Below are positions 1-64,000 of a DNA stretch of 64,000 nucleotides, piece by piece (position 1 is the stretch's first letter; every line of letters starts with the position of its first letter). This DNA is from Mycobacterium barrassiae (GTDB lineage Bacteria; Actinomycetota; Actinomycetes; Mycobacteriales; Mycobacteriaceae), in NCBI RefSeq assembly GCF_025822765.1, contig NZ_JACKUK010000012.1, positions 62,001-126,000 on the forward strand, in the 5' to 3' direction. The translations under genes were made by a program, and so were the position numbers. Below the pieces are notes generated by a model. That model was not told where the DNA came from and did no database searches. It saw only the letters and a program-made list of their open reading frames with translations.

Positions 1-33
1 ACATGAATTGGGAATCGGCCTGACGTAGATACG

Positions 34-93
34 GCGAGCAGACACAAACTCCCCCAATTCGTCGGCGTGTCGGGGACTTTTACGTCTGCTCGC
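34..93. repeat. Dispersed palindromic repeat, copy A (terminator-like)
   Basis: The ends are a perfect 10-bp inverted repeat (GCGAGCAGAC / GTCTGCTCGC). Further in, an imperfect pairing brings a C-run against a G-run. The central segment GGCGTGTCGGGG is shared with copy B at 6304-6362. The element lies just past the stop codon of the minus-strand monooxygenase at 108, so it probably works as a hairpin terminator and belongs to an intergenic repeat family of this genome. Confidence 0.7.
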
Positions 94-107
94 GAAGAAA
101 AAGGGAC

Positions 108-2033
108 CTAGCGGATCACGAAATCGTCGGGATTGGGTTCGCGGGTCCAACTCCAGTAATCGACGAGACGCCATGGGCTGAGCGTGTGGATTTCGCCGAA
201 GCTGTTCTTGAAGAACGAATGCTTGATGGTCGGCTGCGACCACACCATCCGGCTCATCTCCTCCTGGCTGCGCTGGTGCCAGTCCGTCGTCTTCTCGACG
301 GTCGGCTCCATCGTCGAATGCCCACCCTCGATGAGGTACTCGAGACACTGTGTGATGTAACGCATCTGGCATTCGGAGTGAAAGATCAGGCTGCCGCCGC
401 TGGCCAGCCAGGTACCGGGGCCGTTCATGCAGAAGAAGTTCGGGTAGTCGGGAATCGTGATGCCCAGATACGCCGACGGCCGCTCGCCCCAGCGCTCGCT
501 GAGGATCTCTTTACCCCGACCGCGAATCGTCATGGGCCACAACATCTTGGTGTGCTCGAAACCGGTGGCGTACACGATGACGTCGGCCGGATACCTGGTG
601 CCGTCCTCGGTGACCACGGCGTCGGCTTCGATGTGATCGATGCCGGTGCGTACAAGTTCGACGTTGTCACGGGTCAACGTCTTCAGCCAGCTGCCGTTGT
701 CCTGCAGGGTGCGCTTGCCGGTCGCCGGATAGTCGGGCACCACCTTGGCCCGCAGGTCGGCATCGTCGCCGACCTGACTGGTGATCCACTCGGTGAACAT
801 GATCCGCGTGATCTCGTTGATCTCGCTGACGGCCTTCTGCTGGTCGGGATAGTCGGGGTCGACGCGGGCGGCATCCAGGCCCTTGTCGCACCCCGGCCAG
901 AACAGCAGGAAGCGATACCACCGCCCGTAGAACGGAAGGTGCCGCAGCGCCCACTGCACGCCGGGTCCGACCTTCTCGTGGTAGTTCGGATTCGGGAACA
1001 TCCACTGCGCCGTGCGCTGAAATACGGTGAGATGGTTGACATCCGGCGCTATCGCCGGTGCGATCTGGAATCCGCTGGCGCCCGCACCGATCATCGCGAC
1101 GTTCTTGCCGTGCAGGTCCACGGAGTGGTCCCACTGGCTGGAATGGAACGCGGGGCCCGCGAAATCCTGCTGCCCGTCGATCTGCGGCACATGTGGCCGG
1201 TCGAGTTGTCCGACGGCGCTGATCACCGCGCGGGCCGTGAGCGTCGTCGTCTTACCACTGCGGTCGCGCGCATAGACCGACCACGTCGACGTCGCGTCAT
1301 CCCACGCCGCCTCGGTGACCTCGGTCTCCCACAGCACGTGCCGACCGACGTCGTACTTGTCCATCACGCCCTGGAAATACGCTTGCAGCTCGGGCTGCTC
1401 GGCGAAGAAGTGCGTCCAGTGATCGGTCGGCTCGAAGCTGTAGCAGTAGAAGTGATTTCCGACGTCGACGCGGGCGCCGGGATAACTGTTCTGGTACCAC
1501 GTGCCGCCGACGCCTGCGTTCTTCTCGACGATCGTGAACGGGATGCCGGCTTCCTTGAGCCGGATCCCCGCGAGCAGTCCGGATTCACCGCATCCGATCA
1601 CGACGACCGGGAAGTCCTCGCGGGCGGACTGGGCGACGGCGCCAGTCGCCCTGGCGTCGCGGCCGTCGAGTTCCATCTCCTCGAGCACCATCGGCACGTA
1701 CTCGGCCGGTACCGGTTCGCACACCAGCCACTGCATCATCTCGTGCAGCAACTCCGGGCTGACGGGTTCGGGTTCCGGGCAGCCCCGGTCCCGGTAATCC
1801 GCGATGACCTCGAGCGCGATCTTACGGACCGCGGACTTGTCCTCTTCGGACATGTAACCCTGCACCTCGTTGAGGAACAGGCCCGCCGGCTTCAGGTCGC
1901 CACGGATCAGTTCGGGGTCTCCCGACATGTGCACCAGCGACAGCATCAGTGTGGGAATGCTGACGTCGAGCAACGCCTCGGCTATCTCGTCGTCCGTCGT
2001 CGTAAACGGTTGCCCGGCATGTGGGTTTCGCAC
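108..2033 (-). CDS. Baeyer-Villiger monooxygenase, HAPMO-like (641 aa)
   Basis: Predicted FAD- and NADPH-dependent Baeyer-Villiger monooxygenase that inserts oxygen next to a ketone to give an ester or lactone. It has an FAD Rossmann motif GCGESG at about 147-152, the Baeyer-Villiger fingerprint FxGxxxHxxxWD (FAGPAFHSSQWD) and a second nucleotide-binding motif GAGASG. An N-terminal extension of about 140 residues and the 641-aa length resemble 4-hydroxyacetophenone monooxygenase rather than the shorter cyclohexanone type. Translation appears to start at GTG 2033. It is divergent from the CYP124 gene, which suggests a shared role in lipid, steroid or ketone oxidation. The substrate cannot be told from sequence. 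Confidence 0.88.
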   Translation of the reverse strand: MRNPHAGQPFTTTDDEIAEALLDVSIPTLMLSLVHMSGDPELIRGDLKPAGLFLNEVQGYMSEEDKSAVRKIALEVIADYRDRGCPEPEPVSPELLHEMMQWLVCEPVPAEYVPMVLEEMELDGRDARATGAVAQSAREDFPVVVIGCGESGLLAGIRLKEAGIPFTIVEKNAGVGGTWYQNSYPGARVDVGNHFYCYSFEPTDHWTHFFAEQPELQAYFQGVMDKYDVGRHVLWETEVTEAAWDDATSTWSVYARDRSGKTTTLTARAVISAVGQLDRPHVPQIDGQQDFAGPAFHSSQWDHSVDLHGKNVAMIGAGASGFQIAPAIAPDVNHLTVFQRTAQWMFPNPNYHEKVGPGVQWALRHLPFYGRWYRFLLFWPGCDKGLDAARVDPDYPDQQKAVSEINEITRIMFTEWITSQVGDDADLRAKVVPDYPATGKRTLQDNGSWLKTLTRDNVELVRTGIDHIEADAVVTEDGTRYPADVIVYATGFEHTKMLWPMTIRGRGKEILSERWGERPSAYLGITIPDYPNFFCMNGPGTWLASGGSLIFHSECQMRYITQCLEYLIEGGHSTMEPTVEKTTDWHQRSQEEMSRMVWSQPTIKHSFFKNSFGEIHTLSPWRLVDYWSWTREPNPDDFVIR

Positions 2034-2145
2034 CTAAAAGTGCTATCACGGTTACCCCGCGGGCTGGGGCCACATCAGCAGATACAGCGGCGCCAAACAC
2101 GGCATTTTGGCCACTTTTGGACCCGCTCGGCCTACCCTCCACGAC

Positions 2146-3429
2146 GTGGGCATTGCGACGCGCGTGAACGGTACCGCTCCCCCGAATGTGCCGCTGTCGG
2201 ACATCGACCTCGGCGACTGGAAATTCTGGGTGCTGGACGACGACCTGCGTGACGGCGCGTTCGCCACGCTCCGGCGCGAAGCGCCCGTCTCGTTCCATGA
2301 GCCTCTGGAGTCGCCCGGCGTCGAGCCCGGTCCCGGACATTGGGCCCTGACCCGGTTTGACGACGTGCATTTCGCCAGCCGCCATCCACACATCTTCAGT
2401 TCCAGTCCCGGCATCACCATCAACGACGCCAACCCCGAGGTGTCGGAGTTCTTCGGCTCGATGATCGCGATGGACGATCCCAAGCATCTGCGGCTGCGCA
2501 ACATCGTCAGCAGGGCGTTCACCCCTCGCGTCGTCGCCCGCACCGAGGAATCGGTGCGGGACCGCGCACGCCGCCTCGTCGAAACGATGATCGCCGAGCA
2601 CCCCGACGGCCGAGGTGAAGTGGTGGCGGAGCTCGCCGGGCCACTACCGCTGCAGGTCATCTGCGACATGATGGGCCTCCCCGAAGAAGACCATCAGCAG
2701 ATCTTCCACTGGACCAACGTGATCCTCGGGTTCGGCGACAAGGACATCGCCCAGGATTACGAGGAGTTCGTCAAGGTCGCGATGGATATCGGCGCCTACG
2801 CCACCGCACATGCCGAGGACCGGCGGGCCAATCCGCAGGAGGACCTGACGACCGCGCTGGTCCAGGCCGAAGTCGACGGTGAGCGGCTGACATCGGCCGA
2901 GATCGCCTCGTTCTTCATCCTGCTGGTGGTCGCCGGCAACGAGACCACCCGCAATGCGATCAGCCACGGTGTCCTCGCGTTGACCCGCTACCCGGAGGAA
3001 CGCGCGAAATGGTGGGCGGACTACGCGGCGCTGGCGCCCACCGCGGTCGAGGAGATCGTGCGGTGGGCCGCTCCCGTCATCTACATGCGTCGCACGCTGA
3101 CCGAGGACTGCGAGCTGAGCGGCACCAAGATGGCGGCGGGCGATAAGGTCAGTCTTTGGTACTGCTCAGCCAACCGCGATGAGGACAAGTTCGCCGATCC
3201 GTGGACGTTCGACCTCGCCCGCAACCCCAACCCGCACGCCGGCTTCGGCGGCGGCGGGGCGCACTTCTGCCTGGGCGCCAACCTGGCGCGGCGCGAGATC
3301 AGCGTCGTCTTCGAAGAGCTGCATCGCCAGATCCCCGACATCGAGGCGACCGAGGAGCCCAGCAGGCTGTTGTCGCCGTTCATTCACGGCATCAAACGCC
3401 TGCCGGTGGCCTGGACGCCGCCGAGCTGA
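2146..3429 (+). CDS. cyp124: Cytochrome P450 CYP124-type, methyl-branched lipid omega-hydroxylase
   Basis: Heme-thiolate monooxygenase of the CYP124/125/142 group. The I-helix motif AGNETT and the heme loop FGGGGAHFCLG are present, with Cys375 as the axial ligand. The sequence closely follows what I remember of M. tuberculosis CYP124 (Rv2266), including the N-terminal IATRVNGT stretch. From GTG 2146 the product is 427 aa, the length of that protein, so this start is preferred over an in-frame TTG at 2107. CYP124 hydroxylates the terminal carbon of methyl-branched lipids and cholesterol side chains using ferredoxin. It is divergent from a Baeyer-Villiger monooxygenase. No KstR-type operator is visible in the shared upstream region. 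Confidence 0.9.
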   Translation: MGIATRVNGTAPPNVPLSDIDLGDWKFWVLDDDLRDGAFATLRREAPVSFHEPLESPGVEPGPGHWALTRFDDVHFASRHPHIFSSSPGITINDANPEVSEFFGSMIAMDDPKHLRLRNIVSRAFTPRVVARTEESVRDRARRLVETMIAEHPDGRGEVVAELAGPLPLQVICDMMGLPEEDHQQIFHWTNVILGFGDKDIAQDYEEFVKVAMDIGAYATAHAEDRRANPQEDLTTALVQAEVDGERLTSAEIASFFILLVVAGNETTRNAISHGVLALTRYPEERAKWWADYAALAPTAVEEIVRWAAPVIYMRRTLTEDCELSGTKMAAGDKVSLWYCSANRDEDKFADPWTFDLARNPNPHAGFGGGGAHFCLGANLARREISVVFEELHRQIPDIEATEEPSRLLSPFIHGIKRLPVAWTPPS

Positions 3430-3432
3430 CAG

Positions 3433-4134
3433 CTACCGGGCGCCGACCAGGTTGGCCAGCGCCGCGATCGGGGTGTCGTCGAGGTGCTGGCAGAGGTCGA
3501 GCGCATCCTCGAAGACCTGGTGCGCCCCGGCGTCGTCGAGTTCGCACTTGGAGACTCCACCGGACAGCAGGGCGATGGTGACGACGTCTGCCCGCTTGCA
3601 CGCTTCGACATCCCACACCGCGTCACCGACGAAGACGGCGTGCGCGGGCTCCACGCCGGCCCGCTCGAGCGCGACGTTGATGATGTCGGGGCGAGGCTTG
3701 GCGGTGTCGACGTCCTCCGACGACGTCATCGCCGAGACCAGGTGATCGCAATCCAGCACCTCACGCAGTATGGCGAGCTCGTCGTCGGGCGCCGAGGTGG
3801 CCAAAACGACCTGCACGCCTAGCTTTTCGACCGCCTCCAGGAGCCCACGTGCACCGGGCAGCGGACGCAGCAGCGACGCGTTCTCCTTGTAGTACTTGGA
3901 GTGCAGATCTTTGGCCTGGGTCCTGACGTCGTCATCGGCACCCTCGGTGAGGGTCTTGACCAGAGTGGTGCCGTCCATGCCTATCGAGCGGTGGATTCGC
4001 CACGCGTCGACCGGCATCCCGACATCGGCGAACGCTCGGCACCACGCGTGGACGTGCAGATAATTCGAGTCGACCAGGGTGCCGTCGATGTCAAACAGCA
4101 CCGCCGCGGCGGTACTGCGCCGACGGCGTTTCAC
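3433..4134 (-). CDS. HAD-superfamily hydrolase (phosphatase/phosphomutase type)
   Basis: A 233-aa haloacid-dehalogenase-fold protein. Motif I is FDIDGTLVDS near the N-terminus, with the nucleophile and acid/base aspartates. A helical cap follows (HAWCRAFADVGMPV), then motif II around ATSAPDD and motifs III/IV around KPRPD and FVGDAVWD. This is the phosphoglycolate phosphatase / beta-phosphoglucomutase branch; the natural phosphoester is unknown. Its start overlaps the stop of the upstream membrane-anchored gene by 4 bp (ATGA), so the two are translationally coupled. The 3' end nearly abuts the convergent cyp124 gene, with only 3 bp between stop codons. Confidence 0.85.
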   Translation of the reverse strand: MKRRRRSTAAAVLFDIDGTLVDSNYLHVHAWCRAFADVGMPVDAWRIHRSIGMDGTTLVKTLTEGADDDVRTQAKDLHSKYYKENASLLRPLPGARGLLEAVEKLGVQVVLATSAPDDELAILREVLDCDHLVSAMTSSEDVDTAKPRPDIINVALERAGVEPAHAVFVGDAVWDVEACKRADVVTIALLSGGVSKCELDDAGAHQVFEDALDLCQHLDDTPIAALANLVGAR

Positions 4135-4571
4135 GAACGCTGGCGCTCGTGCGAGGAGGGCTGCTGCTGCGGCGCGGTGGTGGTGGTGTCCGTGCGCACC
4201 TCGTCCCCCTTGCCTGGCGCAGGTTCGCCCGTGCCGCCCTTCGGATCCAGCCGGTCGGCGCGTTCCCGTTGCGCGTCCAGTTCCTCGCGGGATGTGGTCA
4301 CTGCCTCGCGGTGGGCACGCGCCGTGTTCTCGAGGCGGGCGGCCTCCGCGGCCTTGGCCTCGGCTTCGGCCTGTGCGGCCCTCGCCTTGGCTGCGGTCTC
4401 TTCGGCGACGGCTTCGCGCTTCTCGAGATGTTCGCTGCGCTGGCCGATTTCATGGCGCAATCGCTCGGCTTCCGCCCGCCGGCGTGAGTTGCGCACGGCC
4501 CAGGCGACAATCGCGATCGCCACGATCACCGCGACGGCGACGATGATCCAGATCATGACATTGCGGTCCAT
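4131..4571 (-). CDS. Small membrane-anchored coiled-coil protein
   Basis: A 146-aa protein with one N-terminal transmembrane helix (about 6-27, WIIVAVAVIVAIAIVAWAV) followed by Arg and a long charged Ala/Glu/Arg-rich stretch (about 30-115) typical of a coiled coil. The tail is rich in Pro, Lys, Thr and Gln. The expected topology is a short outside N-terminus and a cytosolic coiled coil. No enzymatic motif is visible. It is the first gene of a two-gene unit with the HAD hydrolase (4-bp overlap), which might suggest a scaffold role. Function not recognised. Confidence 0.7.
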   Translation of the reverse strand: MDRNVMIWIIVAVAVIVAIAIVAWAVRNSRRRAEAERLRHEIGQRSEHLEKREAVAEETAAKARAAQAEAEAKAAEAARLENTARAHREAVTTSREELDAQRERADRLDPKGGTGEPAPGKGDEVRTDTTTTAPQQQPSSHERQRS

Positions 4572-4677
4572 CTCGACTCCTTCGTCTGTCTCCGGGTCAC
4601 GACGATTGACGAACCCGCCAATTCTGCGGGTGCCCGTCTACCGGCGCCTCTAAACAGACGTGGGGCCGCGACGACGG

Positions 4678-5091
4678 CTACTTGACGATCAGGGTGCCCT
4701 TCATCGACGGGTGGTAGACGCAGTAGAACGCGTACTCGCCCGGCTCCGTCGGGGCGGTGAAGCTGCCCTGTTCACCCCCGTCGACATGCACGTCGAATTG
4801 GCCTTCGGTCTGCGATGTCACCGAGTGCTCGGCGGAATCATCGTTCTTGACCGTGATCTGGGCTCCCGGTGCGACGGTGATGGGCTCGCCGAAGCTCATG
4901 TTCGCCATCGTGATCGTCGGGCCGGTAGTCTCCGCGCCGGCGGTGGTGGTTTCGCTGGTGTTTTCAGGGCTGGCCGTCGCGGTCGCAGTGCCGGTATCGC
5001 CCTCGGTGGTGGTGTAACTGGATTCGCTGCCACACGCGGTGAGTCCGGCCGCCAGGCAAACTGCCGCGCACCACAGCAATATCTTCTTCAT
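4678..5091 (-). CDS. Cupredoxin (plastocyanin-like) lipoprotein
   Basis: A 137-aa exported blue-copper protein. A short signal peptide ends in the lipobox LTAC, so Cys20 should be lipidated. A Thr/Ser/Glu-rich spacer (about 21-57) leads to a cupredoxin domain with ligands His89, Cys124, His127 and Met130, the last three in the loop CVYHPSMKG. It would sit on the outer face of the membrane and carry electrons or bind copper. The full ligand set argues for a working metal site. No copper-transport gene is adjacent, so the redox partner is unknown. Confidence 0.85.
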   Translation of the reverse strand: MKKILLWCAAVCLAAGLTACGSESSYTTTEGDTGTATATASPENTSETTTAGAETTGPTITMANMSFGEPITVAPGAQITVKNDDSAEHSVTSQTEGQFDVHVDGGEQGSFTAPTEPGEYAFYCVYHPSMKGTLIVK

Positions 5092-5167
5092 CGCGTCCCC
5101 TCACGCTCTCCCCTGGACACGATTATCGGCCGGTTGGAGTTCAACCGGACGCTTTCGGCACTGCGCC

Positions 5168-5563
5168 TCAGATCGTTGCGGTGACTGGCCCGACAGGCGT
5201 GCACACCGGCTGCGGCGGATTTCCGGTGTTGGCGCATCCCCGGCCGGTCGACACATACGTGGCGCCAGGGCGGTACGGCGCGTAGAAGACCTGAGCCGCC
5301 AGAACCCCGTTGTTCTGCTGGCACTTGGGCGCCTCGGGGCTGCCCTCGAGTTGGAGGCAGGCCACCGACAGGTAGGCAACGGAACGCTGGCATGCGCCCG
5401 GCGAAACGGTTGCGGTGACCATCTCGGTCCCCGAGATCGACACGACCTGCGGCGGCGTCAGGTTGAAGGTGCAGGTGGGCGGGGGTTCGGCAACGGCGAT
5501 GGCGGTCGTTGCGGCGACGGGCAGCGTCGCTGCGGCGGTGAGGAGCATCAACGACCTGAGCAT
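5168..5563 (-). CDS. Small secreted Cys-containing protein, unknown function
   Basis: About 131 aa with an N-terminal signal peptide (hydrophobic stretch LMLLTAAATLPVAATTAIAVA) and predicted cleavage just after VAEP. The mature part is rich in Pro, Val and Thr and has five cysteines (Cys in PTCTF, GACQ, VACL, PKCQ, RGCA) plus a last one near the C-terminus, consistent with disulfides. The start is taken as ATG 5563. An upstream GTG at 5581 would overlap the previous gene's stop (GTGA) and add six residues, and coupling makes it a real alternative. No family was recognised. Confidence 0.65.
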   Translation of the reverse strand: MLRSLMLLTAAATLPVAATTAIAVAEPPPTCTFNLTPPQVVSISGTEMVTATVSPGACQRSVAYLSVACLQLEGSPEAPKCQQNNGVLAAQVFYAPYRPGATYVSTGRGCANTGNPPQPVCTPVGPVTATI

Positions 5564-5577
5564 TACTGGATCGTAGA

Positions 5578-6267
5578 TCACCGCAAGTGACGCTCATCGA
5601 TGATGAACAGAACAAGTGTCACTGCAAGCAATGCGGCAGGCAGCCAGATCGCATGCACGCCCCAGGCCATGGTGGCCACCGACCCGGTGACCGCACCCGC
5701 CGTGAACACGACGATCAATGCGCCGTACACGCTGAAGGCCCGCCGCGACTCGTCGCTCTTACCGACGAACGCGTCGTACCCGGACTCCATGAACCGCATC
5801 AGGTTGCCGGTGGTCGCGACGGGCAGATAGGCGAGGTCGCCGATGTTGCGGAACAGGCCGATCTGCATGGCCGCCAGAAACGAGATCGGCACCGTCACAT
5901 AGCTGTGAGGCACGGACGCGGGGATGAATCCGATGATGCCCAGTGCGGTGGCCTGCACGGCCATGGTCCAGCGCAGTGCGTGCGGGACAAACCGCTCGGC
6001 GCGACCGGATTTGATGTGTGATGCGAGCGCCATCCCCGTGATGAACGCCAGCAGCGGCCAGACATGGGCCAGTGCCGCGCTCCACTTGCCCTCCGACGAG
6101 TCGATGGCGAAGAAGATCACGTTGGCGGTCTGGACATTGGCGAACACGCCACCGCGGGCGAGGTAGGTGTGCGCGTCGAGAAATCCGTTGGCCATGGTGA
6201 GCAGCAGCGCGAACCAGAGGGTCCGCGTTCGCTCGATGTCCGGCGGGCCGGTCGGCACGACACCCAT
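5578..6267 (-). CDS. DUF1275 (YoaK-family) membrane protein
   Basis: A 229-aa polytopic protein with about six hydrophobic segments. The family signature is seen in the early NGFLDAHTYL and the ANVQTANVIFFAI segment, typical of DUF1275/YoaK proteins. These are inner-membrane proteins of unknown, possibly transport-related function. The protein ends in a basic tail (DERHLR). It is followed by the small secreted protein with a 4-bp overlap if the GTG start of that gene is used, so the two probably form one transcript. A palindromic repeat (copy B) lies upstream at 6304-6362. Confidence 0.8.
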   Translation of the reverse strand: MGVVPTGPPDIERTRTLWFALLLTMANGFLDAHTYLARGGVFANVQTANVIFFAIDSSEGKWSAALAHVWPLLAFITGMALASHIKSGRAERFVPHALRWTMAVQATALGIIGFIPASVPHSYVTVPISFLAAMQIGLFRNIGDLAYLPVATTGNLMRFMESGYDAFVGKSDESRRAFSVYGALIVVFTAGAVTGSVATMAWGVHAIWLPAALLAVTLVLFIIDERHLR

Positions 6268-6303
6268 GCGGACAAACTATCGGGGGCGCGCATCTAAACC
6301 GCC

Positions 6304-6362
6304 GCGAGCAGACGTGAAAATCCCCTATTTACGGCGTGTCCGGGGCGTTCGCGTCTTCTCGC
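6304..6362. repeat. Dispersed palindromic repeat, copy B (terminator-like)
   Basis: Same architecture and much of the same sequence as copy A at 34-93. The arms GCGAGCAGAC / GTCTTCTCGC pair with one mismatch, and the centre contains CGGCGTGTCCGGGG. Like copy A it sits just beyond the stop codon of a minus-strand gene, here the dienelactone hydrolase ending at 6383. Confidence 0.7.
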
Positions 6363-6382
6363 CGGGGAACTCGCTAAAAACG

Positions 6383-7294
6383 TCAGCCGACGTACTTGGT
6401 GAGCCAGTCCTGTACGCGGCGCCAAGCATTGGCGGCGGCGGTGGCGTTGTAGCGGTCGCCCGTGTCGTTGAAGAAGGCATGGTTGGCGTCGGGCTCGGTG
6501 ACCAGTTCGAACACTAGCCCCGCCTTCTCAAGCGCTGCCCGCGCTATCGGCTCGGTAGCGTTGACGCGCTGATCCTGCGCGGCGTAAATACCCAGCACCG
6601 CAACATCTTTGGAGCCTAAGAAGTCCGGGTTGTCCGGCGTCGGACCGTAGAACGGCACGGCGGCGGCCAGCCGCGGCTCACCGGACGCGAGTAACCGCCA
6701 GACGTAGCCGCCGCCCATGCAGAAGCCGACGGCAGCGACCTTCTTGTCCGGGACGCGGCGCTGCAGTTCGTCGATCCCCGACTTCAGGTCCGCGATGGCC
6801 TCCGCCGGCGGAATCTTGCCAAGGGCCGCGGTGGCCTCGGCAGGGTCGGCGAACGTGCCGGTGCCGCCCTGCGCCGACAAGAGATCGATCGCCAGCGCCG
6901 AGTAGCCGATGCCGGCGAAACGTCCGGCCACCGAACGGATGTAGTCGTTGAGTCCCTTGTTCTCGTGGATGACGAGTACGCCACCGCGCGGCTCCGCCGC
7001 TGGCGCCCAGGCGGCCTGCAATTCGCCGCGGGGCCCGGCCCAGGTGATCGGTTCTGTCGGGACGGTGTTCTCCGATCCCGGGGGCGGCGCGCTTGCGGTC
7101 GCGGGCTCGCTGGACGTGACCGGAGCCTCTGACGTCGGTTCCTTGTTCTCGCTGCACGCCGCGATCAGTGCGCTGGCGGCGGCGGTGCCGATCCCGAGCA
7201 GTGCCAGCCGGCGCAGGGCTTCGCGTCTCGACAGCAGCCCATCGACGTGATCAGTGGCGATTTCTTCGGCGATATAGCGCTGTAAGGGGGTCAC
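6383..7294 (-). CDS. Dienelactone-hydrolase-family lipoprotein
   Basis: A 303-aa exported alpha/beta hydrolase. The N-terminus has a cytosolic segment (about 1-20), a twin-arginine-like SRREALRR and a hydrophobic stretch ending in a lipobox (LIAAC), so it is probably a Tat- or Sec-exported lipoprotein. A Ser/Pro/Thr-rich linker follows. The hydrolase domain has the dienelactone-hydrolase nucleophile elbow GFCMGG (Cys), an Asp in AAQDQRV and a His in DANHAF, plus the HENKG segment near its start. It hydrolyses esters or lactones, substrate unknown. The start is GTG 7294. The gene is divergent from an SDR gene only 18 bp away. Confidence 0.85.
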   Translation of the reverse strand: MTPLQRYIAEEIATDHVDGLLSRREALRRLALLGIGTAAASALIAACSENKEPTSEAPVTSSEPATASAPPPGSENTVPTEPITWAGPRGELQAAWAPAAEPRGGVLVIHENKGLNDYIRSVAGRFAGIGYSALAIDLLSAQGGTGTFADPAEATAALGKIPPAEAIADLKSGIDELQRRVPDKKVAAVGFCMGGGYVWRLLASGEPRLAAAVPFYGPTPDNPDFLGSKDVAVLGIYAAQDQRVNATEPIARAALEKAGLVFELVTEPDANHAFFNDTGDRYNATAAANAWRRVQDWLTKYVG

Positions 7295-7312
7295 TTCGTC
7301 GAGTATGCACCT

Positions 7313-8230
7313 GTGGACTGGACCCCGGACCCGGATGCGCTGCGCGGTCGCGTAGCGGTGGTGGCGGGGGCGACACGTGGCGCCGGGCGCGGCATCGCAG
7401 CAGCGCTAGGCGAGGCCGGCGCGACGGTGATCTGCACCGGCCGCAGCAGCGTGTCCGGCAACGAGCGGTCCGACTACGACCGACCCGAAACCATTGAAGA
7501 GACCGCTGAACTCGTCACCCGACTGGGCGGCTCCGGCGTGGCGGTACAGGTCGACCATCTCGACATCGACGCGGTCGCCCGCCTGGCAGAGCGCATCCGT
7601 GACGACCAGGGCGCGATCGACATTCTCGTCAACGACATCTGGGGCGCGGAGGTCCTCAAGGGCGGCCCGCCGCTGTGGAACAGGCCCATCTGGGAACACG
7701 ACATCACCGTCGGCCTGCGCATCCTTCGGCTCGGCATCGACACCCACCTGATCACCTCCCACCGCCTGTTGCCGCTGTTGGTGCAGAAGCCCGGCGGTCT
7801 GGTCGTCGAAGTGACCGACGGGACAACGAGTTTCAACGATTGCAACTACCGGCTGTCGGTGTTCTACGACCTCGCGAAGACCGCGGTCAACCGGCTGGCC
7901 TTCAGCCAGGGCCACGAGTTGAAGCCGTTCGGTGCAGTCGCGGTGGCCGTCACGCCGGGTTGGCTGCGCTCGGAGATGATGCTCGACAACTGGGGCGTCA
8001 CCGAGGACAACTGGCACGACGCACTCGATCCGCGCCGGACGGACGGGCCGGTCGCGCCCCCGGGTTTCGCCGAATCGGAGACGCCGAGATACGTGGGGCG
8101 CGGGGTGGCCGCCATCGCCGCCGACCCTGACCGGTCGCGCTTCAACCAACAGTCAGTCACGTCTGCCGAGCTCGCGCGTGAGTACGGCTTCACCGACCTC
8201 GACGGCCGCCAGCCGGACGGTTGGGCGTAG
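7313..8230 (+). CDS. Short-chain dehydrogenase/reductase (SDR)
   Basis: A 305-aa NAD(P)-dependent oxidoreductase. Its cofactor motif TGxxxGxG is seen as AGATRGAGRGIA, and the active-site pair as YDLAK (YxxxK) preceded by a Thr/Ser-rich strand (TDGTTSF). The length slightly exceeds the usual 250 aa because of a C-terminal extension of about 50 residues. The start is GTG 7313. It leads a run with the amidohydrolase and the epoxide-hydrolase-fold gene, although a separate promoter is suspected inside its 3' flank. Substrate unknown. Confidence 0.85.
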   Translation: MDWTPDPDALRGRVAVVAGATRGAGRGIAAALGEAGATVICTGRSSVSGNERSDYDRPETIEETAELVTRLGGSGVAVQVDHLDIDAVARLAERIRDDQGAIDILVNDIWGAEVLKGGPPLWNRPIWEHDITVGLRILRLGIDTHLITSHRLLPLLVQKPGGLVVEVTDGTTSFNDCNYRLSVFYDLAKTAVNRLAFSQGHELKPFGAVAVAVTPGWLRSEMMLDNWGVTEDNWHDALDPRRTDGPVAPPGFAESETPRYVGRGVAAIAADPDRSRFNQQSVTSAELAREYGFTDLDGRQPDGWA

Positions 8231-8260
8231 GGATAGTCGCAGCTCAGCCACCATAGTAGA

Positions 8261-8318
8261 CAATATCGATAATCTGTTCACCAATATCGTTGACACCCGC
8301 GGGTCGGCACTGTTCTAT
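8261..8318 (+). promoter_or_regulatory. AT-rich promoter/operator region before amidohydrolase
   Basis: An AT-rich patch in otherwise GC-rich DNA. Two near-identical decamers, CAATATCGAT (8261) and CAATATCGTT (8282), lie 21 bp apart, two helical turns, which suggests a regulator binding side by side. A TTGACA -35 element follows at 8290-8295. A weak -10-like TTCTAT at 8313-8318 would place the start of transcription at the GTG of the next gene (8325), giving a leaderless mRNA. Confidence 0.45.
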
Positions 8319-8324
8319 GACGTG

Positions 8325-10112
8325 GTGACGTACGACACGATCATCAGAAACGGCCGCTGGTTCGACGGCACCGGCGCCCCGTCGGCCATCCGCAACATCG
8401 GCATCCGCGATGGTCACGTCGTTGCCATATCGCCGGACGAGCTCGATCAGACCGGCTGCCCACGAATCATCGATGCGACGGGCCAATGGGTCCTGCCCGG
8501 AATGCTCGACATCCACACCCACTACGACGTGGAGGTGCTCGTCGGGCCTGCGCTGACGGAGTCGCTGCGCCACGGCGTGACGACGGTGATGCTCGGCTCG
8601 TGCTCGCTGTCCACCGTGCATGTCGACGGAGTGGATGCCGGCGACATCTTCGGACGCGTCGAAGCCATCCCTCGTGAACACGTGATCGGCGCGATCGACG
8701 AGCACAAGACCTGGTCGAACTGCGAGGAGTACATCGCCGCGCTGGAGGCACGTCCGCTCGGGCCCAACGTGGCGGCGTTCATCGGCCACTCCGATATGCG
8801 CGCCGCGACCATGGGCCTCGACCGCGCCACCCAGAAGCGGCAACGACCGACCAGAAGCGAACAGGCCCAGATGGAGAAGTGGCTCGACGAGGCACTACGG
8901 GCCGGGTTCGTCGGAATGTCCTCTCAGCAACTGCTTTTCGACAAGCTCGACGGAGAGGTCTGCCGGTCCCGTACGTTGCCGTCGACCTACGCCAAGGCGC
9001 GCGAACTGCGTCGACTGAAGTCCAAACTGCGGCGCGCGGGACGGGTCCTGCAGTCCGGTCCCGACATCCAGATCCCGCTGAATCTCGGCTCCCAGGTGTT
9101 CCAGTCGCTCGGCATCTTCCGCAACCCCCTGAAGACCAGCCTGCTGTCGGCGGCCGACGTCAAGTCGAATCCGTATGCGATCAAAATGCTTGGCCCACTG
9201 GCCCGGTTGGTCAACCGGCTCGGCGGCAACTTCCGCTGGCAGCACCTGCCGGTGCCGTTCGAGGTCTACGCCGACGGCATCGATCTGGTGGTCTTCGAGG
9301 AGTTCGGTGCGGGTGCCGCGGCGTTGCACCTGCGCGACGAGGTCGAGCGCAACGAGCTACTCCGCGATGAGGTGTATCGCAGGCAGTTCCGCAAGCAGTA
9401 CGAGAGCAAGTTCGGCGTGCGGGTGTGGCAGCGCGACTTCTTCGACGCCGAGATCGTCGGCTGCCCAGACGAATCGGTGGTCGGCAAGTCGTTCGGGCAA
9501 GTGGGTCTCGACCGCGGCCTGCACCCCGTCGACGCGTTCCTGGACCTGGTGGTCGAACACGGCAGGGCGCTGCGCTGGCGTACGACGATCTCCAATCACC
9601 GTCCCGAGGTGCTCAAGAAGCTGGACCGCGACCCCGGCATCCAGATGGGCTTCTCCGACGCGGGCGCCCATCTGCGCAACATGGCGTTCTACAACATGGG
9701 CCTGCGCCTCCTGCGCCATGTGCACCAGTCACAGCAGACCGGTCGGCCCTTCATGACCGTCGAGCAGGCGGTCCACCGGCTCACCGGTGAACTTGCCGAC
9801 TGGTATCGCCTCGACGCCGGACACCTCCGCGTCGGCGACCGTGCCGATGTCGTCGTCCTCGATCCCGAGCGGCTGGACCAATCGCTGGACGAGTACGCCG
9901 AGGCGCCCGTCGCGCAGTACGGCGGCCTCTCCCGAATGGTCAACCGCAACGACGCCACGGTGCGTGCGGTGTTCGTCGCCGGCGGACCGGTGTTCCTCGA
10001 CGGCGAGGCGACCGGCGTCGTCGGCACCCGACGCACCGGAAGGTTCCTGCGGGCCTCGCACAAGGCGCCGGCCCAGGCCACTCGAGGATCGGAGTTGTCA
10101 AGTGTCAGTTGA
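8325..10112 (+). CDS. Amidohydrolase, D-aminoacylase/N-acyl-D-amino-acid deacylase type
   Basis: A metal-dependent TIM-barrel amidohydrolase of about 595 aa. It starts with the family's beta-sandwich strand (TYDTIIRNGRWFDGTGAP) and has the metal-binding DIHTHYD motif. A long central region follows, then GFSDAGAHLRNM and GHLRVGDRADVVVLDPE, the usual C-terminal strand. The true start is GTG 8325 (or 8322) because the homology begins there; the open frame reaches back to 8178 inside the SDR gene. It hydrolyses amide bonds of N-acylated amino acids or related cyclic amides, exact substrate unknown. Its end overlaps the next gene by 11 bp, indicating coupling. Confidence 0.85.
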   Translation: MTYDTIIRNGRWFDGTGAPSAIRNIGIRDGHVVAISPDELDQTGCPRIIDATGQWVLPGMLDIHTHYDVEVLVGPALTESLRHGVTTVMLGSCSLSTVHVDGVDAGDIFGRVEAIPREHVIGAIDEHKTWSNCEEYIAALEARPLGPNVAAFIGHSDMRAATMGLDRATQKRQRPTRSEQAQMEKWLDEALRAGFVGMSSQQLLFDKLDGEVCRSRTLPSTYAKARELRRLKSKLRRAGRVLQSGPDIQIPLNLGSQVFQSLGIFRNPLKTSLLSAADVKSNPYAIKMLGPLARLVNRLGGNFRWQHLPVPFEVYADGIDLVVFEEFGAGAAALHLRDEVERNELLRDEVYRRQFRKQYESKFGVRVWQRDFFDAEIVGCPDESVVGKSFGQVGLDRGLHPVDAFLDLVVEHGRALRWRTTISNHRPEVLKKLDRDPGIQMGFSDAGAHLRNMAFYNMGLRLLRHVHQSQQTGRPFMTVEQAVHRLTGELADWYRLDAGHLRVGDRADVVVLDPERLDQSLDEYAEAPVAQYGGLSRMVNRNDATVRAVFVAGGPVFLDGEATGVVGTRRTGRFLRASHKAPAQATRGSELSSVS

Positions 10113-10545
10113 GGATACGGTGCTGGGCATGTGGAAGGCCCTGTCGGCGCGGGACTGGGACTCGGTGAAGACATACCTCGCTGACGACTGCATCTATTGC
10201 GATATGCCGCTGGGGCCTGCACTTTCCACTCGCGGGCCGGACGACATCATCGCAAAACTCAGGTTCGGGCTGGAACCGCTGGCATCGTATGAGAATCACG
10301 ACGGCGTACTGGTGAGCAACGGCGACGACGTGCTGTACGAACACTCCGAGACGTGGAAGTGGAAAAGTGGCGAAGAGGCTCTGTTGAGGTTCGTCACGGT
10401 GCACAAGGTCGCCGGCGACAAGATCTCCGTGTGGAAGGACTACTGGGACATGAGCGGGCTGACCAACACCGCGCCCGCGACCTGGCTCGAAGAGATCACC
10501 GCCGCGTACACCATCCCGATGTTCGACGCCACCGGTCTGATCTGA
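10102..10545 (+). CDS. NTF2-fold protein, limonene-1,2-epoxide hydrolase type
   Basis: A 147-aa protein of the SnoaL/NTF2 fold. The pattern of an N-terminal helix pair (MWKALSARDWDSVKTYLADDCIYCDMP) and a curved sheet ending in KISVWKDYWDM, with buried Asp, Arg and Trp residues, matches the limonene-1,2-epoxide hydrolase group. These enzymes open epoxides with water. It starts at GTG 10102, overlapping the amidohydrolase stop by 11 bp, so both are co-translated. Chemistry is predicted from fold only; a binding or isomerase role cannot be excluded. Confidence 0.75.
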   Translation: MSVEDTVLGMWKALSARDWDSVKTYLADDCIYCDMPLGPALSTRGPDDIIAKLRFGLEPLASYENHDGVLVSNGDDVLYEHSETWKWKSGEEALLRFVTVHKVAGDKISVWKDYWDMSGLTNTAPATWLEEITAAYTIPMFDATGLI

Positions 10546-10546
10546 C

Positions 10547-11668
10547 TCAGTCGAGCGAGTAGACGCGCCTGGCGTTGTCGCGGGCGATCAGGTCGACCAC
10601 CCGGATCGCATCGGCCTCGCTCCATTCGTCCGCGTCGACGAATCCCTGCAGCACCTCCCGGATTCCGTTGCGCCACAGGCGCGCTCCGAGGTAGTGCAAC
10701 TCGGCCGGGCCGAAACCGTCCGAGGAATAGACGATCTTGCGGAACGGCGCCATCTCCAGCAGGCGGCCGATGAACGGCGACGACCGCGCGCCGAGATAGT
10801 TGATCGTCAGCCCACCGTCGAGGTACACGTTGTTGAACGCCTGCGCCAGATAACCCGCCTCACGCTCGTATGGGTAGCAGTGCAACAACATGATCGGCAC
10901 ATCGCCGGTGCGGCGTAGGAAGTCCAGGAGGTAGAGCGGGTTGGTGGTGTGCAGATCGCAGTCGCGATCACCGAAGCCGACGTGGAACTGCAGCGGTTTA
11001 CCCAGCCGCAGCGCCTGATACAGGCCGAACCGCAACAGCACCCGGTCGGTCAGGCGGGACTGCCCGCTGTCCCGCCATCTGGCCGCGGCCTCGGCGACTT
11101 CGGCCGCGGTGGGCTCTGAGAGTTCACCGGCGAACCCGCCCCGGTATGCGAGGACCGACTTGGTGGCGACCGCCGTCGCCGCGTGCTCGTGCAGGATCTC
11201 GCTGAACGCCGACGCGTAATCACCGGATGCCTGGACGGCCTGTTCGGCCACCGACTCGAGACGGACGATCTCGTGCACCCGGCCGGCCGACAACTCGGTC
11301 ATCGCCTCGAGATCGCCCACCCCGGTGGCGAACCCGGTGTCCACCAGCCAGTCGGTCACATTCGCCGACGACAGAAACAGTCGGGCCAGGTCGGCCTCGG
11401 AGTGTTCACTGCGGGTCCGCCAGTAGGCGTCGGCATCGGCGTGGCGCGGCAGTCCCAGCAGGGGCGCGCAGTCGGCCCTGACGGCGAAGCCGAGTTGCGT
11501 ATCGAACGCCGTATCGAAGTCGGCGAGAGGTTCGACGTTGGCCTCGTTGAGAAGATTCTCGAACCGGGAACGCTCAATGGATCGCAGCAGGCACCCGTGC
11601 ACGTGGTGGTCGACCAGGGCCACCGTTTCGATGTGCTCGGCCAGCGCCGACAACGTCATACGTGTCAA
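10547..11668 (-). CDS. FluG-N-type amidohydrolase (Rv1879 orthologue)
   Basis: A 373-aa TIM-barrel amidohydrolase with an early VDHHVHG metal-binding motif, a second His in LQFHVGFGDRD, another in LLHCYPY and a late Asp in VYSSDGFG. It matches the amidohydrolase half of fungal FluG, whose other half is a glutamine-synthetase-like domain. Here that partner is the next upstream gene, which overlaps by 4 bp. Coupling plus the fusion in fungi suggests the two enzymes act on the same gamma-glutamyl or amine substrate. Position and length correspond to M. tuberculosis Rv1879 (synteny from memory). It ends 2 bp from the convergent NTF2-fold gene. Confidence 0.85.
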   Translation of the reverse strand: MTRMTLSALAEHIETVALVDHHVHGCLLRSIERSRFENLLNEANVEPLADFDTAFDTQLGFAVRADCAPLLGLPRHADADAYWRTRSEHSEADLARLFLSSANVTDWLVDTGFATGVGDLEAMTELSAGRVHEIVRLESVAEQAVQASGDYASAFSEILHEHAATAVATKSVLAYRGGFAGELSEPTAAEVAEAAARWRDSGQSRLTDRVLLRFGLYQALRLGKPLQFHVGFGDRDCDLHTTNPLYLLDFLRRTGDVPIMLLHCYPYEREAGYLAQAFNNVYLDGGLTINYLGARSSPFIGRLLEMAPFRKIVYSSDGFGPAELHYLGARLWRNGIREVLQGFVDADEWSEADAIRVVDLIARDNARRVYSLD

Positions 11669-13035
11669 ACACTCCAGGCCAGCCGGAACTTCTCCGCCAG
11701 CTCATCGGGCTTCAGATCGCCGTAGTTCTGCGCCTCGTACCGCCGCACCGCGACGACGGCGTCGACCGCATCGTCGCCGAGAATTCCTCGCAGCAAGGCT
11801 GATTGATCGAGCGTATCGATGGCGTCGGTCTGCTCCTGCGCCAGCAGCGTGATCCCGGACTCCGCCCGCTGGGCGTCGGTGAGTGAGGCGGGATCGACGG
11901 TGACCTCCGGCGGCAAGGTCAGGTTGCGTTCGATGCCGTCGAGCGCGAGCCCGAGCATCGCGGCCGTCGCCAGATAGGGGTTCGCTGACGGGTCGATCAC
12001 CTTGACCTCGACGTTGGCACCTTGTGGATTGCTGGGTCCGCCGATCAGGAACCGCACTGCGGCTTCCCGGTTTTCGGTACCCCAGCAGACGTATGCGCCC
12101 GACCAGTGTCCCGGCTGCATGCGCAGCCCGGACAGCACCGAACCACACAGGATGCCCTGCGCCTCGGGCAGACCCGCCAGCAGTCCGGCCACCGCCGACT
12201 CCCCCTCCGGCGTCATCCCCGCTACCCCCTGGCCATCCGAGAACAGCGGGACGTCACCGCGCTTCATCGAGAAGTGTTGGTGGGAACCGGATCCGACACT
12301 GCCTGCGAACGGCACAGGCGAGAGGCTGACCCGCAGCCCGTACCGTCGCGCGACCCGGCCGATGATGATGCGTATCAGGACCAGGGAGTCGGCCGCCGCG
12401 ACCGGTGACTGCGGGGCCAGCGAGATCTCGAACTGATTCCTGCCGTACTCGGGATGAAACTGTTCGATCATGACGCCGGAACTCGTCGCGGCATTGGTGA
12501 CGTCGCGGACGAACCCCTCGAACTCGAGCACTCCCGCAAGCCCGTACTGCGCCCACAAATGCGAGGGCAGTTCGCTACCGTCGGGCCCGACGAGAACGAA
12601 CTCCATCTCGTGCCCGACCACGGCCTCGATGCCGGCCTCCGAAAGCCGGTCGTCGACTCGCTGCAGGACGCCCCTGCTGCAGTACGGGTCCGGTGAGCCG
12701 TCCTGATTGAAGAAAGCGCCCGGCGCCCAACACAATCCGTCGCCGAGAATGCGCAACGCACCGAGATCGATGCGTATCCGCTGGTCGCCGACGACGCCGA
12801 TCGCATCGCCGAACACGATGCCCGTTTGGTCGATGGCGAAGACGTGGAAGACGGGGCTGGCGCCGAGTCCGGGATCGGCGAAGGCGCTCATCCGTCGCAA
12901 CGGAACGGTTTTGGCATGGGTCAGACCCGCCGAATTCACCACGGTGCCGATCAACGTGACGACACCGTCGGCCTCGAGCTGGGCGATGGCGGCTGCGGCG
13001 AGAGGTTTGGCGGCCCGCGATCTCATAGCCGCCAT
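11665..13035 (-). CDS. glnA3: Glutamine-synthetase-like enzyme GlnA3
   Basis: A 456-aa protein of the glutamine synthetase fold, with an N-terminal beta-grasp region (about 15-110), the metal-binding EMEFVL strand, GSGSHQHFSM for the ammonia/ATP site and the NREAAVRF adenine-loop region. The neighbourhood matches M. tuberculosis glnA3 (Rv1878). Streptomyces GlnA3 is a gamma-glutamylpolyamine synthetase rather than a true glutamine synthetase, so a role in amine or polyamine use is likely. The Tyr adenylylation signature of the main enzyme is not obvious. It is translationally coupled (4-bp overlap) to the FluG-N-type amidohydrolase. Confidence 0.88.
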   Translation of the reverse strand: MAAMRSRAAKPLAAAAIAQLEADGVVTLIGTVVNSAGLTHAKTVPLRRMSAFADPGLGASPVFHVFAIDQTGIVFGDAIGVVGDQRIRIDLGALRILGDGLCWAPGAFFNQDGSPDPYCSRGVLQRVDDRLSEAGIEAVVGHEMEFVLVGPDGSELPSHLWAQYGLAGVLEFEGFVRDVTNAATSSGVMIEQFHPEYGRNQFEISLAPQSPVAAADSLVLIRIIIGRVARRYGLRVSLSPVPFAGSVGSGSHQHFSMKRGDVPLFSDGQGVAGMTPEGESAVAGLLAGLPEAQGILCGSVLSGLRMQPGHWSGAYVCWGTENREAAVRFLIGGPSNPQGANVEVKVIDPSANPYLATAAMLGLALDGIERNLTLPPEVTVDPASLTDAQRAESGITLLAQEQTDAIDTLDQSALLRGILGDDAVDAVVAVRRYEAQNYGDLKPDELAEKFRLAWSV

Positions 13036-13056
13036 TGTGCGCGGTGTCGCGCCGGA

Positions 13057-13539
13057 CTACAGCGTGATCTTGCAGGTTTGGCCGATGTCCAGCGTCCGCA
13101 GCATCCGGCCCATGCCGAGCCACATCGCACAGGACAGCGCGAGGTCGGTCAGCAGTTCGTCGTCGAAATGCTCGCTACAGCGCGCCCAGAAGTCCTCGTC
13201 ATCACGCAGCCCGGTGTGGTCATTGGCGAAGCGTTCGGCGAACTCGGCGGCGATCCGCTCCTGTTCGCTGTAGCCCGGCCAGCTCCGCCATTCCGCGGCA
13301 TGGTCGTAGAGGTCCTCATCGACACCCGCGGCGAGGCCCTCGGAATCGCGGGTGTTCTGGCACACGACGCATTCGTTGTCGAGCGCGATGACCATCCGGG
13401 CCAGCTCACGGACCCGCATCGGCAGGCGGTTCTTGTTGTAGACCGCGTGCGTGAATCCGGCCATCGCGACGCCGATGTCAGGCGATTTCACCACCCAGGC
13501 TGCGGCGTCATCGTCGGCAAAGGGTCCAATTCGGCTCAT
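13057..13539 (-). CDS. AhpD-like / carboxymuconolactone decarboxylase family protein
   Basis: A 160-aa all-helical protein of the CMD/AhpD family, with the redox pair CVVC in NECVVCQNT and downstream helices SEQERIAAEFAERFA. Such proteins act as peroxidase partners or decarboxylases. The start is ATG 13539; the open frame extends upstream but the homology begins with MSRIGPF. A perfect KstR-type operator (13570-13583) lies about 30 bp upstream, suggesting control by the cholesterol-catabolism repressor. It precedes glnA3 in the same direction with a 21-bp gap. Confidence 0.8.
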   Translation of the reverse strand: MSRIGPFADDDAAAWVVKSPDIGVAMAGFTHAVYNKNRLPMRVRELARMVIALDNECVVCQNTRDSEGLAAGVDEDLYDHAAEWRSWPGYSEQERIAAEFAERFANDHTGLRDDEDFWARCSEHFDDELLTDLALSCAMWLGMGRMLRTLDIGQTCKITL

Positions 13540-13569
13540 GACGGCATCGTACGCCCGGAATCGGCGAAT

Positions 13570-13583
13570 TGGAACACGTTCTA
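13570..13583 (-). promoter_or_regulatory. KstR-type operator before AhpD-like gene
   Basis: The site TGGAACACGTTCTA fits the published KstR consensus TNNAACNNGTTNNA at every fixed position. It lies 31-44 bp upstream of the ATG at 13539 and overlaps the stop codon of the upstream MFS gene. KstR is the TetR-family repressor of sterol-ring and side-chain catabolism genes in mycobacteria. Confidence 0.7.
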
Positions 13584-15647
13584 GTTTTTGCCCGAACGGG
13601 CGGTGACCAGCTCTCCGCGGTCCTCCATCCAGCCCCGTTGCACCAGCATCCGGTGCACGATGCGCTCGAGCGCGGCCTCCACCTGCAGCCGGTCGGGCCG
13701 GCCGTCGAACGCCGAGGACGCGGCCAATTTGTCGACGATGCGTCCGACGATCAGCGCGGAGATGGCGTCGACCTGTTTCCTTCCGGACTGGGTGAGCCAC
13801 AGCCGGTCTCCGGTCCGCAGTGCGAGTCCGCTTGCGACCAGACTGTCGAATGTCGGCTCGAGGACCTCGTACGGCACCCGCAGCCGCTCGGCGATGTCGG
13901 TCAGGGTGGCCGACCCGAACACCTGGTTCTGGCGGTAGATCTGCAGCAGCGCCCACATCTGGGTGACGTCGAGTCGGCATTCGGGAAGTTGGGCGAGACT
14001 GCGTAGTCGAAGATCCGGCGAGTCGCGGAAGATCCGCCCGATGGCCACTTCGAGGATCTTCTCGGGCGACTCGGTGCTCGGCATGCCGAAGCCCTCGCCG
14101 AGGTCGGTCGCCGACACCGTTTCGATTTCACGCAGCCGCACCTCTTTGAGGAAGAGCGAGACGATGAATCCGACGATGGCTACGGGTACCCCGCACAGAA
14201 ACACCGTGCCGAGCGAATCCGCGTAGGCATCGACGATGGGTGCGGCCATCTCCGGGGACAGCGCATGCAATGCCTGTGGCGAGTCCGCCGCACGAGCCGG
14301 CGCCCCGCTGGCCATCAGAGCCGACGGGATCCGGCTGGCGAGGAAGTTGGCGAACAGCGAGCCGAAGATCGCTGCGCCGAAGGAACTTCCGATGGTCCGG
14401 AAGAAGGTGACACCCGACGTCGCGACGCCGAGATCGGCGAAGGTCGACGTGTTTTGGACCACCAGGATCAGCACCTGCATGCACAGGCCGATCCCGGCAC
14501 CCAGGATGAACAGGTACACCGACTGCTGCCACACCGGTGTAGCGGCGCCCATCTGGGACAGCAGAAGGAAACCGAGCGCCATGGTGGCGGTGCCCACGAC
14601 GGGGAACACCTTGTACCGACCGGTGTGGCCGACGATGTTGCCGCTTCCGATGGAGGTGATGAGCATCCCGGCGACCATGGGCAGGGTGCGCATGCCCGAT
14701 TCGGTTGCCGAGACACCGTTGACGAACTGCATGAAGGTGGGCAGGAACGTCAGGGCACCCAGCATCGCGAATCCGACGATGAAGCCGAGGATGCAGCACA
14801 CCGTGAACACCGGGCTTCCGAACAACCGGATCGGCAGAATCGGCTCCGCGGCACGGGATTCCACCCATACGAAGACCGCCAACGCGACGGCGGACCCGGC
14901 GAACAGCGCGATGATGATCGGCGACGACCAGGCGTATGTGCTGCCGCCCCAACTGGTGGCCAGCGTCAGACCCGAGGCGGCGAGGCCGATGAACAGGATG
15001 CCGGCGTAGTCGATCACCGGCTTGGCGGTCCTGGCCAGCGACGGGATGGCCATGGCGCCGACGACGAGCACCAGAACCCCGATCGGAACGTTGATCCAGA
15101 ACGCCCATCGCCAGGTCAGGTGGTCGGTGAAGAACCCGCCGAGCAGCGGGCCGATGACCGTGGTGACTCCGAACACCGCGCCGAGCGCACCCTGATAGCG
15201 ACCGCGCTCGCGCAGCGGGATGACCTCGCCGATGACCGCCATCGCGGTGACCATCATCGCGCCGCCGCCGACGCCCTGCAGTGCGCGCGAGGCCACCAGC
15301 ATCGTCATCGATCCGGCTATTCCGCACAGCACCGAGCCGGCGAGGAAGAACAGGATCGCCGCACAGAAAACGGCCTTGCGGCCGAACAGGTCGCCGAGCT
15401 TGCCGACGATCGCGGTGACGATCGTGGAGGCCAGCAGATAGCTGGTCACCACCCACGACTGGTGGCCTGCTCCCCCGAGGTCCGCGACGACGGTCGGCAG
15501 GGCGGTGGCGACGATCGTCTGATCCAATGCCGCCAACAGCATGCCGAGCAGCACCGCAACGAAGATGATGTTGCGGCGCCGAAGGCTGATCAGCGCGTTG
15601 GGCGATTCGTGATCCGCGGCGGGGGCGTCGGTTGGCGCGGTCGTCAT
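13581..15647 (-). CDS. DHA2-family MFS multidrug transporter with C-terminal winged-helix domain
   Basis: A 688-aa drug:proton antiporter of the 14-helix EmrB/QacA group, with motif A (GKLGDLFGRK) and the TM1 motif LDQTIVATALPTVV. Helices occupy about 28-510. Beyond them, some 170 residues form a soluble C-terminal domain whose central part (VTQMWALLQIYRQ, TLTDIAERLRVPYEVLEP, LWLTQSGRKQVD) reads like a MarR-type winged helix. M. tuberculosis Rv1877 has the same length and neighbours. Two inverted repeats lie just upstream (15666-15701). The role of the fused regulator-like domain, sensing or gating, is unknown. Confidence 0.9.
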   Translation of the reverse strand: MTTAPTDAPAADHESPNALISLRRRNIIFVAVLLGMLLAALDQTIVATALPTVVADLGGAGHQSWVVTSYLLASTIVTAIVGKLGDLFGRKAVFCAAILFFLAGSVLCGIAGSMTMLVASRALQGVGGGAMMVTAMAVIGEVIPLRERGRYQGALGAVFGVTTVIGPLLGGFFTDHLTWRWAFWINVPIGVLVLVVGAMAIPSLARTAKPVIDYAGILFIGLAASGLTLATSWGGSTYAWSSPIIIALFAGSAVALAVFVWVESRAAEPILPIRLFGSPVFTVCCILGFIVGFAMLGALTFLPTFMQFVNGVSATESGMRTLPMVAGMLITSIGSGNIVGHTGRYKVFPVVGTATMALGFLLLSQMGAATPVWQQSVYLFILGAGIGLCMQVLILVVQNTSTFADLGVATSGVTFFRTIGSSFGAAIFGSLFANFLASRIPSALMASGAPARAADSPQALHALSPEMAAPIVDAYADSLGTVFLCGVPVAIVGFIVSLFLKEVRLREIETVSATDLGEGFGMPSTESPEKILEVAIGRIFRDSPDLRLRSLAQLPECRLDVTQMWALLQIYRQNQVFGSATLTDIAERLRVPYEVLEPTFDSLVASGLALRTGDRLWLTQSGRKQVDAISALIVGRIVDKLAASSAFDGRPDRLQVEAALERIVHRMLVQRGWMEDRGELVTARSGKN

Positions 15648-15665
15648 ACCTACCTTCCGTTTGGC

Positions 15666-15701
15666 GTGGTGACAGGCTCACCACACCTATCGTTAGATAG
15701 G
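15666..15701 (-). promoter_or_regulatory. Two adjacent inverted repeats upstream of MFS gene
   Basis: First repeat: GTGGTGA-N5-TCACCAC (15666-15684), perfect 7-bp arms. Second: CCTATC-GTTA-GATAGG (15686-15701), perfect 6-bp arms. They lie 19-54 bp upstream of the MFS start codon, where a repressor would act. A TAGCCT hexamer on the minus strand just beyond could be the -10. The regulator is unknown. Confidence 0.55.
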
Positions 15702-15780
15702 CTATGGAAGTTACATCACCGAGGAAGGGGTACCACGCGAAGCCGGTCGGGAAGCCGGTCGGCGTCCCGCGACTTCGGAG

Positions 15781-16266
15781 TTATGCGTGGCTGGGCGGCC
15801 TGGAAACGCACTGAGCCGAGTACAGCTCCGTGCCGAGCTTGTCCATCAACTCGAGCTGCGTCTCGAGGTAGTCGATGTGATCCTCTTCGTTGGCCAGGAT
15901 CTTCTCGAAGAGGTTCGCCGTGGTGGCGTCCTCCTTCTCGCGGCACATGATGATGCCGGGTTTCAGGCGGGCCAGCACCTCGTATTCGATCGCCAGGTCG
16001 GCCTCGAATTGTTCGCGCAGTGTCTGGCCGATTCGCAAAGAGAACAGCCGCTGATAGTTCGGTAGCCCGTCGAGGATCAGAATTCGATCGGTGATCGCCT
16101 CCGCGTGCTGCATTTCTTCAAACGACTCTTTGCGGGTGTATTCCGCGAGTTCGGTGAATCCCCAATTCGCCTGCATCTTCGAATGCAGAAAATACTGGTT
16201 AATGGCGGTGAGTTCGCTTGTCAATTGCTCGTTGAGCAATTTCAGAACGTCGGGATCCCCTTGCAT
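15781..16266 (-). CDS. bfrA: Bacterioferritin BfrA
   Basis: A 161-aa four-helix ferritin subunit that oxidises Fe(II) and stores it in a 24-mer shell. Ferroxidase ligands Glu18, Glu51 and His54 are present, with the second set in the NEEDHIDYLE helix, and the heme ligand Met52 follows Glu51. Length and sequence match mycobacterial BfrA (Rv1876). A TAGATT hexamer on the minus strand (16324-16329) may be its -10. Tandem IdeR boxes at 16454-16492 lie about 190-225 bp upstream, a position from which IdeR could activate, as it does for M. tuberculosis ferritin genes. The divergent gene pair includes Bfd, its expected electron donor. Confidence 0.95.
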   Translation of the reverse strand: MQGDPDVLKLLNEQLTSELTAINQYFLHSKMQANWGFTELAEYTRKESFEEMQHAEAITDRILILDGLPNYQRLFSLRIGQTLREQFEADLAIEYEVLARLKPGIIMCREKEDATTANLFEKILANEEDHIDYLETQLELMDKLGTELYSAQCVSRPPSHA

Positions 16267-16453
16267 CTTCGCTCCTAGGCACCTTGAGGCTGGGCAGGTG
16301 TGGCGTGCTGCAGTGCAGTACCCAATCTAGTCCAGAAAATGCCGAACGGCGCATCTTTCTTGTTGCGCGAGGCGCGTTTTCGGGTCGCCGGGGCGCGATC
16401 GCGTCAATCGCAGGACGCAGATCAGGCCCCTACTCTGGACTGCCTAGGCTAAG

Positions 16454-16472
16454 TAAGGTTAGACTGCGCTAA
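16454..16472 (+). promoter_or_regulatory. IdeR box 1
   Basis: A 19-bp site matching the iron-box consensus TTAGGTTAGGCTAACCTAA at 14 of 19 positions, with an intact left half (AAGGTTAG). It is 38 bp upstream of the ATG at 16510 and exactly 20 bp from box 2, which suits two stacked IdeR dimers. Confidence 0.65.
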
Positions 16473-16473
16473 C

Positions 16474-16492
16474 ACCTGCTAGCCTCACCTAA
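16474..16492 (+). promoter_or_regulatory. IdeR box 2
   Basis: A 19-bp site with the right half-site intact (ACCTAA end) and 12-13 of 19 consensus matches. It lies 17 bp before the ATG at 16510, where bound IdeR would block initiation under high iron. Together with box 1 it probably represses the 16510-17345 operon. Confidence 0.6.
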
Positions 16493-16509
16493 GGGACATG
16501 GAATAGGTA

Positions 16510-17142
16510 ATGAGTGATTACGACCTGCACTCACTTATTCTTGCCTGCGATTTCCGCGTCGACGACGTCGATCGCATGTGGAAGTGGCTCAAGCGCCATT
16601 CCGATGGACTCGCATCGATCGGTGCCCATCATGTCGTGCTTTACACATCGATCTGGGAATCCAATCGCGTACTGGTGACGATCGGTATTCGCAATGTCCG
16701 TTCGATGCGCGATGTTTTGCGGTCGCCAGAGATTTTCGAGTGGTTCAACATTTCGGGCGTCGAAGACATCCCGCCGATATTCGGCGGCGAGGTCGTCGAG
16801 AAGATCGACCTGTATCCCCCGTCGCCGGCTGACCACGTCGGCCGGGTCGTCGTCGGGGTCATGTCGTCGGTCGAGGACGTGTCTGCGCTGATGGTCAAGT
16901 TGCACGACGGAGTCGAGCGCTTCAAGCGCGGCGGAGTCCGCAAGATCTGGGTCTACCGCGCGCTCGATGACGGGCAGGAGGTGATGATCCTGCAGGAAAT
17001 CGAGGATGAGGATGCCGCCCGGCAGTGGATCGAGCACCCCGATGCGGCCGCGGAGTGGATGTCGAATGCAGGCTTCGGCCCCTACCCGACCCAGTTCGTC
17101 GGCAGGTTCGCCCATCTCATGAGCGTGGACGAGCGGAGCTGA
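16510..17142 (+). CDS. IdeR-box-controlled tandem alpha/beta-barrel-domain protein, unknown function
   Basis: A 210-aa cytosolic protein with no recognised family name. It is visibly built from two related halves (about 5-103 and 111-205). Each ends with the pattern hydrophobic strand, RxxxxxP, acidic/aromatic W-containing helix, G, P, F-x-G-R/E. Compare RSPEIFEWFN..GVEDIPPIFGG with EHPDAAAEWM..GFGPYPTQFVG. This resembles a dimeric alpha/beta-barrel (ABM-like) fold duplicated in one chain. Tandem IdeR boxes precede it, bfd follows 5 bp downstream, and bfrA is divergent. I infer a role in iron release from bacterioferritin or heme handling; the sequence itself shows only fold-level hints. Confidence 0.75.
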   Translation: MSDYDLHSLILACDFRVDDVDRMWKWLKRHSDGLASIGAHHVVLYTSIWESNRVLVTIGIRNVRSMRDVLRSPEIFEWFNISGVEDIPPIFGGEVVEKIDLYPPSPADHVGRVVVGVMSSVEDVSALMVKLHDGVERFKRGGVRKIWVYRALDDGQEVMILQEIEDEDAARQWIEHPDAAAEWMSNAGFGPYPTQFVGRFAHLMSVDERS

Positions 17143-17147
17143 CGCCG

Positions 17148-17345
17148 ATGTTCGTATGTCTGTGCCTGGGTGTGACGAGTCACGACGTCGACGAGGCCGT
17201 GGCCAAGGGGGCCAGCACGTCCAAGCAGATCACCGAGGCCTGCGGGGCCGGCGGTGACTGCGGGCGGTGCCGCCGGACATTGCGCGCGATGATCGCAGCA
17301 CATCGCGAACTCAACGGGGCCACCCCGAAATCCGTGAGCTACTGA
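17148..17345 (+). CDS. bfd: Bacterioferritin-associated ferredoxin (Bfd)
   Basis: A 65-aa [2Fe-2S] protein with all four cluster cysteines at Cys4, Cys6, Cys38 and Cys41 (CLC and CGRC motifs), the exact Bfd spacing. Bfd docks on bacterioferritin near the heme and passes electrons in so that stored Fe(III) leaves as Fe(II). It starts at ATG 17148, 5 bp after the preceding stop, so both genes share the IdeR-boxed promoter and would be induced in iron starvation. The stop overlaps the end of the convergent enoyl-CoA hydratase gene by 7 bp. Confidence 0.92.
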   Translation: MFVCLCLGVTSHDVDEAVAKGASTSKQITEACGAGGDCGRCRRTLRAMIAAHRELNGATPKSVSY

Positions 17346-18097
17346 CCCTTCTTACCGGTGAAGTCGGCCAGTGCGGCGGCGTTGGCGGCGGCGCCCATCA
17401 GGACGGCGAACTGTTGGTTCTCCCGTTCGGTGGCAGCCGCGATGCCCTCCCGGGTGGGAGCGATGATGGTCTGCTTGACCGCCATCAGGCTCGAAATCGG
17501 CCGGGAGGCAAGGACTTCGGCGTGTCGCCGCGCCTCGGGCAACAGGTCGTCCGGCTCGCAGACCTTCCACACCAGGCCCATGCGGTGGGCTTCGTCGGCA
17601 TCCACCCACTCCGATGACATCAGCAGCCAGGCGGCGTTCTGCCGGCCGATCAAACGCGGCAGCAGGTACGACGACGCCGCTTCGGGCGCAACACCGAGAC
17701 TGGTGAACGGAGTCTTCAGCCGTGCGGTCGACGACATGAACACCAGATCGGCATAACCGAGGATCGTCGCGCCGATGCCGACGCCGACCCCGTTCACCGC
17801 ACAGATCAGCGGCTTGGGGAAGTCGGCGAGGGCGTCGATCATCGTCGAGAAGTGGCTGCCCTGCTCGTTGAACGCAGGATCGGTGATGCGCCTCTGCATT
17901 TCGTTGAGATCGTTACCGGCGCTGAACGCCCGTCCCGCCCCGGTCAGCAGCACCACCGCGACTTCGGGATCGGCCGCCGCCTCGTTCAACGCGATCGCGG
18001 TGGCGTGATACAGCTCTTCGTTGAACGCGTTCAGCACATCCGGCCGATGGAGCGTCAGCGTGCGCACCCGCTGGTCGTCGGCAATCTGGAGAATCAC
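17339..18097 (-). CDS. Enoyl-CoA hydratase/isomerase family protein
   Basis: A 252-aa crotonase-fold enzyme. The oxyanion-hole segments are GRAFSAGNDLNEM and NGVGVGIGATI, with the hydratase region DLVFMSSTARLKTPFTSLGVAPEAASSYLLPR. A Glu in the second catalytic position is not clear (GVAPEAASS), so it could be an isomerase or another crotonase rather than a true hydratase. The start is GTG 18097. It acts in fatty-acid or sterol CoA-ester degradation. It lies 16 bp downstream of the PPOX gene and is probably co-transcribed with it. Confidence 0.87.
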   Translation of the reverse strand: MILQIADDQRVRTLTLHRPDVLNAFNEELYHATAIALNEAAADPEVAVVLLTGAGRAFSAGNDLNEMQRRITDPAFNEQGSHFSTMIDALADFPKPLICAVNGVGVGIGATILGYADLVFMSSTARLKTPFTSLGVAPEAASSYLLPRLIGRQNAAWLLMSSEWVDADEAHRMGLVWKVCEPDDLLPEARRHAEVLASRPISSLMAVKQTIIAPTREGIAAATERENQQFAVLMGAAANAAALADFTGKKGQ

Positions 18098-18113
18098 GCC
18101 AGCAGCGTATGCG

Positions 18114-18557
18114 TTAACCGTTGCTGTACACCCGGCTGGGTGCGATAAGCACGACGGTGCGGCGCTGCTCGGCCATCACCCTGTCGTACTCGTCCCAATC
18201 GTCGTGCGTTCCGCCTGCCGCGGTGAATACCTCACGCAACAACAGCCGAAGCTGCTCGGGATCGGCGAGCCAACTTTGCGAATCGTCGGGCCCCACCAAC
18301 TCCGCTCTGCCCTCCACTGTCGCCCACTGCCAGCCCTTGCGGAACGTCACCGCCAGCTGCGGGCGTGCCCGCAGGTTGGCCAGCTTCACCTTGCCGTAGG
18401 TGACGAACCCGAGCACCCGTTCCCCGGTGGCCGGATGCGCGAGCACGCCGACGTTGACCAGCGACGCCTGAACGGAGTTGTCGGCGCGCACAGTCGAGAC
18501 GACCGCGAGCCCACTCTCGTCGGCGGCCAAGCCGAACGCCTCGTCCAGTGTGGTCAT
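18114..18557 (-). CDS. PPOX-class F420/flavin-binding protein (Rv1875 orthologue)
   Basis: A 147-aa split-beta-barrel protein of the pyridoxamine-5'-phosphate-oxidase superfamily. Such proteins bind F420 or flavin and reduce varied substrates. Typical strands are seen in GLAVVSTVRADNSVQASLVNVG, the KLANLRARPQLAVTF core and the WATVEGRAELV strand. Length and position match M. tuberculosis Rv1875 (147 aa). It sits between the EthD-like gene (4 bp upstream) and the enoyl-CoA hydratase (16 bp downstream) in one apparent transcript. Substrate unknown. Confidence 0.85.
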   Translation of the reverse strand: MTTLDEAFGLAADESGLAVVSTVRADNSVQASLVNVGVLAHPATGERVLGFVTYGKVKLANLRARPQLAVTFRKGWQWATVEGRAELVGPDDSQSWLADPEQLRLLLREVFTAAGGTHDDWDEYDRVMAEQRRTVVLIAPSRVYSNG

Positions 18558-18561
18558 GTGC

Positions 18562-19278
18562 TCACCCCAATCTGTTGTCGACGACGAACGGCGTCCGATA
18601 GACGTAGCGACTCGTCGGCACGGTGTCGACGTCGCGGTTGGCGCCGAATGCTGAGGTGCTGGCGACCATTCGGGTCATCCGGCGGTTCAGTTCGTCATCG
18701 TCGGTCGCGTCGAAGAACGCGTGCAGATCGGAGAGCGCGGCCTCGGGAAAGAGTTCTTCGACGATGGCATCGATCGCCGGCGCCGTCGGAGTCAGCGCGC
18801 GCACGACCGCATTCTGGGTGTAGCCGAACGTGGACTGCGTCTCGATGGCCACCGGTGTGTGGTCGATGTGCCAGCGCCGCAACCACGTTGCCTCGTCCAG
18901 GTCCTCCGGCCTGCGCAGCAGCGCGATGTTGGCGAAACCGTCCGTGCGTGCGCCCTCCGCGGTGAGCGGCGCGGGCAGCGGCACCGATTCGGTGACCAGA
19001 TACGCGTCGACGTGCTCCGCCTCGGACGCCAGCCGCGATATCGCCGCCGTCATCGCCTCCCCGTAGTACTGATGCGCCCACACGGTGACGAACCCGACGA
19101 CGGGCGGGGCGAGGGTGGTCATCGTCATGAGTGAATCCCGCACGACGGCGTCGCGCACGTTGATCGCCAGACCCGGCAGTCCGAGCCCGAGGAGGTCACC
19201 CGCGACGTCGCCGCGCATCCTCTCGCACCACGCGTCGTCGGTATCGGCACGCCGCAGCGCGATGATGACTTTCTCCAC
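18562..19278 (-). CDS. EthD-like (dimeric alpha/beta-barrel) protein
   Basis: A 238-aa protein with a ferredoxin-like duplicated fold. It begins MEKVIIALRR and has a middle helix-strand pattern RPEDLDEATWLRRWHIDHTPVAIETQSTFGYTQNAV, in which the WRWxxxHTP-type segment is characteristic of EthD domains. EthD proteins help cytochrome P450 or act as small oxygenases; no catalytic residue can be fixed here. It is followed by the PPOX gene 4 bp downstream, and the nitrile hydratase genes end 39 bp upstream, so it may be the fourth gene of that transcript. Confidence 0.7.
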   Translation of the reverse strand: MEKVIIALRRADTDDAWCERMRGDVAGDLLGLGLPGLAINVRDAVVRDSLMTMTTLAPPVVGFVTVWAHQYYGEAMTAAISRLASEAEHVDAYLVTESVPLPAPLTAEGARTDGFANIALLRRPEDLDEATWLRRWHIDHTPVAIETQSTFGYTQNAVVRALTPTAPAIDAIVEELFPEAALSDLHAFFDATDDDELNRRMTRMVASTSAFGANRDVDTVPTSRYVYRTPFVVDNRLG

Positions 19279-19317
19279 GGATCGAACCTAGCGCCTGGCC
19301 ATTCGCGGGGGCCGCGC

Positions 19318-19683
19318 TCAGGCTTCCAACCTCGCACGGATGCTCGCGAGCCGCTCCTTGAGCTCGGCTTCGTCGATGACGCCCCTGGCGACCAACGAGT
19401 GTGCCAGGGACATCAGCTGGTTCTCGGGGTACGGCAGGTCCGCGTACAGCGAGGCCGAGAGGGCGTCCTCCTCGTCGCGGCGCTCCTTGAAGGAGGGGAT
19501 GTTCTCGTCGCACGAGGCGCGATCGAGGGCGTCGCACATTCCGTCCAGGCTCGTCTTCCACGGCGGCACAGGGTTTTCGACGCCCCACTTGGCGGCCATG
19601 CGCGGCCAGACCTGACCGCGCTGGACGATTTCCTCGAGCGGTTCGATGCGCGCGGGCTCGACCGGCCGTGGCTCGGTGCTCAT
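19318..19683 (-). CDS. Nitrile hydratase accessory protein
   Basis: A 121-aa protein resembling the N-terminal helical part of nitrile hydratase beta subunits. Its PYPENQLMSLAHSLVARGV...AELKERLASIRARLEA parallels PYYGRWLLAVARVLVEKHH...SELSERMAEVKERY of the beta subunit encoded two genes upstream. Such accessory proteins serve as metal/alpha-subunit chaperones (activators). It overlaps the alpha-subunit stop by 4 bp (ATGA) and is the last gene of the nitrile hydratase set. Confidence 0.85.
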   Translation of the reverse strand: MSTEPRPVEPARIEPLEEIVQRGQVWPRMAAKWGVENPVPPWKTSLDGMCDALDRASCDENIPSFKERRDEEDALSASLYADLPYPENQLMSLAHSLVARGVIDEAELKERLASIRARLEA

Positions 19684-20405
19684 CCGGCGTTACCCGGGTG
19701 AATCGCGGGCCGGGTGTCGACGATCATGTTCGTCGTGACGCCCGGCTTCGGCAGTGCCACCCCGATCAGGCAGTCGCGGGTGATGATCTCGACCAGCTGA
19801 TCCTCGGTCCAGTCCTCGGTGCCCTCGGGCCGCATGGGCATCACCATGAAGCGATGCTTCTGGTTGGAGTCCTGCACATGGATCGTGATGTCGTCGGGCA
19901 GGTAGAGACCGAACTCGGCCAGCACCTGGCGCGGCCAGCGGACAAGGCGCCGACGGTAATTGGGAGTCCGGTACCACTCGGGTGAGTTGCCGAGGATCGG
20001 CCGCGGGTAGCACGAGCACAGCGCGCAGACGATCACGTTGTGCAGCGTGGGGGTGTCCGCGAGGATCTGGAACGCGGTGAAATCGCTCGGGGTGCCCCAT
20101 CCTGTCGGATGCAGCCAGTCGACACCGACTTCCTTGCTGGCGGTCATCGGTTCGGCGAGGGCGAGTTCCTTGAACTCCGGATCGAGCCACGCCTTGGCCA
20201 CCAGACGTGCGGCGGGCGTCGGGCCGATCTGCTCGGCGAACTCGGTCATGACGCGGTGTTCCTCGGCGGTGAAGATGCCCTTCTCGATACACAGCTCACG
20301 CAGGGCGATCTCGAGGACCTCGAAGTCGGTGATCTCGTCGACCATGGGGGCGACGGTTCTCTCGTGGTCGTGATCGTGGTCGTGGTCGTGATCGTGGTCA
20401 GACAA
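19680..20405 (-). CDS. nthA: Nitrile hydratase alpha subunit with His-rich N-terminus
   Basis: About 241 aa. This subunit holds the metal that converts nitriles to amides, in a cysteine cluster where two Cys are normally oxidised. The cluster here is Cys127-Ala-Leu-Cys130-Ser-Cys132. Known enzymes have Thr (cobalt) or Ser (iron) where this one has Ala128. The start is taken as TTG 20405, with an AAGG-type ribosome site 9 bp before it, because it captures a (Asp-His)6 run, plausibly a cobalt/nickel/zinc-binding tail. An ATG at 20345 is the alternative and would exclude the run. It lies 23 bp after the beta gene and overlaps the accessory gene by 4 bp. Gene order beta-alpha-accessory resembles cobalt-type clusters. 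Confidence 0.9.
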   Translation of the reverse strand: MSDHDHDHDHDHDHERTVAPMVDEITDFEVLEIALRELCIEKGIFTAEEHRVMTEFAEQIGPTPAARLVAKAWLDPEFKELALAEPMTASKEVGVDWLHPTGWGTPSDFTAFQILADTPTLHNVIVCALCSCYPRPILGNSPEWYRTPNYRRRLVRWPRQVLAEFGLYLPDDITIHVQDSNQKHRFMVMPMRPEGTEDWTEDQLVEIITRDCLIGVALPKPGVTTNMIVDTRPAIHPGNAG

Positions 20406-20428
20406 AGTGAATACCTTTCTCGGCGAGA

Positions 20429-21265
20429 CTATTTGGCGGCTTCGAGCCAGCGTTCGGGGATTTCGGTGGAGATGACGTCGTGGTCCGTTCCGGTGTAGCC
20501 GTACCAGAGGTCGGCCATGTTGAACCTCACGACGTAGAACCACTCCGGGCGCACAGGACGATCCCACGTCTCGTCCTCGGCGGCCGGACTCTCGTATGCG
20601 ACGGCTTCGATCTCACCCGTTGCCCCGCGGACGTATTCGGGGGTGCGGGTGTAGAAGATCACCGGAAGTTCACGGACGACGACCGGGTCGCCCACCTTGA
20701 ACTTCGGCGGGCCCGCCTGGCCGGCGTAGCACTGCGGGTCGCCCTTGCCGTCCGCCTCCTCGGCATGCTGATTGCGCTTGACCTGCGAGCCATCGCCTTC
20801 GGATTTCGGTCGCGCCTCCAGCGTCTTGCCGTCAAGGCCGCCCGCGTAGCGCTCCTTCACCTCGGCCATCCGCTCGCTCAACTCGCTGAGTCCGATGTGG
20901 TGTTTCTCCACCAGAACCCGCGCAACGGCGAGCAGCCAGCGCCCGTAGTACGGCAGCCCGAGGTATTCGGCGCGCCCGACATCGACGTTGCCGATGCGGC
21001 GTCGTTCCTCCGACAGCCAGATGCCGCGCCACCCGAGAACCTCGCACATGACATAGGTCATGTGCTCCCAGAGTTCGTACTGCTTGTTCTCGTACTTCAT
21101 GGGCGCATCGGGTTCACCGCCGACGTCGTGGACGGGCTTGAGATAGGCGGTGATCCGGCCGTGGTCCAACATGTCGGGCGTCGGCGCATCGGGCAGTTCG
21201 GGATAGGCCGATTTCAATCGGGAGGTCAGTTCCAACTGAGCAGCGCGCTCTGCTGCTGTGCTCAT
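20429..21265 (-). CDS. nthB: Nitrile hydratase beta subunit
   Basis: A 278-aa beta subunit that forms the substrate channel and the dimer with the alpha subunit. Helical N-terminal part: MLDHGRITAYLKPVHDVGG...YELWEHMTYVMCEVLGWRG...PYYGRWLLAVARVLVEKH. C-terminal SH3-like barrel: FKVGDPVVVRELPVIFYTRTPEYVRGATGEIEAV. A charged linker (about 150-185) separates them and is longer than usual. The start is ATG 21265, which shares one base with the stop of a 44-aa upstream ORF (TGATG); a TTG at 21268 is also in frame. First enzyme gene of the operon with the alpha subunit and accessory protein. Confidence 0.9.
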   Translation of the reverse strand: MSTAAERAAQLELTSRLKSAYPELPDAPTPDMLDHGRITAYLKPVHDVGGEPDAPMKYENKQYELWEHMTYVMCEVLGWRGIWLSEERRRIGNVDVGRAEYLGLPYYGRWLLAVARVLVEKHHIGLSELSERMAEVKERYAGGLDGKTLEARPKSEGDGSQVKRNQHAEEADGKGDPQCYAGQAGPPKFKVGDPVVVRELPVIFYTRTPEYVRGATGEIEAVAYESPAAEDETWDRPVRPEWFYVVRFNMADLWYGYTGTDHDVISTEIPERWLEAAK

Positions 21266-21399
21266 CAAGGGTCCCTTCGTCGGTCGGAAGTGCCGGTGCG
21301 CACTGGAGATCGGTGAACGTGATGGGGAGAACCTGGCGGAATCCGGAGCAGTGAGCAGGGTCCAGCAACGCCGCCGAATCCGACAGCATTGTTGGTCAT
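21265..21399 (-). CDS. 44-aa leader ORF coupled to nitrile hydratase genes
   Basis: Short ORF (MTNNAVGFGGVAGPCSLLRI...) with a strong ribosome site: GGAGG five bases before its ATG at 21399. Its TGA overlaps the ATG of the beta subunit by one base (TGATG), the geometry of termination-reinitiation coupling. The peptide is rich in Gly/Pro at the start and Arg/His/Ser at the end, with one Cys, and has no signal peptide. It could be a regulatory leader peptide or a small functional partner, or just a coupling device. Not recognised as a family. Confidence 0.5.
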   Translation of the reverse strand: MTNNAVGFGGVAGPCSLLRIPPGSPHHVHRSPVRTGTSDRRRDP

Positions 21400-21488
21400 C
21401 GGCACCTCCGGGCTGCTTGACCCGGTGCTGACTCTATCGTCCGACGTGAATTTAGACAGGCGAATCGACTGTGTACGAGCCCCGAAAA

Positions 21489-21508
21489 TGCTGACGGGAG
21501 CGTCAGCA
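21489..21508 (-). promoter_or_regulatory. Inverted repeat upstream of nitrile hydratase operon
   Basis: Perfect 8-bp arms TGCTGACG-N4-CGTCAGCA, about 90 bp upstream of the leader ORF start. On the minus strand a TAAATT hexamer (about 21450-21455) may be the -10 of the nthBA operon, so this repeat would lie near or upstream of -35. Rest of 21400-21693: no other gene or clear structure seen. Confidence 0.5.
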
Positions 21509-21693
21509 CACCCCCGGTCATATCCTGTGCGCCAGTCGATCTGACGCCGGCGCGTTCGGCGGGATCCAGGCTCGCTCAGCGAACCCCGCGACGCCGCAAT
21601 GTACCCCCGCTGTGCTCCTAACGTTCCAGGCTGGTCCTGCGTGTCGGCCCAACTTGGACCAACGACTGCAGCGGATGAGGTCAAAATGGGTGT

Positions 21694-23682
21694 GTGACCG
21701 CCGGCAGCCGGGTTATCGACGCGTTGAGGCCACCGTCGCCGGACGTCGGCGCGGTGGTGCGCAGCCTGCTCGGGGTGCTGGCGATGGCCGCCCTCGCGCT
21801 GGCCGTGGATTCCGGCGCCGCCGCGGTCTGGGCCGCAGCCGCCGGAGTGGTCTGTGCGTCCATCGCGCTGCAGGACAGCCCTGGTGGACGCGTGCAGCTG
21901 GTCGTGATCGTGGCGGTGCAGATGGGGGCCGCCGTCTTCGTCGGTGCGTTGACGTCGGCGTACACCGTCCTGTTCATCGCCGTCGTCGCGGCGTGGTGCC
22001 TGGGGGCAGGAATGCAGTGGGCCCTCGGCAACAACGCGGGCCTCGTCGCGGCCGCGGGCACCACCCTGCTCATCATCGCGCCACCCGTCACGCCATCGGT
22101 GTCGGCTGTCGCGCTGCCGACGCTCCTGACCGTGGCGGCGGGCTTCGTGCAGGCCGCGTTGATCGCCGTCTGGCCGCCGCAACGCTGGCGAACGCAGAGC
22201 GATGCGCTGGCGTGGGCCTATCGGTCCCTGGCCGCCGACGCCCGGCGCATCGCCGCGGATCGCGACTCGCCGCTGGAGGCTGCTCAACTGACCTGGCTGC
22301 GGGACGCGTTCGCCGACACCCAGGCCACCAGGCGGCCGGAGGCCTACCACGGCGGGCACCGACTGCCCGAACGGCTGATGAGTGCGCTGCTCGCGCTGCG
22401 CAACACCGAGGGCGATGAGCGAGACCGGGTTTCGCACATGCTCGAAGACGCGGCGGTGGCCCTCGACGCGATCGCCGAGAACAAACACAATGCGCGGCGC
22501 GAAGCCGAATACGCGCTGGTTCGCGTCGACACTGCGGTCACGGCACTGATGGGCCCGGAAGCCGCGGCCGCGCAACGCTTTTCCAAACAACTGCAGGAGG
22601 CTGCCGAACTCCGGTTCCCTGACTTCCTCCAACCGGACGTGATGAACCCGCTGCGGACGGCCCTCACCGAAATCCGCAAGCACCTGGCCTGGACGTCGCC
22701 GATCCTGCGCCATGCCGTGCGGTTGTCTGCGTCGATGATGGTCGCGGTCGCGGCCGACCGGTACGCACCGATCGAGTACGGCCACTGGATCGCGCTGACC
22801 GTGCTCTTCGTGCTCCGACCCGAAACGGCGCACACCTACACCCGCTGCGTCGGGCGCGTGGCGGGCACCGCAGGCGGCATCATCGTCGCCTCACTGGTCA
22901 CCACGATCTGGCAGCCGACGGGTGCGCTCGCCGCGGTGCTCGCGGTGGCGTGCCTCACCATCACCTTCTGGGTGATCCGGTTCGGCTACATCGCGGTCAG
23001 CGTGGGCGTCGCCGCCGCCGTGGTGTTCCTGCTCGACATCAACGCCGCGGTGGCCGGCGCGACGATGGAGGACCGGCTGTTCTCCGTGGTGATCGGCGGC
23101 GGCCTGGCGGTGGTTGCGCATGTGGTGCTGCCCGACCACGCGCTGACACGTCTGCGACAACGCGCAGGCGAGCTACTCAAGACCGAAATCGACTATGCGG
23201 CAACGGTAGTAAAGGCCTTCGTGCACGAGCTCGACCATCCCGCGGATGCGATGTCGGCGGCGTGGCAGCGGGCGTTCCGGGCGCGCGCGGCGTTCGAGGC
23301 CGCGTCGGGCGCGGCGCGGATGGATTCCCGGGAGCTGCGTCATTGGCTTCGGTCCTACCGTGCCGCGCTCAATGCGGTCACCAGCGCGTGCACGAATCTC
23401 GAACACAGCCTGCCCGCACAGTCCCCCGCCAGTCTGACGCCCGATTTCGTGGCGGCGGTCGACGACTACATCGAGGCGTTGCGAGGCGCGCCACCGAACC
23501 CGGCGCTGCCCTGGACGGTCGACGTCGCCGCACTGACCGCGGCCGAGAAACAGGTGCGGGAGCACGCGGCGTCGCTGCCCGGGGACAACAGTGCGGCGCG
23601 GGTGCTGGTGTCCGAGATCGCGACCATCACGCGCAGCCTGGTCGGTATCGCGCCTAGCCGCGAGCCCACTTCGGCTGGATGA
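21694..23682 (+). CDS. FUSC-family membrane protein (aromatic-acid-exporter type)
   Basis: A 662-aa inner-membrane protein made of two similar membrane blocks (helices at about 20-165 and 340-475), each followed by a soluble helical part, as in the FUSC/ArAE (YccS, AaeB) family. The second block contains the SASMMVAVAADRY...YGHWIALTVLFVLRP segment typical of the family. Such proteins are proposed exporters of aromatic acids. The start is GTG 21694, with no strong ribosome site. It is divergent from the nitrile hydratase operon, whose products (amides, acids) could include a substrate, but this is inference. The 3' end overlaps the convergent thioesterase gene by 29 bp. Confidence 0.82.
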   Translation: MTAGSRVIDALRPPSPDVGAVVRSLLGVLAMAALALAVDSGAAAVWAAAAGVVCASIALQDSPGGRVQLVVIVAVQMGAAVFVGALTSAYTVLFIAVVAAWCLGAGMQWALGNNAGLVAAAGTTLLIIAPPVTPSVSAVALPTLLTVAAGFVQAALIAVWPPQRWRTQSDALAWAYRSLAADARRIAADRDSPLEAAQLTWLRDAFADTQATRRPEAYHGGHRLPERLMSALLALRNTEGDERDRVSHMLEDAAVALDAIAENKHNARREAEYALVRVDTAVTALMGPEAAAAQRFSKQLQEAAELRFPDFLQPDVMNPLRTALTEIRKHLAWTSPILRHAVRLSASMMVAVAADRYAPIEYGHWIALTVLFVLRPETAHTYTRCVGRVAGTAGGIIVASLVTTIWQPTGALAAVLAVACLTITFWVIRFGYIAVSVGVAAAVVFLLDINAAVAGATMEDRLFSVVIGGGLAVVAHVVLPDHALTRLRQRAGELLKTEIDYAATVVKAFVHELDHPADAMSAAWQRAFRARAAFEAASGAARMDSRELRHWLRSYRAALNAVTSACTNLEHSLPAQSPASLTPDFVAAVDDYIEALRGAPPNPALPWTVDVAALTAAEKQVREHAASLPGDNSAARVLVSEIATITRSLVGIAPSREPTSAG

Positions 23683-24277
23683 AGACGCCCTCCGCCTCGA
23701 CCGTGATGCCTTCGTCGTCGGCGAGATGGCCGGCCGCGTAGGCCTTGATCCCGTCGGTGCGGGTGATTCTCGCCTCGGCGTGCAACTGTCCCAGCCGGGT
23801 CGGGCGCAGATAGCGCAGGGTGATCGTGCCGGTGAAGCGCGGACTCGCGGTCGCCGCGACTTCACCGAGGATGTGGTCGAGGACCAGCGCCGAGACGCCG
23901 CCGTGCACATGCCCGGGCGGGCCTTCGTACGCGGCGCCGAGGTGAAAGTCCGTGAACACCTTGCCCTCGGCGTCGCGCTGGATCGTCAGCGGTGGTGCCA
24001 TCGGATTGCGGATCCCGATCACCGGGTTTCCCCACGCCATACTTTCGCCACCGGAGGTGTAGCGCACCCCGAACGGTCCGTCGCACTGCTTGGCTCGCAG
24101 TCGCGCCGTCGCCGCATCGATATCTGCTTTCACCGCCGCCACCGTGTCGGCGTCGACCTCGGTACGGATCGTCGCGTCGATGAGGTCGCGCACCGACACC
24201 GCGAGCGGTTCGTAGAGGGCCCGCAGGCGTTCGATTTCCTCAGCGGGGACATCGCCGATTTCGGTGTACTGCACCAC
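23654..24277 (-). CDS. Hotdog-fold acyl-CoA thioesterase (PaaI-like)
   Basis: A 207-aa thioesterase with the hotdog signature GHVHGGVSALVLDHILGEVA, whose HGG and Asp/Glu helix form the acyl-CoA site. An N-terminal helical extension of about 80 residues precedes the hotdog core. It would release CoA from acyl or aryl thioesters. The start is GTG 24277 or 24274. A perfect 16-bp KstR palindrome lies only 8 bp upstream, so transcription is likely leaderless or nearly so and controlled by sterol intermediates. Confidence 0.85.
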   Translation of the reverse strand: MVQYTEIGDVPAEEIERLRALYEPLAVSVRDLIDATIRTEVDADTVAAVKADIDAATARLRAKQCDGPFGVRYTSGGESMAWGNPVIGIRNPMAPPLTIQRDAEGKVFTDFHLGAAYEGPPGHVHGGVSALVLDHILGEVAATASPRFTGTITLRYLRPTRLGQLHAEARITRTDGIKAYAAGHLADDEGITVEAEGVFIQPKWARG

Positions 24278-24284
24278 CCCAGCA

Positions 24285-24300
24285 CTAGAACATGTTCTAG
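24285..24300 (-). promoter_or_regulatory. KstR-type operator before thioesterase gene
   Basis: CTAGAACATGTTCTAG is a perfect 16-bp palindrome. Its core TAGAACATGTTCTA fits the KstR consensus TNNAACNNGTTNNA at every fixed position. It is 8 bp from the thioesterase start codon. The TetR gene that ends at 24340 is unlikely to be its regulator, since that protein has its own palindrome. Confidence 0.8.
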
Positions 24301-24339
24301 GCGAAATTGTCGAATCAACTCACGTCCCGTTTCGGCGGC

Positions 24340-24894
24340 TCACCTCACCAGATCGTCGAGCGCCGCGCGCGCGGCGGTATCGCGGCCTCCGCGTTCGAGT
24401 TCGATCAGCGCGCACTCCGCGGTCGCCGCGATCCACAGCCGCGCCGCCTCACGGGGATGGGCCGAGCCGAGCGCGGTGAAGTCGGCGGCGACGACGTCGA
24501 CGGTCGTCCGATTGCGGTGCGTCACCTCCTCGGCGATCGGCAGATGACCGCGGGCCTCCAACAGCAGGGCCTTGACACCGCGGTCGCGCAGGCACCCGTC
24601 GAGATAGGTGCGCGCGGCGGCGCGCAGCCGCTCCCTGCCCGGTTCCAGATCACCGATGGCGGCCTTCAACTCGTCGAACAGCACGTCGTGGAACCGGCGA
24701 TGAAGGGCGACGAGATAGGACACCCGGTCCGGGAAGTGGTGGAAGAACGTGCCTTTCGACACGCCCGCCGCCGCGACGACGGCGTTGACGCTCAAACCCT
24801 CGAGCCCGAGATCCTCGGCGAGCACCAGACCCGTCTCGATCAGATTGGTGCGCGTCTGCTGGGCGGCGGCCACCCGCTTATTGGCTACCTCCAC
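24340..24894 (-). CDS. TetR-family transcriptional regulator
   Basis: A 184-aa repressor with an N-terminal TetR helix-turn-helix (AEDLGLEGLSVNAVVAAAGVSKGTFFHHFPDRVSYLVAL, about 25-63) and a helical ligand-binding domain. Start GTG 24894 with a good GAGGAGG ribosome site six bases before it. It is divergent from an alpha/beta hydrolase. The palindrome between them (24942-24959) lies where it would repress both genes, the usual autoregulation. The inducer is unknown, possibly an ester substrate of the hydrolase. Confidence 0.9.
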   Translation of the reverse strand: MEVANKRVAAAQQTRTNLIETGLVLAEDLGLEGLSVNAVVAAAGVSKGTFFHHFPDRVSYLVALHRRFHDVLFDELKAAIGDLEPGRERLRAAARTYLDGCLRDRGVKALLLEARGHLPIAEEVTHRNRTTVDVVAADFTALGSAHPREAARLWIAATAECALIELERGGRDTAARAALDDLVR

Positions 24895-24928
24895 GGTGCC
24901 TCCTCTTGCCAGGGCGTCGACTCCGGCC

Positions 24929-24959
24929 TAGTGTAACTGACTGACCGACCGACCGGTCA
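24929..24959 (+). promoter_or_regulatory. TetR operator and -10 of divergent alpha/beta hydrolase promoter
   Basis: TAGTGT at 24929-24934 fits the mycobacterial -10 (TANNNT) for the plus-strand hydrolase. Just downstream, TGACCG-N6-CGGTCA (24942-24959) is a perfect-arm inverted repeat, preceded by a partial copy (TGACTGACCG). Bound TetR would cover the transcription start. Confidence 0.65.
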
Positions 24960-24975
24960 ATGAAAGGGTCCACCG

Positions 24976-25794
24976 ATGCCCACTGCGCAGACCTCGCTGG
25001 CCGCCGTGTCCTATACCGACGAGGGCTCGGGTCCGCCGATCCTGTTGTTGCACGCCGCTCTTCACGACCACACCGACTTCGATCCGGTGCGCGCGAGTCT
25101 CGGCCAGGGCCGCCGCGTCCTCACCCTGGACTGGCCGGGGCATGGCGCTTCTCCCCCGCCACCAGAGCCGTTGCGCGCCGTTGAATTCGGCGACCTGCTG
25201 GTCGAGTTCGCCGATCTGCTGGATCTGCGGGGCCTCGTCGTGGTCGGCAATTCGGTCGGTGGATACGCCGCGTGCCGGCTCGCCCTCGAACGTCCGGAGC
25301 GGGTGTCGGGCGTGGTGCTCGTCAACACGGGCGGTTTCACGCCGCACAGCGTGTTCACCCGGTTCTTCTGTGCCGTGATGGGGCGACCGGCCGTCGTCAG
25401 GGCGGCGTTTCCCGCGTTCGTCCGGGCCTACACGCGGGCCAAGAATTCCGCCGACGCGGCCGTGGTGCGGCGTGTGGTGGACCGTGCCCGCACCCCGGAC
25501 GGCGCGAAAATCGCTGCCGCGCTATGGAAGAGCTTCACCGAGCCGGGACACGACCTGCGGACGCGCGCCTCCGGGATCGCCGCGCCGGTGTTGATCACCT
25601 GGGGCGCCGAGGATCTGACCGCTCCGGCGCGCTGGGGCAGGGCCGTCGCGGCGGCCATTCCCGGCTCGTCATTCGAGACGTTTCCGACCGGACACGTCGC
25701 GTTCTCATCCGCGCCTGCGGCATGGCTGAACACGGTGCTGCCGTTCGTCGACGCCGCCAACGGCGTCCGGCAGGAGGTCAACCGCCGAGGGTGA
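24976..25794 (+). CDS. Alpha/beta hydrolase
   Basis: A 272-aa alpha/beta-hydrolase-fold enzyme. The oxyanion segment is LLLHAALHDHTD, the nucleophile elbow GNSVGG (Ser), the acid WGAEDLTAP (Asp) and the base TGHVAF (His). The fold fits small esterases, C-C hydrolases or haloperoxidases; no substrate can be assigned. It is divergent from the TetR regulator and probably controlled by it. The ATG at 24976 follows GAAAGG. The 3' end overlaps the convergent DUF5701 gene by 17 bp. Confidence 0.87.
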   Translation: MPTAQTSLAAVSYTDEGSGPPILLLHAALHDHTDFDPVRASLGQGRRVLTLDWPGHGASPPPPEPLRAVEFGDLLVEFADLLDLRGLVVVGNSVGGYAACRLALERPERVSGVVLVNTGGFTPHSVFTRFFCAVMGRPAVVRAAFPAFVRAYTRAKNSADAAVVRRVVDRARTPDGAKIAAALWKSFTEPGHDLRTRASGIAAPVLITWGAEDLTAPARWGRAVAAAIPGSSFETFPTGHVAFSSAPAAWLNTVLPFVDAANGVRQEVNRRG

Positions 25795-26425
25795 GTCTGC
25801 CTGCGGCGGAGGCGAACCCGAGCCAGGTGTGCCGATTGCCTGCCCAGCACCAGCCGACCTTCGGTGCGTCGCGGTTCGCGACGCCGTCGCGGCCGGTGCC
25901 GTTGCTGATCCACAGTGCAGGCGTCCTGGCGTCCAACGTCCCCGACGGCTTACACAAGCGGGAGCCGATCGTCATGAAACACCGGCCGCGCTCGAGCACG
26001 TCGGGGCGCTGCAACAGCCAGCTGATCCCCTCGGTCAGTGTCAACGGTGTCCGTCCCGCGGCGACGATGGCCGGCAGCGCCTCGTCGGGACTCCAGTTGG
26101 CCATGGCGTCGCCGCGGTCGAGATCCTGGAGCAGGTACAGCGGCGCGTCGGGGACGTCGACCGAGGCGATGGGCGTGAAGTCGTCGACGTCGGACATGTC
26201 GGCGACCACAAACCCGGGCTTGCCCGCGCGGCTCAGCAGAGGCGCTGACGCCGACACCGGCGCCAGACCGTGGTGGACGACGAGCAGCGCGGGCGCTTCG
26301 ACGCGGTGGTTTCCCGCCTGCCGCACCCGATCCTCGGACAGCCCGGCAATCCGGTGCACGCCGAGTTCGATCAGTCGTTCGGCCTGCTCAGGCAGTGTTG
26401 GCAGGGTGGTGGCGAGGCTCTGCAC
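25778..26425 (-). CDS. DUF5701-family protein
   Basis: A 215-aa soluble protein of unknown function that I recognise as the actinobacterial DUF5701 type. Its segments include ERLIELGVHRIAGLSEDRVR near the N-terminus, the FVVADMSDVDDFTPIASVDVPDAPLYLLQDLDRGDAMANWSPDEALPAI core and a C-terminal KVGWCWAGNRHTWLGFA. The start is GTG 26425. It is divergent from the GntR gene, with 51 bp between. No catalytic motif is visible. Confidence 0.75.
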   Translation of the reverse strand: MQSLATTLPTLPEQAERLIELGVHRIAGLSEDRVRQAGNHRVEAPALLVVHHGLAPVSASAPLLSRAGKPGFVVADMSDVDDFTPIASVDVPDAPLYLLQDLDRGDAMANWSPDEALPAIVAAGRTPLTLTEGISWLLQRPDVLERGRCFMTIGSRLCKPSGTLDARTPALWISNGTGRDGVANRDAPKVGWCWAGNRHTWLGFASAAGRLTLGG

Positions 26426-26476
26426 CCGCCGACAACGAAGCGAACCCGACGAGAAGTTCCCCTACGATTGACCGCC

Positions 26477-27148
26477 ATGGCTGCGCCACAGATCCACGGT
26501 GGGCGCACTCCGCTGCCCGCGACGCTGGTGGAAGTGGCCGAACATCGCCTGCGCGACGCCATTCTCAGCGGATCGCTGCAGCCCGGGCAGAAGGTCGTCG
26601 AGGAGCAACTCTGCGCGGACCTCGGGATCAGCAGAGCGCCGCTTCGGGAAGCCTTGCGGCTGTTGGCTCAACAGGGCCTCGTCGAACGCGTCCCGCGGCG
26701 GGGATCGCGCGTGGCGGAATGGTCATCGACGGACATCCTCCAGCTCTTCGCACTGCGCCACGTGCTGGAGTGTCATGCGATCGAGACGGCGCTGCCGCTC
26801 CCCGATCCCGACACCGCCCTGCAGCCGGTGCGCGAGGCGTTGGACGCAATGCGCTCTGCGACCGACGATCTGGACCGCGACGACGCGCACCGGCTGTTCC
26901 ATGCCGCGGTGGTGGGGCTCGCGCATAACCGCCAACTCGACATCGCCCTCGCACCGATCCTGCTGAAACTTCAGTTGCCGATGGCGATGAACATCCGGAC
27001 CGAGGCGCGGCAGAGCCACCCGCGCGACGGCATCGATCGGCATCAAGCGATCCTCGCCGCGCTCGAGACCAATGACCAGTCGGTCGTCATCGCCGCGCTC
27101 AAAGAGCACGGACATCTCGACTATCTCGGCCCGCGCCTGCATCGCTAA
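26477..27148 (+). CDS. GntR-family regulator, FCD (FadR) subgroup
   Basis: A 223-aa regulator. The N-terminal winged helix (LRDAILSGSLQPGQKVVEEQLCADLGISRAPLREALRLLAQQGLVERVPRRGSRV) is followed by an all-helical FCD ligand-binding domain. It starts at ATG 26477. A TACGAT hexamer at 26463-26468 could be a -10 giving a leaderless or nearly leaderless mRNA. It heads the allophanate hydrolase/biuret hydrolase/permease set, and an inverted repeat at 27187-27203 lies between it and the first enzyme gene. It is probably the local repressor, responding to a ureide. Confidence 0.88.
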   Translation: MAAPQIHGGRTPLPATLVEVAEHRLRDAILSGSLQPGQKVVEEQLCADLGISRAPLREALRLLAQQGLVERVPRRGSRVAEWSSTDILQLFALRHVLECHAIETALPLPDPDTALQPVREALDAMRSATDDLDRDDAHRLFHAAVVGLAHNRQLDIALAPILLKLQLPMAMNIRTEARQSHPRDGIDRHQAILAALETNDQSVVIAALKEHGHLDYLGPRLHR

Positions 27149-27186
27149 CACAAACGACACACACCCGACCCGCGTTCGCCATCATT

Positions 27187-27203
27187 CTGTCGACAATCGA
27201 CAG
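27187..27203 (+). promoter_or_regulatory. Putative GntR operator
   Basis: CTGTCG-N5-CGACAG, a perfect 6-bp-arm repeat of the size bound by FCD-type GntR proteins. It ends 2 bp before the ATG of the allophanate hydrolase gene (27206) and lies 38 bp past the GntR stop. Confidence 0.6.
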
Positions 27204-27205
27204 AC

Positions 27206-28609
27206 ATGGCTGATGACGCGCACGGCCCGTCCATCGGACCGTCGGTGGCCGAGATCCTGGCATCGCACGCGGCGGGCACCGGCTCACCGACCAAGACCGC
27301 GGTGCGGGTCGCCGACGCGATCGCCGCCCGCGGTGACGACGGCACCTGGTTGTCCACCGTCCCGCGCGAACACCTGCTGGCCGCCGCCGAAGAGATCGAG
27401 AAGCGTCCCGGCGCACGGACGCTGCCGCTGTACGGTGTGCCGTTCGGGGTGAAGGACAGCATCGACGTGACGGGTGTGCCGACCACCCTGGCGTGCCCGG
27501 ACTACGCCTACGTCGCGACGTCGACCGCGCCGGCAGTGCAGCGACTGCTCGATGCCGGTGCGCTGTACGTCGGCAAGACGAGCCTCGACCAGTTCGCGAC
27601 GGGCCTGAACGGCACCCGTACGCCGCATACGATTCCGCGCAGCGTCTACGGGTCCGACCTGATCTCGGGCGGTTCGAGTTCGGGGTCGGCGCTGGCCGTC
27701 GCGCTTGGCCAGGTGCCGTTCGCGGTCGCCACCGACACCGCGGGGTCCGGACGTGTCCCGGCAGCGCTCAACGGGGTCATCGGCTACAAGCCGTCGCGTG
27801 GGTTGATCAGCACCGTAGGCCTGGTCCCGGCGTGCAGGTCGCTGGACTGCATCAGCGTGATGGCGGGCTCGATCGACGACGTCGACCGCGTCTTCGGCGT
27901 GATGGCCGGCCGCGACGACGCCGATCCCTGGTCGCGCGACCGCGGACCGCGTTATGCCGGGGGCCCGATCCGGGTGGGCTTACCGCCCGCCGACGAGCTG
28001 GAGTTCTTCGGCGACAGCGCAATGCGGGACGCGCACATGGCGTTTCGCGCGCAGGTGTCTCGGGTCGGCACCGTGGTGGAGGTGTCGCTCGAGCCGTTCC
28101 TGGCCGCGGGCGCGCTGCTCTATCAGGGCCCATGGGTCGCCGAACGCCTGGTGGTGTTCGGCGATTTCCTTGCTGCACAGCCGGATTCCATTCATCCGGT
28201 CGTACGCGAAATCCTGCGGGGCGGACAAAAGTACACGGCGGTCGACGCGTTTGCGGCGTTGCAGCGCCTCGCTGAAATCAAGGCGACGGTGGACCGGCTG
28301 TGGCAATCGATGGACGTGCTGGTGGTCCCGACGATCGGGACCACATTCACTGTGCCAGAAGTGCTCGCCGAGCCGATCGAGTGCAACACCAAGCTCGGTC
28401 ACTACACGCATTTCGGAAATCTGCTCGACCTGCTCGGCGTCGCGATTCCGCTGGGCATCACGCCGGACGGCCGGCCCTACAGCGCGATGCTGCTCGGCGC
28501 CGCCCAGACCGACGACACCGTATTGCAGTTCGCCGCGAACCTGCTCGACGAACCGCGCGAACCGTCGTACCCCGCATCCGTCACACCCACCGTCGAGGAG
28601 CATGTATGA
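27206..28609 (+). CDS. atzF: Allophanate hydrolase (amidase domain, AtzF-like)
   Basis: A 467-aa amidase-signature enzyme. The Ser-cisSer-Lys triad is Lys83 (FGVKDS), Ser157 (GGSSSGS) and Ser181 (TDTAGSGR). The body matches allophanate hydrolase, which splits allophanate (urea-1-carboxylate) to CO2 and ammonia. The known AtzF and urea-amidolyase versions carry a further C-terminal domain of about 130 residues, which is missing here, so only the amidase half is present. It overlaps the next gene by 4 bp (ATGA) and follows GntR. With the downstream hydrolase it would complete degradation of biuret. Confidence 0.85.
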   Translation: MADDAHGPSIGPSVAEILASHAAGTGSPTKTAVRVADAIAARGDDGTWLSTVPREHLLAAAEEIEKRPGARTLPLYGVPFGVKDSIDVTGVPTTLACPDYAYVATSTAPAVQRLLDAGALYVGKTSLDQFATGLNGTRTPHTIPRSVYGSDLISGGSSSGSALAVALGQVPFAVATDTAGSGRVPAALNGVIGYKPSRGLISTVGLVPACRSLDCISVMAGSIDDVDRVFGVMAGRDDADPWSRDRGPRYAGGPIRVGLPPADELEFFGDSAMRDAHMAFRAQVSRVGTVVEVSLEPFLAAGALLYQGPWVAERLVVFGDFLAAQPDSIHPVVREILRGGQKYTAVDAFAALQRLAEIKATVDRLWQSMDVLVVPTIGTTFTVPEVLAEPIECNTKLGHYTHFGNLLDLLGVAIPLGITPDGRPYSAMLLGAAQTDDTVLQFAANLLDEPREPSYPASVTPTVEEHV

Positions 28610-29298
28610 GCCAACCCGTCGAAGTCGCCGCCGAACCGTCGCCGTTCACGCTCGTCGCGGGCAAGACGGCGTTGATCGTCATCGACATGCAGCGGGACTT
28701 CCTGCTGCCCGGGGGGTTCGGTGAAAGTCTCGGCAACGACGTCAGCCAGCTGCTGAAGGTCGTGCCTCCGCTGGCCGAGCTGATCGCCGCGGCGCGGTCG
28801 GCGGGCGTCATGGTGATCCACACGCGCGAAGGGCATGAGCCTGACCTGTCGGACTGCCCACCCGCCAAGTTGAATCGCGGCGCACCGTCGAAACGGATCG
28901 GCGATCCCGGCAAGTACGGCCGGATCCTGATCCGCGGTGAGTACGGCCACGACATCGTGGACGAGCTCGCACCCGTCGAGGGAGAGGTGGTCATCGACAA
29001 GCCAGGAAAGGGTGCGTTCTACGCAACTGAGCTACAGGACGTCCTCACTGCCGCGGGGGTCACGCAGTTGTTGATCACCGGCGTCACCACCGAGGTCTGC
29101 GTGCACACCACCACCAGGGAGGCAAACGACCGCGGCTACGAGTGCCTGGTCGTATCCGATTGTGTGGGTTCGTATTTCCCCGAGTTCCAGCGCGTCGGAC
29201 TGGAAATGGTCAAGGCGCAGGGGGGCATCTTCGGCTGGGTCGCCAACAGCGCGGCTGTCATCCCGACCCTGCAGACACTGACCGTCACGGCCGCCTGA
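28606..29298 (+). CDS. biuH: Isochorismatase-family hydrolase, biuret-hydrolase-like
   Basis: A 230-aa cysteine hydrolase with the Asp-Lys-Cys triad at Asp27 (IDMQRDF), Lys132 (DKPGKGAF) and Cys165 (TTEVCVHTT). The 33-residue Lys-Cys spacing is the same as I recall for Rhizobium biuret hydrolase. Biuret hydrolase makes allophanate plus ammonia, the substrate of the previous gene. Start ATG 28606 overlaps the amidase stop by 4 bp, so the two enzymes are coupled. Related family members act on ureidoacrylate, so the exact ureide is inferred from context. Confidence 0.8.
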   Translation: MSQPVEVAAEPSPFTLVAGKTALIVIDMQRDFLLPGGFGESLGNDVSQLLKVVPPLAELIAAARSAGVMVIHTREGHEPDLSDCPPAKLNRGAPSKRIGDPGKYGRILIRGEYGHDIVDELAPVEGEVVIDKPGKGAFYATELQDVLTAAGVTQLLITGVTTEVCVHTTTREANDRGYECLVVSDCVGSYFPEFQRVGLEMVKAQGGIFGWVANSAAVIPTLQTLTVTAA

Positions 29299-29308
29299 AG
29301 GGATCCGC

Positions 29309-30913
29309 ATGAGCACCGATGTGACCAATTCGCCCGCAGACCCGTCGTTGGATCCGCCTGTCCCCGACAAGTTGTCGATCCCTTGGTGGACCCGCGGTGA
29401 CCTCAACGCGTTCTTCGGGCTCGGGTTCAACATCTTGGTCAACGTCCTCACGTTGACCGGTCTGATGATCGGCGTCATCGCCGTGCCGGCGGGCGATGTG
29501 CTGGGCACGGTGCTGCCCGCGCTCGGTGTGGCGCTGATCCTCGGCAACCTGTACTACACGTTCCTGGCGCGCCGACTTGCCCGGCGGGAGAACAGAACCG
29601 ACGTCACCGCGCTGCCCTACGGGCCCAGCGTGCCGCACATGTTCATCGTCATCTTCGTCGTGATGCTGCCGGTGTACCTGAACACCGACGACCCGATTCA
29701 GGCCTGGCAGGCAGGCTTGGCCTGGGCCTTCCTCATCGGCGTGATCGTCATGATCGGCGCATTCGTCGGGCCGTACATCCGCAAGCTGACGCCACGCGCC
29801 GCCATGCTCGGCACGCTGGCCGGCATCTCCATCACGTTCATCTCGATGCGGCCTGCCGCGCAGATGTGGGAGGTGGCCTGGATCGGCCTTCCGGTGCTGG
29901 CGATCATTCTGATCGGGTTCTTCACCAACATGAAGCTGCCGGGCAACATCCCGGTCGGTCTGCTGGCCCTGCTGGTGGGCACCGCGATCGGGTGGGCCGG
30001 CGGCTACATGTCGGCGCCCGATGTGGGACAGGCGGTTTCCGACATCGCGATCGGCGTTCCGGACCTGCGGATCGATCTGCTCTTCAAGGGACTCGCCGAC
30101 CTCGCCCCACTGCTGGGCACCGCGATTCCGCTCGGCGTCTACAACTTCACCGAGGCGATGAGCAACGTCGAGAGCGCCGCGGCGGCAGGCGACAATTTCA
30201 ACCTGCGCAGCGTGCTGCTGGCAGACGGTGCCGGCGCGGTCATCGGGTCGGCGTTCGGCTCGCCGTTCCCGCCCGCGGTGTACATCGGCCACCCGGGCTG
30301 GAAGGACGCCGGCGGCCGGGCCAGTTACTCGTTGGCCAGCGGTGTGGTGGTCGGGATCCTGTGCTTCCTAGGCCTTTTCGGAGTGCTCGACGCGCTGCTG
30401 CCGGTGCCCGCGATCGTCCCGATCCTGCTCTACATCGGTCTGCTGATCGGCGCTCAGGCGTTCCAGGCGGTGCCTCGGCTGCACGCCGTCGCGGTGGTGG
30501 CCGCAATTCTGCCCAACTTGGCGCAATGGGCCCATGGTCTCATCGACAACGCGCTGAATGCGGCGGGTACGTCGGCGGCCGAGGTGGGCATCGACGCGCT
30601 CAACGGCGCCGGCGTGGTCTACGAGGGACTCAAGACGCTCGGCGAGGGGGCGGTGCTCGTCGGCCTGATTCTCGGCACGATGGTGACGTTCATTCTCGAG
30701 AAGAAGTTCCTCTACGCCGCCATCGCCTCGGCGGTCGGCGCGGTGCTCTCGTTCATCGGGCTGATCCATGCGCCCGAGGTCGCATGGGCAGCGAGCCCGT
30801 CAGTTGCGCTGGGCTACGTGATGTTCGGAATCGTCTGCGTCGCATACGCATTCCTGCCAGGCGCCAAAGATCCGGTCGAGGTCGACGAGTCGGACGTCGT
30901 CGCGGGCCACTGA
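29309..30913 (+). CDS. Permease, NCS2/xanthine-uracil-like, of ureide operon
   Basis: A 534-aa integral membrane protein with about 12-14 helices. The N-terminal cytosolic segment ends with PWWTRGDLNAFFGLGFNILVNVLTL, and a substrate-site-like GVYNFTEAMSNVESAAAAGDNF lies mid-protein, reminiscent of NCS2/AzgA nucleobase permeases. It begins 10 bp after the biuret-hydrolase-like gene and ends the operon at a strong 11-bp-stem hairpin. Likely cargo is a small nitrogen-rich compound such as biuret or another ureide, but transport specificity is inference from the neighbours. Confidence 0.78.
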   Translation: MSTDVTNSPADPSLDPPVPDKLSIPWWTRGDLNAFFGLGFNILVNVLTLTGLMIGVIAVPAGDVLGTVLPALGVALILGNLYYTFLARRLARRENRTDVTALPYGPSVPHMFIVIFVVMLPVYLNTDDPIQAWQAGLAWAFLIGVIVMIGAFVGPYIRKLTPRAAMLGTLAGISITFISMRPAAQMWEVAWIGLPVLAIILIGFFTNMKLPGNIPVGLLALLVGTAIGWAGGYMSAPDVGQAVSDIAIGVPDLRIDLLFKGLADLAPLLGTAIPLGVYNFTEAMSNVESAAAAGDNFNLRSVLLADGAGAVIGSAFGSPFPPAVYIGHPGWKDAGGRASYSLASGVVVGILCFLGLFGVLDALLPVPAIVPILLYIGLLIGAQAFQAVPRLHAVAVVAAILPNLAQWAHGLIDNALNAAGTSAAEVGIDALNGAGVVYEGLKTLGEGAVLVGLILGTMVTFILEKKFLYAAIASAVGAVLSFIGLIHAPEVAWAASPSVALGYVMFGIVCVAYAFLPGAKDPVEVDESDVVAGH

Positions 30914-30924
30914 CCCGCGACGAC
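30896..30924 (+). terminator. Hairpin terminator after permease gene
   Basis: Perfect 11-bp stem GTCGTCGCGGG / CCCGCGACGAC with a 7-nt loop that contains the permease stop codon. No U-run follows, as is common in mycobacterial terminators. It lies between convergent genes and may serve both. Confidence 0.6.
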
Positions 30925-30934
30925 GTGCGAGCGA

Positions 30935-31567
30935 CTACTCCTCAGGCAACCCGTCGGCGATGAGCTGGGCCTGCTTCTTGGCGACCTCGATCGCGATGTC
31001 CGGCGGAACCGGGTCGTTGAGCTCGCCCTCGAAGCGGATCTCCACGAGCGTCCTACCCTGGTTGAACACGGCAACCGTCATCGACCGACTTCCGTCCGGC
31101 GTGGTGCCGATCGCCAGGACACCCTGGTCACCAACCTCAGCTGGCTCGGGCTTACCCGTCGTCACACCGTCGTACGTCATGTTGTTGAACGCCTCTTCGG
31201 CGGTGGCGACGTCGGGGAAAACGAGAATGGTGTCGATGATCTGCGACTTGCCGTCGGGGCTCTCGTAGGCCTGAGACGCCCCTTCGATCCCATTTGGGTT
31301 CACCTGCGGGCCACTGGTCTTCGTATCAGGGCCCATGTCGGCGGCGGGGATCAGGAGCGAACCGTAGTCGGCGGGCTCCGCGGCGGCGCTGGTGTCCTCC
31401 GCGGCGCTCTCCTCCGAAGTGGTGGCTTCAGCGGAGGTGGTCGACGATGTGGCCGACGTCGATTCGGCCGAGGACTCCTTGTCATCCTTGCTACAGCCCG
31501 TGGCAGCGACCCCGATGACCAACGCCGCCACGGCCAAACCCGTGGCGGACACACGCGCGATACCCAT
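30935..31567 (-). CDS. Lipoprotein, duplicated family member 1
   Basis: A 210-aa secreted lipoprotein: signal peptide with lipobox ATGC, then a Ser/Thr/Glu/Ala-rich linker (about 27-65), then a soluble domain from ADYGSLLIPAADMGPDT to the C-terminus with an EVGDQGVLAIGTTPDGSRSMTVAVFNQGRTLVEIRFEG strand-rich core. It is a close paralogue of the next gene upstream (31673-32317). The signal peptide, linker and 5' flank are nearly identical, while the soluble domains differ widely. Predicted cell-envelope location. Function not recognised; the core resembles small mycobacterial lipoproteins of the sensor-domain type. Confidence 0.78.
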   Translation of the reverse strand: MGIARVSATGLAVAALVIGVAATGCSKDDKESSAESTSATSSTTSAEATTSEESAAEDTSAAAEPADYGSLLIPAADMGPDTKTSGPQVNPNGIEGASQAYESPDGKSQIIDTILVFPDVATAEEAFNNMTYDGVTTGKPEPAEVGDQGVLAIGTTPDGSRSMTVAVFNQGRTLVEIRFEGELNDPVPPDIAIEVAKKQAQLIADGLPEE

Positions 31568-32191
31568 GAATTCCTCTCAGAGAGTGAACGATCAGACTGA
31601 CTGGTGGATATAGATGTACAGGAGGGTTATTCGATTCCGATGCGTTTTGCCTAATCAAGATCAGTCAGACGACTACTCCTCAGGCAGATTCTCGGCGATG
31701 CGCTCGGCCTGCTTCTGAGCGAACCCGATGGCTCCATCCCGATCCATAGGGCGTTCGAGCGTGCCCTCGAAGTCGAGTGACACGAGGGCCAGGCCCTGCG
31801 TGAACAAGACGGACGTCACCGACTTGCTTCCGTCGGGCGATGTGCCGACCGCGACCACTGCTTGGTCGCCCACTTCAGCAGGCTCAACCGGGCCCGTGGT
31901 TACCGTGTTCATCGTGCCCTTGCTGGTCTCGAAACTCTGGTCGACGGATTCGGCGTTGGGCATGACGAGGATCGTGTCGATGATCCGCTCTTTACCCTCG
32001 GCGTCCGTATAGACAGCGCCCGCACCCGGATTGCCGCCCGGATTCAACTGAATGCCACCAGGAGTCTGGGTATCGGCGCCCAGGTCGGCGGCGGGGATCA
32101 GGAGCGAACCGTAGTCGGCGGGCTCCGCGGCGGCGCTGGTGTCCTCCGCGGCGCTCTCCTCCGAAGTGGTGGCTTCAGCGGAGGTGGTCGA
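31337..32191 (-). repeat. Tandem gene duplication with 108-bp identical block
   Basis: Bases 31337-31444 and 32084-32191 are identical, 747 bp apart. Flanking 5' coding and untranslated DNA is also highly alike, with a few substitutions. The downstream coding halves are strongly diverged. The identical block encodes the low-complexity linker, so recombination or gene conversion there is plausible. Confidence 0.85.
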
Positions 32192-32317
32192 GGATGTCGC
32201 CGAGGTGGTCTCCTCGGCCGAGGACTCCTCGTCGCTCTTGCTACAGCCCGTGGCAGCGACCCCGATGACCAGGGCCGCAACGGCCAAACCCGTGGCGGAC
32301 AAACGCGCGATACCCAT
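31673..32317 (-). CDS. Lipoprotein, duplicated family member 2
   Basis: A 214-aa lipoprotein with the same plan as the gene at 30935-31567: signal peptide ending ATGC, acidic/Ser/Thr linker, then ADYGSLLIPAADLGADT and a domain with EVGDQAVVAVGTSPDGSKSVTSVLFTQGLALVSLDFEG. It shares a 108-bp identical block with its neighbour in the linker (31337-31444 versus 32084-32191) and about 95 percent identity in the signal-peptide region. It arose by tandem duplication, with possible gene conversion of the 5' half. Envelope location. Function unknown. Confidence 0.78.
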   Translation of the reverse strand: MGIARLSATGLAVAALVIGVAATGCSKSDEESSAEETTSATSSTTSAEATTSEESAAEDTSAAAEPADYGSLLIPAADLGADTQTPGGIQLNPGGNPGAGAVYTDAEGKERIIDTILVMPNAESVDQSFETSKGTMNTVTTGPVEPAEVGDQAVVAVGTSPDGSKSVTSVLFTQGLALVSLDFEGTLERPMDRDGAIGFAQKQAERIAENLPEE

Positions 32318-32495
32318 GGATCCCTCTCGGAGAGTGAAAGGTCAGAGTTGGTGGATCTATATTTACCGGACCGTCAATAGATTTCGACCCACTGTTATCC
32401 AATGGAGACCATTGGTTCCGCGGGCGTCGATCGCGAGCAACGGCTCACACATGTTGATTTCCGCTCGGCGGTGCTCGCGGACTCCTAGCGTGCTG

Positions 32496-32846
32496 ATGAT
32501 GGACATCGCCACCGTCATAGTCACCGCGCTACTCGCGGTGCTCTTCACCTTCTCGGCGAGCATCAAACTGCTCGGGGTTTCCCGGTCCCTTGCCATCCGC
32601 GATCACCTCGGTGTGAAGCCGCTGCACTGGCGCCTCATCGGTGTGTGTGAACTGGCAGGTGTCGTCGGGGTGCTCATCGGGTTGATGTGGGCGCCGATCG
32701 GTATCGCCGCCGCGATCGGCCTCGCACTGCTGGCCGTCGGCGCAACCGCATTCCACCTACGGGCCGGCGATGGCGTTGGCGACACCGCTCCCGCCGTCAT
32801 CGGTATTGCGCTCGCAATCGCCACTGCGGCGCTCTTCGCGGTCTGA
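32496..32846 (+). CDS. DoxX-family small membrane protein
   Basis: A 116-aa protein with four hydrophobic helices (about 4-22, 45-65, 68-85, 95-115) and the DoxX-type pattern FTFSASIKLLGVSRSLAIRDHLGVKPLHWRLIGVCELAGVVGVLIGL. DoxX proteins belong to respiratory or oxidative-stress membrane complexes. The start may be ATG 32496 or 32499; a GTG at 32490 is also in frame. A 178-bp gap separates it from the divergent lipoprotein genes, with no further feature seen in it. Confidence 0.78.
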   Translation: MMDIATVIVTALLAVLFTFSASIKLLGVSRSLAIRDHLGVKPLHWRLIGVCELAGVVGVLIGLMWAPIGIAAAIGLALLAVGATAFHLRAGDGVGDTAPAVIGIALAIATAALFAV

Positions 32847-32897
32847 CGTTGCGGCCGTCACATGTCTTCGTTTGACGTGTTATAGATAACCTAAGTT

Positions 32898-32919
32898 TTC
32901 ATAGTCAGTTGTCTATGAA
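32898..32919 (+). promoter_or_regulatory. TetR autoregulatory operator
   Basis: TTCATAG-N8-CTATGAA, a perfect 7-bp-arm palindrome in an AT-rich patch 19 bp before the ATG of the TetR gene at 32938. A TTGACG hexamer at 32872 and a TAAGTT at 32892 may be promoter elements, with imperfect spacing. Confidence 0.6.
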
Positions 32920-32937
32920 CTCCCCTAAACTGCTGGC

Positions 32938-33528
32938 ATGGCAGCACGCGCCAACAGTTCCGATCCCCGCGCCGAACGGGTCCGCTCCCGTTTGCGCGAG
33001 GCGGCGTTCGCCCTGGCTCACGACGGTCCCGTCGATGCGTTGACGGTCGGCGATATCGTCACCCGCGCCGGCGTCAGCCGGCAGGTCTTCTACCAACACT
33101 TCCGCGACCGCGACGACGCCGTCGCGACCGCGATCTCTGCGGCGTTCGCCGCGGCCGCCGCCGACCACAGCGGCGACCCGCGGACCCGGATCCTCCGCCT
33201 GTTCGACTTCGCGGCCGAGCATCGTTCGGCGTACCGCAACGTCGTACCCAGTGCGGTGACGCAACGTGTCGTCACCGCCTTCCGCGCCGAACTACTCCCC
33301 GCGTGCGAGGAGATCGCCGCACTGGGCATGCCCGCGGTGAGCGCGGTCGCGGCCCTGACTCCGGAAGCCGTGACCCGGTTCCTCGTCGGCGGATTCATGG
33401 AGGTGCTGCGGTCGTGGATGGAAGACCCCGACTCGACTGACCTCAGCGACCGCGTCAACGCGGCACTGGACACCGTCAACGCGCTGCTCGGTCTCACCAC
33501 ATCTACGAATGGACTCCAACATGGGTAG
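32938..33528 (+). CDS. TetR-family transcriptional regulator
   Basis: A 196-aa regulator with the helix-turn-helix ALTVGDIVTRAGVSRQVFYQHFRDRDDAV (about 38-66) and a C-terminal ligand/dimer domain. Its start ATG 32938 is preceded by a palindrome that should be its own operator. Its stop overlaps the start of the next gene by 8 bp (if ATG 33521 is used), so it and the membrane protein are co-expressed and probably form a repressor-efflux pair. Confidence 0.88.
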   Translation: MAARANSSDPRAERVRSRLREAAFALAHDGPVDALTVGDIVTRAGVSRQVFYQHFRDRDDAVATAISAAFAAAAADHSGDPRTRILRLFDFAAEHRSAYRNVVPSAVTQRVVTAFRAELLPACEEIAALGMPAVSAVAALTPEAVTRFLVGGFMEVLRSWMEDPDSTDLSDRVNAALDTVNALLGLTTSTNGLQHG

Positions 33529-34594
33529 ACATCACGCACCCGCCTCGCATCCGGCGCGCGATCGCGCCGCGATCCGCACCATGGTCCTCGCGATGATCGG
33601 TTTGACGGTCTTCGTGCTCGCGATGATCGCAAGCTACTCCGGTGCGTTCGCCAAGCCGACGCTGCATCATCTGACGGTCGCCGTGGCCGGCCCGCAACAG
33701 TTGGTCGACGCGGTCCGCGAGCACGACGGGTTGGTGGCGAACGCGGTCACCGACGATGCCGCGGCGCGCCAACAGGTTTACGAACGCAGCGCCGACGCGG
33801 CGATCGCCGTTGGACCCGCCGGGGAGATGAAGATCTATGTGGCCGGTGGCGGTGGGCGCAGCGTCGCCGCGGCAGCCGAAACCGTCGGTCGCGCGATCGC
33901 AGCCGAGTCGGGACTGTCCGCCACCGTCGAGGACATCGCGCCCACCAGCGCCGGAAACCCTTCGGGCACTGTCGAGTTCTACGCGATCATCTTCATATCG
34001 ATCGGCGCGTCCGTGGGTGCCGCGATCTTCGGCTACCTGATGGGACGGGTGCACAGCCCGACAACGCTCGCCTTGCGAACGATGACCCTCGCCGGCTACT
34101 CGGCGCTGCTGGCAGCCTGCGTGACGGTGTACGTCGACGGTGTGGCGCACGCGCTCACCGGCCATCCGTGGCAGGTGTTCGGCGCGCTCTGGCTGTACTC
34201 GATGGCGGTCGGCGGCGCCATCTCCGGGGTCGCCGCGGCATTCGGCACGGTCGCCTCGATGGCGCTCACTCTGTTTCTCGTCGTGATCGGCAACGCCGCT
34301 GCCGCGGGACCGGTGGGCCTTCCGCTCCTTTCGGGCTTCTACACAACCTTCAATGCGGTGGTGCCGCAGGGTTCTGGCGTCTCGCTGTTGCGCAGCATCG
34401 AATACTTCGGCGGCAACGGTGCGCAGACTCCCCTCGTGACACTGGCGATCTGGGGTGCGGCGGGTTGCCTGCTCGCGGTTCTCGCCACGGCGTCGCGGGT
34501 GAATTATCGTGCCTTACATGAGCGTTTCATCTCCAGTGGCGCCGGGCGAAACCGAGCCCTACTACGACCTCGGCTCCTATCACCGGCCGATTGA
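33521..34594 (+). CDS. Membrane protein, YhgE/DUF3533-like exporter type
   Basis: About 357 aa. One N-terminal helix (TMVLAMIGLTVFVLAMIASYSGAF) is followed by an extracytoplasmic domain (about 45-150), then five more helices (SGTVEFYAIIFISIGASVGAAIFGYL onward). This ABC-2-like architecture is that of YhgE/DUF3533 export proteins. The start ATG 33521 overlaps the TetR stop; an in-frame ATG at 33509 would add four residues. Its 3' end overlaps the next gene by 77 bp, and the last 30 residues are Arg-rich and unlike a conserved domain, so the true end is uncertain. Probable cargo unknown; likely controlled by the neighbouring TetR. Confidence 0.75.
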   Translation: MGRHHAPASHPARDRAAIRTMVLAMIGLTVFVLAMIASYSGAFAKPTLHHLTVAVAGPQQLVDAVREHDGLVANAVTDDAAARQQVYERSADAAIAVGPAGEMKIYVAGGGGRSVAAAAETVGRAIAAESGLSATVEDIAPTSAGNPSGTVEFYAIIFISIGASVGAAIFGYLMGRVHSPTTLALRTMTLAGYSALLAACVTVYVDGVAHALTGHPWQVFGALWLYSMAVGGAISGVAAAFGTVASMALTLFLVVIGNAAAAGPVGLPLLSGFYTTFNAVVPQGSGVSLLRSIEYFGGNGAQTPLVTLAIWGAAGCLLAVLATASRVNYRALHERFISSGAGRNRALLRPRLLSPAD

Positions 34595-36206
34595 ATCGCC
34601 CTCGCCGCAGGCACAGGTGTGGTGTGACCGCGGCCTGGTGTGGTCCTACGCCTTCAATCACGAAGAAGCCATCCGATGCTTCGACCGCGCACTTGAACTC
34701 GACCCCGACCTCGCGATAGCGCGGTGGGGCGTGGCGTACGCGATCGGTCCGAATTACAACAAGGCCTGGGAGGCATTCGATCCCGTCGACCTCGGTGCCG
34801 CCCTGGCCCGGGCGCGGATGGAGTTGAAGCTGGCGACAACAGGTCGCGCGTCGCCGGTCGAGCGGGGATTGATCGAGGCGCTGCAGTCCCGCTTCCCCAC
34901 CGACGATCCGAACGACTCCGAGGCTCTGCAGGCCGGCAGCGCCGCCTACGCCGACGCGATGGCGGCACTGGCGGAGGCCTATCCGGACGACATCGACGTG
35001 CAGGCGCTGACCGCCGACGCGTTGGTCAACGTGACCGCGTGGGCGTTATGGGACACCAGTACCGGTGAGCCAGCCCCGGGCTCGCGGGTCGTCGAGGCCA
35101 AGCACATCCTCGACGCTGCGCTGGCCACCCCCGAGGGCCGCGCGCACCCGGGGATACTGCATCTCTACATCCACACGATGGAGATGTCGACCAGCCCCCA
35201 GGACGCCCTGCCCGCCGCCGACCTGCTACGAGACCTGGTGCCCGATGCCGGACACCTACGGCACATGCCCAGCCACATCGATGTGCTGTGCGGTAACTAC
35301 CGCGATTCGGTGGTGGCCAATCTCAAAGCGGTGCAGGTGGATCGGCGCTTCGTCGAGCACGAGGGTCCGCTGAGTTTCTACTCGCTCTACCGCGCGCATA
35401 ACCTGCATTTCGTGGTGTATTCCGCGATGTTCGAAGGCAATTCGCGAATCGCGCTCGATGCCGCAGCCGAACTGGCCGGGCAACTCACTCCCGAACTGCT
35501 GACCATCGAGTCACCGCCGATGGCCGACTGGCTGGAAGCGTTCGTCCCGTTGCGAACTCACGTGTTGGTCCGATTCGGCCGGTGGGACGACCTGATCGCG
35601 GAGCCACTGCCGGACGACCAGTCGCTGTACTGCAGTACCACCGCCACCATCCACTACGGCCGGGGCGTCGCACACGCCGCAAAGGGCCAACTGGCGCAGG
35701 CGCATGCCGAGCGCGAGGCGTTTTCCACGGCCTACGAGCGCATCCCGGACAGCAGGTACCTGTTCAACAACACCGTGCGCGACATCCTGGCCGTCGCCGC
35801 CGAGATGCTGGACGGCGAAATCGCCTACCGCGAAGGACGATTCGACGAAGCGTTCGCACACCTGAGGCGCGCCATCGAGCTCGACGACTCACTTCCGTAC
35901 GACGAGCCATGGGGCTGGATGCAGCCGACCAGACATGCGTACGGCGCGCTGCTGCTCGAGCAGGGCCACGTCGAAGAAGCGGCGGCGGTGTACGCCGCGG
36001 ACCTCGGCCTCGATCCGACCCTCGCGCGGCCGTGTCAGCATCCTGGCAATGTGTGGAGCCTGCACGGCTATCACGAATGCCTGCAACGCCTCGGACGCAC
36101 CGCCGAAGCCGCGATCATCGGCCAGCAACTGGACCTGATGCTCGCGCGCGCCGACGTACCGATCAAGGCGTCGTGCGCGTGCCGGCTGGAGGTCGCCGCG
36201 GGCTGA
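34518..36206 (+). CDS. Tetratricopeptide-repeat protein
   Basis: About 562 aa of helical repeats. An N-terminal TPR unit (WCDRGLVWSYAFNHEEAIRCFDRALELDPDLAIARWGVAYA) opens the protein. Later TPR-like units surround the HPGILHLYIHTMEMS region, and C-terminal units include GEIAYREGRFDEAFAHLRRAIELDD and YGALLLEQGHVEEAAAVYAADLGLDPT. It is soluble and probably a scaffold. The start is taken as ATG 34518; GTG 34509 is also in frame. It begins inside the preceding membrane gene, which suggests co-translation. Partner unknown. Confidence 0.8.
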   Translation: MSVSSPVAPGETEPYYDLGSYHRPIESPSPQAQVWCDRGLVWSYAFNHEEAIRCFDRALELDPDLAIARWGVAYAIGPNYNKAWEAFDPVDLGAALARARMELKLATTGRASPVERGLIEALQSRFPTDDPNDSEALQAGSAAYADAMAALAEAYPDDIDVQALTADALVNVTAWALWDTSTGEPAPGSRVVEAKHILDAALATPEGRAHPGILHLYIHTMEMSTSPQDALPAADLLRDLVPDAGHLRHMPSHIDVLCGNYRDSVVANLKAVQVDRRFVEHEGPLSFYSLYRAHNLHFVVYSAMFEGNSRIALDAAAELAGQLTPELLTIESPPMADWLEAFVPLRTHVLVRFGRWDDLIAEPLPDDQSLYCSTTATIHYGRGVAHAAKGQLAQAHAEREAFSTAYERIPDSRYLFNNTVRDILAVAAEMLDGEIAYREGRFDEAFAHLRRAIELDDSLPYDEPWGWMQPTRHAYGALLLEQGHVEEAAAVYAADLGLDPTLARPCQHPGNVWSLHGYHECLQRLGRTAEAAIIGQQLDLMLARADVPIKASCACRLEVAAG

Positions 36207-36236
36207 GGCGCGCCGAGGTCCGTAGACTCATCGGTT

Positions 36237-36716
36237 GTGGCCATCAACGACGATGATCTTGAACGCCTAAGCCGTTGTATCGATCTCGCACGTGAAGCCC
36301 TCGAGGACGGTGACGAACCCTTCGGCTCGATCCTCGTCGATGCTGACGGTGAGGTCCGTTTCGAGGACCGCAACCGGGTCAACGACGGCGATGCCACCCA
36401 GCATCCGGAGTTCGCCATCGCGCGCTGGGCCGCCGACAACCTGAGCCCGGCCCAGCGGGCCGCCGCGACCGTGTACACGTCGGGAGAGCACTGCCCGATG
36501 TGTGCGGCGGCGCACGCCTGGGTGGGCCTCGGCCGCATCGTCTACGCGGCGTCGTCGGAACAGCTGACGCAATGGCTGACCGAGTGGGGTGCGCCCCCGT
36601 CGCCGGTGGCTCCGCTGCCGATCACGACGATCGCGCCCCGCGCCGACGTCGATGGGCCAGCGCTGCAGTACGCCGAGACCATGCGGTCGCTCTACGAAGC
36701 GAAGTTCCGGGCATGA
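36237..36716 (+). CDS. Cytidine/nucleoside deaminase-family protein
   Basis: A 159-aa zinc-dependent deaminase. The zinc site is His56-Pro-Glu58 (QHPEFA) and Cys86-Pro-Met-Cys89 (EHCPMC), as in tRNA-adenosine/guanine/cytidine deaminases. It would hydrolytically deaminate a nucleobase or related amino-substituted ring. Start GTG 36237. Its stop overlaps the start of the amylase-type gene by 4 bp (ATGA), so they are coupled, though no metabolic link is obvious. Confidence 0.85.
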   Translation: MAINDDDLERLSRCIDLAREALEDGDEPFGSILVDADGEVRFEDRNRVNDGDATQHPEFAIARWAADNLSPAQRAAATVYTSGEHCPMCAAAHAWVGLGRIVYAASSEQLTQWLTEWGAPPSPVAPLPITTIAPRADVDGPALQYAETMRSLYEAKFRA

Positions 36717-38005
36717 CGGGACCGTCATGGGTCGACCATGTGATCTGGTGGCAGATCTACCCCCTCGGCTTCGTCGGCGCGTACCCGGCGGAGCCGCCCC
36801 CGACCGCCGAGGATCACCGGCTACGCCGCGTCGTCGACTGGCTCGATCACGCCATTGCACTCGGCACGTCGGGCCTCGCGCTCGGGCCGGTCTTCGCGTC
36901 ACTCACCCACGGCTACGACACCACCGACCACTATCGGATCGATCCCCGGCTCGGGGACGACGCCGACTTCGACCATCTGATCGCCGAGGCGCACGGGCGG
37001 GGGCTGCGAGTACTGCTCGACGGCGTCTTCAACCATGTGGGTACCGAGTTCGGCCATATTTCGTGGTTCCGTAAGCGCAGCAACGGTTCTGGTTTCGACA
37101 CCTTCGAAGGCCACGGCGGTCTGATCGCCCTCGACCATGACAACCCCGAGGTGGTCGACTACACCGTCGACGTCATGACGCATTGGCTGGCCCGCGGCGC
37201 CGACGGCTGGCGTCTCGACGCCGCCTACGCGGTCCCCGACCGGTTCTGGGCGCAGGTGCTCCCCCGCGTCCGCTCGGCGTTTCCCGACGCGTGGTTCGTC
37301 GCGGAGGTCATCCACGGCGACTATTCGGCGCGGGTGCGGGACGGCGGATTCGACTCGGTGACACAGTACGAGCTGTGGAAGGCGATCTGGAGCGGTCTCA
37401 ACGACGGCAACTTCCACGAGCTCGACTGGGCGCTGGTGCGGCACAACGAGTTTCTCGACACGTTCGTGCCGATGACGTTCGTCGGGAATCACGACGTCAC
37501 CCGGATCGCGAGCCGCCTCGACAACGCCAAACACCTCGAACACGCGGTGGTCATCCTGCTGACGACCGGTGGCACTCCGAGTATCTATGCCGGTGACGAG
37601 TTCGCCTACCGCGGTGTCAAAGAGGAACGCTTCGGCGGTGACGACGCGGTGCGACCCGAATTCGGTTCTCCGCCAGAGGGTAGCGACGGGCTCGGGCGCG
37701 ACGAGTTCCGGCTGCACCAGCATCTGATCGGATTACGCAGGCGGCATCCATGGCTGCACACGGCCCGCACCTCGCCGCTGAGCGTCACCAATCGGGGCTA
37801 CGTGTACGAAACCCGCAACGGTGCCGACGCTCTGGTGGTGGCGCTCAACATCGACGACGAACCGTTGTCGGTCTCGCTACCCGATGTCGGATTCGATGAG
37901 GGCACAATCCTTGCCGGGTCGGGGGCGCCACCTCAGGACGTCGTCGCATCGGTGCAGGTCGAGCCGCACGGCTGGCTCATCCTCGCGCCAACTGCTCGAT
38001 CGTGA
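36713..38005 (+). CDS. Alpha-amylase family (GH13) glycoside hydrolase
   Basis: A 430-aa GH13 enzyme with a (beta/alpha)8 barrel. Region I is LDGVFNHVG. The nucleophile is Asp in DGWRLDAAY, the acid is Glu in WFVAEVIHG and the transition-state Asp is in FVGNHDVTR. A small C-terminal beta domain follows (about 350-430). No signal peptide is seen, so it is cytosolic and likely acts on oligosaccharides or glycogen-like material. The start ATG 36713 overlaps the deaminase stop. The end overlaps the convergent DUF1810 gene by 29 bp. Confidence 0.9.
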   Translation: MTGPSWVDHVIWWQIYPLGFVGAYPAEPPPTAEDHRLRRVVDWLDHAIALGTSGLALGPVFASLTHGYDTTDHYRIDPRLGDDADFDHLIAEAHGRGLRVLLDGVFNHVGTEFGHISWFRKRSNGSGFDTFEGHGGLIALDHDNPEVVDYTVDVMTHWLARGADGWRLDAAYAVPDRFWAQVLPRVRSAFPDAWFVAEVIHGDYSARVRDGGFDSVTQYELWKAIWSGLNDGNFHELDWALVRHNEFLDTFVPMTFVGNHDVTRIASRLDNAKHLEHAVVILLTTGGTPSIYAGDEFAYRGVKEERFGGDDAVRPEFGSPPEGSDGLGRDEFRLHQHLIGLRRRHPWLHTARTSPLSVTNRGYVYETRNGADALVVALNIDDEPLSVSLPDVGFDEGTILAGSGAPPQDVVASVQVEPHGWLILAPTARS

Positions 38006-38474
38006 GCTCATCCTCGACACCGTCGTACAACCGGTCCAGCACCGCGCGAAAGTCGGCATTGTCGTCGGTCGCCCGGCCGAGCAGCGTCATCGACGAGCGC
38101 ACCTTGAGATCGTCGGGCCAGCCGAAGATCTCGGAGGCCGACGCGCCCTGGATCCCGGCGACCACCCGTGCGCATTCCCGCAGTCGTGGGCCCAGCACGT
38201 CATGGTCGAGGTAGGCCTTGGCCTCCGCCAGTGACCTGATGCCGTAGCGGTGCGCGGTCGCACTTCGGCCGAGGGACTGCAACTGGGGAAAGATGAACCA
38301 GATCCAGTGGCTGCGCTTGCGGCCACCACGCAACTCTTCGAGCACAGTGTCGTAGACGCGATCCTGCGCTTCGACGAAGCGCCGAAGATCAAACGGATCG
38401 TCACGATCGGATGCCGACAATTTCCGCACTGCTCCCTCGGAGGCAAGTCTTGCAAGATAGTCTTTGTCTTTCAA
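37977..38474 (-). CDS. DUF1810-family protein (Rv1873 orthologue)
   Basis: About 165 aa, mostly helical. The family core DPFDLRRFVEAQDRVYDTVLEELRGGRKRSHWIWFIFPQLQSLG and a repeat-like later half are typical of DUF1810, the family of M. tuberculosis Rv1873 (structure known, function unknown). TTG 38474 is the first start; GTG 38429 is closer to the usual family N-terminus. It is divergent from lldD2 with only 22 bp between. It converges on the amylase gene with a 29-bp overlap. Confidence 0.82.
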   Translation of the reverse strand: MKDKDYLARLASEGAVRKLSASDRDDPFDLRRFVEAQDRVYDTVLEELRGGRKRSHWIWFIFPQLQSLGRSATAHRYGIRSLAEAKAYLDHDVLGPRLRECARVVAGIQGASASEIFGWPDDLKVRSSMTLLGRATDDNADFRAVLDRLYDGVEDELTIEQLARG

Positions 38475-38496
38475 TGACTATCGTCGAACGTAGCTG

Positions 38497-39729
38497 ATGA
38501 AGCGCCGTCTACCGCGACCACAGGAACTCGCGCCGCTGCTGCAGTTCCGCAAGCCGCGCCTGAACCTCACCCGTCGCCGCCTCGACAGCGCGCTGACGAT
38601 CGAGGATCTGCGTCGCGTCGCCAAACGCCGCACACCGAAGGCGGCGTTCGACTACACCGACGGGGCAGCCGAGGAGGAACTGTCGCTGGCCCGCGCGCGG
38701 CAAGCCTTCCGCGACATCGAGTTCCATCCGACCATCCTGCGCGATGTCGCGAAAGTCGATACCGGCGCCACCGTGCTCGGCGACCGGGTGGAGCTGCCGT
38801 TCGGCATCGCGCCCACCGGGTTTACCCGGCTGATGCAGACCGAGGGCGAGATCGCCGGTGCGCACGCCGCCGCCCGCGCGGGCATCCCGTTTTGCCTGTC
38901 CACCCTCGGAACGATGTCCATCGAGGACGTCAAGGCCGCAAACCCGCATGGGCGCAACTGGTTTCAGCTGTACATGTGGAAGGACCGCGACCGGTCGATG
39001 GCCCTGGTCGAGCGTGCCGCCGCCGCGGGGTTCGACACGCTGCTCGTCACGGTCGACGTACCCGTCGCCGGCGCCCGCCTGCGCGACACTCGCAACGGCA
39101 TGTCCATCCCACCGGCGTTGACTCTGCGCACCGTGCTCGACGCGGTCCCGCACCCGGGCTGGTGGTTCGACCTGCTGACCACCGAACCGCTGTCGTTCGC
39201 CTCGCTGGACCGCTGGCCCGGCACCGTCGCCCAGTATCTGGACACCATGTTCGACCCGACCGTGACGTTCGAGGATCTCGCGTGGATCAAGACGCAGTGG
39301 CCGAACAAGCTGGTGGTCAAGGGAATTCAGACACTCGAGGACGCGAAATCGGTGGTGGACCTCGGCGTGGACGGAATCGTGCTGTCCAATCACGGCGGCC
39401 GGCAGCTCGACCGCGCGCCGGTGCCGTTCCACCTGCTGCCGTTTGTCGCCCGCGAGGTCGGCCGCGACACAGAGGTTTTGCTGGACACCGGGATCATGTC
39501 CGGCGCCGACGTCGTCGCGGCGATCGCGTTGGGTGCGCGGTTCACGCTGGTGGGCCGGGCCTATCTGTACGGGCTGATGGCCGGCGGCGAGGCGGGCGTC
39601 GACCGCGCCATCGCGATCCTGTCGCGCCAGGTCAGCCGCACGATGCGGTTGCTAGGGGTGACGTCGCTCGACGAACTGACCCCGCGCCACGTGACGCAGC
39701 TGCACCGCCTCCTTCCGCGCGTGCCCTAG
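38497..39729 (+). CDS. lldD2: L-lactate dehydrogenase (FMN, quinone-linked) LldD2
   Basis: A 410-aa FMN-dependent alpha-hydroxy-acid dehydrogenase that oxidises L-lactate to pyruvate and passes electrons to the respiratory chain. The N-terminal [13 protein letters not shown] and the FMN/active-site motif [16 protein letters not shown], whose His is the base, are present. The C-terminus [14 protein letters not shown] is the family end. The gene order DUF1810-lldD2 matches M. tuberculosis Rv1873-Rv1872c. A possible hairpin lies at its stop (39715-39737). The product is probably peripheral to the membrane. Confidence 0.92.
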
Positions 39730-39737
39730 GTGCGCGG
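39715..39737 (+). terminator. Possible hairpin terminator at lldD2 stop
   Basis: CCGCGC-N11-GCGCGG, a 6-bp perfect GC stem spanning the stop codon, followed by a short T-containing stretch (GTTTC). Rest of the gap to 39935: a 10-bp palindrome GCGATATCGC at 39817-39826 and an imperfect ACCGG/CCGGT repeat, both of unknown meaning. Confidence 0.4.
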
Positions 39738-39839
39738 CGTTTCACTCTATTCACACTGGTCACACCTGAGATCGGCGTTCGGTGAGTCCTCGCCGAGTCG
39801 GAATCGTTAGCCAACCGCGATATCGCAACCGAGTGTTGA

Positions 39840-40940
<1,101 letters not shown>

Positions 40941-40954
40941 TTCCACCCACAACC

Positions 40955-40991
40955 AGGGAGCCTGCCGTACCCCCCGAACGGCAGGCTCCCT
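40955..40991 (+). terminator. Strong intrinsic terminator after antigen 85 gene
   Basis: Perfect 14-bp stem AGGGAGCCTGCCGT / ACGGCAGGCTCCCT with a 9-nt C-rich loop, 14 bp after the stop, followed by GTCATTTCC. One of the best hairpins in the window. Confidence 0.85.
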
Positions 40992-41003
40992 GTCATTTCC
41001 GTG

Positions 41004-41054
41004 CGATTTGTGTGCGTTCGGGCGCGCTCAGCGCTCCTGAACGCACACAAATCG
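41004..41054. repeat. Long palindrome between antigen 85 and lon genes
   Basis: Perfect 16-bp arms CGATTTGTGTGCGTTC / GAACGCACACAAATCG around a 19-nt centre. It lies 12 bp past the antigen 85 terminator and about 35 bp before the lon regulatory region. It may be a second terminator or an extragenic palindrome. Confidence 0.75.
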
Positions 41055-41064
41055 CCGGGAATCC

Positions 41065-41091
41065 GGGAACAAAGTGAGCCTGTCCAAGGTT
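41065..41091 (+). promoter_or_regulatory. Possible ECF (SigH/SigE-type) promoter of lon
   Basis: GGGAAC at 41065-41070, 18 bp, then GTT at 41089-41091, close to the mycobacterial stress-sigma pattern GGAAC-N18-GTT. The initiating ATG is at 41122. The right edge overlaps the HspR-like repeat below. Confidence 0.5.
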
Positions 41092-41109
41092 GAGTCCATC
41101 TGACTGAAC
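41089..41109 (+). promoter_or_regulatory. HAIR-like inverted repeat (HspR site) upstream of lon
   Basis: GTTGAGT-N7-ACTGAAC resembles the HspR-associated inverted repeat CTTGAGT-N7-ACTCAAG (left half 6 of 7, right half 5 of 7). It ends 12 bp before the lon ATG and covers the -10 region. HspR is known to repress lon in Streptomyces. Confidence 0.6.
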
Positions 41110-41121
41110 TTTGGAGGATTC

Positions 41122-43452
41122 ATGACTGAAGCCAAATCAGTGCCGGTGCTGTTTCTGAGCGAATCGATCGTGCTGCCCGGCATGGTGGTGCCGATCGAAC
41201 TGGACGACGCGGCACGCGCCGCCGTCGACGCGGCACAGGCCACCGAATCCGGTGAGCTGCTGATCGCTCCCCGGTTGGAGGACCGTTACCCCTCGTACGG
41301 CGTGCTCGCGACGATCGTCCAGGTCGGCCGGATCGCCGGCGGCAGCGGCACGGCAGCGGTGGTGCGCGGGACCAAGCGCGCGCATATCGGCGCGGGAGCG
41401 AACGGTCCCGGCGCCGCGCTGTGGGTCGAGGTGACCGAGATCGACGAGTCCGAACCGACGGACGAGATCCGCACGCTGGCCGCCGAATACAAGAAGCTGC
41501 TGCTGGCGATGCTGCAGCGGCGCGAGGCCTGGCAGATCATCGACTTCGTCAACCAGCTGACCGATCCCTCCGCGCTGGCGGACACGGCCGGCTACGCGTC
41601 GTACCTGAGCCAGGTGCAGAAGCGGCAGCTGTTGGAGACCCCCGACGTCGCAGAGCGGTTGAAGCTGCTCATCCAATGGACCGGCGATCACCTGGCCGAG
41701 GTCGAGGTCAGCGACAAGATCGCCGACGACGTCCGCGAGGGCATGGAGAAGACGCAGAAGGAGTTCCTGCTGCGTCAGCAACTCGCCGCGATCCGCAAGG
41801 AGCTGGGGGAAACGGACGACGGGACCGGATCTTCTGAGACCTACCGGTCTCGAATCGAGGAAGCCCATCTGCCCGAACAGGTCCGCGAGGCGGCGCTGCG
41901 CGAGGTCGGCAAGCTCGAGCGCGCCAGCGAGCAGAGCCCGGAGGGCGGCTGGATCCGGACCTGGTTGGACACCGTGCTCGACCTGCCCTGGAACATCAAG
42001 ACCGACGACTCCACCGACCTGAAGTCGGCGCGCGAGATTCTCGACGCCGACCATCACGGCTTGGAGGACGTCAAGGACCGCATCGTCGAGTACCTGGCGG
42101 TGCGGGCGCGGCGGGCCGAGCGCGGGATGGCCGTCGTCGGCGGTCGCGGTTCCGGCGCCGTGATGGTGCTGGCCGGTCCCCCGGGTGTCGGCAAGACGTC
42201 GCTCGGCGAGAGTGTCGCTCGGGCGTTGGGCCGCAAGTTCGTTCGCGTCGCCCTTGGCGGTGTGCGCGACGAGGCCGAGATCCGTGGCCACCGCCGCACC
42301 TATGTCGGCGCGCTGCCCGGTCGCATCGTGCGCGCGATCGGCGAGGCGGGGTCGATGAACCCCGTCGTGCTGCTCGACGAGATCGACAAGGTCGGCTCCG
42401 ACTACCGCGGCGACCCTTCTGCGGCCCTGCTCGAGGTGCTGGACCCGGCGCAGAACCACACGTTCCGCGACCACTACCTGGAGCTGGATCTGGACCTGTC
42501 CGATGTCGTGTTCCTGGCGACGGCCAACGTGATCGAGAACATCCCGTCGGCGCTGCTGGACCGCATGGAGCTGATCGAGCTCCACGGCTACACCGCAGAC
42601 GACAAGCTGGCGATCGCGCGTGACTTCCTGCTGCCCCGGCAGCGGGAGAAGGCGGCGCTGACCGAGAACGAGGTGACCGTCACCGAGGCGGCGCTGCGCA
42701 AGATCGCGGCCGACTACACGCGGGAACCCGGCGTGCGGCAGTTCGAGCGGCTGCTGGCCAAGGCCATGCGCAAGGTGGCGACGAAGCTGGCCGAGGGTAC
42801 GGGGCCGATCGTGATCGACGAGCCCGATCTCGTTGAGTACCTGGGCCGTCCGCGCTTCCTGCCCGAGTCGGCGGAGCGCACGGCGGTGCCGGGGGTGGCG
42901 ACGGGCCTTGCGGTGACGGGAATGGGTGGCGACGTGCTCTACATCGAGGCCAACGCCACCGATGGTGAACCGGGCCTGCAGCTGACCGGTCAGCTCGGCG
43001 ACGTGATGAAGGAGTCCGCGCAGATCGCGCTGTCCTACGTCCGGTCGCACGCCGAACAGCTCGGCGTCGACTCGAAGGCGCTCGAGCGGCGGATCCACCT
43101 GCACGTGCCTGCCGGCGCGGTGCCCAAGGACGGGCCGTCGGCTGGCGTGACGATGGTGACGGCGCTGGTGTCGATGGCCACCGGGCGTCAGGTGCGCTCC
43201 GACGTCGGCATGACCGGCGAGGTGACGCTGAACGGCCGCGTGCTGCCGATCGGCGGCGTCAAGCAGAAGCTGCTGGCGGCGCAACGGGCCGGTCTGTCAA
43301 CGGTTTTCATCCCCCAGCGCAACGAGGCCGACCTGGACGACGTCCCGGCCGACGTGCTCGAATCGCTGGAGGTCAAACCGATGACCGACGTCGCCGAGAT
43401 CGTCGCGCAGGCGCTGGTGCCCGCGGAGGCGGCAGCAACAGTCGCCGCCTGA
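41122..43452 (+). CDS. lon: ATP-dependent protease Lon
   Basis: A 776-aa soluble AAA+ serine protease that degrades damaged and some regulatory proteins. The N-terminal substrate domain (about 1-200) is followed by a coiled coil, the ATPase with Walker [10 protein letters not shown] starting at residue 352 and Walker B VVLLDEID, and the C-terminal peptidase with Ser673 (KDGPSAGV) and Lys716 (VKQKLLAA). Start ATG 41122 follows TTGGAGG. An HspR-like repeat and ECF-type promoter precede it, and a perfect 19-bp-arm palindrome follows the stop. M. tuberculosis lacks Lon, so this block is an insertion or ancestral retention compared with that genome. Confidence 0.95.
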
Positions 43453-43460
43453 CACCGCGT

Positions 43461-43506
43461 GTAACGCCATGGCGCGATTTCCCCCCGAATCGCGCCATGG
43501 CGTTAC
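43461..43506. repeat. Long perfect palindrome after lon (terminator-like)
   Basis: Perfect 19-bp arms GTAACGCCATGGCGCGATT / AATCGCGCCATGGCGTTAC around an 8-nt centre TCCCCCCG. It is 8 bp past the lon stop and 9 bp before the TfoX-like ATG. It may stop lon transcription or form a conserved extragenic repeat. Confidence 0.8.
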
Positions 43507-43515
43507 GGTCGTCGC

Positions 43516-43848
43516 ATGGCCTACGACGAAGACCTGGCCCACCGCGTCCGCGAACTCGTCGCCACCCAACAAGGCGTGGACGAGCGGCAGATGTTCGGCG
43601 GGCTGGCGTTTCTCATCAACGGCAACATGGCGGTGGTGGTCAGCGGCAAGGGTGGCTTGATGGTCCGCGTCCCGCCGGACGAGACCGACAAGCTGCTGTC
43701 GCGGGCTCACGTCGAGCCGATGATCATGGCGGGACGTGAGACTCGCGGCTGGTTGCGGGTATCCGTAGCGGGTGTCAAGACCAAACGCCAGCTACAGGGC
43801 TGGGTGAGCCGTGGCGTCGACTTCGCCAAGAGCCTCCCGCCGAAGTAA
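43516..43848 (+). CDS. TfoX/Sxy N-terminal-domain protein
   Basis: A 110-aa small cytosolic protein with the TfoX-N fold, seen in MAYDEDLAHRVRELVATQQGVDERQMFGGLAFLINGNMAVVVSGKGGLMVRV, and a C-terminal REWLRVSV-like stretch. The E. coli relative regulates competence; actinobacterial members are uncharacterised. It is 9 bp downstream of the palindrome that follows lon. The next gene begins within its last 38 bp, so coupling is likely. Confidence 0.8.
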   Translation: MAYDEDLAHRVRELVATQQGVDERQMFGGLAFLINGNMAVVVSGKGGLMVRVPPDETDKLLSRAHVEPMIMAGRETRGWLRVSVAGVKTKRQLQGWVSRGVDFAKSLPPK

Positions 43849-44581
43849 CGAGATACGCGTCGGCACCTCCGGCTGGTCCTACGACCATTGGGCCGGCGTC
43901 CTGTACCCGCCGAAGTTGCCGGTGGCCAAGCGGCTGGCGGTCTACGTCGAGGAATTCGACACCGTCGAGCTCAACGCCAGTTTCTACCGGTGGCCGAAGG
44001 ACGCCACCTTCGAGGGCTGGCGCCAGCGCCTGCCCGACGGCTTCACGATGTCGGTCAAGGCCCAGCGGGGACTCACCCACTACCGCAGGCTCCGCTCTCC
44101 GGAACCATGGGTGGAGCGGTTCGAGCGCTGCTGGACCGCGCTCGGCGACCGGCGCGAAGCGCTGCTGGTCCAACTGCATCCCGAACTCGAACGCGACGAC
44201 GAACGCCTCGACCACTTCTTGAAGCTGATGCCCGACTGGATCCCGGTGGCGATGGAGTTGCGGCATCCCTCCTGGGATGACGACGCGGTCTACGCCCTCC
44301 TCGAACGGCACGGCGCCGCCTACGTGGTGATGAGCGGAGCCGGCCTGACCTGTGTCCCGCGGGCGACCAGCGATCTGGTGTACATCCGCATGCACGGACC
44401 TCCGCAGGACTCGATCTATGCGGGGTCGTACACCGACGACGAGCTGGCCGATTGGGCCGACCGGCTGGCCGGCTGGCGCGACGAGGGCCGTCGGGTGCTG
44501 ATCTACTTCAACAACGACCTGGGCGGACACGCCATCCACAACGCGCGAAAGCTCAAGGAGCTGTTGGCCGACTGTCGTTGA
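43811..44581 (+). CDS. DUF72-family protein
   Basis: A 256-aa TIM-barrel protein of the DUF72 type. It begins IRVGTSGWSYDHWAGVLYPPKLPVAKRL and carries EEFDTVELNASFYRWP, FVMSVKAQ-like and YIRMHGPPQ segments, followed by the WRDEGRRVLIYFNNDLGGHAIHNARKLKELL end typical of the family. The function of DUF72 is not established. GTG 43811 is the first start, overlapping the TfoX-like gene by 38 bp; conserved residues start at about 14, so a shorter start could be used. Confidence 0.85.
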   Translation: MASTSPRASRRSNEIRVGTSGWSYDHWAGVLYPPKLPVAKRLAVYVEEFDTVELNASFYRWPKDATFEGWRQRLPDGFTMSVKAQRGLTHYRRLRSPEPWVERFERCWTALGDRREALLVQLHPELERDDERLDHFLKLMPDWIPVAMELRHPSWDDDAVYALLERHGAAYVVMSGAGLTCVPRATSDLVYIRMHGPPQDSIYAGSYTDDELADWADRLAGWRDEGRRVLIYFNNDLGGHAIHNARKLKELLADCR

Positions 44582-44623
44582 CGGCCATCCCGAAGCGCCC
44601 TGTCGCGAGTAAGCTCAGGTGCC

Positions 44624-45829
44624 ATGACAACGTCGTCAACATTCGCCATCGTGGGCGGTGGTCTGGCTGGTGCCAAGGCCGCAGAAGCATTGCGAGACAA
44701 GGACTTCGACGGGCATGTGGTGCTGTTCGCCGCGGAGGAGCACCTGCCCTACGAACGTCCCCCGCTTTCGAAGGAGTTTCTCCTCGGCAAGAAGCAGTTC
44801 GAGGAGTTCACCGCCGCATCGTCGGCCTGGTATCGCGACCATCACGTCGAGCTGCAGCTCGGCACCGAAGTGACGACGATCGACCCCGGCGCCCACACGG
44901 TGTCGTTACCCGACGACACCACCGTGAGTTACGACAAGCTCCTTCTGGCGACCGGGTCCTCACCGCGCCGGCCACCCATCCCGGGAGCCGACGCCGACGG
45001 CGTGCACTACCTGCGCACGATCGATGACGCCAAAGCGCTGAGTTCGCTTCTCACGGAGGGCTTTTCACTCGCAATTGTCGGCGCTGGGTGGATCGGGCTC
45101 GAAGTCGCCGCGGGCGCGCGTGAACGCGGCGCCTCGGTCACCGTCGTCGAAACCGCGGAAGTACCGCTGATGGGCGCCCTCGGCCGCGAGGCCGGCGAGG
45201 TGTTCGCCGCGATGCACCGCGACCACGGCGTGGATCTACGGCTGAGTACGACGGTCGACGAGATCACGACCTCAGGCGGCGTCGCGACGGGGCTCAAACT
45301 GGGCGACGGTTCCACCGTGTCCGCCGATGCGGTGCTGGTGGCCGTCGGAGCCGCCGCCAACATCGGGCTGGCCGAGCAGGCCGGGCTGGCCACCGGGCAG
45401 GGCGGCGTACTCGTGGATGCGTCGCTGCGCACCAGCGATCCGGACATCTACGCGGTCGGTGACATCGCGGCCGCCGAGCATCCCCTGTTCGGCGCCCGGA
45501 TCCGCACCGAGCACTGGGCGAACGCCCTCAAGCAACCGGCAGTCGCCGTCGCCGGGATGCTCGGCACGTCGCAGGAGTACGACGAACTGCCCTATTTCTT
45601 CACCGATCAGTACGACCTCGGCATGGAGTACGTGGGGTATGCGCCCGAGTACGACCGGGTGGTGTTCCGCGGCGATCTCGCCGGCCGCGAGTTCACGGCC
45701 TTCTGGCTCGACGACACGAACAAAGTGCTCGCAGGGATGAACGTCAACATCTGGGAGGGGCTCGACGACATCAAAGCGCTGATCCGGTCCCGGGAGCCGG
45801 TCGACCCCGACCAACTCGCCCGCGCATAA
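44624..45829 (+). CDS. FAD-dependent ferredoxin/rubredoxin reductase (Rv1869c orthologue)
   Basis: A 401-aa reductase of the pyridine-nucleotide-disulfide family. The FAD motif is AIVGGGLAGAKAAEAL near the N-terminus, the NAD(P)H motif IVGAGWIGLEVAAGARERG at about 149-170, and the second FAD motif TSDPDIYAVGDIAAAEHPL. The closing C-terminal domain is ferredoxin-reductase-like. It would pass electrons from NAD(P)H to a ferredoxin for P450 or hydroxylase systems. The start is ATG 44624; a lipoprotein gene starts directly after its stop. Corresponds in context to M. tuberculosis Rv1869c. Confidence 0.9.
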   Translation: MTTSSTFAIVGGGLAGAKAAEALRDKDFDGHVVLFAAEEHLPYERPPLSKEFLLGKKQFEEFTAASSAWYRDHHVELQLGTEVTTIDPGAHTVSLPDDTTVSYDKLLLATGSSPRRPPIPGADADGVHYLRTIDDAKALSSLLTEGFSLAIVGAGWIGLEVAAGARERGASVTVVETAEVPLMGALGREAGEVFAAMHRDHGVDLRLSTTVDEITTSGGVATGLKLGDGSTVSADAVLVAVGAAANIGLAEQAGLATGQGGVLVDASLRTSDPDIYAVGDIAAAEHPLFGARIRTEHWANALKQPAVAVAGMLGTSQEYDELPYFFTDQYDLGMEYVGYAPEYDRVVFRGDLAGREFTAFWLDDTNKVLAGMNVNIWEGLDDIKALIRSREPVDPDQLARA

Positions 45830-46432
45830 GTGACCCGCCGCGCGCTGTCGATGGCACTGACAACGGTGGCGGTGCTGGCCGCGGGCTGCTCCTCGACGAC
45901 GGTCACCGACACCGGCGAGACACCCGCAGCCGGCCCGGTCGGCACGTCGACGACGCCGTCCGCGCCACCGCCGAGCAACGCGCACCTGGCCAACGCGTTC
46001 GATTACGTCGCGCACCCGTCCGGCGGTACCAATTACTACTTCATCTCCCCCAGCGGCGCGTGGGCCTGTGCGATCATCCCTCGGGTGAAGGCGGGGTGTC
46101 AGTCGGTCAACAACTGGCCATCGGGGTTGGACATCACCGGTGCACCGGATTCGGTGCCCGACGCCACCGGCGAGAAAGCGCCCAACGCGGTTGTCGTTCC
46201 ACGCGAAGGCGACGCCAGGTTCGTCGCACTCGAACAACCGGAGTTCGCGCTCAAGCCGGGGCCCGCAAAAGTGCTGCCCTTCAACAGAATCCTGGCCGCG
46301 GCCGGATTCCGCTGCAACGTCCAGGAGGCCACCGGGGTGTCGTGTCTGAGCGAGTTCAGCGGCAAGGGCTTCACGTTCTCCACTGACGGTTTCACGCCGC
46401 GCTATACGGACGTCCCCGTGGGTGCACCGTGA
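45830..46432 (+). CDS. Secreted lipoprotein, unknown function
   Basis: A 200-aa lipoprotein: signal peptide to the lipobox LAAGC (Cys20 lipidated), a Thr/Pro/Ser linker (about 21-55), then a soluble domain with several cysteines (WACAII, AGCQ, FRCNV, VSCL), probably disulfide-bonded. GTG start 45830 follows the ferredoxin-reductase stop directly. The stop overlaps the GTG of the next SDR gene (GTGA). Cell-envelope location. No family recognised. Confidence 0.78.
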   Translation: MTRRALSMALTTVAVLAAGCSSTTVTDTGETPAAGPVGTSTTPSAPPPSNAHLANAFDYVAHPSGGTNYYFISPSGAWACAIIPRVKAGCQSVNNWPSGLDITGAPDSVPDATGEKAPNAVVVPREGDARFVALEQPEFALKPGPAKVLPFNRILAAAGFRCNVQEATGVSCLSEFSGKGFTFSTDGFTPRYTDVPVGAP

Positions 46433-47226
46433 AGATCGCAGCGGGACAGGCCGCAGTGGTGACCGGCGGCACCAGCGGCATCGGATTCGCCCTGGCCTCC
46501 GTCCTGGTCCGGCGAGGCGTGAACGTGATGATCGCCGACGTGCGGGAGGACGCGATCCCCGCCGCTGTCGACGCGCTGTCGTCATACGCGGGCCGCGTTG
46601 TCGGTGTGCATGCCGACGTCAGCGTCGATGCCGATATCGACGCACTCGCCGACGAGACCGTCGAACGGTTCGGCCGGGTCGATCTCGTGTGCAACAACGC
46701 GGGGGTGGTCTGCGAACAGGCCCCGATGTGGGAGCAGCGACTGGAAACGTGGCGGTGGCTCATCGACGTGAAGTTGATGGGTGTCGTGCAGGGCGTGCGC
46801 ACGTTTGCGCCGCTGTTCATCGCCCAGGGTTCGGGACACTTTCTGAACACCGCCTCGGCGGGCGGCTTGATGCCGTTGCCCACCCTCGCGCCATACAACG
46901 CGACCATGCACGCGGTGGTCGGCCTGACCGAGACCCTGAACGTCGAATTGAAGGCGGTGTCAGAGCATCTGGGTGCGACGGTGCTGTGCCCCGGACTGGT
47001 GGACACCCCGTTGGGACGGAACTCCGCCGCACTCGTGCCGCCGGGCGCCGCGGCCACACCGGCCGAGGGCGAGGCGGCCGCGATGCAGGGCGCGATCAGC
47101 CCCCATGTAGTGGCCGAGGCGGCGATCGACGCGGTCGAGGCGGGCCGGGTGCACGCGGTGGTGGGTCCCGGCGCCGACGTCGTGGCCAGAGAGCGCGTCA
47201 ACGCCCTGCTCGCCGACCTCGACTGA
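46429..47226 (+). CDS. Short-chain dehydrogenase with catalytic Lys replaced by Met (Rv1865c-like)
   Basis: A 265-aa SDR-fold protein. The cofactor site TGGTSGIG and the NNAGVV motif are intact. The catalytic Ser region is NTASAGGL and the Tyr segment reads YNATM, where the classical YxxxK would have Lys. The replacement is clear from the codon ATG. Either the enzyme works without the usual Lys or activity is altered. Length and place resemble M. tuberculosis Rv1865c. Start GTG 46429 overlaps the lipoprotein stop by 4 bp. The convergent thiolase ends just beyond. Confidence 0.85.
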   Translation: MKIAAGQAAVVTGGTSGIGFALASVLVRRGVNVMIADVREDAIPAAVDALSSYAGRVVGVHADVSVDADIDALADETVERFGRVDLVCNNAGVVCEQAPMWEQRLETWRWLIDVKLMGVVQGVRTFAPLFIAQGSGHFLNTASAGGLMPLPTLAPYNATMHAVVGLTETLNVELKAVSEHLGATVLCPGLVDTPLGRNSAALVPPGAAATPAEGEAAAMQGAISPHVVAEAAIDAVEAGRVHAVVGPGADVVARERVNALLADLD

Positions 47227-47228
47227 GC

Positions 47229-48692
47229 TCACACCAGGGTCGCGGTGCCGTCCTGGTTCACCGAGACCTTGGCCCCTGCGATGTCCTCGCGCACCGTGAC
47301 TTCGACGTCCTCGTGCATCACCGCGAGCGCCCGCGCGTCGTCAGGGGTACGCACAGCGAGGAAGGCCTTCTCCGGCTCCCCGTTCCGATCGAACGGAGTT
47401 GTCCAGGTTTCGACGGTGCCCACACCCGACCATTCGACGACCGCTTCGCGGGTGGGTTCGCGGTCCACCTCGGACTGCACGTCCTCCCAACGGAATTCAT
47501 GCGTCGGCGGCTCCGTGCCGTACACCCCGAAACTGTGTTTGGTGAGATACCCGCCGTTGGCGGTGATCAGTCCGCGCTGTCCGGGGTTCGCGGCCAGGCG
47601 CTCGGCCATGGTCGCGATCGAGTGCGTCACATAGTTGTTCCAGGGACCGCCTGCGAATGTCAGCCCACCCGTCACGGTCAGCGGCCGCGACGGGTCACCC
47701 GTCGGCAGGCCGAGTTCGTTGGCGGCCACCTGCACCGCCGACGGGAAGCACGAGTAGACGTCGATCAGCGCCATGTCGTCGATGCCGCTGCCCGCCAGCT
47801 CCAGCGCGCGCGTGCCGCCGATCCGGATCGCGGGCGACGTGTAGAACTCGGCGCGGTCGCTGATCACGTACGTGTCGTGAGCGTCGGTGCCGGCGTACGG
47901 GAACACCCAGCGGTCGCGCGGAATCTGAAGGTAGGTCGCCTTCTCGACCGACGTCAGCACCAGCGCCGCGCCCTGGTCGACCATGTTGTTGGAGTTCATC
48001 AGCTTGGTGTAGGGCCAGCTGACCATCCGGTTCTTGGGACTGGGTTCGGCGATGTCGTTGCCCGACAACGCCTCCCGGCTCCATGCGTGCGGGTTGCTCG
48101 CGGCCACGGCGCTGAACTGCGCCCAGAGTTCGCCGATGCGACGGCGGTGGTCGTCCGGCGATTCCGCCGCGGCGATCCGCAGTGCCTGCTCGAACATCGG
48201 ATAGACGAACGCCGGCCGGTCGAGCTTGATGCGAAGGTCGGCCGGACCGGCCAGTTCGATGCCTTCATCGGAGCCTTCGGCGATGGGCACCGAGTCGTCC
48301 TGACGTGTCCACTGGGGCTTGGCGCCAGTCGCGCGCACACGTGACCGGGTCCGCCACGTCTCGGCGCCTGTGATCAACACCACCTCGGCGCGACCCGCCT
48401 GGATGTCCAGGCACGCCTTGTTGACCAGGGTCTGGGGCACGTTGCCGCCGATGCCGGTGTAGCGCGTGGCGGCCCCGTCGGCCCGGATGCGCTGGGCGAG
48501 CAGCAATCCCGGATCCCGGTACCGCCAGGACAGCAGGTTCACCACTCGAATGGCGTCGACGGCCTCCAGCACGCGCGGATCGGCGGCAGCGCGGGCGGCC
48601 GCCTCCATCAGGTCGACCGGTTCCACATCGGGGTTCTCGTCGTGCTGGTTGACCTGGCCATATCCGACCAGCACCGGCGTACGCGGATCCAT
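47229..48692 (-). CDS. Thiolase-superfamily acetyltransferase (Rv1867-like)
   Basis: A 487-aa protein of the thiolase fold, similar to SCP2-type and acetyl-CoA acetyltransferase-like proteins. Active-site elements: VNKACLDIQAG with the candidate Cys, VDVYSCFPSAVQ and the C-terminal GGYLTKHSFGVYG with a His. A typical double GGxG thiolase motif is less evident, so it may be a non-canonical thiolase. It lies 11 bp downstream of the CoA-transferase gene in the same direction, as Rv1867/Rv1866 do. Together they suggest CoA-ester metabolism. Confidence 0.83.
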   Translation of the reverse strand: MDPRTPVLVGYGQVNQHDENPDVEPVDLMEAAARAAADPRVLEAVDAIRVVNLLSWRYRDPGLLLAQRIRADGAATRYTGIGGNVPQTLVNKACLDIQAGRAEVVLITGAETWRTRSRVRATGAKPQWTRQDDSVPIAEGSDEGIELAGPADLRIKLDRPAFVYPMFEQALRIAAAESPDDHRRRIGELWAQFSAVAASNPHAWSREALSGNDIAEPSPKNRMVSWPYTKLMNSNNMVDQGAALVLTSVEKATYLQIPRDRWVFPYAGTDAHDTYVISDRAEFYTSPAIRIGGTRALELAGSGIDDMALIDVYSCFPSAVQVAANELGLPTGDPSRPLTVTGGLTFAGGPWNNYVTHSIATMAERLAANPGQRGLITANGGYLTKHSFGVYGTEPPTHEFRWEDVQSEVDREPTREAVVEWSGVGTVETWTTPFDRNGEPEKAFLAVRTPDDARALAVMHEDVEVTVREDIAGAKVSVNQDGTATLV

Positions 48693-48703
48693 CGTGTACT
48701 CCC

Positions 48704-51038
48704 TTATTGAGTGAAAAGTATGCCGTCGACGATGAGCCGATCGGTCTCCTCGTCGCTCAACCCGAGCACCTCGTGGCAGATCTGGCGGGTCTGCTCCCCT
48801 GGCATCGGGGCGGGTCGGAGTTCCGCGGCTGGAATGCCCGTGTAGGCCGCGGGGCCCGTCTCACAGAGCATCGGCACATCGAACAACGGATGCGGCATGT
48901 CAGAGTACAGCCGCCGGGAAACGACCTGCGGATCGACCGGTATGTCCACGGCTCGGTTCATCGGTGCCGCGGGCACACCTGCTGCTTGCAATGTTTCGGC
49001 GATGTCCGACTTGTCCTTGGCCTTCGTCCACTCCGACACGGCCGTGAGGAAGGACGTCCGCTCGCGTGACGGGAAAGCGGCGCCCATGGCCGCCGACAAG
49101 GCGGCACGGTCGGCCTCGGAGCGGACGGAGATCACACACCATTCGTCCTCACCCGCGCACGGGTACACGCCGTGGATCGACTCATCCCCGTCCACCGCGA
49201 CGCCGGCCGAGCGCGCGGCTTCGGTGACGTACGCGGTGGCGAGCAGGTGGACAGCCGCCTCGGCCTGCGGGATGTGTACGTGCGCACCACTTCCGGTGCG
49301 GTCTCGCCCCATCAGGGCGGCCAGCGCCGCCACCGCGGTGAGCCTGGCGGCGACGTGGTCGGGAAAGACGGTGGTCGCATCGTAGAAACTGCCCGGTTCG
49401 GCATCCTGGGAGGTCCACAACCAGGTGACCCCTGTCGCCGCGCGCACCAGCGGGCCGTATCCCATGCGGTCGCTCCACGGCCCCGTCGGCCCGTACGCGC
49501 TGCTCTCGGCCAGCACGATCCGCGGGTTGATCTCCCGCAGCTGTGCGTACGAAAAGCCAAGCGAATCAAGTGTTCCCGGTTTGAAGTTGGCGAACACAGC
49601 GTCCGCTTCTGCAACCAGGCGACGGAACAGCTCTGCACCTTCGGGGTGCCGTAGGTCGAGTCCGAGGCTCTGCTCGTTGCGGTGCGTCAGGGCCCACGAT
49701 CTACTCATCGTCATACCGGGCGGGGTTTGGCGAAGGCCGTCGGGATAGGCGGCGCTTTCCACCTTGATGACCTCGGCGCCCAGATCCGCGAATAGGCGGC
49801 CGAGTTCGCCGCCGGCGACGATTACGCCGAGATCGATAATGCGCAGGCCATCGAAGGGCCGCACGACGACATCGCCAAGGGGTTCGGCGGCGGATGTACC
49901 TGCGGCCCAATCGGGTTCATCGGCGCCCACCTCGGGTGCCGGACGCACGACTCCGGTGTGTCGGCCGTCGACGATGACCGGACCGGCGGGCACCGTCAGC
50001 GTCACGTCCGCGGTGACCTTCAGGTCGGTCAGCGCGTCCACCGCCCGAAAGTGCTCCGACGCCAACGCTTCTGCCGCCGTGTGGACTGCGGCCACGGGTA
50101 CTCCGCGCGATTGCCCCTCGGCGACCAGTGCGTCCATCGTCTGCGGTGCGACGAGCTCGGCGATTGCGGCGTTGAGTTCGCGCGAGGCGGCGTACCGCGC
50201 GGCAATGGTGTCGAACTCGGGGTCGGCGAACTGCTCGGGTTCACCCAGCCAGCCCCGCATCCCGCGCCACTGGCGCGGCGACAGCAGACAGATGCGGACG
50301 TGGCCGTCCTTGCAGGCGAAGATCGGATAGATCTGCTGATTGCGCGGCCGACCCCGCCACAGCTCATCAAGCGTCTTCTGGCCGACAGAGGCCTGGCCCT
50401 CCGAGCCGAACGGCGGGTCGAGCGCCTGCAGGACCCCCCCCGAAGCGGGAGAAGTCGATGTAATCGCCTCTGCCGTCCCGTAATCGGCGGTAGTAGGCGG
50501 CCAGCGTCGCCCACGCCGCCTGCACCGCCGCAGTCCCCGATGCGAGCCCTTCGGGAGGCAGTACCGGTCTGCCCGTCGTCGGGCCGGTCCGGGACAGCGC
50601 GGTCGACATCGCGTACAACACGGCGTCGGTGGCCGTCCGCGAGCAGTACGGGCCTGTGGTGCCGAAATCGGTCACCGACAACGCCACCAGGTGCCCGAAC
50701 CGGTCGGCGAGCTCAGCGCAGGATGTTCCGTATGCGGCAGCAGCTCCTGGACTGCCACTGTCGATCACGATGTCGGCGGCGCCCGCCAGGTCGAGCAGTC
50801 GCTGCCGGTCCGCGGCGCTATCGGGGTCGAGTACCGCGCTGCGCTTGTTGGCGTTGTACACCGCGAAGGCGATGCTTGCGCCCCCGACGGCGGGCAGCGC
50901 GGTTCTCCCCTCGCCACCGCCGGGCGGTTCGATCTTCAGCACGTCGGCGCCGAGGTCGGCGAACAGGCGGCCGACGCCGTCGGACGATGCGCCGCCCAGG
51001 TCCAGAACCCGTACCGACTCCAGCAGTCCCTCGGTCAC
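48704..51038 (-). pseudogene. Family III CoA-transferase, broken by one extra base (Rv1866-like)
   Basis: A two-domain CoA-transferase that moves CoA between carboxylic acids. The first domain starts at GTG 51038 (its GTGA overlaps the LLM stop) with VRVLDLGGASSDGVGRLFADLGADVLKIEPP. The second domain starts near DGLRIIDLGVIVAGGELGRLFADLGAEVIKVES. The frame breaks at a run of eight C on the plus strand (50434-50441). Deleting one base restores RFGGVLQALDPPF...IYPIFACKDGHVRI...RQWRGMRGWLG and an uninterrupted 777-aa protein, the length of M. tuberculosis Rv1866 (778 aa). As sequenced, the upstream frame ends at 50367. It may be a sequencing error, a recent mutation or slippage. Confidence 0.85.
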
Positions 51039-51913
51039 CGCTTCAGCAGCCGTTCCACCCATTCGAGATGGGAGTCGGTGGAGGTGGAGACGTAGAGCAG
51101 GTCGACGAACGCGTCGGGATAGCCGTTGTCGGCGAGCACCGCGATGGCGTCGGCGACCTGCTCGACGGGTGTGCCTTCGGCGACATTGATCCGGACGTAC
51201 GGGTGGATCGACGACGGATCGCGGCCCGCGGCGCGGGCGGCCTCGTCGACGGCTCGCCGTTGCCCGTCCAGCATCTCGACGCTCACGGCGCGAGGCACCT
51301 GCACCACCGGCGTCCAGCCGTCGGCACGCTCACCCACCCTCTTGAGCCCGGCCGGCGTGAATGCGCCCAGATAGATCGGCGGGTGTGGGCGCTGCACCGG
51401 CTTGAGGTTCACCCACGACTCCGGGATCGTCCACCGTTCACCTTGGTGCGCAACGGGATTCGTCGTCCACCAGGCTTCCAGGGCATCCAGGAGCTCGTCG
51501 AGTTGAGCGCCGCGGCGGCGGAACGGCGCTCCCGCGGCCTGGTACTCCTCCGGCGACCATCCGATGCCGAACCCCGGCATCAGGCGGCCACCACTGACCA
51601 CGTCGAGGCTGGTCAATTGGCGCGCCAGTTGCGCCGGCGGATACCAGGGCGCGACGAACACGCTGCTGCCGAGTCGGACCCTGCTCGTCGCCGTGGCGGC
51701 CACCGCCAATGCGACGAACGGATCGATGCCGGTGCGAAACTGCTCCGGAATCGAGTCCGAGCCCGCATAGCCGACGCTGGGGTGCACCGCGGGCAGCAGT
51801 CGGTCCCCGACCCAGAGGCTGTCGGCGCCGAGTTCCTCGGCGGTCGATGCGAAGCGGGCGAGGTCGGCGTAGGCGGCCTCCCCGTACTGCGGTACCGCGA
51901 ATCCCAACACGAC
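51035..51913 (-). CDS. LLM-class (luciferase-like) F420-dependent oxidoreductase
   Basis: About 292 aa of TIM-barrel flavin/F420 monooxygenase. Features are the N-terminal VLGFAVPQYGEAAYADLARFASTAEELGADSLWVGD, the RVRLGSSVFVAPWYPPAQLARQLTSLDVVSGGRLMPGFGIGWSPEEYQAAG core and a C-terminal ADAIAVLADNGYPDAFVDLL. GTG 51913 or TTG 51910 is preferred, since residues before it are not conserved; an upstream start at 51964 exists. Its stop overlaps the CoA-transferase GTG, so they are coupled. F420 dependence is inferred from the family. Confidence 0.82.
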   Translation of the reverse strand, partial: VVLGFAVPQYGEAAYADLARFASTAEELGADSLWVGDRLLPAVHPSVGYAGSDSIPEQFRTGIDPFVALAVAATATSRVRLGSSVFVAPWYPPAQLARQLTSLDVVSGGRLMPGFGIGWSPEEYQAAGAPFRRRGAQLDELLDALEAWWTTNPVAHQGERWTIPESWVNLKPVQRPHPPIYLGAFTPAGLKRVGERADGWTPVVQVPRAVSVEMLDGQRRAVDEAARAAGRDPSSIHPYVRINVAEGTPVEQVADAIAVLADNGYPDAFVDLLYVSTSTDSHLEWVERLLKR

Positions 51914-51982
51914 CGTCAGGCTAATGCTTAGCTCTGTGCCAATCGGGTACCGGGATCTCAGCATTGTTCACCCGCGAAGACG

Positions 51983-54409
51983 ATGATGAGTCGAATGACC
52001 GACCAGGTGCTCGCCCCCACCCTGTCCGACGACGAACTGACGCTCATCGACGCGTACTGGCGCGCCGCGAACTATCTGTCGGTGGGCCAGATCTACCTGC
52101 TGGACAATCCATTGCTGCGTGAGCCGCTGGCGCCGCATCACGTGAAACCGCGGCTGCTCGGTCACTGGGGCACCACGCCCGGCCTCAACCTCGTCTACGC
52201 GCACCTCAATCGGGTGATCCGCCACCGCGACCTCAACGTCATCTACATCACCGGGCCCGGCCACGGCGGCCCGGGACTGGTGGCGAATGCCTATCTGGAG
52301 GGCACATATACCGAGGTCTATTCGGGCATCTCCGAGGACACCGACGGGCTGCGAAAGCTGTTCCGCCAGTTCTCGTTCCCCGGCGGGATCCCCAGTCACG
52401 TCGCGTCGGAGACACCGGGATCGATCCATGAGGGCGGTGAGCTGGGCTACGCGCTGGTCCATGCGTTCGGCGCGGCCTTCGACAACCCCGATCTGGTGGT
52501 CGCGTGTGTGGTCGGCGACGGTGAAGCCGAGACCGGGCCACTGGCGGCGAGCTGGCATTCCAACAAGTTTCTCAACCCCGTCACCGATGGCGCGGTGCTG
52601 CCGATCCTGCATCTCAACGGATACAAGATCGCCAACCCGACGGTGTTGTCGCGGATTCCGCAGGAGGAGCTCGAGGCGCTGTTGGGTGGCTACGGCTATC
52701 GGCCGATCACGGTGGCCGGTGACGATCCGGCGAACGTGCATCAACAGCTGGCCACCGCACTCGACGAGGCATTCGACCAGATCGCGGCGATCCAGCGGGC
52801 CGCCCGGCTCGACGGTGAGAAGGGCAGGCCGCTGTGGCCGATGATCGTGCTGCGCACCCCCAAGGGCTGGACCGGGCCGAAGGAGGTCGACGGCAACAAG
52901 GTGGAGGGCACCTGGCGGTCGCACCAGGTGCCGCTGTCAGAGACGCGCAGCAACCCGGAACATCTGGCGCAGCTCGAGGACTGGCTGCGCAGCTACTCCC
53001 CCGATGAGCTGTTCGACGACGACGGGGCGCTGCGGCCACACCTTCGCGAGTTCGCCCCGCAGGGTGAGCGACGCATGAGCGCGAACCCGCATGCCAACGG
53101 CGGACTGCTACTGCGCGACCTCGACCTGCCCGCCTTCCCCGACTACGGCGTCGCCGTCGAGACACCCGCGACGGGAACCGCCGAAGCCACCCGGGTGCTC
53201 GGTACCTTCCTGCGCGACGTGATCCGTCGCAACCCGGATCGCTTCCGGGTGATGGGCCCCGACGAAACCGCCTCGAACCGGTTGTCGGCGGTCCTGGAGG
53301 CGACCGACAAGACGTGGCTGGCCGAGACCGGACCCGACGACGACCACCTGAGCCCCGACGGCCGGGTGATGGAGGTGCTCTCCGAACACCTCTGTCAGGG
53401 CTGGCTCGAAGGTTATCTGCTGACCGGTCGGCACGGGTTGTTCAACTGCTACGAGGCGTTCGTGCACATCGTGGACTCGATGCTGAACCAGCACGCCAAA
53501 TGGCTGTACAGCAGCGGGCAACTGCCGTGGCGTCGCCCGATCGCGTCGTTGAATTACCTTCTGACATCCCATGTTTGGCGCCAGGACCACAACGGCGCCT
53601 CGCATCAGGATCCGGGCTTCATCGACCACGTCGCCAACAAGCGTCCCGAGGTCGTCCGCGTCTATCTGCCGCCGGACGCCAACACGCTGCTGTCGGTGGC
53701 CGACCACTGCCTGCGCAGCCGTCACTACGTCAACGTGATCGTGGCCGGCAAGCAGCCCGCGCTGACCTACCTCGACATGGACCAGGCGATCGCGCACTGC
53801 ACCCGCGGGCTCGGGATCTGGGACTGGGCCAGCACCACGACCGGTGAGCCCGACGTGGTGCTGGCGTGCGCCGGCGACATCCCGACGCTGGAGACGCTGG
53901 CCGCCGCCGACATCCTGCGCCGCGAACTGCCGGAGCTGCGTGTGCGGGTGGTCAACGTCGTCGACATGATGCGGCTGCAGCCCGACACCGAACATCCGCA
54001 CGGGCTGTCCGATCGCGAGTTCGACGCGATCTTCACCGCCGACAAGCCGGTCATCTTCGCCTATCACGGCTACCCGTGGCTCATCCACCGGATGACGTAC
54101 CGGCGCACCAACCACGCGCAGATGCACGTGCGCGGATTCAAAGAACGCGGGACGACGACCACGCCGTTCGACATGGTGATGCTCAACGACCTGGACCGGT
54201 TCCATCTCGTGCTCGACGTCATCGACCGTGTGGACGGCCTGGCCACCCGCGCGGCGATGCTGCGCCAGCGCATGGTCGACGCCCGCATGGCGGCCCGGCG
54301 CTACACGCGGGACCACGGCGAGGACGACCCCGCGATCACCAACTGGACATGGGATCCCGACTACCACGCGACGTCTCTGTCTCAGGAGACGCTCAGCGAG
54401 CGCGGGTAG
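51983..54409 (+). CDS. xfp: Phosphoketolase (Xfp)
   Basis: An 808-aa thiamine-diphosphate enzyme that splits xylulose-5-phosphate (and fructose-6-phosphate) with phosphate to acetyl-phosphate and an aldose phosphate. Features: the N-terminal [25 protein letters not shown], the substrate-phosphate region [17 protein letters not shown], the ThDP motif [22 protein letters not shown], and the C-terminal [15 protein letters not shown]...[15 protein letters not shown]. Start ATG 51983; 51995 is also possible. The enzyme gives acetyl-phosphate for acetate or acetyl-CoA supply. No acetate kinase gene is next to it. Confidence 0.95.
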
Positions 54410-54420
54410 AATCCCGACCC

Positions 54421-55188
54421 GTGTCCGATCAAGCCGTGGTAGCCGAGCCGCCTCCGCACCCGCTGATCGAGCAGCTGTCCGCGATTCATCACTTCCGCAT
54501 CTACGTCGACATCGCCGTCGTCGTCGTGGTGCTCGCGCTCACCAATGTCATCGCGCACTTCACCACCCCGTGGGCCAGCATCGCCACGGTGCCCGCGGCC
54601 GCGGTGGGTCTGCTGCTTCTCGTGCGATCGCGCGGCCTGGGCTGGGCCGAACTCGGACTGGGCAGGGAGCACTGGAAGTCAGGTGCGGGCTATGCGCTGG
54701 CCGCCGTCGGACTGGTGGTCTCGGTGATCGCGATCGGTGCGCTGCTGCCGTGGACGCGACCGATGTTCATGAACAACAACTACGCGACGATCTCGGGTGC
54801 GTTGATCGCCTCGATGATCATCATCCCGCTGCAGACGGTGATTCCCGAGGAGCTGGCGTTCCGCGGCGTACTGCACGGAGCGCTGAACCGGGCCTGGGGG
54901 TTCCGCGGTGTCGCGGCGGCGGGCTCGTTGCTGTTCGGGCTGTGGCATATCGCGACGTCACTGGGGTTGACCAGCAGTAACGTCGGGTTCACCCGGCTGT
55001 TCGGCGGTGGCCTGCTCGGCACGGTGGCCGGGGTCGTCCTGGCCGTGGCGGCGACGGCTTTCGCGGGGTTCGTCTTCACCTGGCTGCGCCGGCGTAGCGG
55101 CAGCCTGATCGCGCCGATCGCCCTGCACTGGTCGCTGAACGGGCTGGGCGCGCTGGCCGCCGCGCTCGTGTGGCACCTGTCCACCTGA
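54421..55188 (+). CDS. CPBP-family (CAAX-protease-like) membrane protein (Rv1863c-like)
   Basis: A 255-aa polytopic protein with about 7-8 helices. The CPBP (abortive infection/CAAX prenyl protease) motifs are in order: EELAFRGVLHG (EExxxR, about 143), FGLWHIA (FxxxH) and LHWSLNG (HxxxN). It would be a membrane metallo- or glutamyl-peptidase; some members handle bacteriocin immunity or anti-sigma factors. GTG 54421 is the start, 12 bp after the phosphoketolase stop, so they share a transcript. Length matches M. tuberculosis Rv1863c. Confidence 0.85.
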   Translation: MSDQAVVAEPPPHPLIEQLSAIHHFRIYVDIAVVVVVLALTNVIAHFTTPWASIATVPAAAVGLLLLVRSRGLGWAELGLGREHWKSGAGYALAAVGLVVSVIAIGALLPWTRPMFMNNNYATISGALIASMIIIPLQTVIPEELAFRGVLHGALNRAWGFRGVAAAGSLLFGLWHIATSLGLTSSNVGFTRLFGGGLLGTVAGVVLAVAATAFAGFVFTWLRRRSGSLIAPIALHWSLNGLGALAAALVWHLST

Positions 55189-55206
55189 CTGACGAACACT
55201 TCGCCG

Positions 55207-55794
55207 TCAGCGGCTCGCCTTCCGGCGGGCGCGGAATTCGCGGTTCTTGAGCTTGTTCCCGCACGTCGACATCTCGCACCACGTGCCGCCGTGGTTGCGC
55301 GACCTGTCGTAGAACGCCCATCGGCACTCGTCGTTCGCGCAGACCTTCAGCCGCGCCCAACTGCCGTCACGCTGCGCGTCTCGCACGATCAGCAGGAGTT
55401 CGACCAGTCGCTCGGACACCGATTCGCCGGCCGCGGCCAGACGCACCGCCCCGTCGGCGTCGAACTCCGCCCGCGCGGCCCCGCCGGCGGCCACCGCGCG
55501 AAGGGGCGCCAACTCGGCCTCGGTCGGCGCCGGCCCGTCTCCGTTGCGGAGCAACAGGGCGCGCAACGCCTCGCGGACGTCGCGCAGCTGCTGCAGGTCG
55601 GCGTCGCTCAGAGCGGTCCCGGGCGCCAACAGGCCTTGGTCGATCAGCCAGGGACGAGCGTCGGCGGCATCGGCCAGGCGGTCCGGCCCTGCAGGCAACT
55701 CGACGGTGTTGACCAGGGCCTGAACTCGGAGCAGCGGTCCTGGCGCCGGCTTGGATTCGTCGTCGGCGGGCCATCGCTGCGGTTCGGCAGCCAT
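55207..55794 (-). CDS. CGNR zinc-finger (ABATE-domain) transcriptional regulator
   Basis: A 195-aa regulator. The N-terminal ABATE ligand-binding domain (about 10-140) is followed by a short zinc-finger domain VCANDECRWAFYDRSRNHGGTWCEMSTCGNKLKNREFRAR, where the usual CGNR motif reads CGNK. ATG 55794 is preferred over an upstream in-frame start at 55842, because TTGATA-N17-TATCGT is six bases before it, making a leaderless start. It is divergent from the 159-aa protein and probably autoregulated through the palindrome in between. Confidence 0.85.
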   Translation of the reverse strand: MAAEPQRWPADDESKPAPGPLLRVQALVNTVELPAGPDRLADAADARPWLIDQGLLAPGTALSDADLQQLRDVREALRALLLRNGDGPAPTEAELAPLRAVAAGGAARAEFDADGAVRLAAAGESVSERLVELLLIVRDAQRDGSWARLKVCANDECRWAFYDRSRNHGGTWCEMSTCGNKLKNREFRARRKASR

Positions 55795-55800
55795 GTGGTC

Positions 55801-55829
55801 ACGATAACCCCGCGTGACCGGTATATCAA
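55801..55829 (-). promoter_or_regulatory. Promoter of CGNR regulator (leaderless)
   Basis: Minus-strand -35 TTGATA (55824-55829), 17-bp spacer, -10 TATCGT (55801-55806). The -10 is six bases from the ATG at 55794, so the first transcribed base is the A of the start codon. Both elements have near-ideal spacing. Confidence 0.75.
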
Positions 55830-55830
55830 C

Positions 55831-55860
55831 TTGACTGGTCATGCATGACCGCTGTACTCT
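55831..55860 (+). promoter_or_regulatory. Promoter with internal palindrome before 55917 gene
   Basis: Plus-strand -35 TTGACT (55831-55836), 18-bp spacer, -10 TACTCT (55855-55860). The spacer holds the perfect 14-bp palindrome GGTCATGCATGACC (55837-55850), an ideal repressor site and probably the operator of the CGNR protein. Confidence 0.75.
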
Positions 55861-55916
55861 GTTAGACAGTCACTAGAGCAACGAATGCCGAAACCCGGCT
55901 AAGAGGTAGATACCCA

Positions 55917-56396
55917 ATGGCTGACAACAAGATTCCAGCCGACGTTCTTTCCACCATCGCCGCCACCGCCTCACCCGACGCGCGCCCCCGGCCCTCACTG
56001 ATGTCACGGGTGCAGGCACGCCTGCGCGCCGAGCACTTCGACCGGCAGCTCGCCGTCGGCGTCCCCGCTCCGGCAGGCAGTGCGCTCGCAGCGCATGAGG
56101 CCCGTCTGACCTCGACGGCCGAGAGAGAGGCTATCGCACGGTCGCTGCGCGCCGCTGTCGCCGACAGCGCCGGTATTCGGGCGCTGTCCTCACGGATACC
56201 GGTGCACTCCACCAACATCGCAGCGGCCGAAGACCTCATCGACGCGATCACGCTGCGGCTGCACTCGCCCCGGCCGGTCAGTGCCCGCGGCATGGCGCGG
56301 TTGCGCCTCGTCTTGGGCGACGGCACGGGACCGCTCTACCGGTACGGCCGCGGAGACTTGGCGGGCCGGCTCGGCGCCGCGCTCGCAGCGCTTTAG
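55917..56396 (+). CDS. Small protein divergent from CGNR regulator, unknown function
   Basis: A 159-aa, Ala/Arg-rich, mostly helical protein without a signal peptide. An N-terminal helix ([18 protein letters not shown]) is followed by a basic stretch ([26 protein letters not shown]) and two more helices. A segment [33 protein letters not shown] resembles conserved mycobacterial proteins of unknown role. The start ATG 55917 follows AAGAGGTAG. Its promoter faces the CGNR gene, so that regulator likely controls it. The stop overlaps the convergent adhA gene by 4 bp. Confidence 0.65.
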
Positions 56397-57442
56397 ACGA
56401 CCAGGACCGCGGCACCTGAGATGCGTCCGGCGCTGAGGTCGGCGAGCGCCTGATCGGCCTTGCCGAGGGGGTACTCCGGGCTCGTCACCTCGAGGCGATG
56501 AGTACCTGCGAAAGCCAGGAACTCACGGGCGTCGGCGCGCGTGTTCGACGCCACCGACCGCAGCTGGCGCTCCTGGAAGAGGTGCCGCTGGTAGTTCATC
56601 GGCGGGATGTCCGACAGGTGGATGCCTGCGACGGCCAGCGTGCCGCCGCGGTCCAGTGCCTCCATCGCGGGCAGCACCAGATCGCCGACGGGCGCGAAGA
56701 GGATCGCGGAGTCCAGCGGCACCGGCGGACGGTCGACGGCACCCTGAACCGACGCGGCGCCGAGAGCCAACGCCAATTCCTTCGCCTTCTCGCCGCGCGT
56801 CATCACATGCACCTCGGCCCCCTGCGCGAGCGCCACCTGTGCCGTGAGGTGTGCGCTTCCCCCGAAGCCGTAGATGCCAAGACGCCCGCCGGGCGGCAGT
56901 TCGGCTCTCAGCAGTGCGCGATAGCCGATGATGCCCGCACAGAGCAGCGGCGCCAGCTCGGTATCAGAGTAGCCCTGCGGCAGGTGGTGTGCGTAAGCAG
57001 CTGGGACAGTGGCGAATTCGGCGTATCCGCCATCGGCGTCCCACCCGGTGTAGCGAGATTCCGGGCACAGGTTCTCGTTGCCGCTCCGGCAGTACTTGCA
57101 CGTGCCGCACGTGTGCCGGAGCCAGGCGATGCCGACGCGGTCGCCGACGGCGAACTCACCGTCCGCCGTTGTCGCAGCAGCGTTTTCAGTGCCGACGCCG
57201 GGGCCGATTTGGATGACTTCGGCCACCACCTCATGGCCCGGGATGACCTCATGGCGGTGCACGGGCAGGTCGCCCTCGGCGACGTGGAGGTCGGTGCGGC
57301 ACACGCCGCATGCCCGCACCGCGACGAGAAGCTCACCGGGTGCGGGCTGCGGTACCTCCGCGGTGACGTGCTCCAGTGGCCGACTGCTCATCGGCCCCGG
57401 CCGCCGAACCCGCCATGCACTCATCGTTGGGGTGCTCATCAC
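56393..57442 (-). CDS. adhA: Zinc-dependent alcohol dehydrogenase AdhA
   Basis: A 349-aa medium-chain dehydrogenase. The catalytic zinc site is [12 protein letters not shown] and PGHEVVAEV, and the structural zinc cluster [17 protein letters not shown] carries four cysteines. The NAD-binding region [18 protein letters not shown] is present. It would oxidise or reduce primary alcohols and aldehydes. Position and length fit M. tuberculosis adhA (Rv1862). The start is ATG 57442 or 57439. The small GlsB-type gene ends 12 bp upstream in the same direction, so they may be co-expressed. Confidence 0.92.
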
Positions 57443-57454
57443 CCCATCGTGACG

Positions 57455-57760
57455 CTAGGTCTTTTTCTGCACCAGACCGACGAGCCAAAGCAGAATGACC
57501 GAACCGAGGATCGCGGTGAAGAAGGTGAACCACCAACCGCCCTCAGCGGTGTTGAACCAGAAGCTGAGGAGGAAGCCGCCGATCAAGGCACCGACGATTC
57601 CGATCACGATGTTCATCACAATGCCGGATCCGCTGCCCTTGACGATCTTTCCGGCGATCCAACCGGCAAGCGCCCCGATGATGATGTAGCCGATCCAGCC
57701 GACGCTGGTGAGCGTGCTGGACCTTTCTCCGAGGAACTCGGTAGCCGCAATGATGTCCAT
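57455..57760 (-). CDS. GlsB/YeaQ/YmgE-family membrane protein (Rv1861-like)
   Basis: A 101-aa protein with three or four hydrophobic helices. The family signature YIIIGALAGWIAGKIVKGSGSGIVMNIVIGIVGALIGGFLL is clear. YeaQ/YmgE relatives are small stress-linked membrane proteins of unknown function. Here the N-terminal 22-residue extension MDIIAATEFLGERSSTLTSVG is longer than usual. RBS AGGAGA lies seven bases before ATG 57760. It is the same length as Rv1861 in M. tuberculosis. It sits just upstream of adhA. Confidence 0.85.
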   Translation of the reverse strand: MDIIAATEFLGERSSTLTSVGWIGYIIIGALAGWIAGKIVKGSGSGIVMNIVIGIVGALIGGFLLSFWFNTAEGGWWFTFFTAILGSVILLWLVGLVQKKT

Positions 57761-57981
57761 CGGGATCTCCTATCGCTGGCCCTGGCACCAGCGGGGCCGC
57801 TGGGCCACCTTCAGCTATACCGGTTCTGGATAACGATTCAGCCGTTACCACGGTCAAGATCAGTAGTCGTCAAATTGCGATTCCTAATCGGTCACGACGG
57901 CATAACCTGTGTATAACGCGGTCTGCACCGCGGGACGGCTATGTACCGGTCAGCACCGGTACCGCTTGGGGAGGTGGAGGT

Positions 57982-58233
57982 ATGAAAGCACTTGTTGCGC
58001 TGGCGATCAGTGCCTTGACGGCAAGCGGTATCGCCGTGGCCTTGGCTGCTCCGGCCAGCGCCGGATGCCAGGCGGGCTGGACCCCGTGGGGCGGCGGCGA
58101 AATCTGCGACGGACCGGTTGCACCCGACGGAAACTTCGAACGCTGCCAGACCACCGGTGTGCTCGGCTTCGGCGGGACCAACTGCTTCATCGTGAACGTC
58201 GCCACCGCCCAGCCGCCGCGGGTTGGCCCCTGA
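57982..58233 (+). CDS. Small secreted Cys-rich protein
   Basis: An 83-aa secreted protein: signal peptide about 1-28 (LALAISALTASGIAVALAAPASAG), then about 55 mature residues with four cysteines (GCQAGW, EICDGP, ERCQTT, TNCFIV), suggesting two disulfides. The CDGPV motif occurs in several small mycobacterial secreted proteins. RBS GGAGGTGGAGG precedes ATG 57982. It is alone between the convergent apa gene and the GlsB-type gene. Function unknown. Confidence 0.75.
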   Translation: MKALVALAISALTASGIAVALAAPASAGCQAGWTPWGGGEICDGPVAPDGNFERCQTTGVLGFGGTNCFIVNVATAQPPRVGP

Positions 58234-58283
58234 GACCAACTGCCAGTTAGGTTTCGGGGCCCCGCGGCGGGTCCGTCAGCCCG

Positions 58284-59315
58284 TCAGGACGGCGGGAGCA
58301 TTCCTGGCGCTGCCTCCGGCGCGACCGGCACGGCCACCCCGACACCCGGCCGCGCGGCCGGCGCGTTGGGATCTGCCGGCGGAGGCGGCGGCGCATTCGG
58401 ATCGGCAGGCGGCGGAGGCGTGCCCGGGGGCGGAGGCGGTGCGTTCGGGTCCGGAGGCGGAGGCGCGGCCGGCGGCGTGTACGGCCGGATCGAGTTGGCC
58501 AGCGCGATGGCCTCTTCCTGTGGCACCGGGTTGGTTTCGGTCCCGAGCCAGACGACGAACCAGCGCTGCGGGGTGCGCTGACCGCGCGGCGTACCGGGTT
58601 CGACGGGCTCACCCACGACGCCCGCCCAGATCTGACCGGTCGGCTTGTTGGTGTCGGTGAACTTCACCTCGTAGTAGGACGCCACACCCGGCATGCCCGC
58701 GGCATCGAGCTGAACTGTCTTCTGGTTCACCCGCGTGCCGGGGAACGGCATGAAGAACTCGCCCATATCGGACGCAAGCCGTTGCGCCGCCTTGGTGTTG
58801 TCGGTTTCGGCGCCTGCGAACAACTTCAGGTCGAGCCGCCCGAGAAGCACGCTCGTATCGTTCGGCGGCTCAGCACCTTCCGGAGCGACCTTCGTCAACA
58901 GCGCCTGGCCGTAGGACAGTTGGGTGGCGTCGGAGACCTTCCAACCCGCGGGCACGACGAAGCTCAATCCGCCCGCGGCGTTGTCGACCCGCCCGGGGTC
59001 AACGGGCGGCGGCGCCGGGGCGTTGGGATCGGCCGGCGGAGGAGGCGGCGCATTCGGATCCGCCGGCGGAGGCGGAGGTGCGTTCGGATCGGCCGGCGGA
59101 GGAGGCGGCGCATTGGGATCTGCGGGCGGAGGCGGCGGCCCCTGCATGAACGTGTTGCCGCTCGGCGGCGGCTCGGGCGTCGGCGTGGGCTCCGGCTGTG
59201 CTTGCGCGATCGACGGCAGCGCGAGCGCCACTGCGGTGGCACCGGTCAGCGCTGCGAGCGCCAGCGACTTCGAGAGGCCCTTGCGGTGTGCGCCTGTGGC
59301 GTCCGGCTGATCCAT
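58284..59315 (-). CDS. apa: Ala/Pro-rich secreted protein Apa (fibronectin attachment protein)
   Basis: A 343-aa secreted mycobacterial antigen of the Apa/FAP (Rv1860) type. Signal peptide about 1-41 (cleaved near AQAQP), a Pro-rich N-terminal region with four repeats of [10 protein letters not shown], a central folded domain (about 105-265, including [19 protein letters not shown]) and a second Pro-rich tail. Apa binds fibronectin and is O-mannosylated in M. tuberculosis; Thr/Pro context here would permit this. It is leaderless by promoter position. DNA of both Pro regions is tandemly repeated. It is followed by the convergent small secreted gene. Confidence 0.93.
59020..59139 (-). repeat. 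30-bp coding tandem repeat in apa (four units)
   Basis: Four head-to-tail 30-bp units (59020-59139) encode the Pro-rich decapeptide repeat of Apa. Units differ by a few bases only. A related but less regular array lies at about 58363-58452 in the C-terminal Pro region. Confidence 0.85.
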
Positions 59316-59322
59316 GGGAAAG

Positions 59323-59350
59323 AAACTACCGTGTTACCGTCGTGACGCAA
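59323..59350 (-). promoter_or_regulatory. Leaderless promoter of apa
   Basis: Minus-strand -35 TTGCGT (59345-59350), 16-bp spacer, -10 TAGTTT (59323-59328). Only seven bases separate the -10 from the ATG at 59315, so transcription probably starts at or beside the start codon. Rest of 59351-59535: no gene or clear structure seen. Confidence 0.55.
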
Positions 59351-59535
59351 GTGTGGGGTGCTCCAATTGTGCCAAATTGTGACATTGCTGTGGACGATAA
59401 ACCGCCAGTCAGTGGGATAATGAGTGATTGCTGACATGACGAGGGCCCCGGCGCGTGGCGCGGGGGTGGCCGTGTCGGACGTGCGCCCTGTGTCGGCGCG
59501 ATCCAGTCGGTAATTCGTGTCAGCCGGCCCCGCCG

Positions 59536-60591
59536 TTACGGGCTCGGGAGCAGGGTGACCTCCTGTGCTTTGACCGAGAAGTAGACCCGCTCCCCCGGGG
59601 TCAGTCGCAGTTCGGCGGCCGAGTCGGTGGTGATGTCTGCGGCGAGACCGGGAGCGCCGTCCAGCTGGTCCTCGGCGCGCACCCGGATCGAGGACCCGTG
59701 GCTGTCGAGTTCGGCGACCGTCACCGCGATCGTGTTGCGGGGGCTGCCGTGCGGCTTGTCCCGGTACACCGCGACTGCCGCCGGCGAGAACAAGGCCACC
59801 GCGGGACGCCCCGCGACGACATCCGGTCCGGCGACGCCGTGCCAGGGGCCCCAGGGCGTCGTCAGCACTCCGTCGTCGCCGGCGGTGCCGACGACCAGGT
59901 TCACACCGGCGAAGCGCGCCCCGAACTTGCTCCGCGGCGACGCCAAAACCGATGCGGTCGAACCCTTTTCGGCGATCTTGCCCTCTTCGAGGATGAGCAC
60001 AGTGTCGGCGAGGGTCAGAACGTCGACCAGATCGTGGGTGATCAACACGGCCGAACGACCGTCGCGGGCCATCACACGGCTCAACAGGGTGCGCATCGCG
60101 GCCGCGACCCCCACGTCGAGGCCGGCCAACGGCTCGTCGAGCAACAGCACGTCCGGTTCGGCCGCCAGCGCGCGGGCCAGCGCGATCCGCTGCGCCTGTC
60201 CCCCGGACAGCTGTCGCGGCATGCGGTCGGCAAGGTCGCCGGCCTCGACCTCGTCCAGCCAGCGCGCCGCATCCGCTTTGGTGCAGCGCGGCGAGAACGC
60301 GACATTCGCGGCGACGCTCAGATGCGGGAACAACAGCGGATCCTGCAGCAGCAATCCGACCCGGCGGTCATGCGTGGCGACGTGCGTGCCGGTCGAAGTG
60401 TCGGTCAGCACGCGTCCGCCGACACGAACGACACCGTCGTCAGGCCGCACCAGACCGGCGATCACGTGCAGCGTCGTCGACTTACCCGCCCCGTTGGGGC
60501 CGAGCACGGCGAGGACCTCTCCGGCGCCAACCGCGAATTCGATGTCTACACCGCGGTTTTCGACCACCGCGCGCACGCTGATGTCGGTCAC
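59536..60591 (-). CDS. modC: Molybdate ABC transporter ATP-binding protein ModC
   Basis: A 351-aa ABC ATPase. Walker A is GPNGAGKST, the signature LSGGQAQR and Walker B VLLLDEPLAG. After about residue 240, an MOP/TOBE-type domain (ADQLDGAPGLAADITTDSAAELRLTPGERVYFSVKAQEVTLLP) binds oxyanion. It energises molybdate (or tungstate) uptake together with ModB. The start is GTG 60591, 6 bp after the modB stop. It matches Rv1859 in position. The periplasmic-type ModA gene is missing in this window. Confidence 0.92.
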   Translation of the reverse strand: MTDISVRAVVENRGVDIEFAVGAGEVLAVLGPNGAGKSTTLHVIAGLVRPDDGVVRVGGRVLTDTSTGTHVATHDRRVGLLLQDPLLFPHLSVAANVAFSPRCTKADAARWLDEVEAGDLADRMPRQLSGGQAQRIALARALAAEPDVLLLDEPLAGLDVGVAAAMRTLLSRVMARDGRSAVLITHDLVDVLTLADTVLILEEGKIAEKGSTASVLASPRSKFGARFAGVNLVVGTAGDDGVLTTPWGPWHGVAGPDVVAGRPAVALFSPAAVAVYRDKPHGSPRNTIAVTVAELDSHGSSIRVRAEDQLDGAPGLAADITTDSAAELRLTPGERVYFSVKAQEVTLLPSP

Positions 60592-60597
60592 GATGAC

Positions 60598-61470
60598 TCA
60601 CCACGCATTGGCGCCCCCGGTACGCAGGCGCCTGCTGCCAAGGCCGACGACGACGACCGCGGCGACCACGACGAGCAGCAACGACAGGGCGACCGCGGAG
60701 TCGGCGTCGCTCTCGCGTTGCAGATAGATCTCCAGCGGCAGCGTGCGGGTGACGCCCTCGCGAGAACCGGCGAACGTCAGGGTCGCGCCGAACTCGCCCA
60801 ACGCCCTTGCGAAGGCCAGCACCGCGCCGGACACCAGTCCGGGGGCCAGCAGCGGGAGGGTGACCCGCCACCACACGGTGGTGGGCTTGGCCCCCAGCGT
60901 CGCGGCGACCACCTCGTAGTCATTTCCGGCGGTACGCGCGGCGCCCTCCAACGAGATGACCAGGAACGGCAGCGACACGAACGTCTGCGCCAGCACGACG
61001 GCGGTCGTGGTGAATGCGATCTGAATGCCCGCGGCGTCCAGGTACTCGCCGATCAGGCCCAGGCGACCGTACGCGTAGAGCAGCGCGATGCCACCGACCA
61101 CCGGCGGGAGCACCAGCGGCAGCAGAATCAACGGCCGAACCGTCCGGACCACTCTGGCCTCGCTGCGCGCGAACACCAGCGCCATCGGCACGCCGAGGAT
61201 CAGGCACAGGACCGTGCTCGCGGTCGCGGTTCGCAGACTCAGCTCCAATGCCGACAGCGATGCCGGGCTGGTGATCAACGACCAGAAGTGCGGCCAGTCG
61301 ACTTTGGCCGCCACCGCCACGAGGGGCACAGCGACGAACAACGCCCCGAGCGCAGCGGGGACATAGATCCAGCGAGGGAGGACGGCCGACGGGGTCAAGG
61401 CGTGGCGCGAGCTGCGGGAATCGGGCTGATGTTCGAGGTGGTCGCCGCCGCGATGGGCTTCACAGATCAC
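60598..61470 (-). CDS. modB: Molybdate ABC transporter permease ModB
   Basis: About 290 aa with six or so transmembrane helices, ending in the EAA-type loop ([59 protein letters not shown]) that contacts ModC. It forms the channel for molybdate. The first start, ATG 61470, gives a long unconserved N-terminus; a TTG about 25 residues in is closer to the usual start. It corresponds to Rv1858. The gene next to it in M. tuberculosis, modA (Rv1857), is not here: the DNA upstream of modB holds only a divergent SDR. Confidence 0.9.
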
Positions 61471-61534
61471 GACCCTATGGCACTTGTGACGCGATGTGGG
61501 GCCGAGTGCTGCGCGCCGTGTTTCCTCCAGTAGC

Positions 61535-61550
61535 TACTGTCCAGTAACAT
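61535..61550 (+). promoter_or_regulatory. Palindrome and -10 of SDR gene promoter
   Basis: TACTG-TC-CAGTA (61535-61546) is a perfect 5-bp-arm repeat. TAACAT at 61545-61550 fits the TANNNT -10, and a weak TTTCCT (61521) could be its -35 at 18 bp. A GAGGAGG ribosome site precedes ATG 61601. Rest of the modB-SDR gap (61471-61600) holds no modA remnant. Confidence 0.5.
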
Positions 61551-61600
61551 TCTGGTGCAACGACTGGGGTTCAGCGTTGAACACGGAGGAGGTCCTTGCC

Positions 61601-62272
61601 ATGGAGGTGCTTGTCACCGGTGGCGACACCGATCTGGGCCGAACAATCGCAGCTAGCTTCCGTGACGCGGGCCATCGGGTCGTCGTCGTGGGCGCACGCC
61701 GCGACGACCTCGAGGTGACCGCGAAGGAACTCGAGGTCGACGCCATCGTCCTCGACAACACCGACCCCGCGAGCCTGGAGGCGGCGCGAGGCCAGTTCCC
61801 CCACCATCTGGACACCATCGTCAATGTGCCCGCCCCGGATTGGGACGCCGGCGATCCGCGGACGTACACCCTGTCCGATCTGGCGACCGCATGGCGTAAA
61901 TCGCTCGAGAGCACCGCGCTCTCGGCCGTGCTCACCGTGCAGATCCTCGGCGATCACCTGCGGTCGGGCGGGACGATCATCAACGTCGTGCCCGAGAACC
62001 CGGCCGAGGGCAGCGCGGGAGCGGCCGTCAAGGCGGCGGTGTCCGATTGGACCGCCGGACAGGCGGCGCACTTCGGGATCCGCGGCATCACCGTCAACGC
62101 GGTCGCGTCCGGCCGCAGCGCCGAGCCCGGCTACGACGGCCTGTCGCGTACCCCGCCGTCGGTGGCCCAGGAGATCAGCCGGCTCGCGTTGTTCCTGACC
62201 ACGCCCGCCGCGCGGCACATCACCGGGCAGACGCTGCACGTCAGCCACGGTGCGCTCGCAAACTTCGGCTGA
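61601..62272 (+). CDS. SDR-fold protein lacking catalytic Tyr (Rv1856c-like)
   Basis: A 223-aa short SDR-type Rossmann protein. Cofactor motif TGGDTDLGRTIA is present and the strand IINVVPENP follows. The position of the catalytic YxxxK motif reads GSAGAAVKAAV: Lys is there but Tyr is missing. It is probably a cofactor-binding protein or atypical reductase rather than a classical dehydrogenase. ATG 61601 has a strong GAGGAGG site. The place and size fit Rv1856c. A hairpin at 62295-62321 ends its transcript. Confidence 0.8.
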   Translation: MEVLVTGGDTDLGRTIAASFRDAGHRVVVVGARRDDLEVTAKELEVDAIVLDNTDPASLEAARGQFPHHLDTIVNVPAPDWDAGDPRTYTLSDLATAWRKSLESTALSAVLTVQILGDHLRSGGTIINVVPENPAEGSAGAAVKAAVSDWTAGQAAHFGIRGITVNAVASGRSAEPGYDGLSRTPPSVAQEISRLALFLTTPAARHITGQTLHVSHGALANFG

Positions 62273-62294
62273 ATATTCCTTCGTTCGCCGAAAG

Positions 62295-62321
62295 CTAAAG
62301 CGGGGTGACCGCCCCGCTTAG
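62295..62321 (+). terminator. Hairpin terminator between SDR and LLM genes
   Basis: CTAAAGCGGGG / CCCCGCTTAG stem (one bulged A) with a 6-nt loop, 22 bp after the SDR stop and followed by GTTGTGG. The next gene's GTG lies only 19 bp beyond. Confidence 0.65.
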
Positions 62322-62339
62322 TTGTGGTTACGTGAAGGC

Positions 62340-63269
62340 GTGACCATCAAACTCGGACTTCAGATCCCCAACTTCTCGTACGGCACCGGCGTCGCCGAAA
62401 TCTTCCCCACGGTCATCGCGCAGGCTCAGGAAGCCGAGGCCGCAGGCTTCGACTCCGTCTTCGTGATGGACCACTTCTACCAACTGCCGGGTCTCGGCAC
62501 CCCGGACCAGCCGATGCTCGAGGCGTACACCGCCCTCGGCGCACTGGCCACCGCGACCGAGCGCGTCCAACTGGGCACGCTGGTCACCGGGAACACCTAC
62601 CGCAATCCCACGCTGCTGGCCAAGGCGATCACCACCCTCGACGTGATCAGCCAGGGACGCGCGATCCTCGGCATCGGCACGGGGTGGTACGAACTCGAAC
62701 ACGACTCCCTCGGCTTCGAATTCGGCACCTTCACCGATCGTTTCAACAAGCTCGGCGAGGCGCTCGACATCATCCTGCCGATGCTCAAGGGTGAGCGGCC
62801 GACGGTGGACGGCAAGTACTACCGCACGAAAGAGGCCATGGCCGAACCCCGCTTCCGCGACCACATTCCGCTGATGATCGGCGGCAGCGGCGAGAAGAAG
62901 ACGATCCCGTTGGCGGTCAAGCACTTCGACCACCTGAACGTCATCGCAGGGTTCGACGAACTGCCCCGCAAGCTCGACGTGGTCAAGGCTCGCTGCGAGG
63001 AGATCGGTCGGGATCCGGCCACGCTCGAGACGAGCATGCTGGTCATCGCGATCATCGACGAGAACGTCACCGAAGACCTGATCCCCGAGGACTTCAGGCA
63101 GCAGGCGGTGTTCGGCAGCGCCGAGCGCGTCGCCGAGCAGATCAAGACCAAGGTGCTCGATGCGGGCATCACCGGCGTCATCCTGAGCCCGGTGACAAGC
63201 CTCAACGGCTATCAGCCGGGCGGCGTCACGGCGGTCGCGGAGGCGCTGAAACCGCATCTGACGGGGTAA
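62340..63269 (+). CDS. LLM-class F420-dependent oxidoreductase (Rv1855c-like)
   Basis: A 309-aa TIM-barrel luciferase-like enzyme. N-terminus IKLGLQIPNFSYGTGVAEIFPTVIAQAQEAEAAGFDSVFVMDHFYQLPGLG. Core RVQLGTLVTGNTYRNPTLLAKAITTLDVISQGRAILGIGTGWYELEHDSLGFEFGTFTDRF is the F420/FMN LLM signature, and MIGGSGEKKTIPLAVKHFDHLNVI follows. F420 is the likely cofactor, the substrate unknown. Start GTG 62340. A gap of 112 bp separates it from ndh, and it is not obviously coupled to it. Confidence 0.87.
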   Translation: MTIKLGLQIPNFSYGTGVAEIFPTVIAQAQEAEAAGFDSVFVMDHFYQLPGLGTPDQPMLEAYTALGALATATERVQLGTLVTGNTYRNPTLLAKAITTLDVISQGRAILGIGTGWYELEHDSLGFEFGTFTDRFNKLGEALDIILPMLKGERPTVDGKYYRTKEAMAEPRFRDHIPLMIGGSGEKKTIPLAVKHFDHLNVIAGFDELPRKLDVVKARCEEIGRDPATLETSMLVIAIIDENVTEDLIPEDFRQQAVFGSAERVAEQIKTKVLDAGITGVILSPVTSLNGYQPGGVTAVAEALKPHLTG

Positions 63270-63329
63270 TTCCCGCCCTGACGTGGGAAACACCACAGCC
63301 CATCGATGCGGCCATCGGAGGTTCGGGCG

Positions 63330-63347
63330 ACTACCGTAATGGGTAGT
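63330..63347 (+). promoter_or_regulatory. Inverted repeat upstream of ndh
   Basis: ACTACC-N6-GGTAGT, perfect 6-bp arms, 34 bp before the ndh ATG. TACCGT at 63332-63337 inside it fits a TANNNT -10, so a bound regulator could block the start. Confidence 0.5.
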
Positions 63348-63381
63348 AAATGCACGTGACGCACCGTCGAGGAGCCCGAAC

Positions 63382-64000
63382 ATGAGCCATCCCGGAGCCA
63401 CTGCAACTGATAGGCACAAAGTCGTCATCATCGGTTCGGGGTTCGGTGGGCTGACCGCCGCCAAGGCGCTCAAGCGGGCCGACGTGGACATCAAGCTCAT
63501 CGCCAAGACCACCCACCACCTGTTCCAGCCGCTGCTGTACCAGGTCGCCACGGGCATCATCCCGTCGGGTGAGATCGCCCCGCCGACCCGGATGATCCTG
63601 CGCAAGCAGAAGAACGCGCAGGTACTGCTCGGCAACGTGACGCACATCGACCTGACCAACCAGACCGTCAAGTCGGAGCTGCTCGGGCACACGTACGTCA
63701 CCCCGTACGACACGCTGATTGTCGCGGCGGGTGCGGGTCAGTCCTACTTCGGCAACGACCATTTCGCGGAGTGGGCGCCGGGCATGAAGTCGATCGACGA
63801 CGCGCTGGAGCTGCGTGCCCGCATCCTCGGCGCCTTCGAGCAGGCCGAGCGGTCCAACGATCCCGCTCGCCGGGAGAAGCTGCTGACGTTCACCGTCGTC
63901 GGGGCCGGGCCGACGGGTGTCGAAATGGCCGGGCAGATCGCCGAACTCGCCGATCACACGCTCAAAGGCTCGTTCCGGCACATCGATACGACCACCGCGC
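63382..64000 (+). CDS. ndh: Type II NADH dehydrogenase Ndh (5' part; runs off the window)
   Basis: The first 206 codons of a type II NADH:quinone oxidoreductase that oxidises NADH and reduces menaquinone without pumping protons; it is the main NADH dehydrogenase in mycobacteria. FAD motif VVIIGSGFGGLTAAKALKRADVDIKLI, then HHLFQPLLYQVATGIIPSGEIAPPTRMILR, a quinone/flavin region, and the second nucleotide motif TVVGAGPTGVEMAGQIAELA at the end of the window. Start ATG 63382, 8 bp after GAGGAG. Matches Rv1854c in context. The remaining C-terminal part lies outside. Confidence 0.93.
   Translation, partial: MSHPGATATDRHKVVIIGSGFGGLTAAKALKRADVDIKLIAKTTHHLFQPLLYQVATGIIPSGEIAPPTRMILRKQKNAQVLLGNVTHIDLTNQTVKSELLGHTYVTPYDTLIVAAGAGQSYFGNDHFAEWAPGMKSIDDALELRARILGAFEQAERSNDPARREKLLTFTVVGAGPTGVEMAGQIAELADHTLKGSFRHIDTTTA

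Follow-up and report, generated by a model that had tools for sequence, protein, structure and literature searches.

The window (the whole 64-kb stretch of DNA analyzed here) contains a bacterioferritin gene, bfrA, that is divergent from two closely spaced genes, a reading frame that we call X and the ferredoxin gene bfd. The features of the locus are as follows:

15781-16266, minus strand: bfrA, bacterioferritin, divergent from X-bfd (TIGR00754, E 4e-72)
16434-16452, plus strand: weaker second IdeR-like element, partly conserved, 20 bp upstream of box 1 (12/19)
16454-16472, plus strand: box 1, conserved IdeR-like box TAAGGTTAGACTGCGCTAA (14/19 to the IdeR consensus)
16474-16492, plus strand: box 2, the second box of an earlier note on this DNA, of doubtful function (13/19 in the window)
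16510-17142, plus strand: X, open reading frame for a 210-aa, Bfd-associated protein, predicted to be a tandem alpha+beta barrel
17148-17345, plus strand: bfd, bacterioferritin-associated ferredoxin, 65 aa (Fer2_BFD PF04324, E 1.4e-12)

Bfd has the CxC...CxxC pattern of [2Fe-2S] cysteines (C4, C6, C38, and C41) and belongs to PF04324 with a score of 48.1 bits against a cut-off of 26; BfrA scores 241.4 bits against the TIGR00754 equivalog cut-off of 125.55 and is a bacterioferritin of the Bfr type. The reading frames and these family matches agree with the arrangement described in the earlier note, with bfrA on the opposite strand and X followed after 5 bp by a Bfd with four cysteines. The counterparts of X and BfrA in M. 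tusciae are 92% and 93% identical to the window proteins, and no Rfam family reached its gathering score within 15600-18200. Farther along the window, at 19321-21268, lie the alpha and beta genes of a nitrile hydratase, accompanied by a third gene resembling the beta N-terminal part; the alpha motif reads CALCSC. The metal motifs of nitrile hydratases are CSLCSC and CTLCSC.

The divergent bfrA-bfd layout with IdeR is already known, while X appears to be new and to belong to no described family. In M. tuberculosis, bfd is likewise divergent from bfrA and under IdeR control according to the excerpted text of PMC5218490, which credits Gold 2001 and calls the part of Bfd in iron release in that organism still speculative. 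The present locus differs in that X stands between the operator and bfd, as the first gene of a presumed operon. Pseudomonas aeruginosa Bfd-BfrB likewise involves a four-cysteine Bfd-type ferredoxin; as excerpted from PMC5218490 and PMC7762939, Pseudomonas Bfd helps release bacterioferritin iron, and Bfd increases in low iron in P. aeruginosa. Here, too, bfd has a bacterioferritin gene beside it. The present locus differs in that its boxes are of the IdeR type and in X, a component that those excerpts do not mention.

To score the operator, candidate sites were compared with the 19 positions of the IdeR consensus. Box 1 is the sole site of at least 14/19 on the plus strand of the window, and it is retained at 13/19 or better in 79 of 79 relatives compared (L021-L099, without L100, a copy that no longer lies beside bfrA). 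The form TWAGGTWAGNCTNNNCTWA has a single occurrence in the window, against 0 in 100 shuffles, and a single one in the 5.9-Mb genome, against 0 for a reversed-pattern control. These counts show specificity and are not an independent test, as the form was built from box 1 and its kin. The earlier note had proposed tandem boxes, and of these box 1 held up; box 2 did not, as a match of at least 12/19 at its place was found in 0 of the 79 relatives. The other, weak element instead lies upstream, at 16434-16452, and reaches at least 12/19 in 45 of the 79. A -10-like hexamer, TAGACT, which we take to be of the mycobacterial kind, lies inside box 1 at 16460-16465 and belongs to the presumed X-bfd promoter, which bound IdeR should therefore block. 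With bfrA and bfd divergent around IdeR-like boxes, the locus has the layout of an IdeR-controlled bfrA/bfd locus. IdeR-repressed expression of the X-Bfd pair, as the earlier note expected, is thus likely, on the basis of the conserved operator and of the control reported before for bfd.

Box 1 is not a textbook box. Allowing up to three mismatches, TWAGGTWAGSCTWACCTWA occurs at six sites in the genome (one with the control), and box 1 is absent from these six. Three of the six lie at an acyl-carrier gene, presumably of the mbtL type, a haemophore-domain gene, and a pheA-DUF2470 pair; for the other three, no iron link was seen. The iron-dependent-repressor domain PF02742 is present in two genes of the genome. 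At 6.5 kb beyond the window end (L171 708-1481, minus strand), a 258-aa protein lacking a Pfam or NCBIfam match at 0.001 is encoded, and a near-canonical IdeR box with two mismatches lies between its gene and one of the penicillinase-repressor type.

It had also been suggested that IdeR at high iron may help bfrA. This part found no support: according to PMC2170428, none of the conditions tested in that study induced the M. smegmatis bacterioferritins, Msmeg3564 included. An excerpted table in PMC8371482 gives MSMEG_3564 as BfrA. Open-access literature was also searched for MSMEG_3565, with 0 occurrences. Our choice of this name was a guess at the neighbor of MSMEG_3564. Among the open-access papers listed, no title or opening of an abstract describes X under the names that were searched; X may carry a different annotation elsewhere.

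X has no match at E ≤ 1 in Pfam or NCBIfam, in keeping with the earlier claim that it stands outside described families. Half-versus-half alignment and the predicted model both show two similar halves, as had also been claimed, and the fold prediction that the earlier note called for (pLDDT 81.2, pTM 0.81) shows a ferredoxin-like strand-helix-strand-strand-helix-strand unit twice. On this model, X is predicted to be a tandem alpha+beta barrel of the antibiotic-monooxygenase (ABM-like) fold, that is, an intramolecular pseudo-dimer with the features of dimeric barrels. Among the structure matches are 5f9p (anthrone-oxidase-like) and 9kdp (PenE), tandem-barrel monooxygenase-like proteins with 13 and 16% identity to X; unlike these, X falls below the Pfam ABM cut-off and is paired with Bfd. 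A comparison of the X profile with the sequences of solved structures gave a best E of 0.084, judged to be chance.

In another reading, X would be an oxygenase or reductase that acts on lipid, aromatic, or siderophore-like substrates and receives its electrons from Bfd, with bfrA adjacency serving only for low-iron expression. We hold this as a tentative alternative, against which it counts that the fold is common, that X itself has no match to ABM PF03992 at E ≤ 1 (3 of 48 X relatives match, best E 0.0047), and that no catalytic residue was identified. Were X instead a haem-binding or haem-degrading protein of the IsdG/HmoB/MhuD kind, it could handle the haem of BfrA in iron shortage. Unlike HmoB and LmHde, however, X shows no family-wide conserved histidine: no invariant or near-invariant histidine was found in an alignment of 26 diverse X sequences, and at the position of H176 several of them carry R, N, K, or another residue. 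The haem enzymes listed among the structure matches score below non-haem tandem barrels, and no strong IdeR-like box was found at the X-B loci scanned as described below. We consider a haem function quite improbable.

The distribution of X was surveyed by profile searches. Within the class, the X profile hit 18 of 296 genomes, every one of them from this genus (1 of 114 genera). A broader profile hit 45 of 397 genomes in the order: 40 of the 42 same-genus genomes listed, three genomes of one other genus (E 6e-12 to 5e-9), and two with weak rows (G433 and G582). These two rows and a weak one from the X search (G043), with E values between 7.6e-4 and 0.008, were discounted as probably due to chance. 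Copies between the operator and bfd, beside bfrA, are termed X-A; copies elsewhere, away from bfrA, are termed X-B and are about 36-50% identical to the window X. Of 37 genomes of the genus (its own included, some incomplete), 9 have X-A only, 22 X-B only, 2 both, and 4 neither. Neighbors of X-B, as seen at a few loci, include AMP-binding ligases, a P450, an acyl-CoA dehydrogenase, an amidohydrolase, and a SnoaL-like protein. When up to 3 kb upstream of X-B was scanned at 20 loci on one strand of the near-palindromic consensus, a 13/19 site appeared in two and no site exceeded 13/19. Beside one X-B (L135 5661-5960) lies a gene for a 100-aa protein starting MIKTGTRLQSQVCDTQVIVVR, which matches nothing in Pfam at 0.01 or in NCBIfam at 1; similar reading frames occur in L128, L129, L138, and L142.

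Across these genomes, X is repeatedly found with bfd. Directly downstream on the same strand, bfd follows 28 of 35 X genes in the 37 genomes (counted after removal of the weak G043 row and of an additional fragment of a G031 gene), at a spacing of 5-52 bp by match coordinates; this holds for 11/11 X-A and 17/24 X-B, leaving seven X-B genes lacking an adjoining bfd match. One-domain relatives of X adjoin bfd in three of three genomes of another family of the order, each about 20-50 bp behind bfd, which is the reverse gene order:

L179 3985-4299: one-domain X relative
L180 4195-4500: one-domain X relative
L181 4120-4425: one-domain X relative

No bfrA match was found in 8.5 kb around these three, and no bfr was found beside X-B in the stretches examined. 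The presence of bfd, and the absence of bfr, next to both the X-B and the one-domain forms indicates that X tracks Bfd, not bacterioferritin. The barrel as such is not tied to Bfd: elsewhere in the phylum, 0/14 distant one-domain barrel proteins have a Bfd match within about 1.5 kb (14 of the 17 matches outside the genus had loci available). On plasmids, no match to X or to a one-domain relative was found.

These counts bear on the idea that X is merely co-transcribed, with no functional tie to Bfd, and that the linkage is lineage history. The linkage is indeed inherited within clades, and the counts are not independent of descent. Against this, the pairing recurs beside bfrA, at loci apart from bfrA where the bfd belongs to a different group, and with the one-domain form in reverse order, and we regard co-transcription alone as improbable.

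A closer tie to bacterioferritin was the reading of the earlier note, in which X acts in emptying it; X might directly aid BfrA iron release, for example as a Bfd-BfrA adaptor. The shared operator favors this, as does the order bfrA-X-bfd: bfrA, X, and an adjacent bfd stand together in 78 of 80 fetched loci, which were the nearest 80 of 254 hits and are hence biased toward close kin. Relatives of X thus do co-occur with bfd and bfrA, and the reading does not fall for want of co-occurrence. It is nevertheless weakened by the X-B and one-domain forms, which stand with bfd at places where the search for a neighboring bfr found none, and by how common bfrA-bfd is without X: in 23 of the 37 genomes bfd lies beside bfrA with no X there, and so X is not needed for the bfrA-bfd pair. 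Three of these 23 genomes have no X match at all (one, G025, is 80% complete). A direct part for X in emptying bacterioferritin is possible, although we think it rather unlikely that X acts as such an adaptor, and a necessary part is not favored.

In each of 20 X-free bfrA loci that were fetched, bfd is divergent and at least one site of at least 12/19 lies between the genes; several have two box copies about 24 bp apart. The bfrA-bfd distance is below 0.5 kb in 19 of the 20 and about 3.2 kb in L146. Seven loci from other genera of the order were chosen because bfd matched there; in each of the seven, bfrA also matches, next to bfd, and X does not. In 11 of the 20 X-free loci (L143, L145, L146, L149-L153, L155, L156, and L158), a reading frame of 14-42 aa begins with an ATG 7-8 nt downstream of the -10 and has a stop that overlaps the bfd start (TGATG), and four of the 11 end in GVC; these are likely leaderless upstream reading frames coupled to bfd. 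Among 80 X loci (window included), such an ATG is in frame with X in 13, out of frame in 5, and missing in 62. Separately, three of the 37 genomes (G018, G024, and G004) carry an additional bacterioferritin gene that is 79% identical to the window BfrA and has no bfd match near it.

Phylogenetic trees were examined for the history of the locus; those of X and bfrA are quick trees of chosen subsets. On the X tree, a single starred clade comprises the 38 bfrA-linked copies together with the moved copy L100; the tree does not establish X-B as one clade. The Bfd tree has 56 columns, a bootstrap that had not settled, and long branches to the outgroup. It places the bfd genes of X-A loci, the window's included, with the bfd genes beside bfrA and separates them from the bfd genes found at X-B loci; the fork of 45 rows stands at 94/94, just under the program's star. 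Explaining where X is present at the locus takes five changes on the bfrA tree, and starred branches force three of these. Together with the single X-A clade, this pattern fits an old residence of X-A with several losses, of which a quick one-gene tree is no proof.

Taken together, the gene order, the conserved operator, the predicted fold, and the repeated X-Bfd pairing lead us to favor, with moderate confidence, X as a dedicated partner of Bfd in a two-protein redox module that would lie under IdeR behind the known bfrA-bfd operator and be auxiliary to iron release. The repeated linkage supports X as a putative Bfd partner. The pI values of 5.0 for X and 8.4 for Bfd, acidic and basic, count in its favor; BfrA is also acidic (4.6), so X-Bfd contact is not singled out. 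When iron is plentiful, IdeR-Fe would cover the -10 element and silence X-bfd; in iron shortage, X and Bfd would be made together. Bfd electrons would pass to BfrA and aid iron release, as reported for Pseudomonas Bfd. X would most likely dock reduced Bfd and may spend or gate its electrons on a small ligand in the barrel, a role in iron release that would be auxiliary and not necessary. As a more speculative extension, X could be a Bfd-dependent enzyme: Bfd, thought to serve bacterioferritin, might also donate electrons to an undescribed family of alpha+beta barrels, one that would have started out as a dimer of one-domain proteins, undergone fusion in mycobacteria, and been put under IdeR beside bfrA.

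Overall, a conserved partner of Bfd would offer a handle on whether Bfd acts in iron release in M. tuberculosis, and the pairing with X suggests that Bfd-type ferredoxins may feed something besides bacterioferritin.
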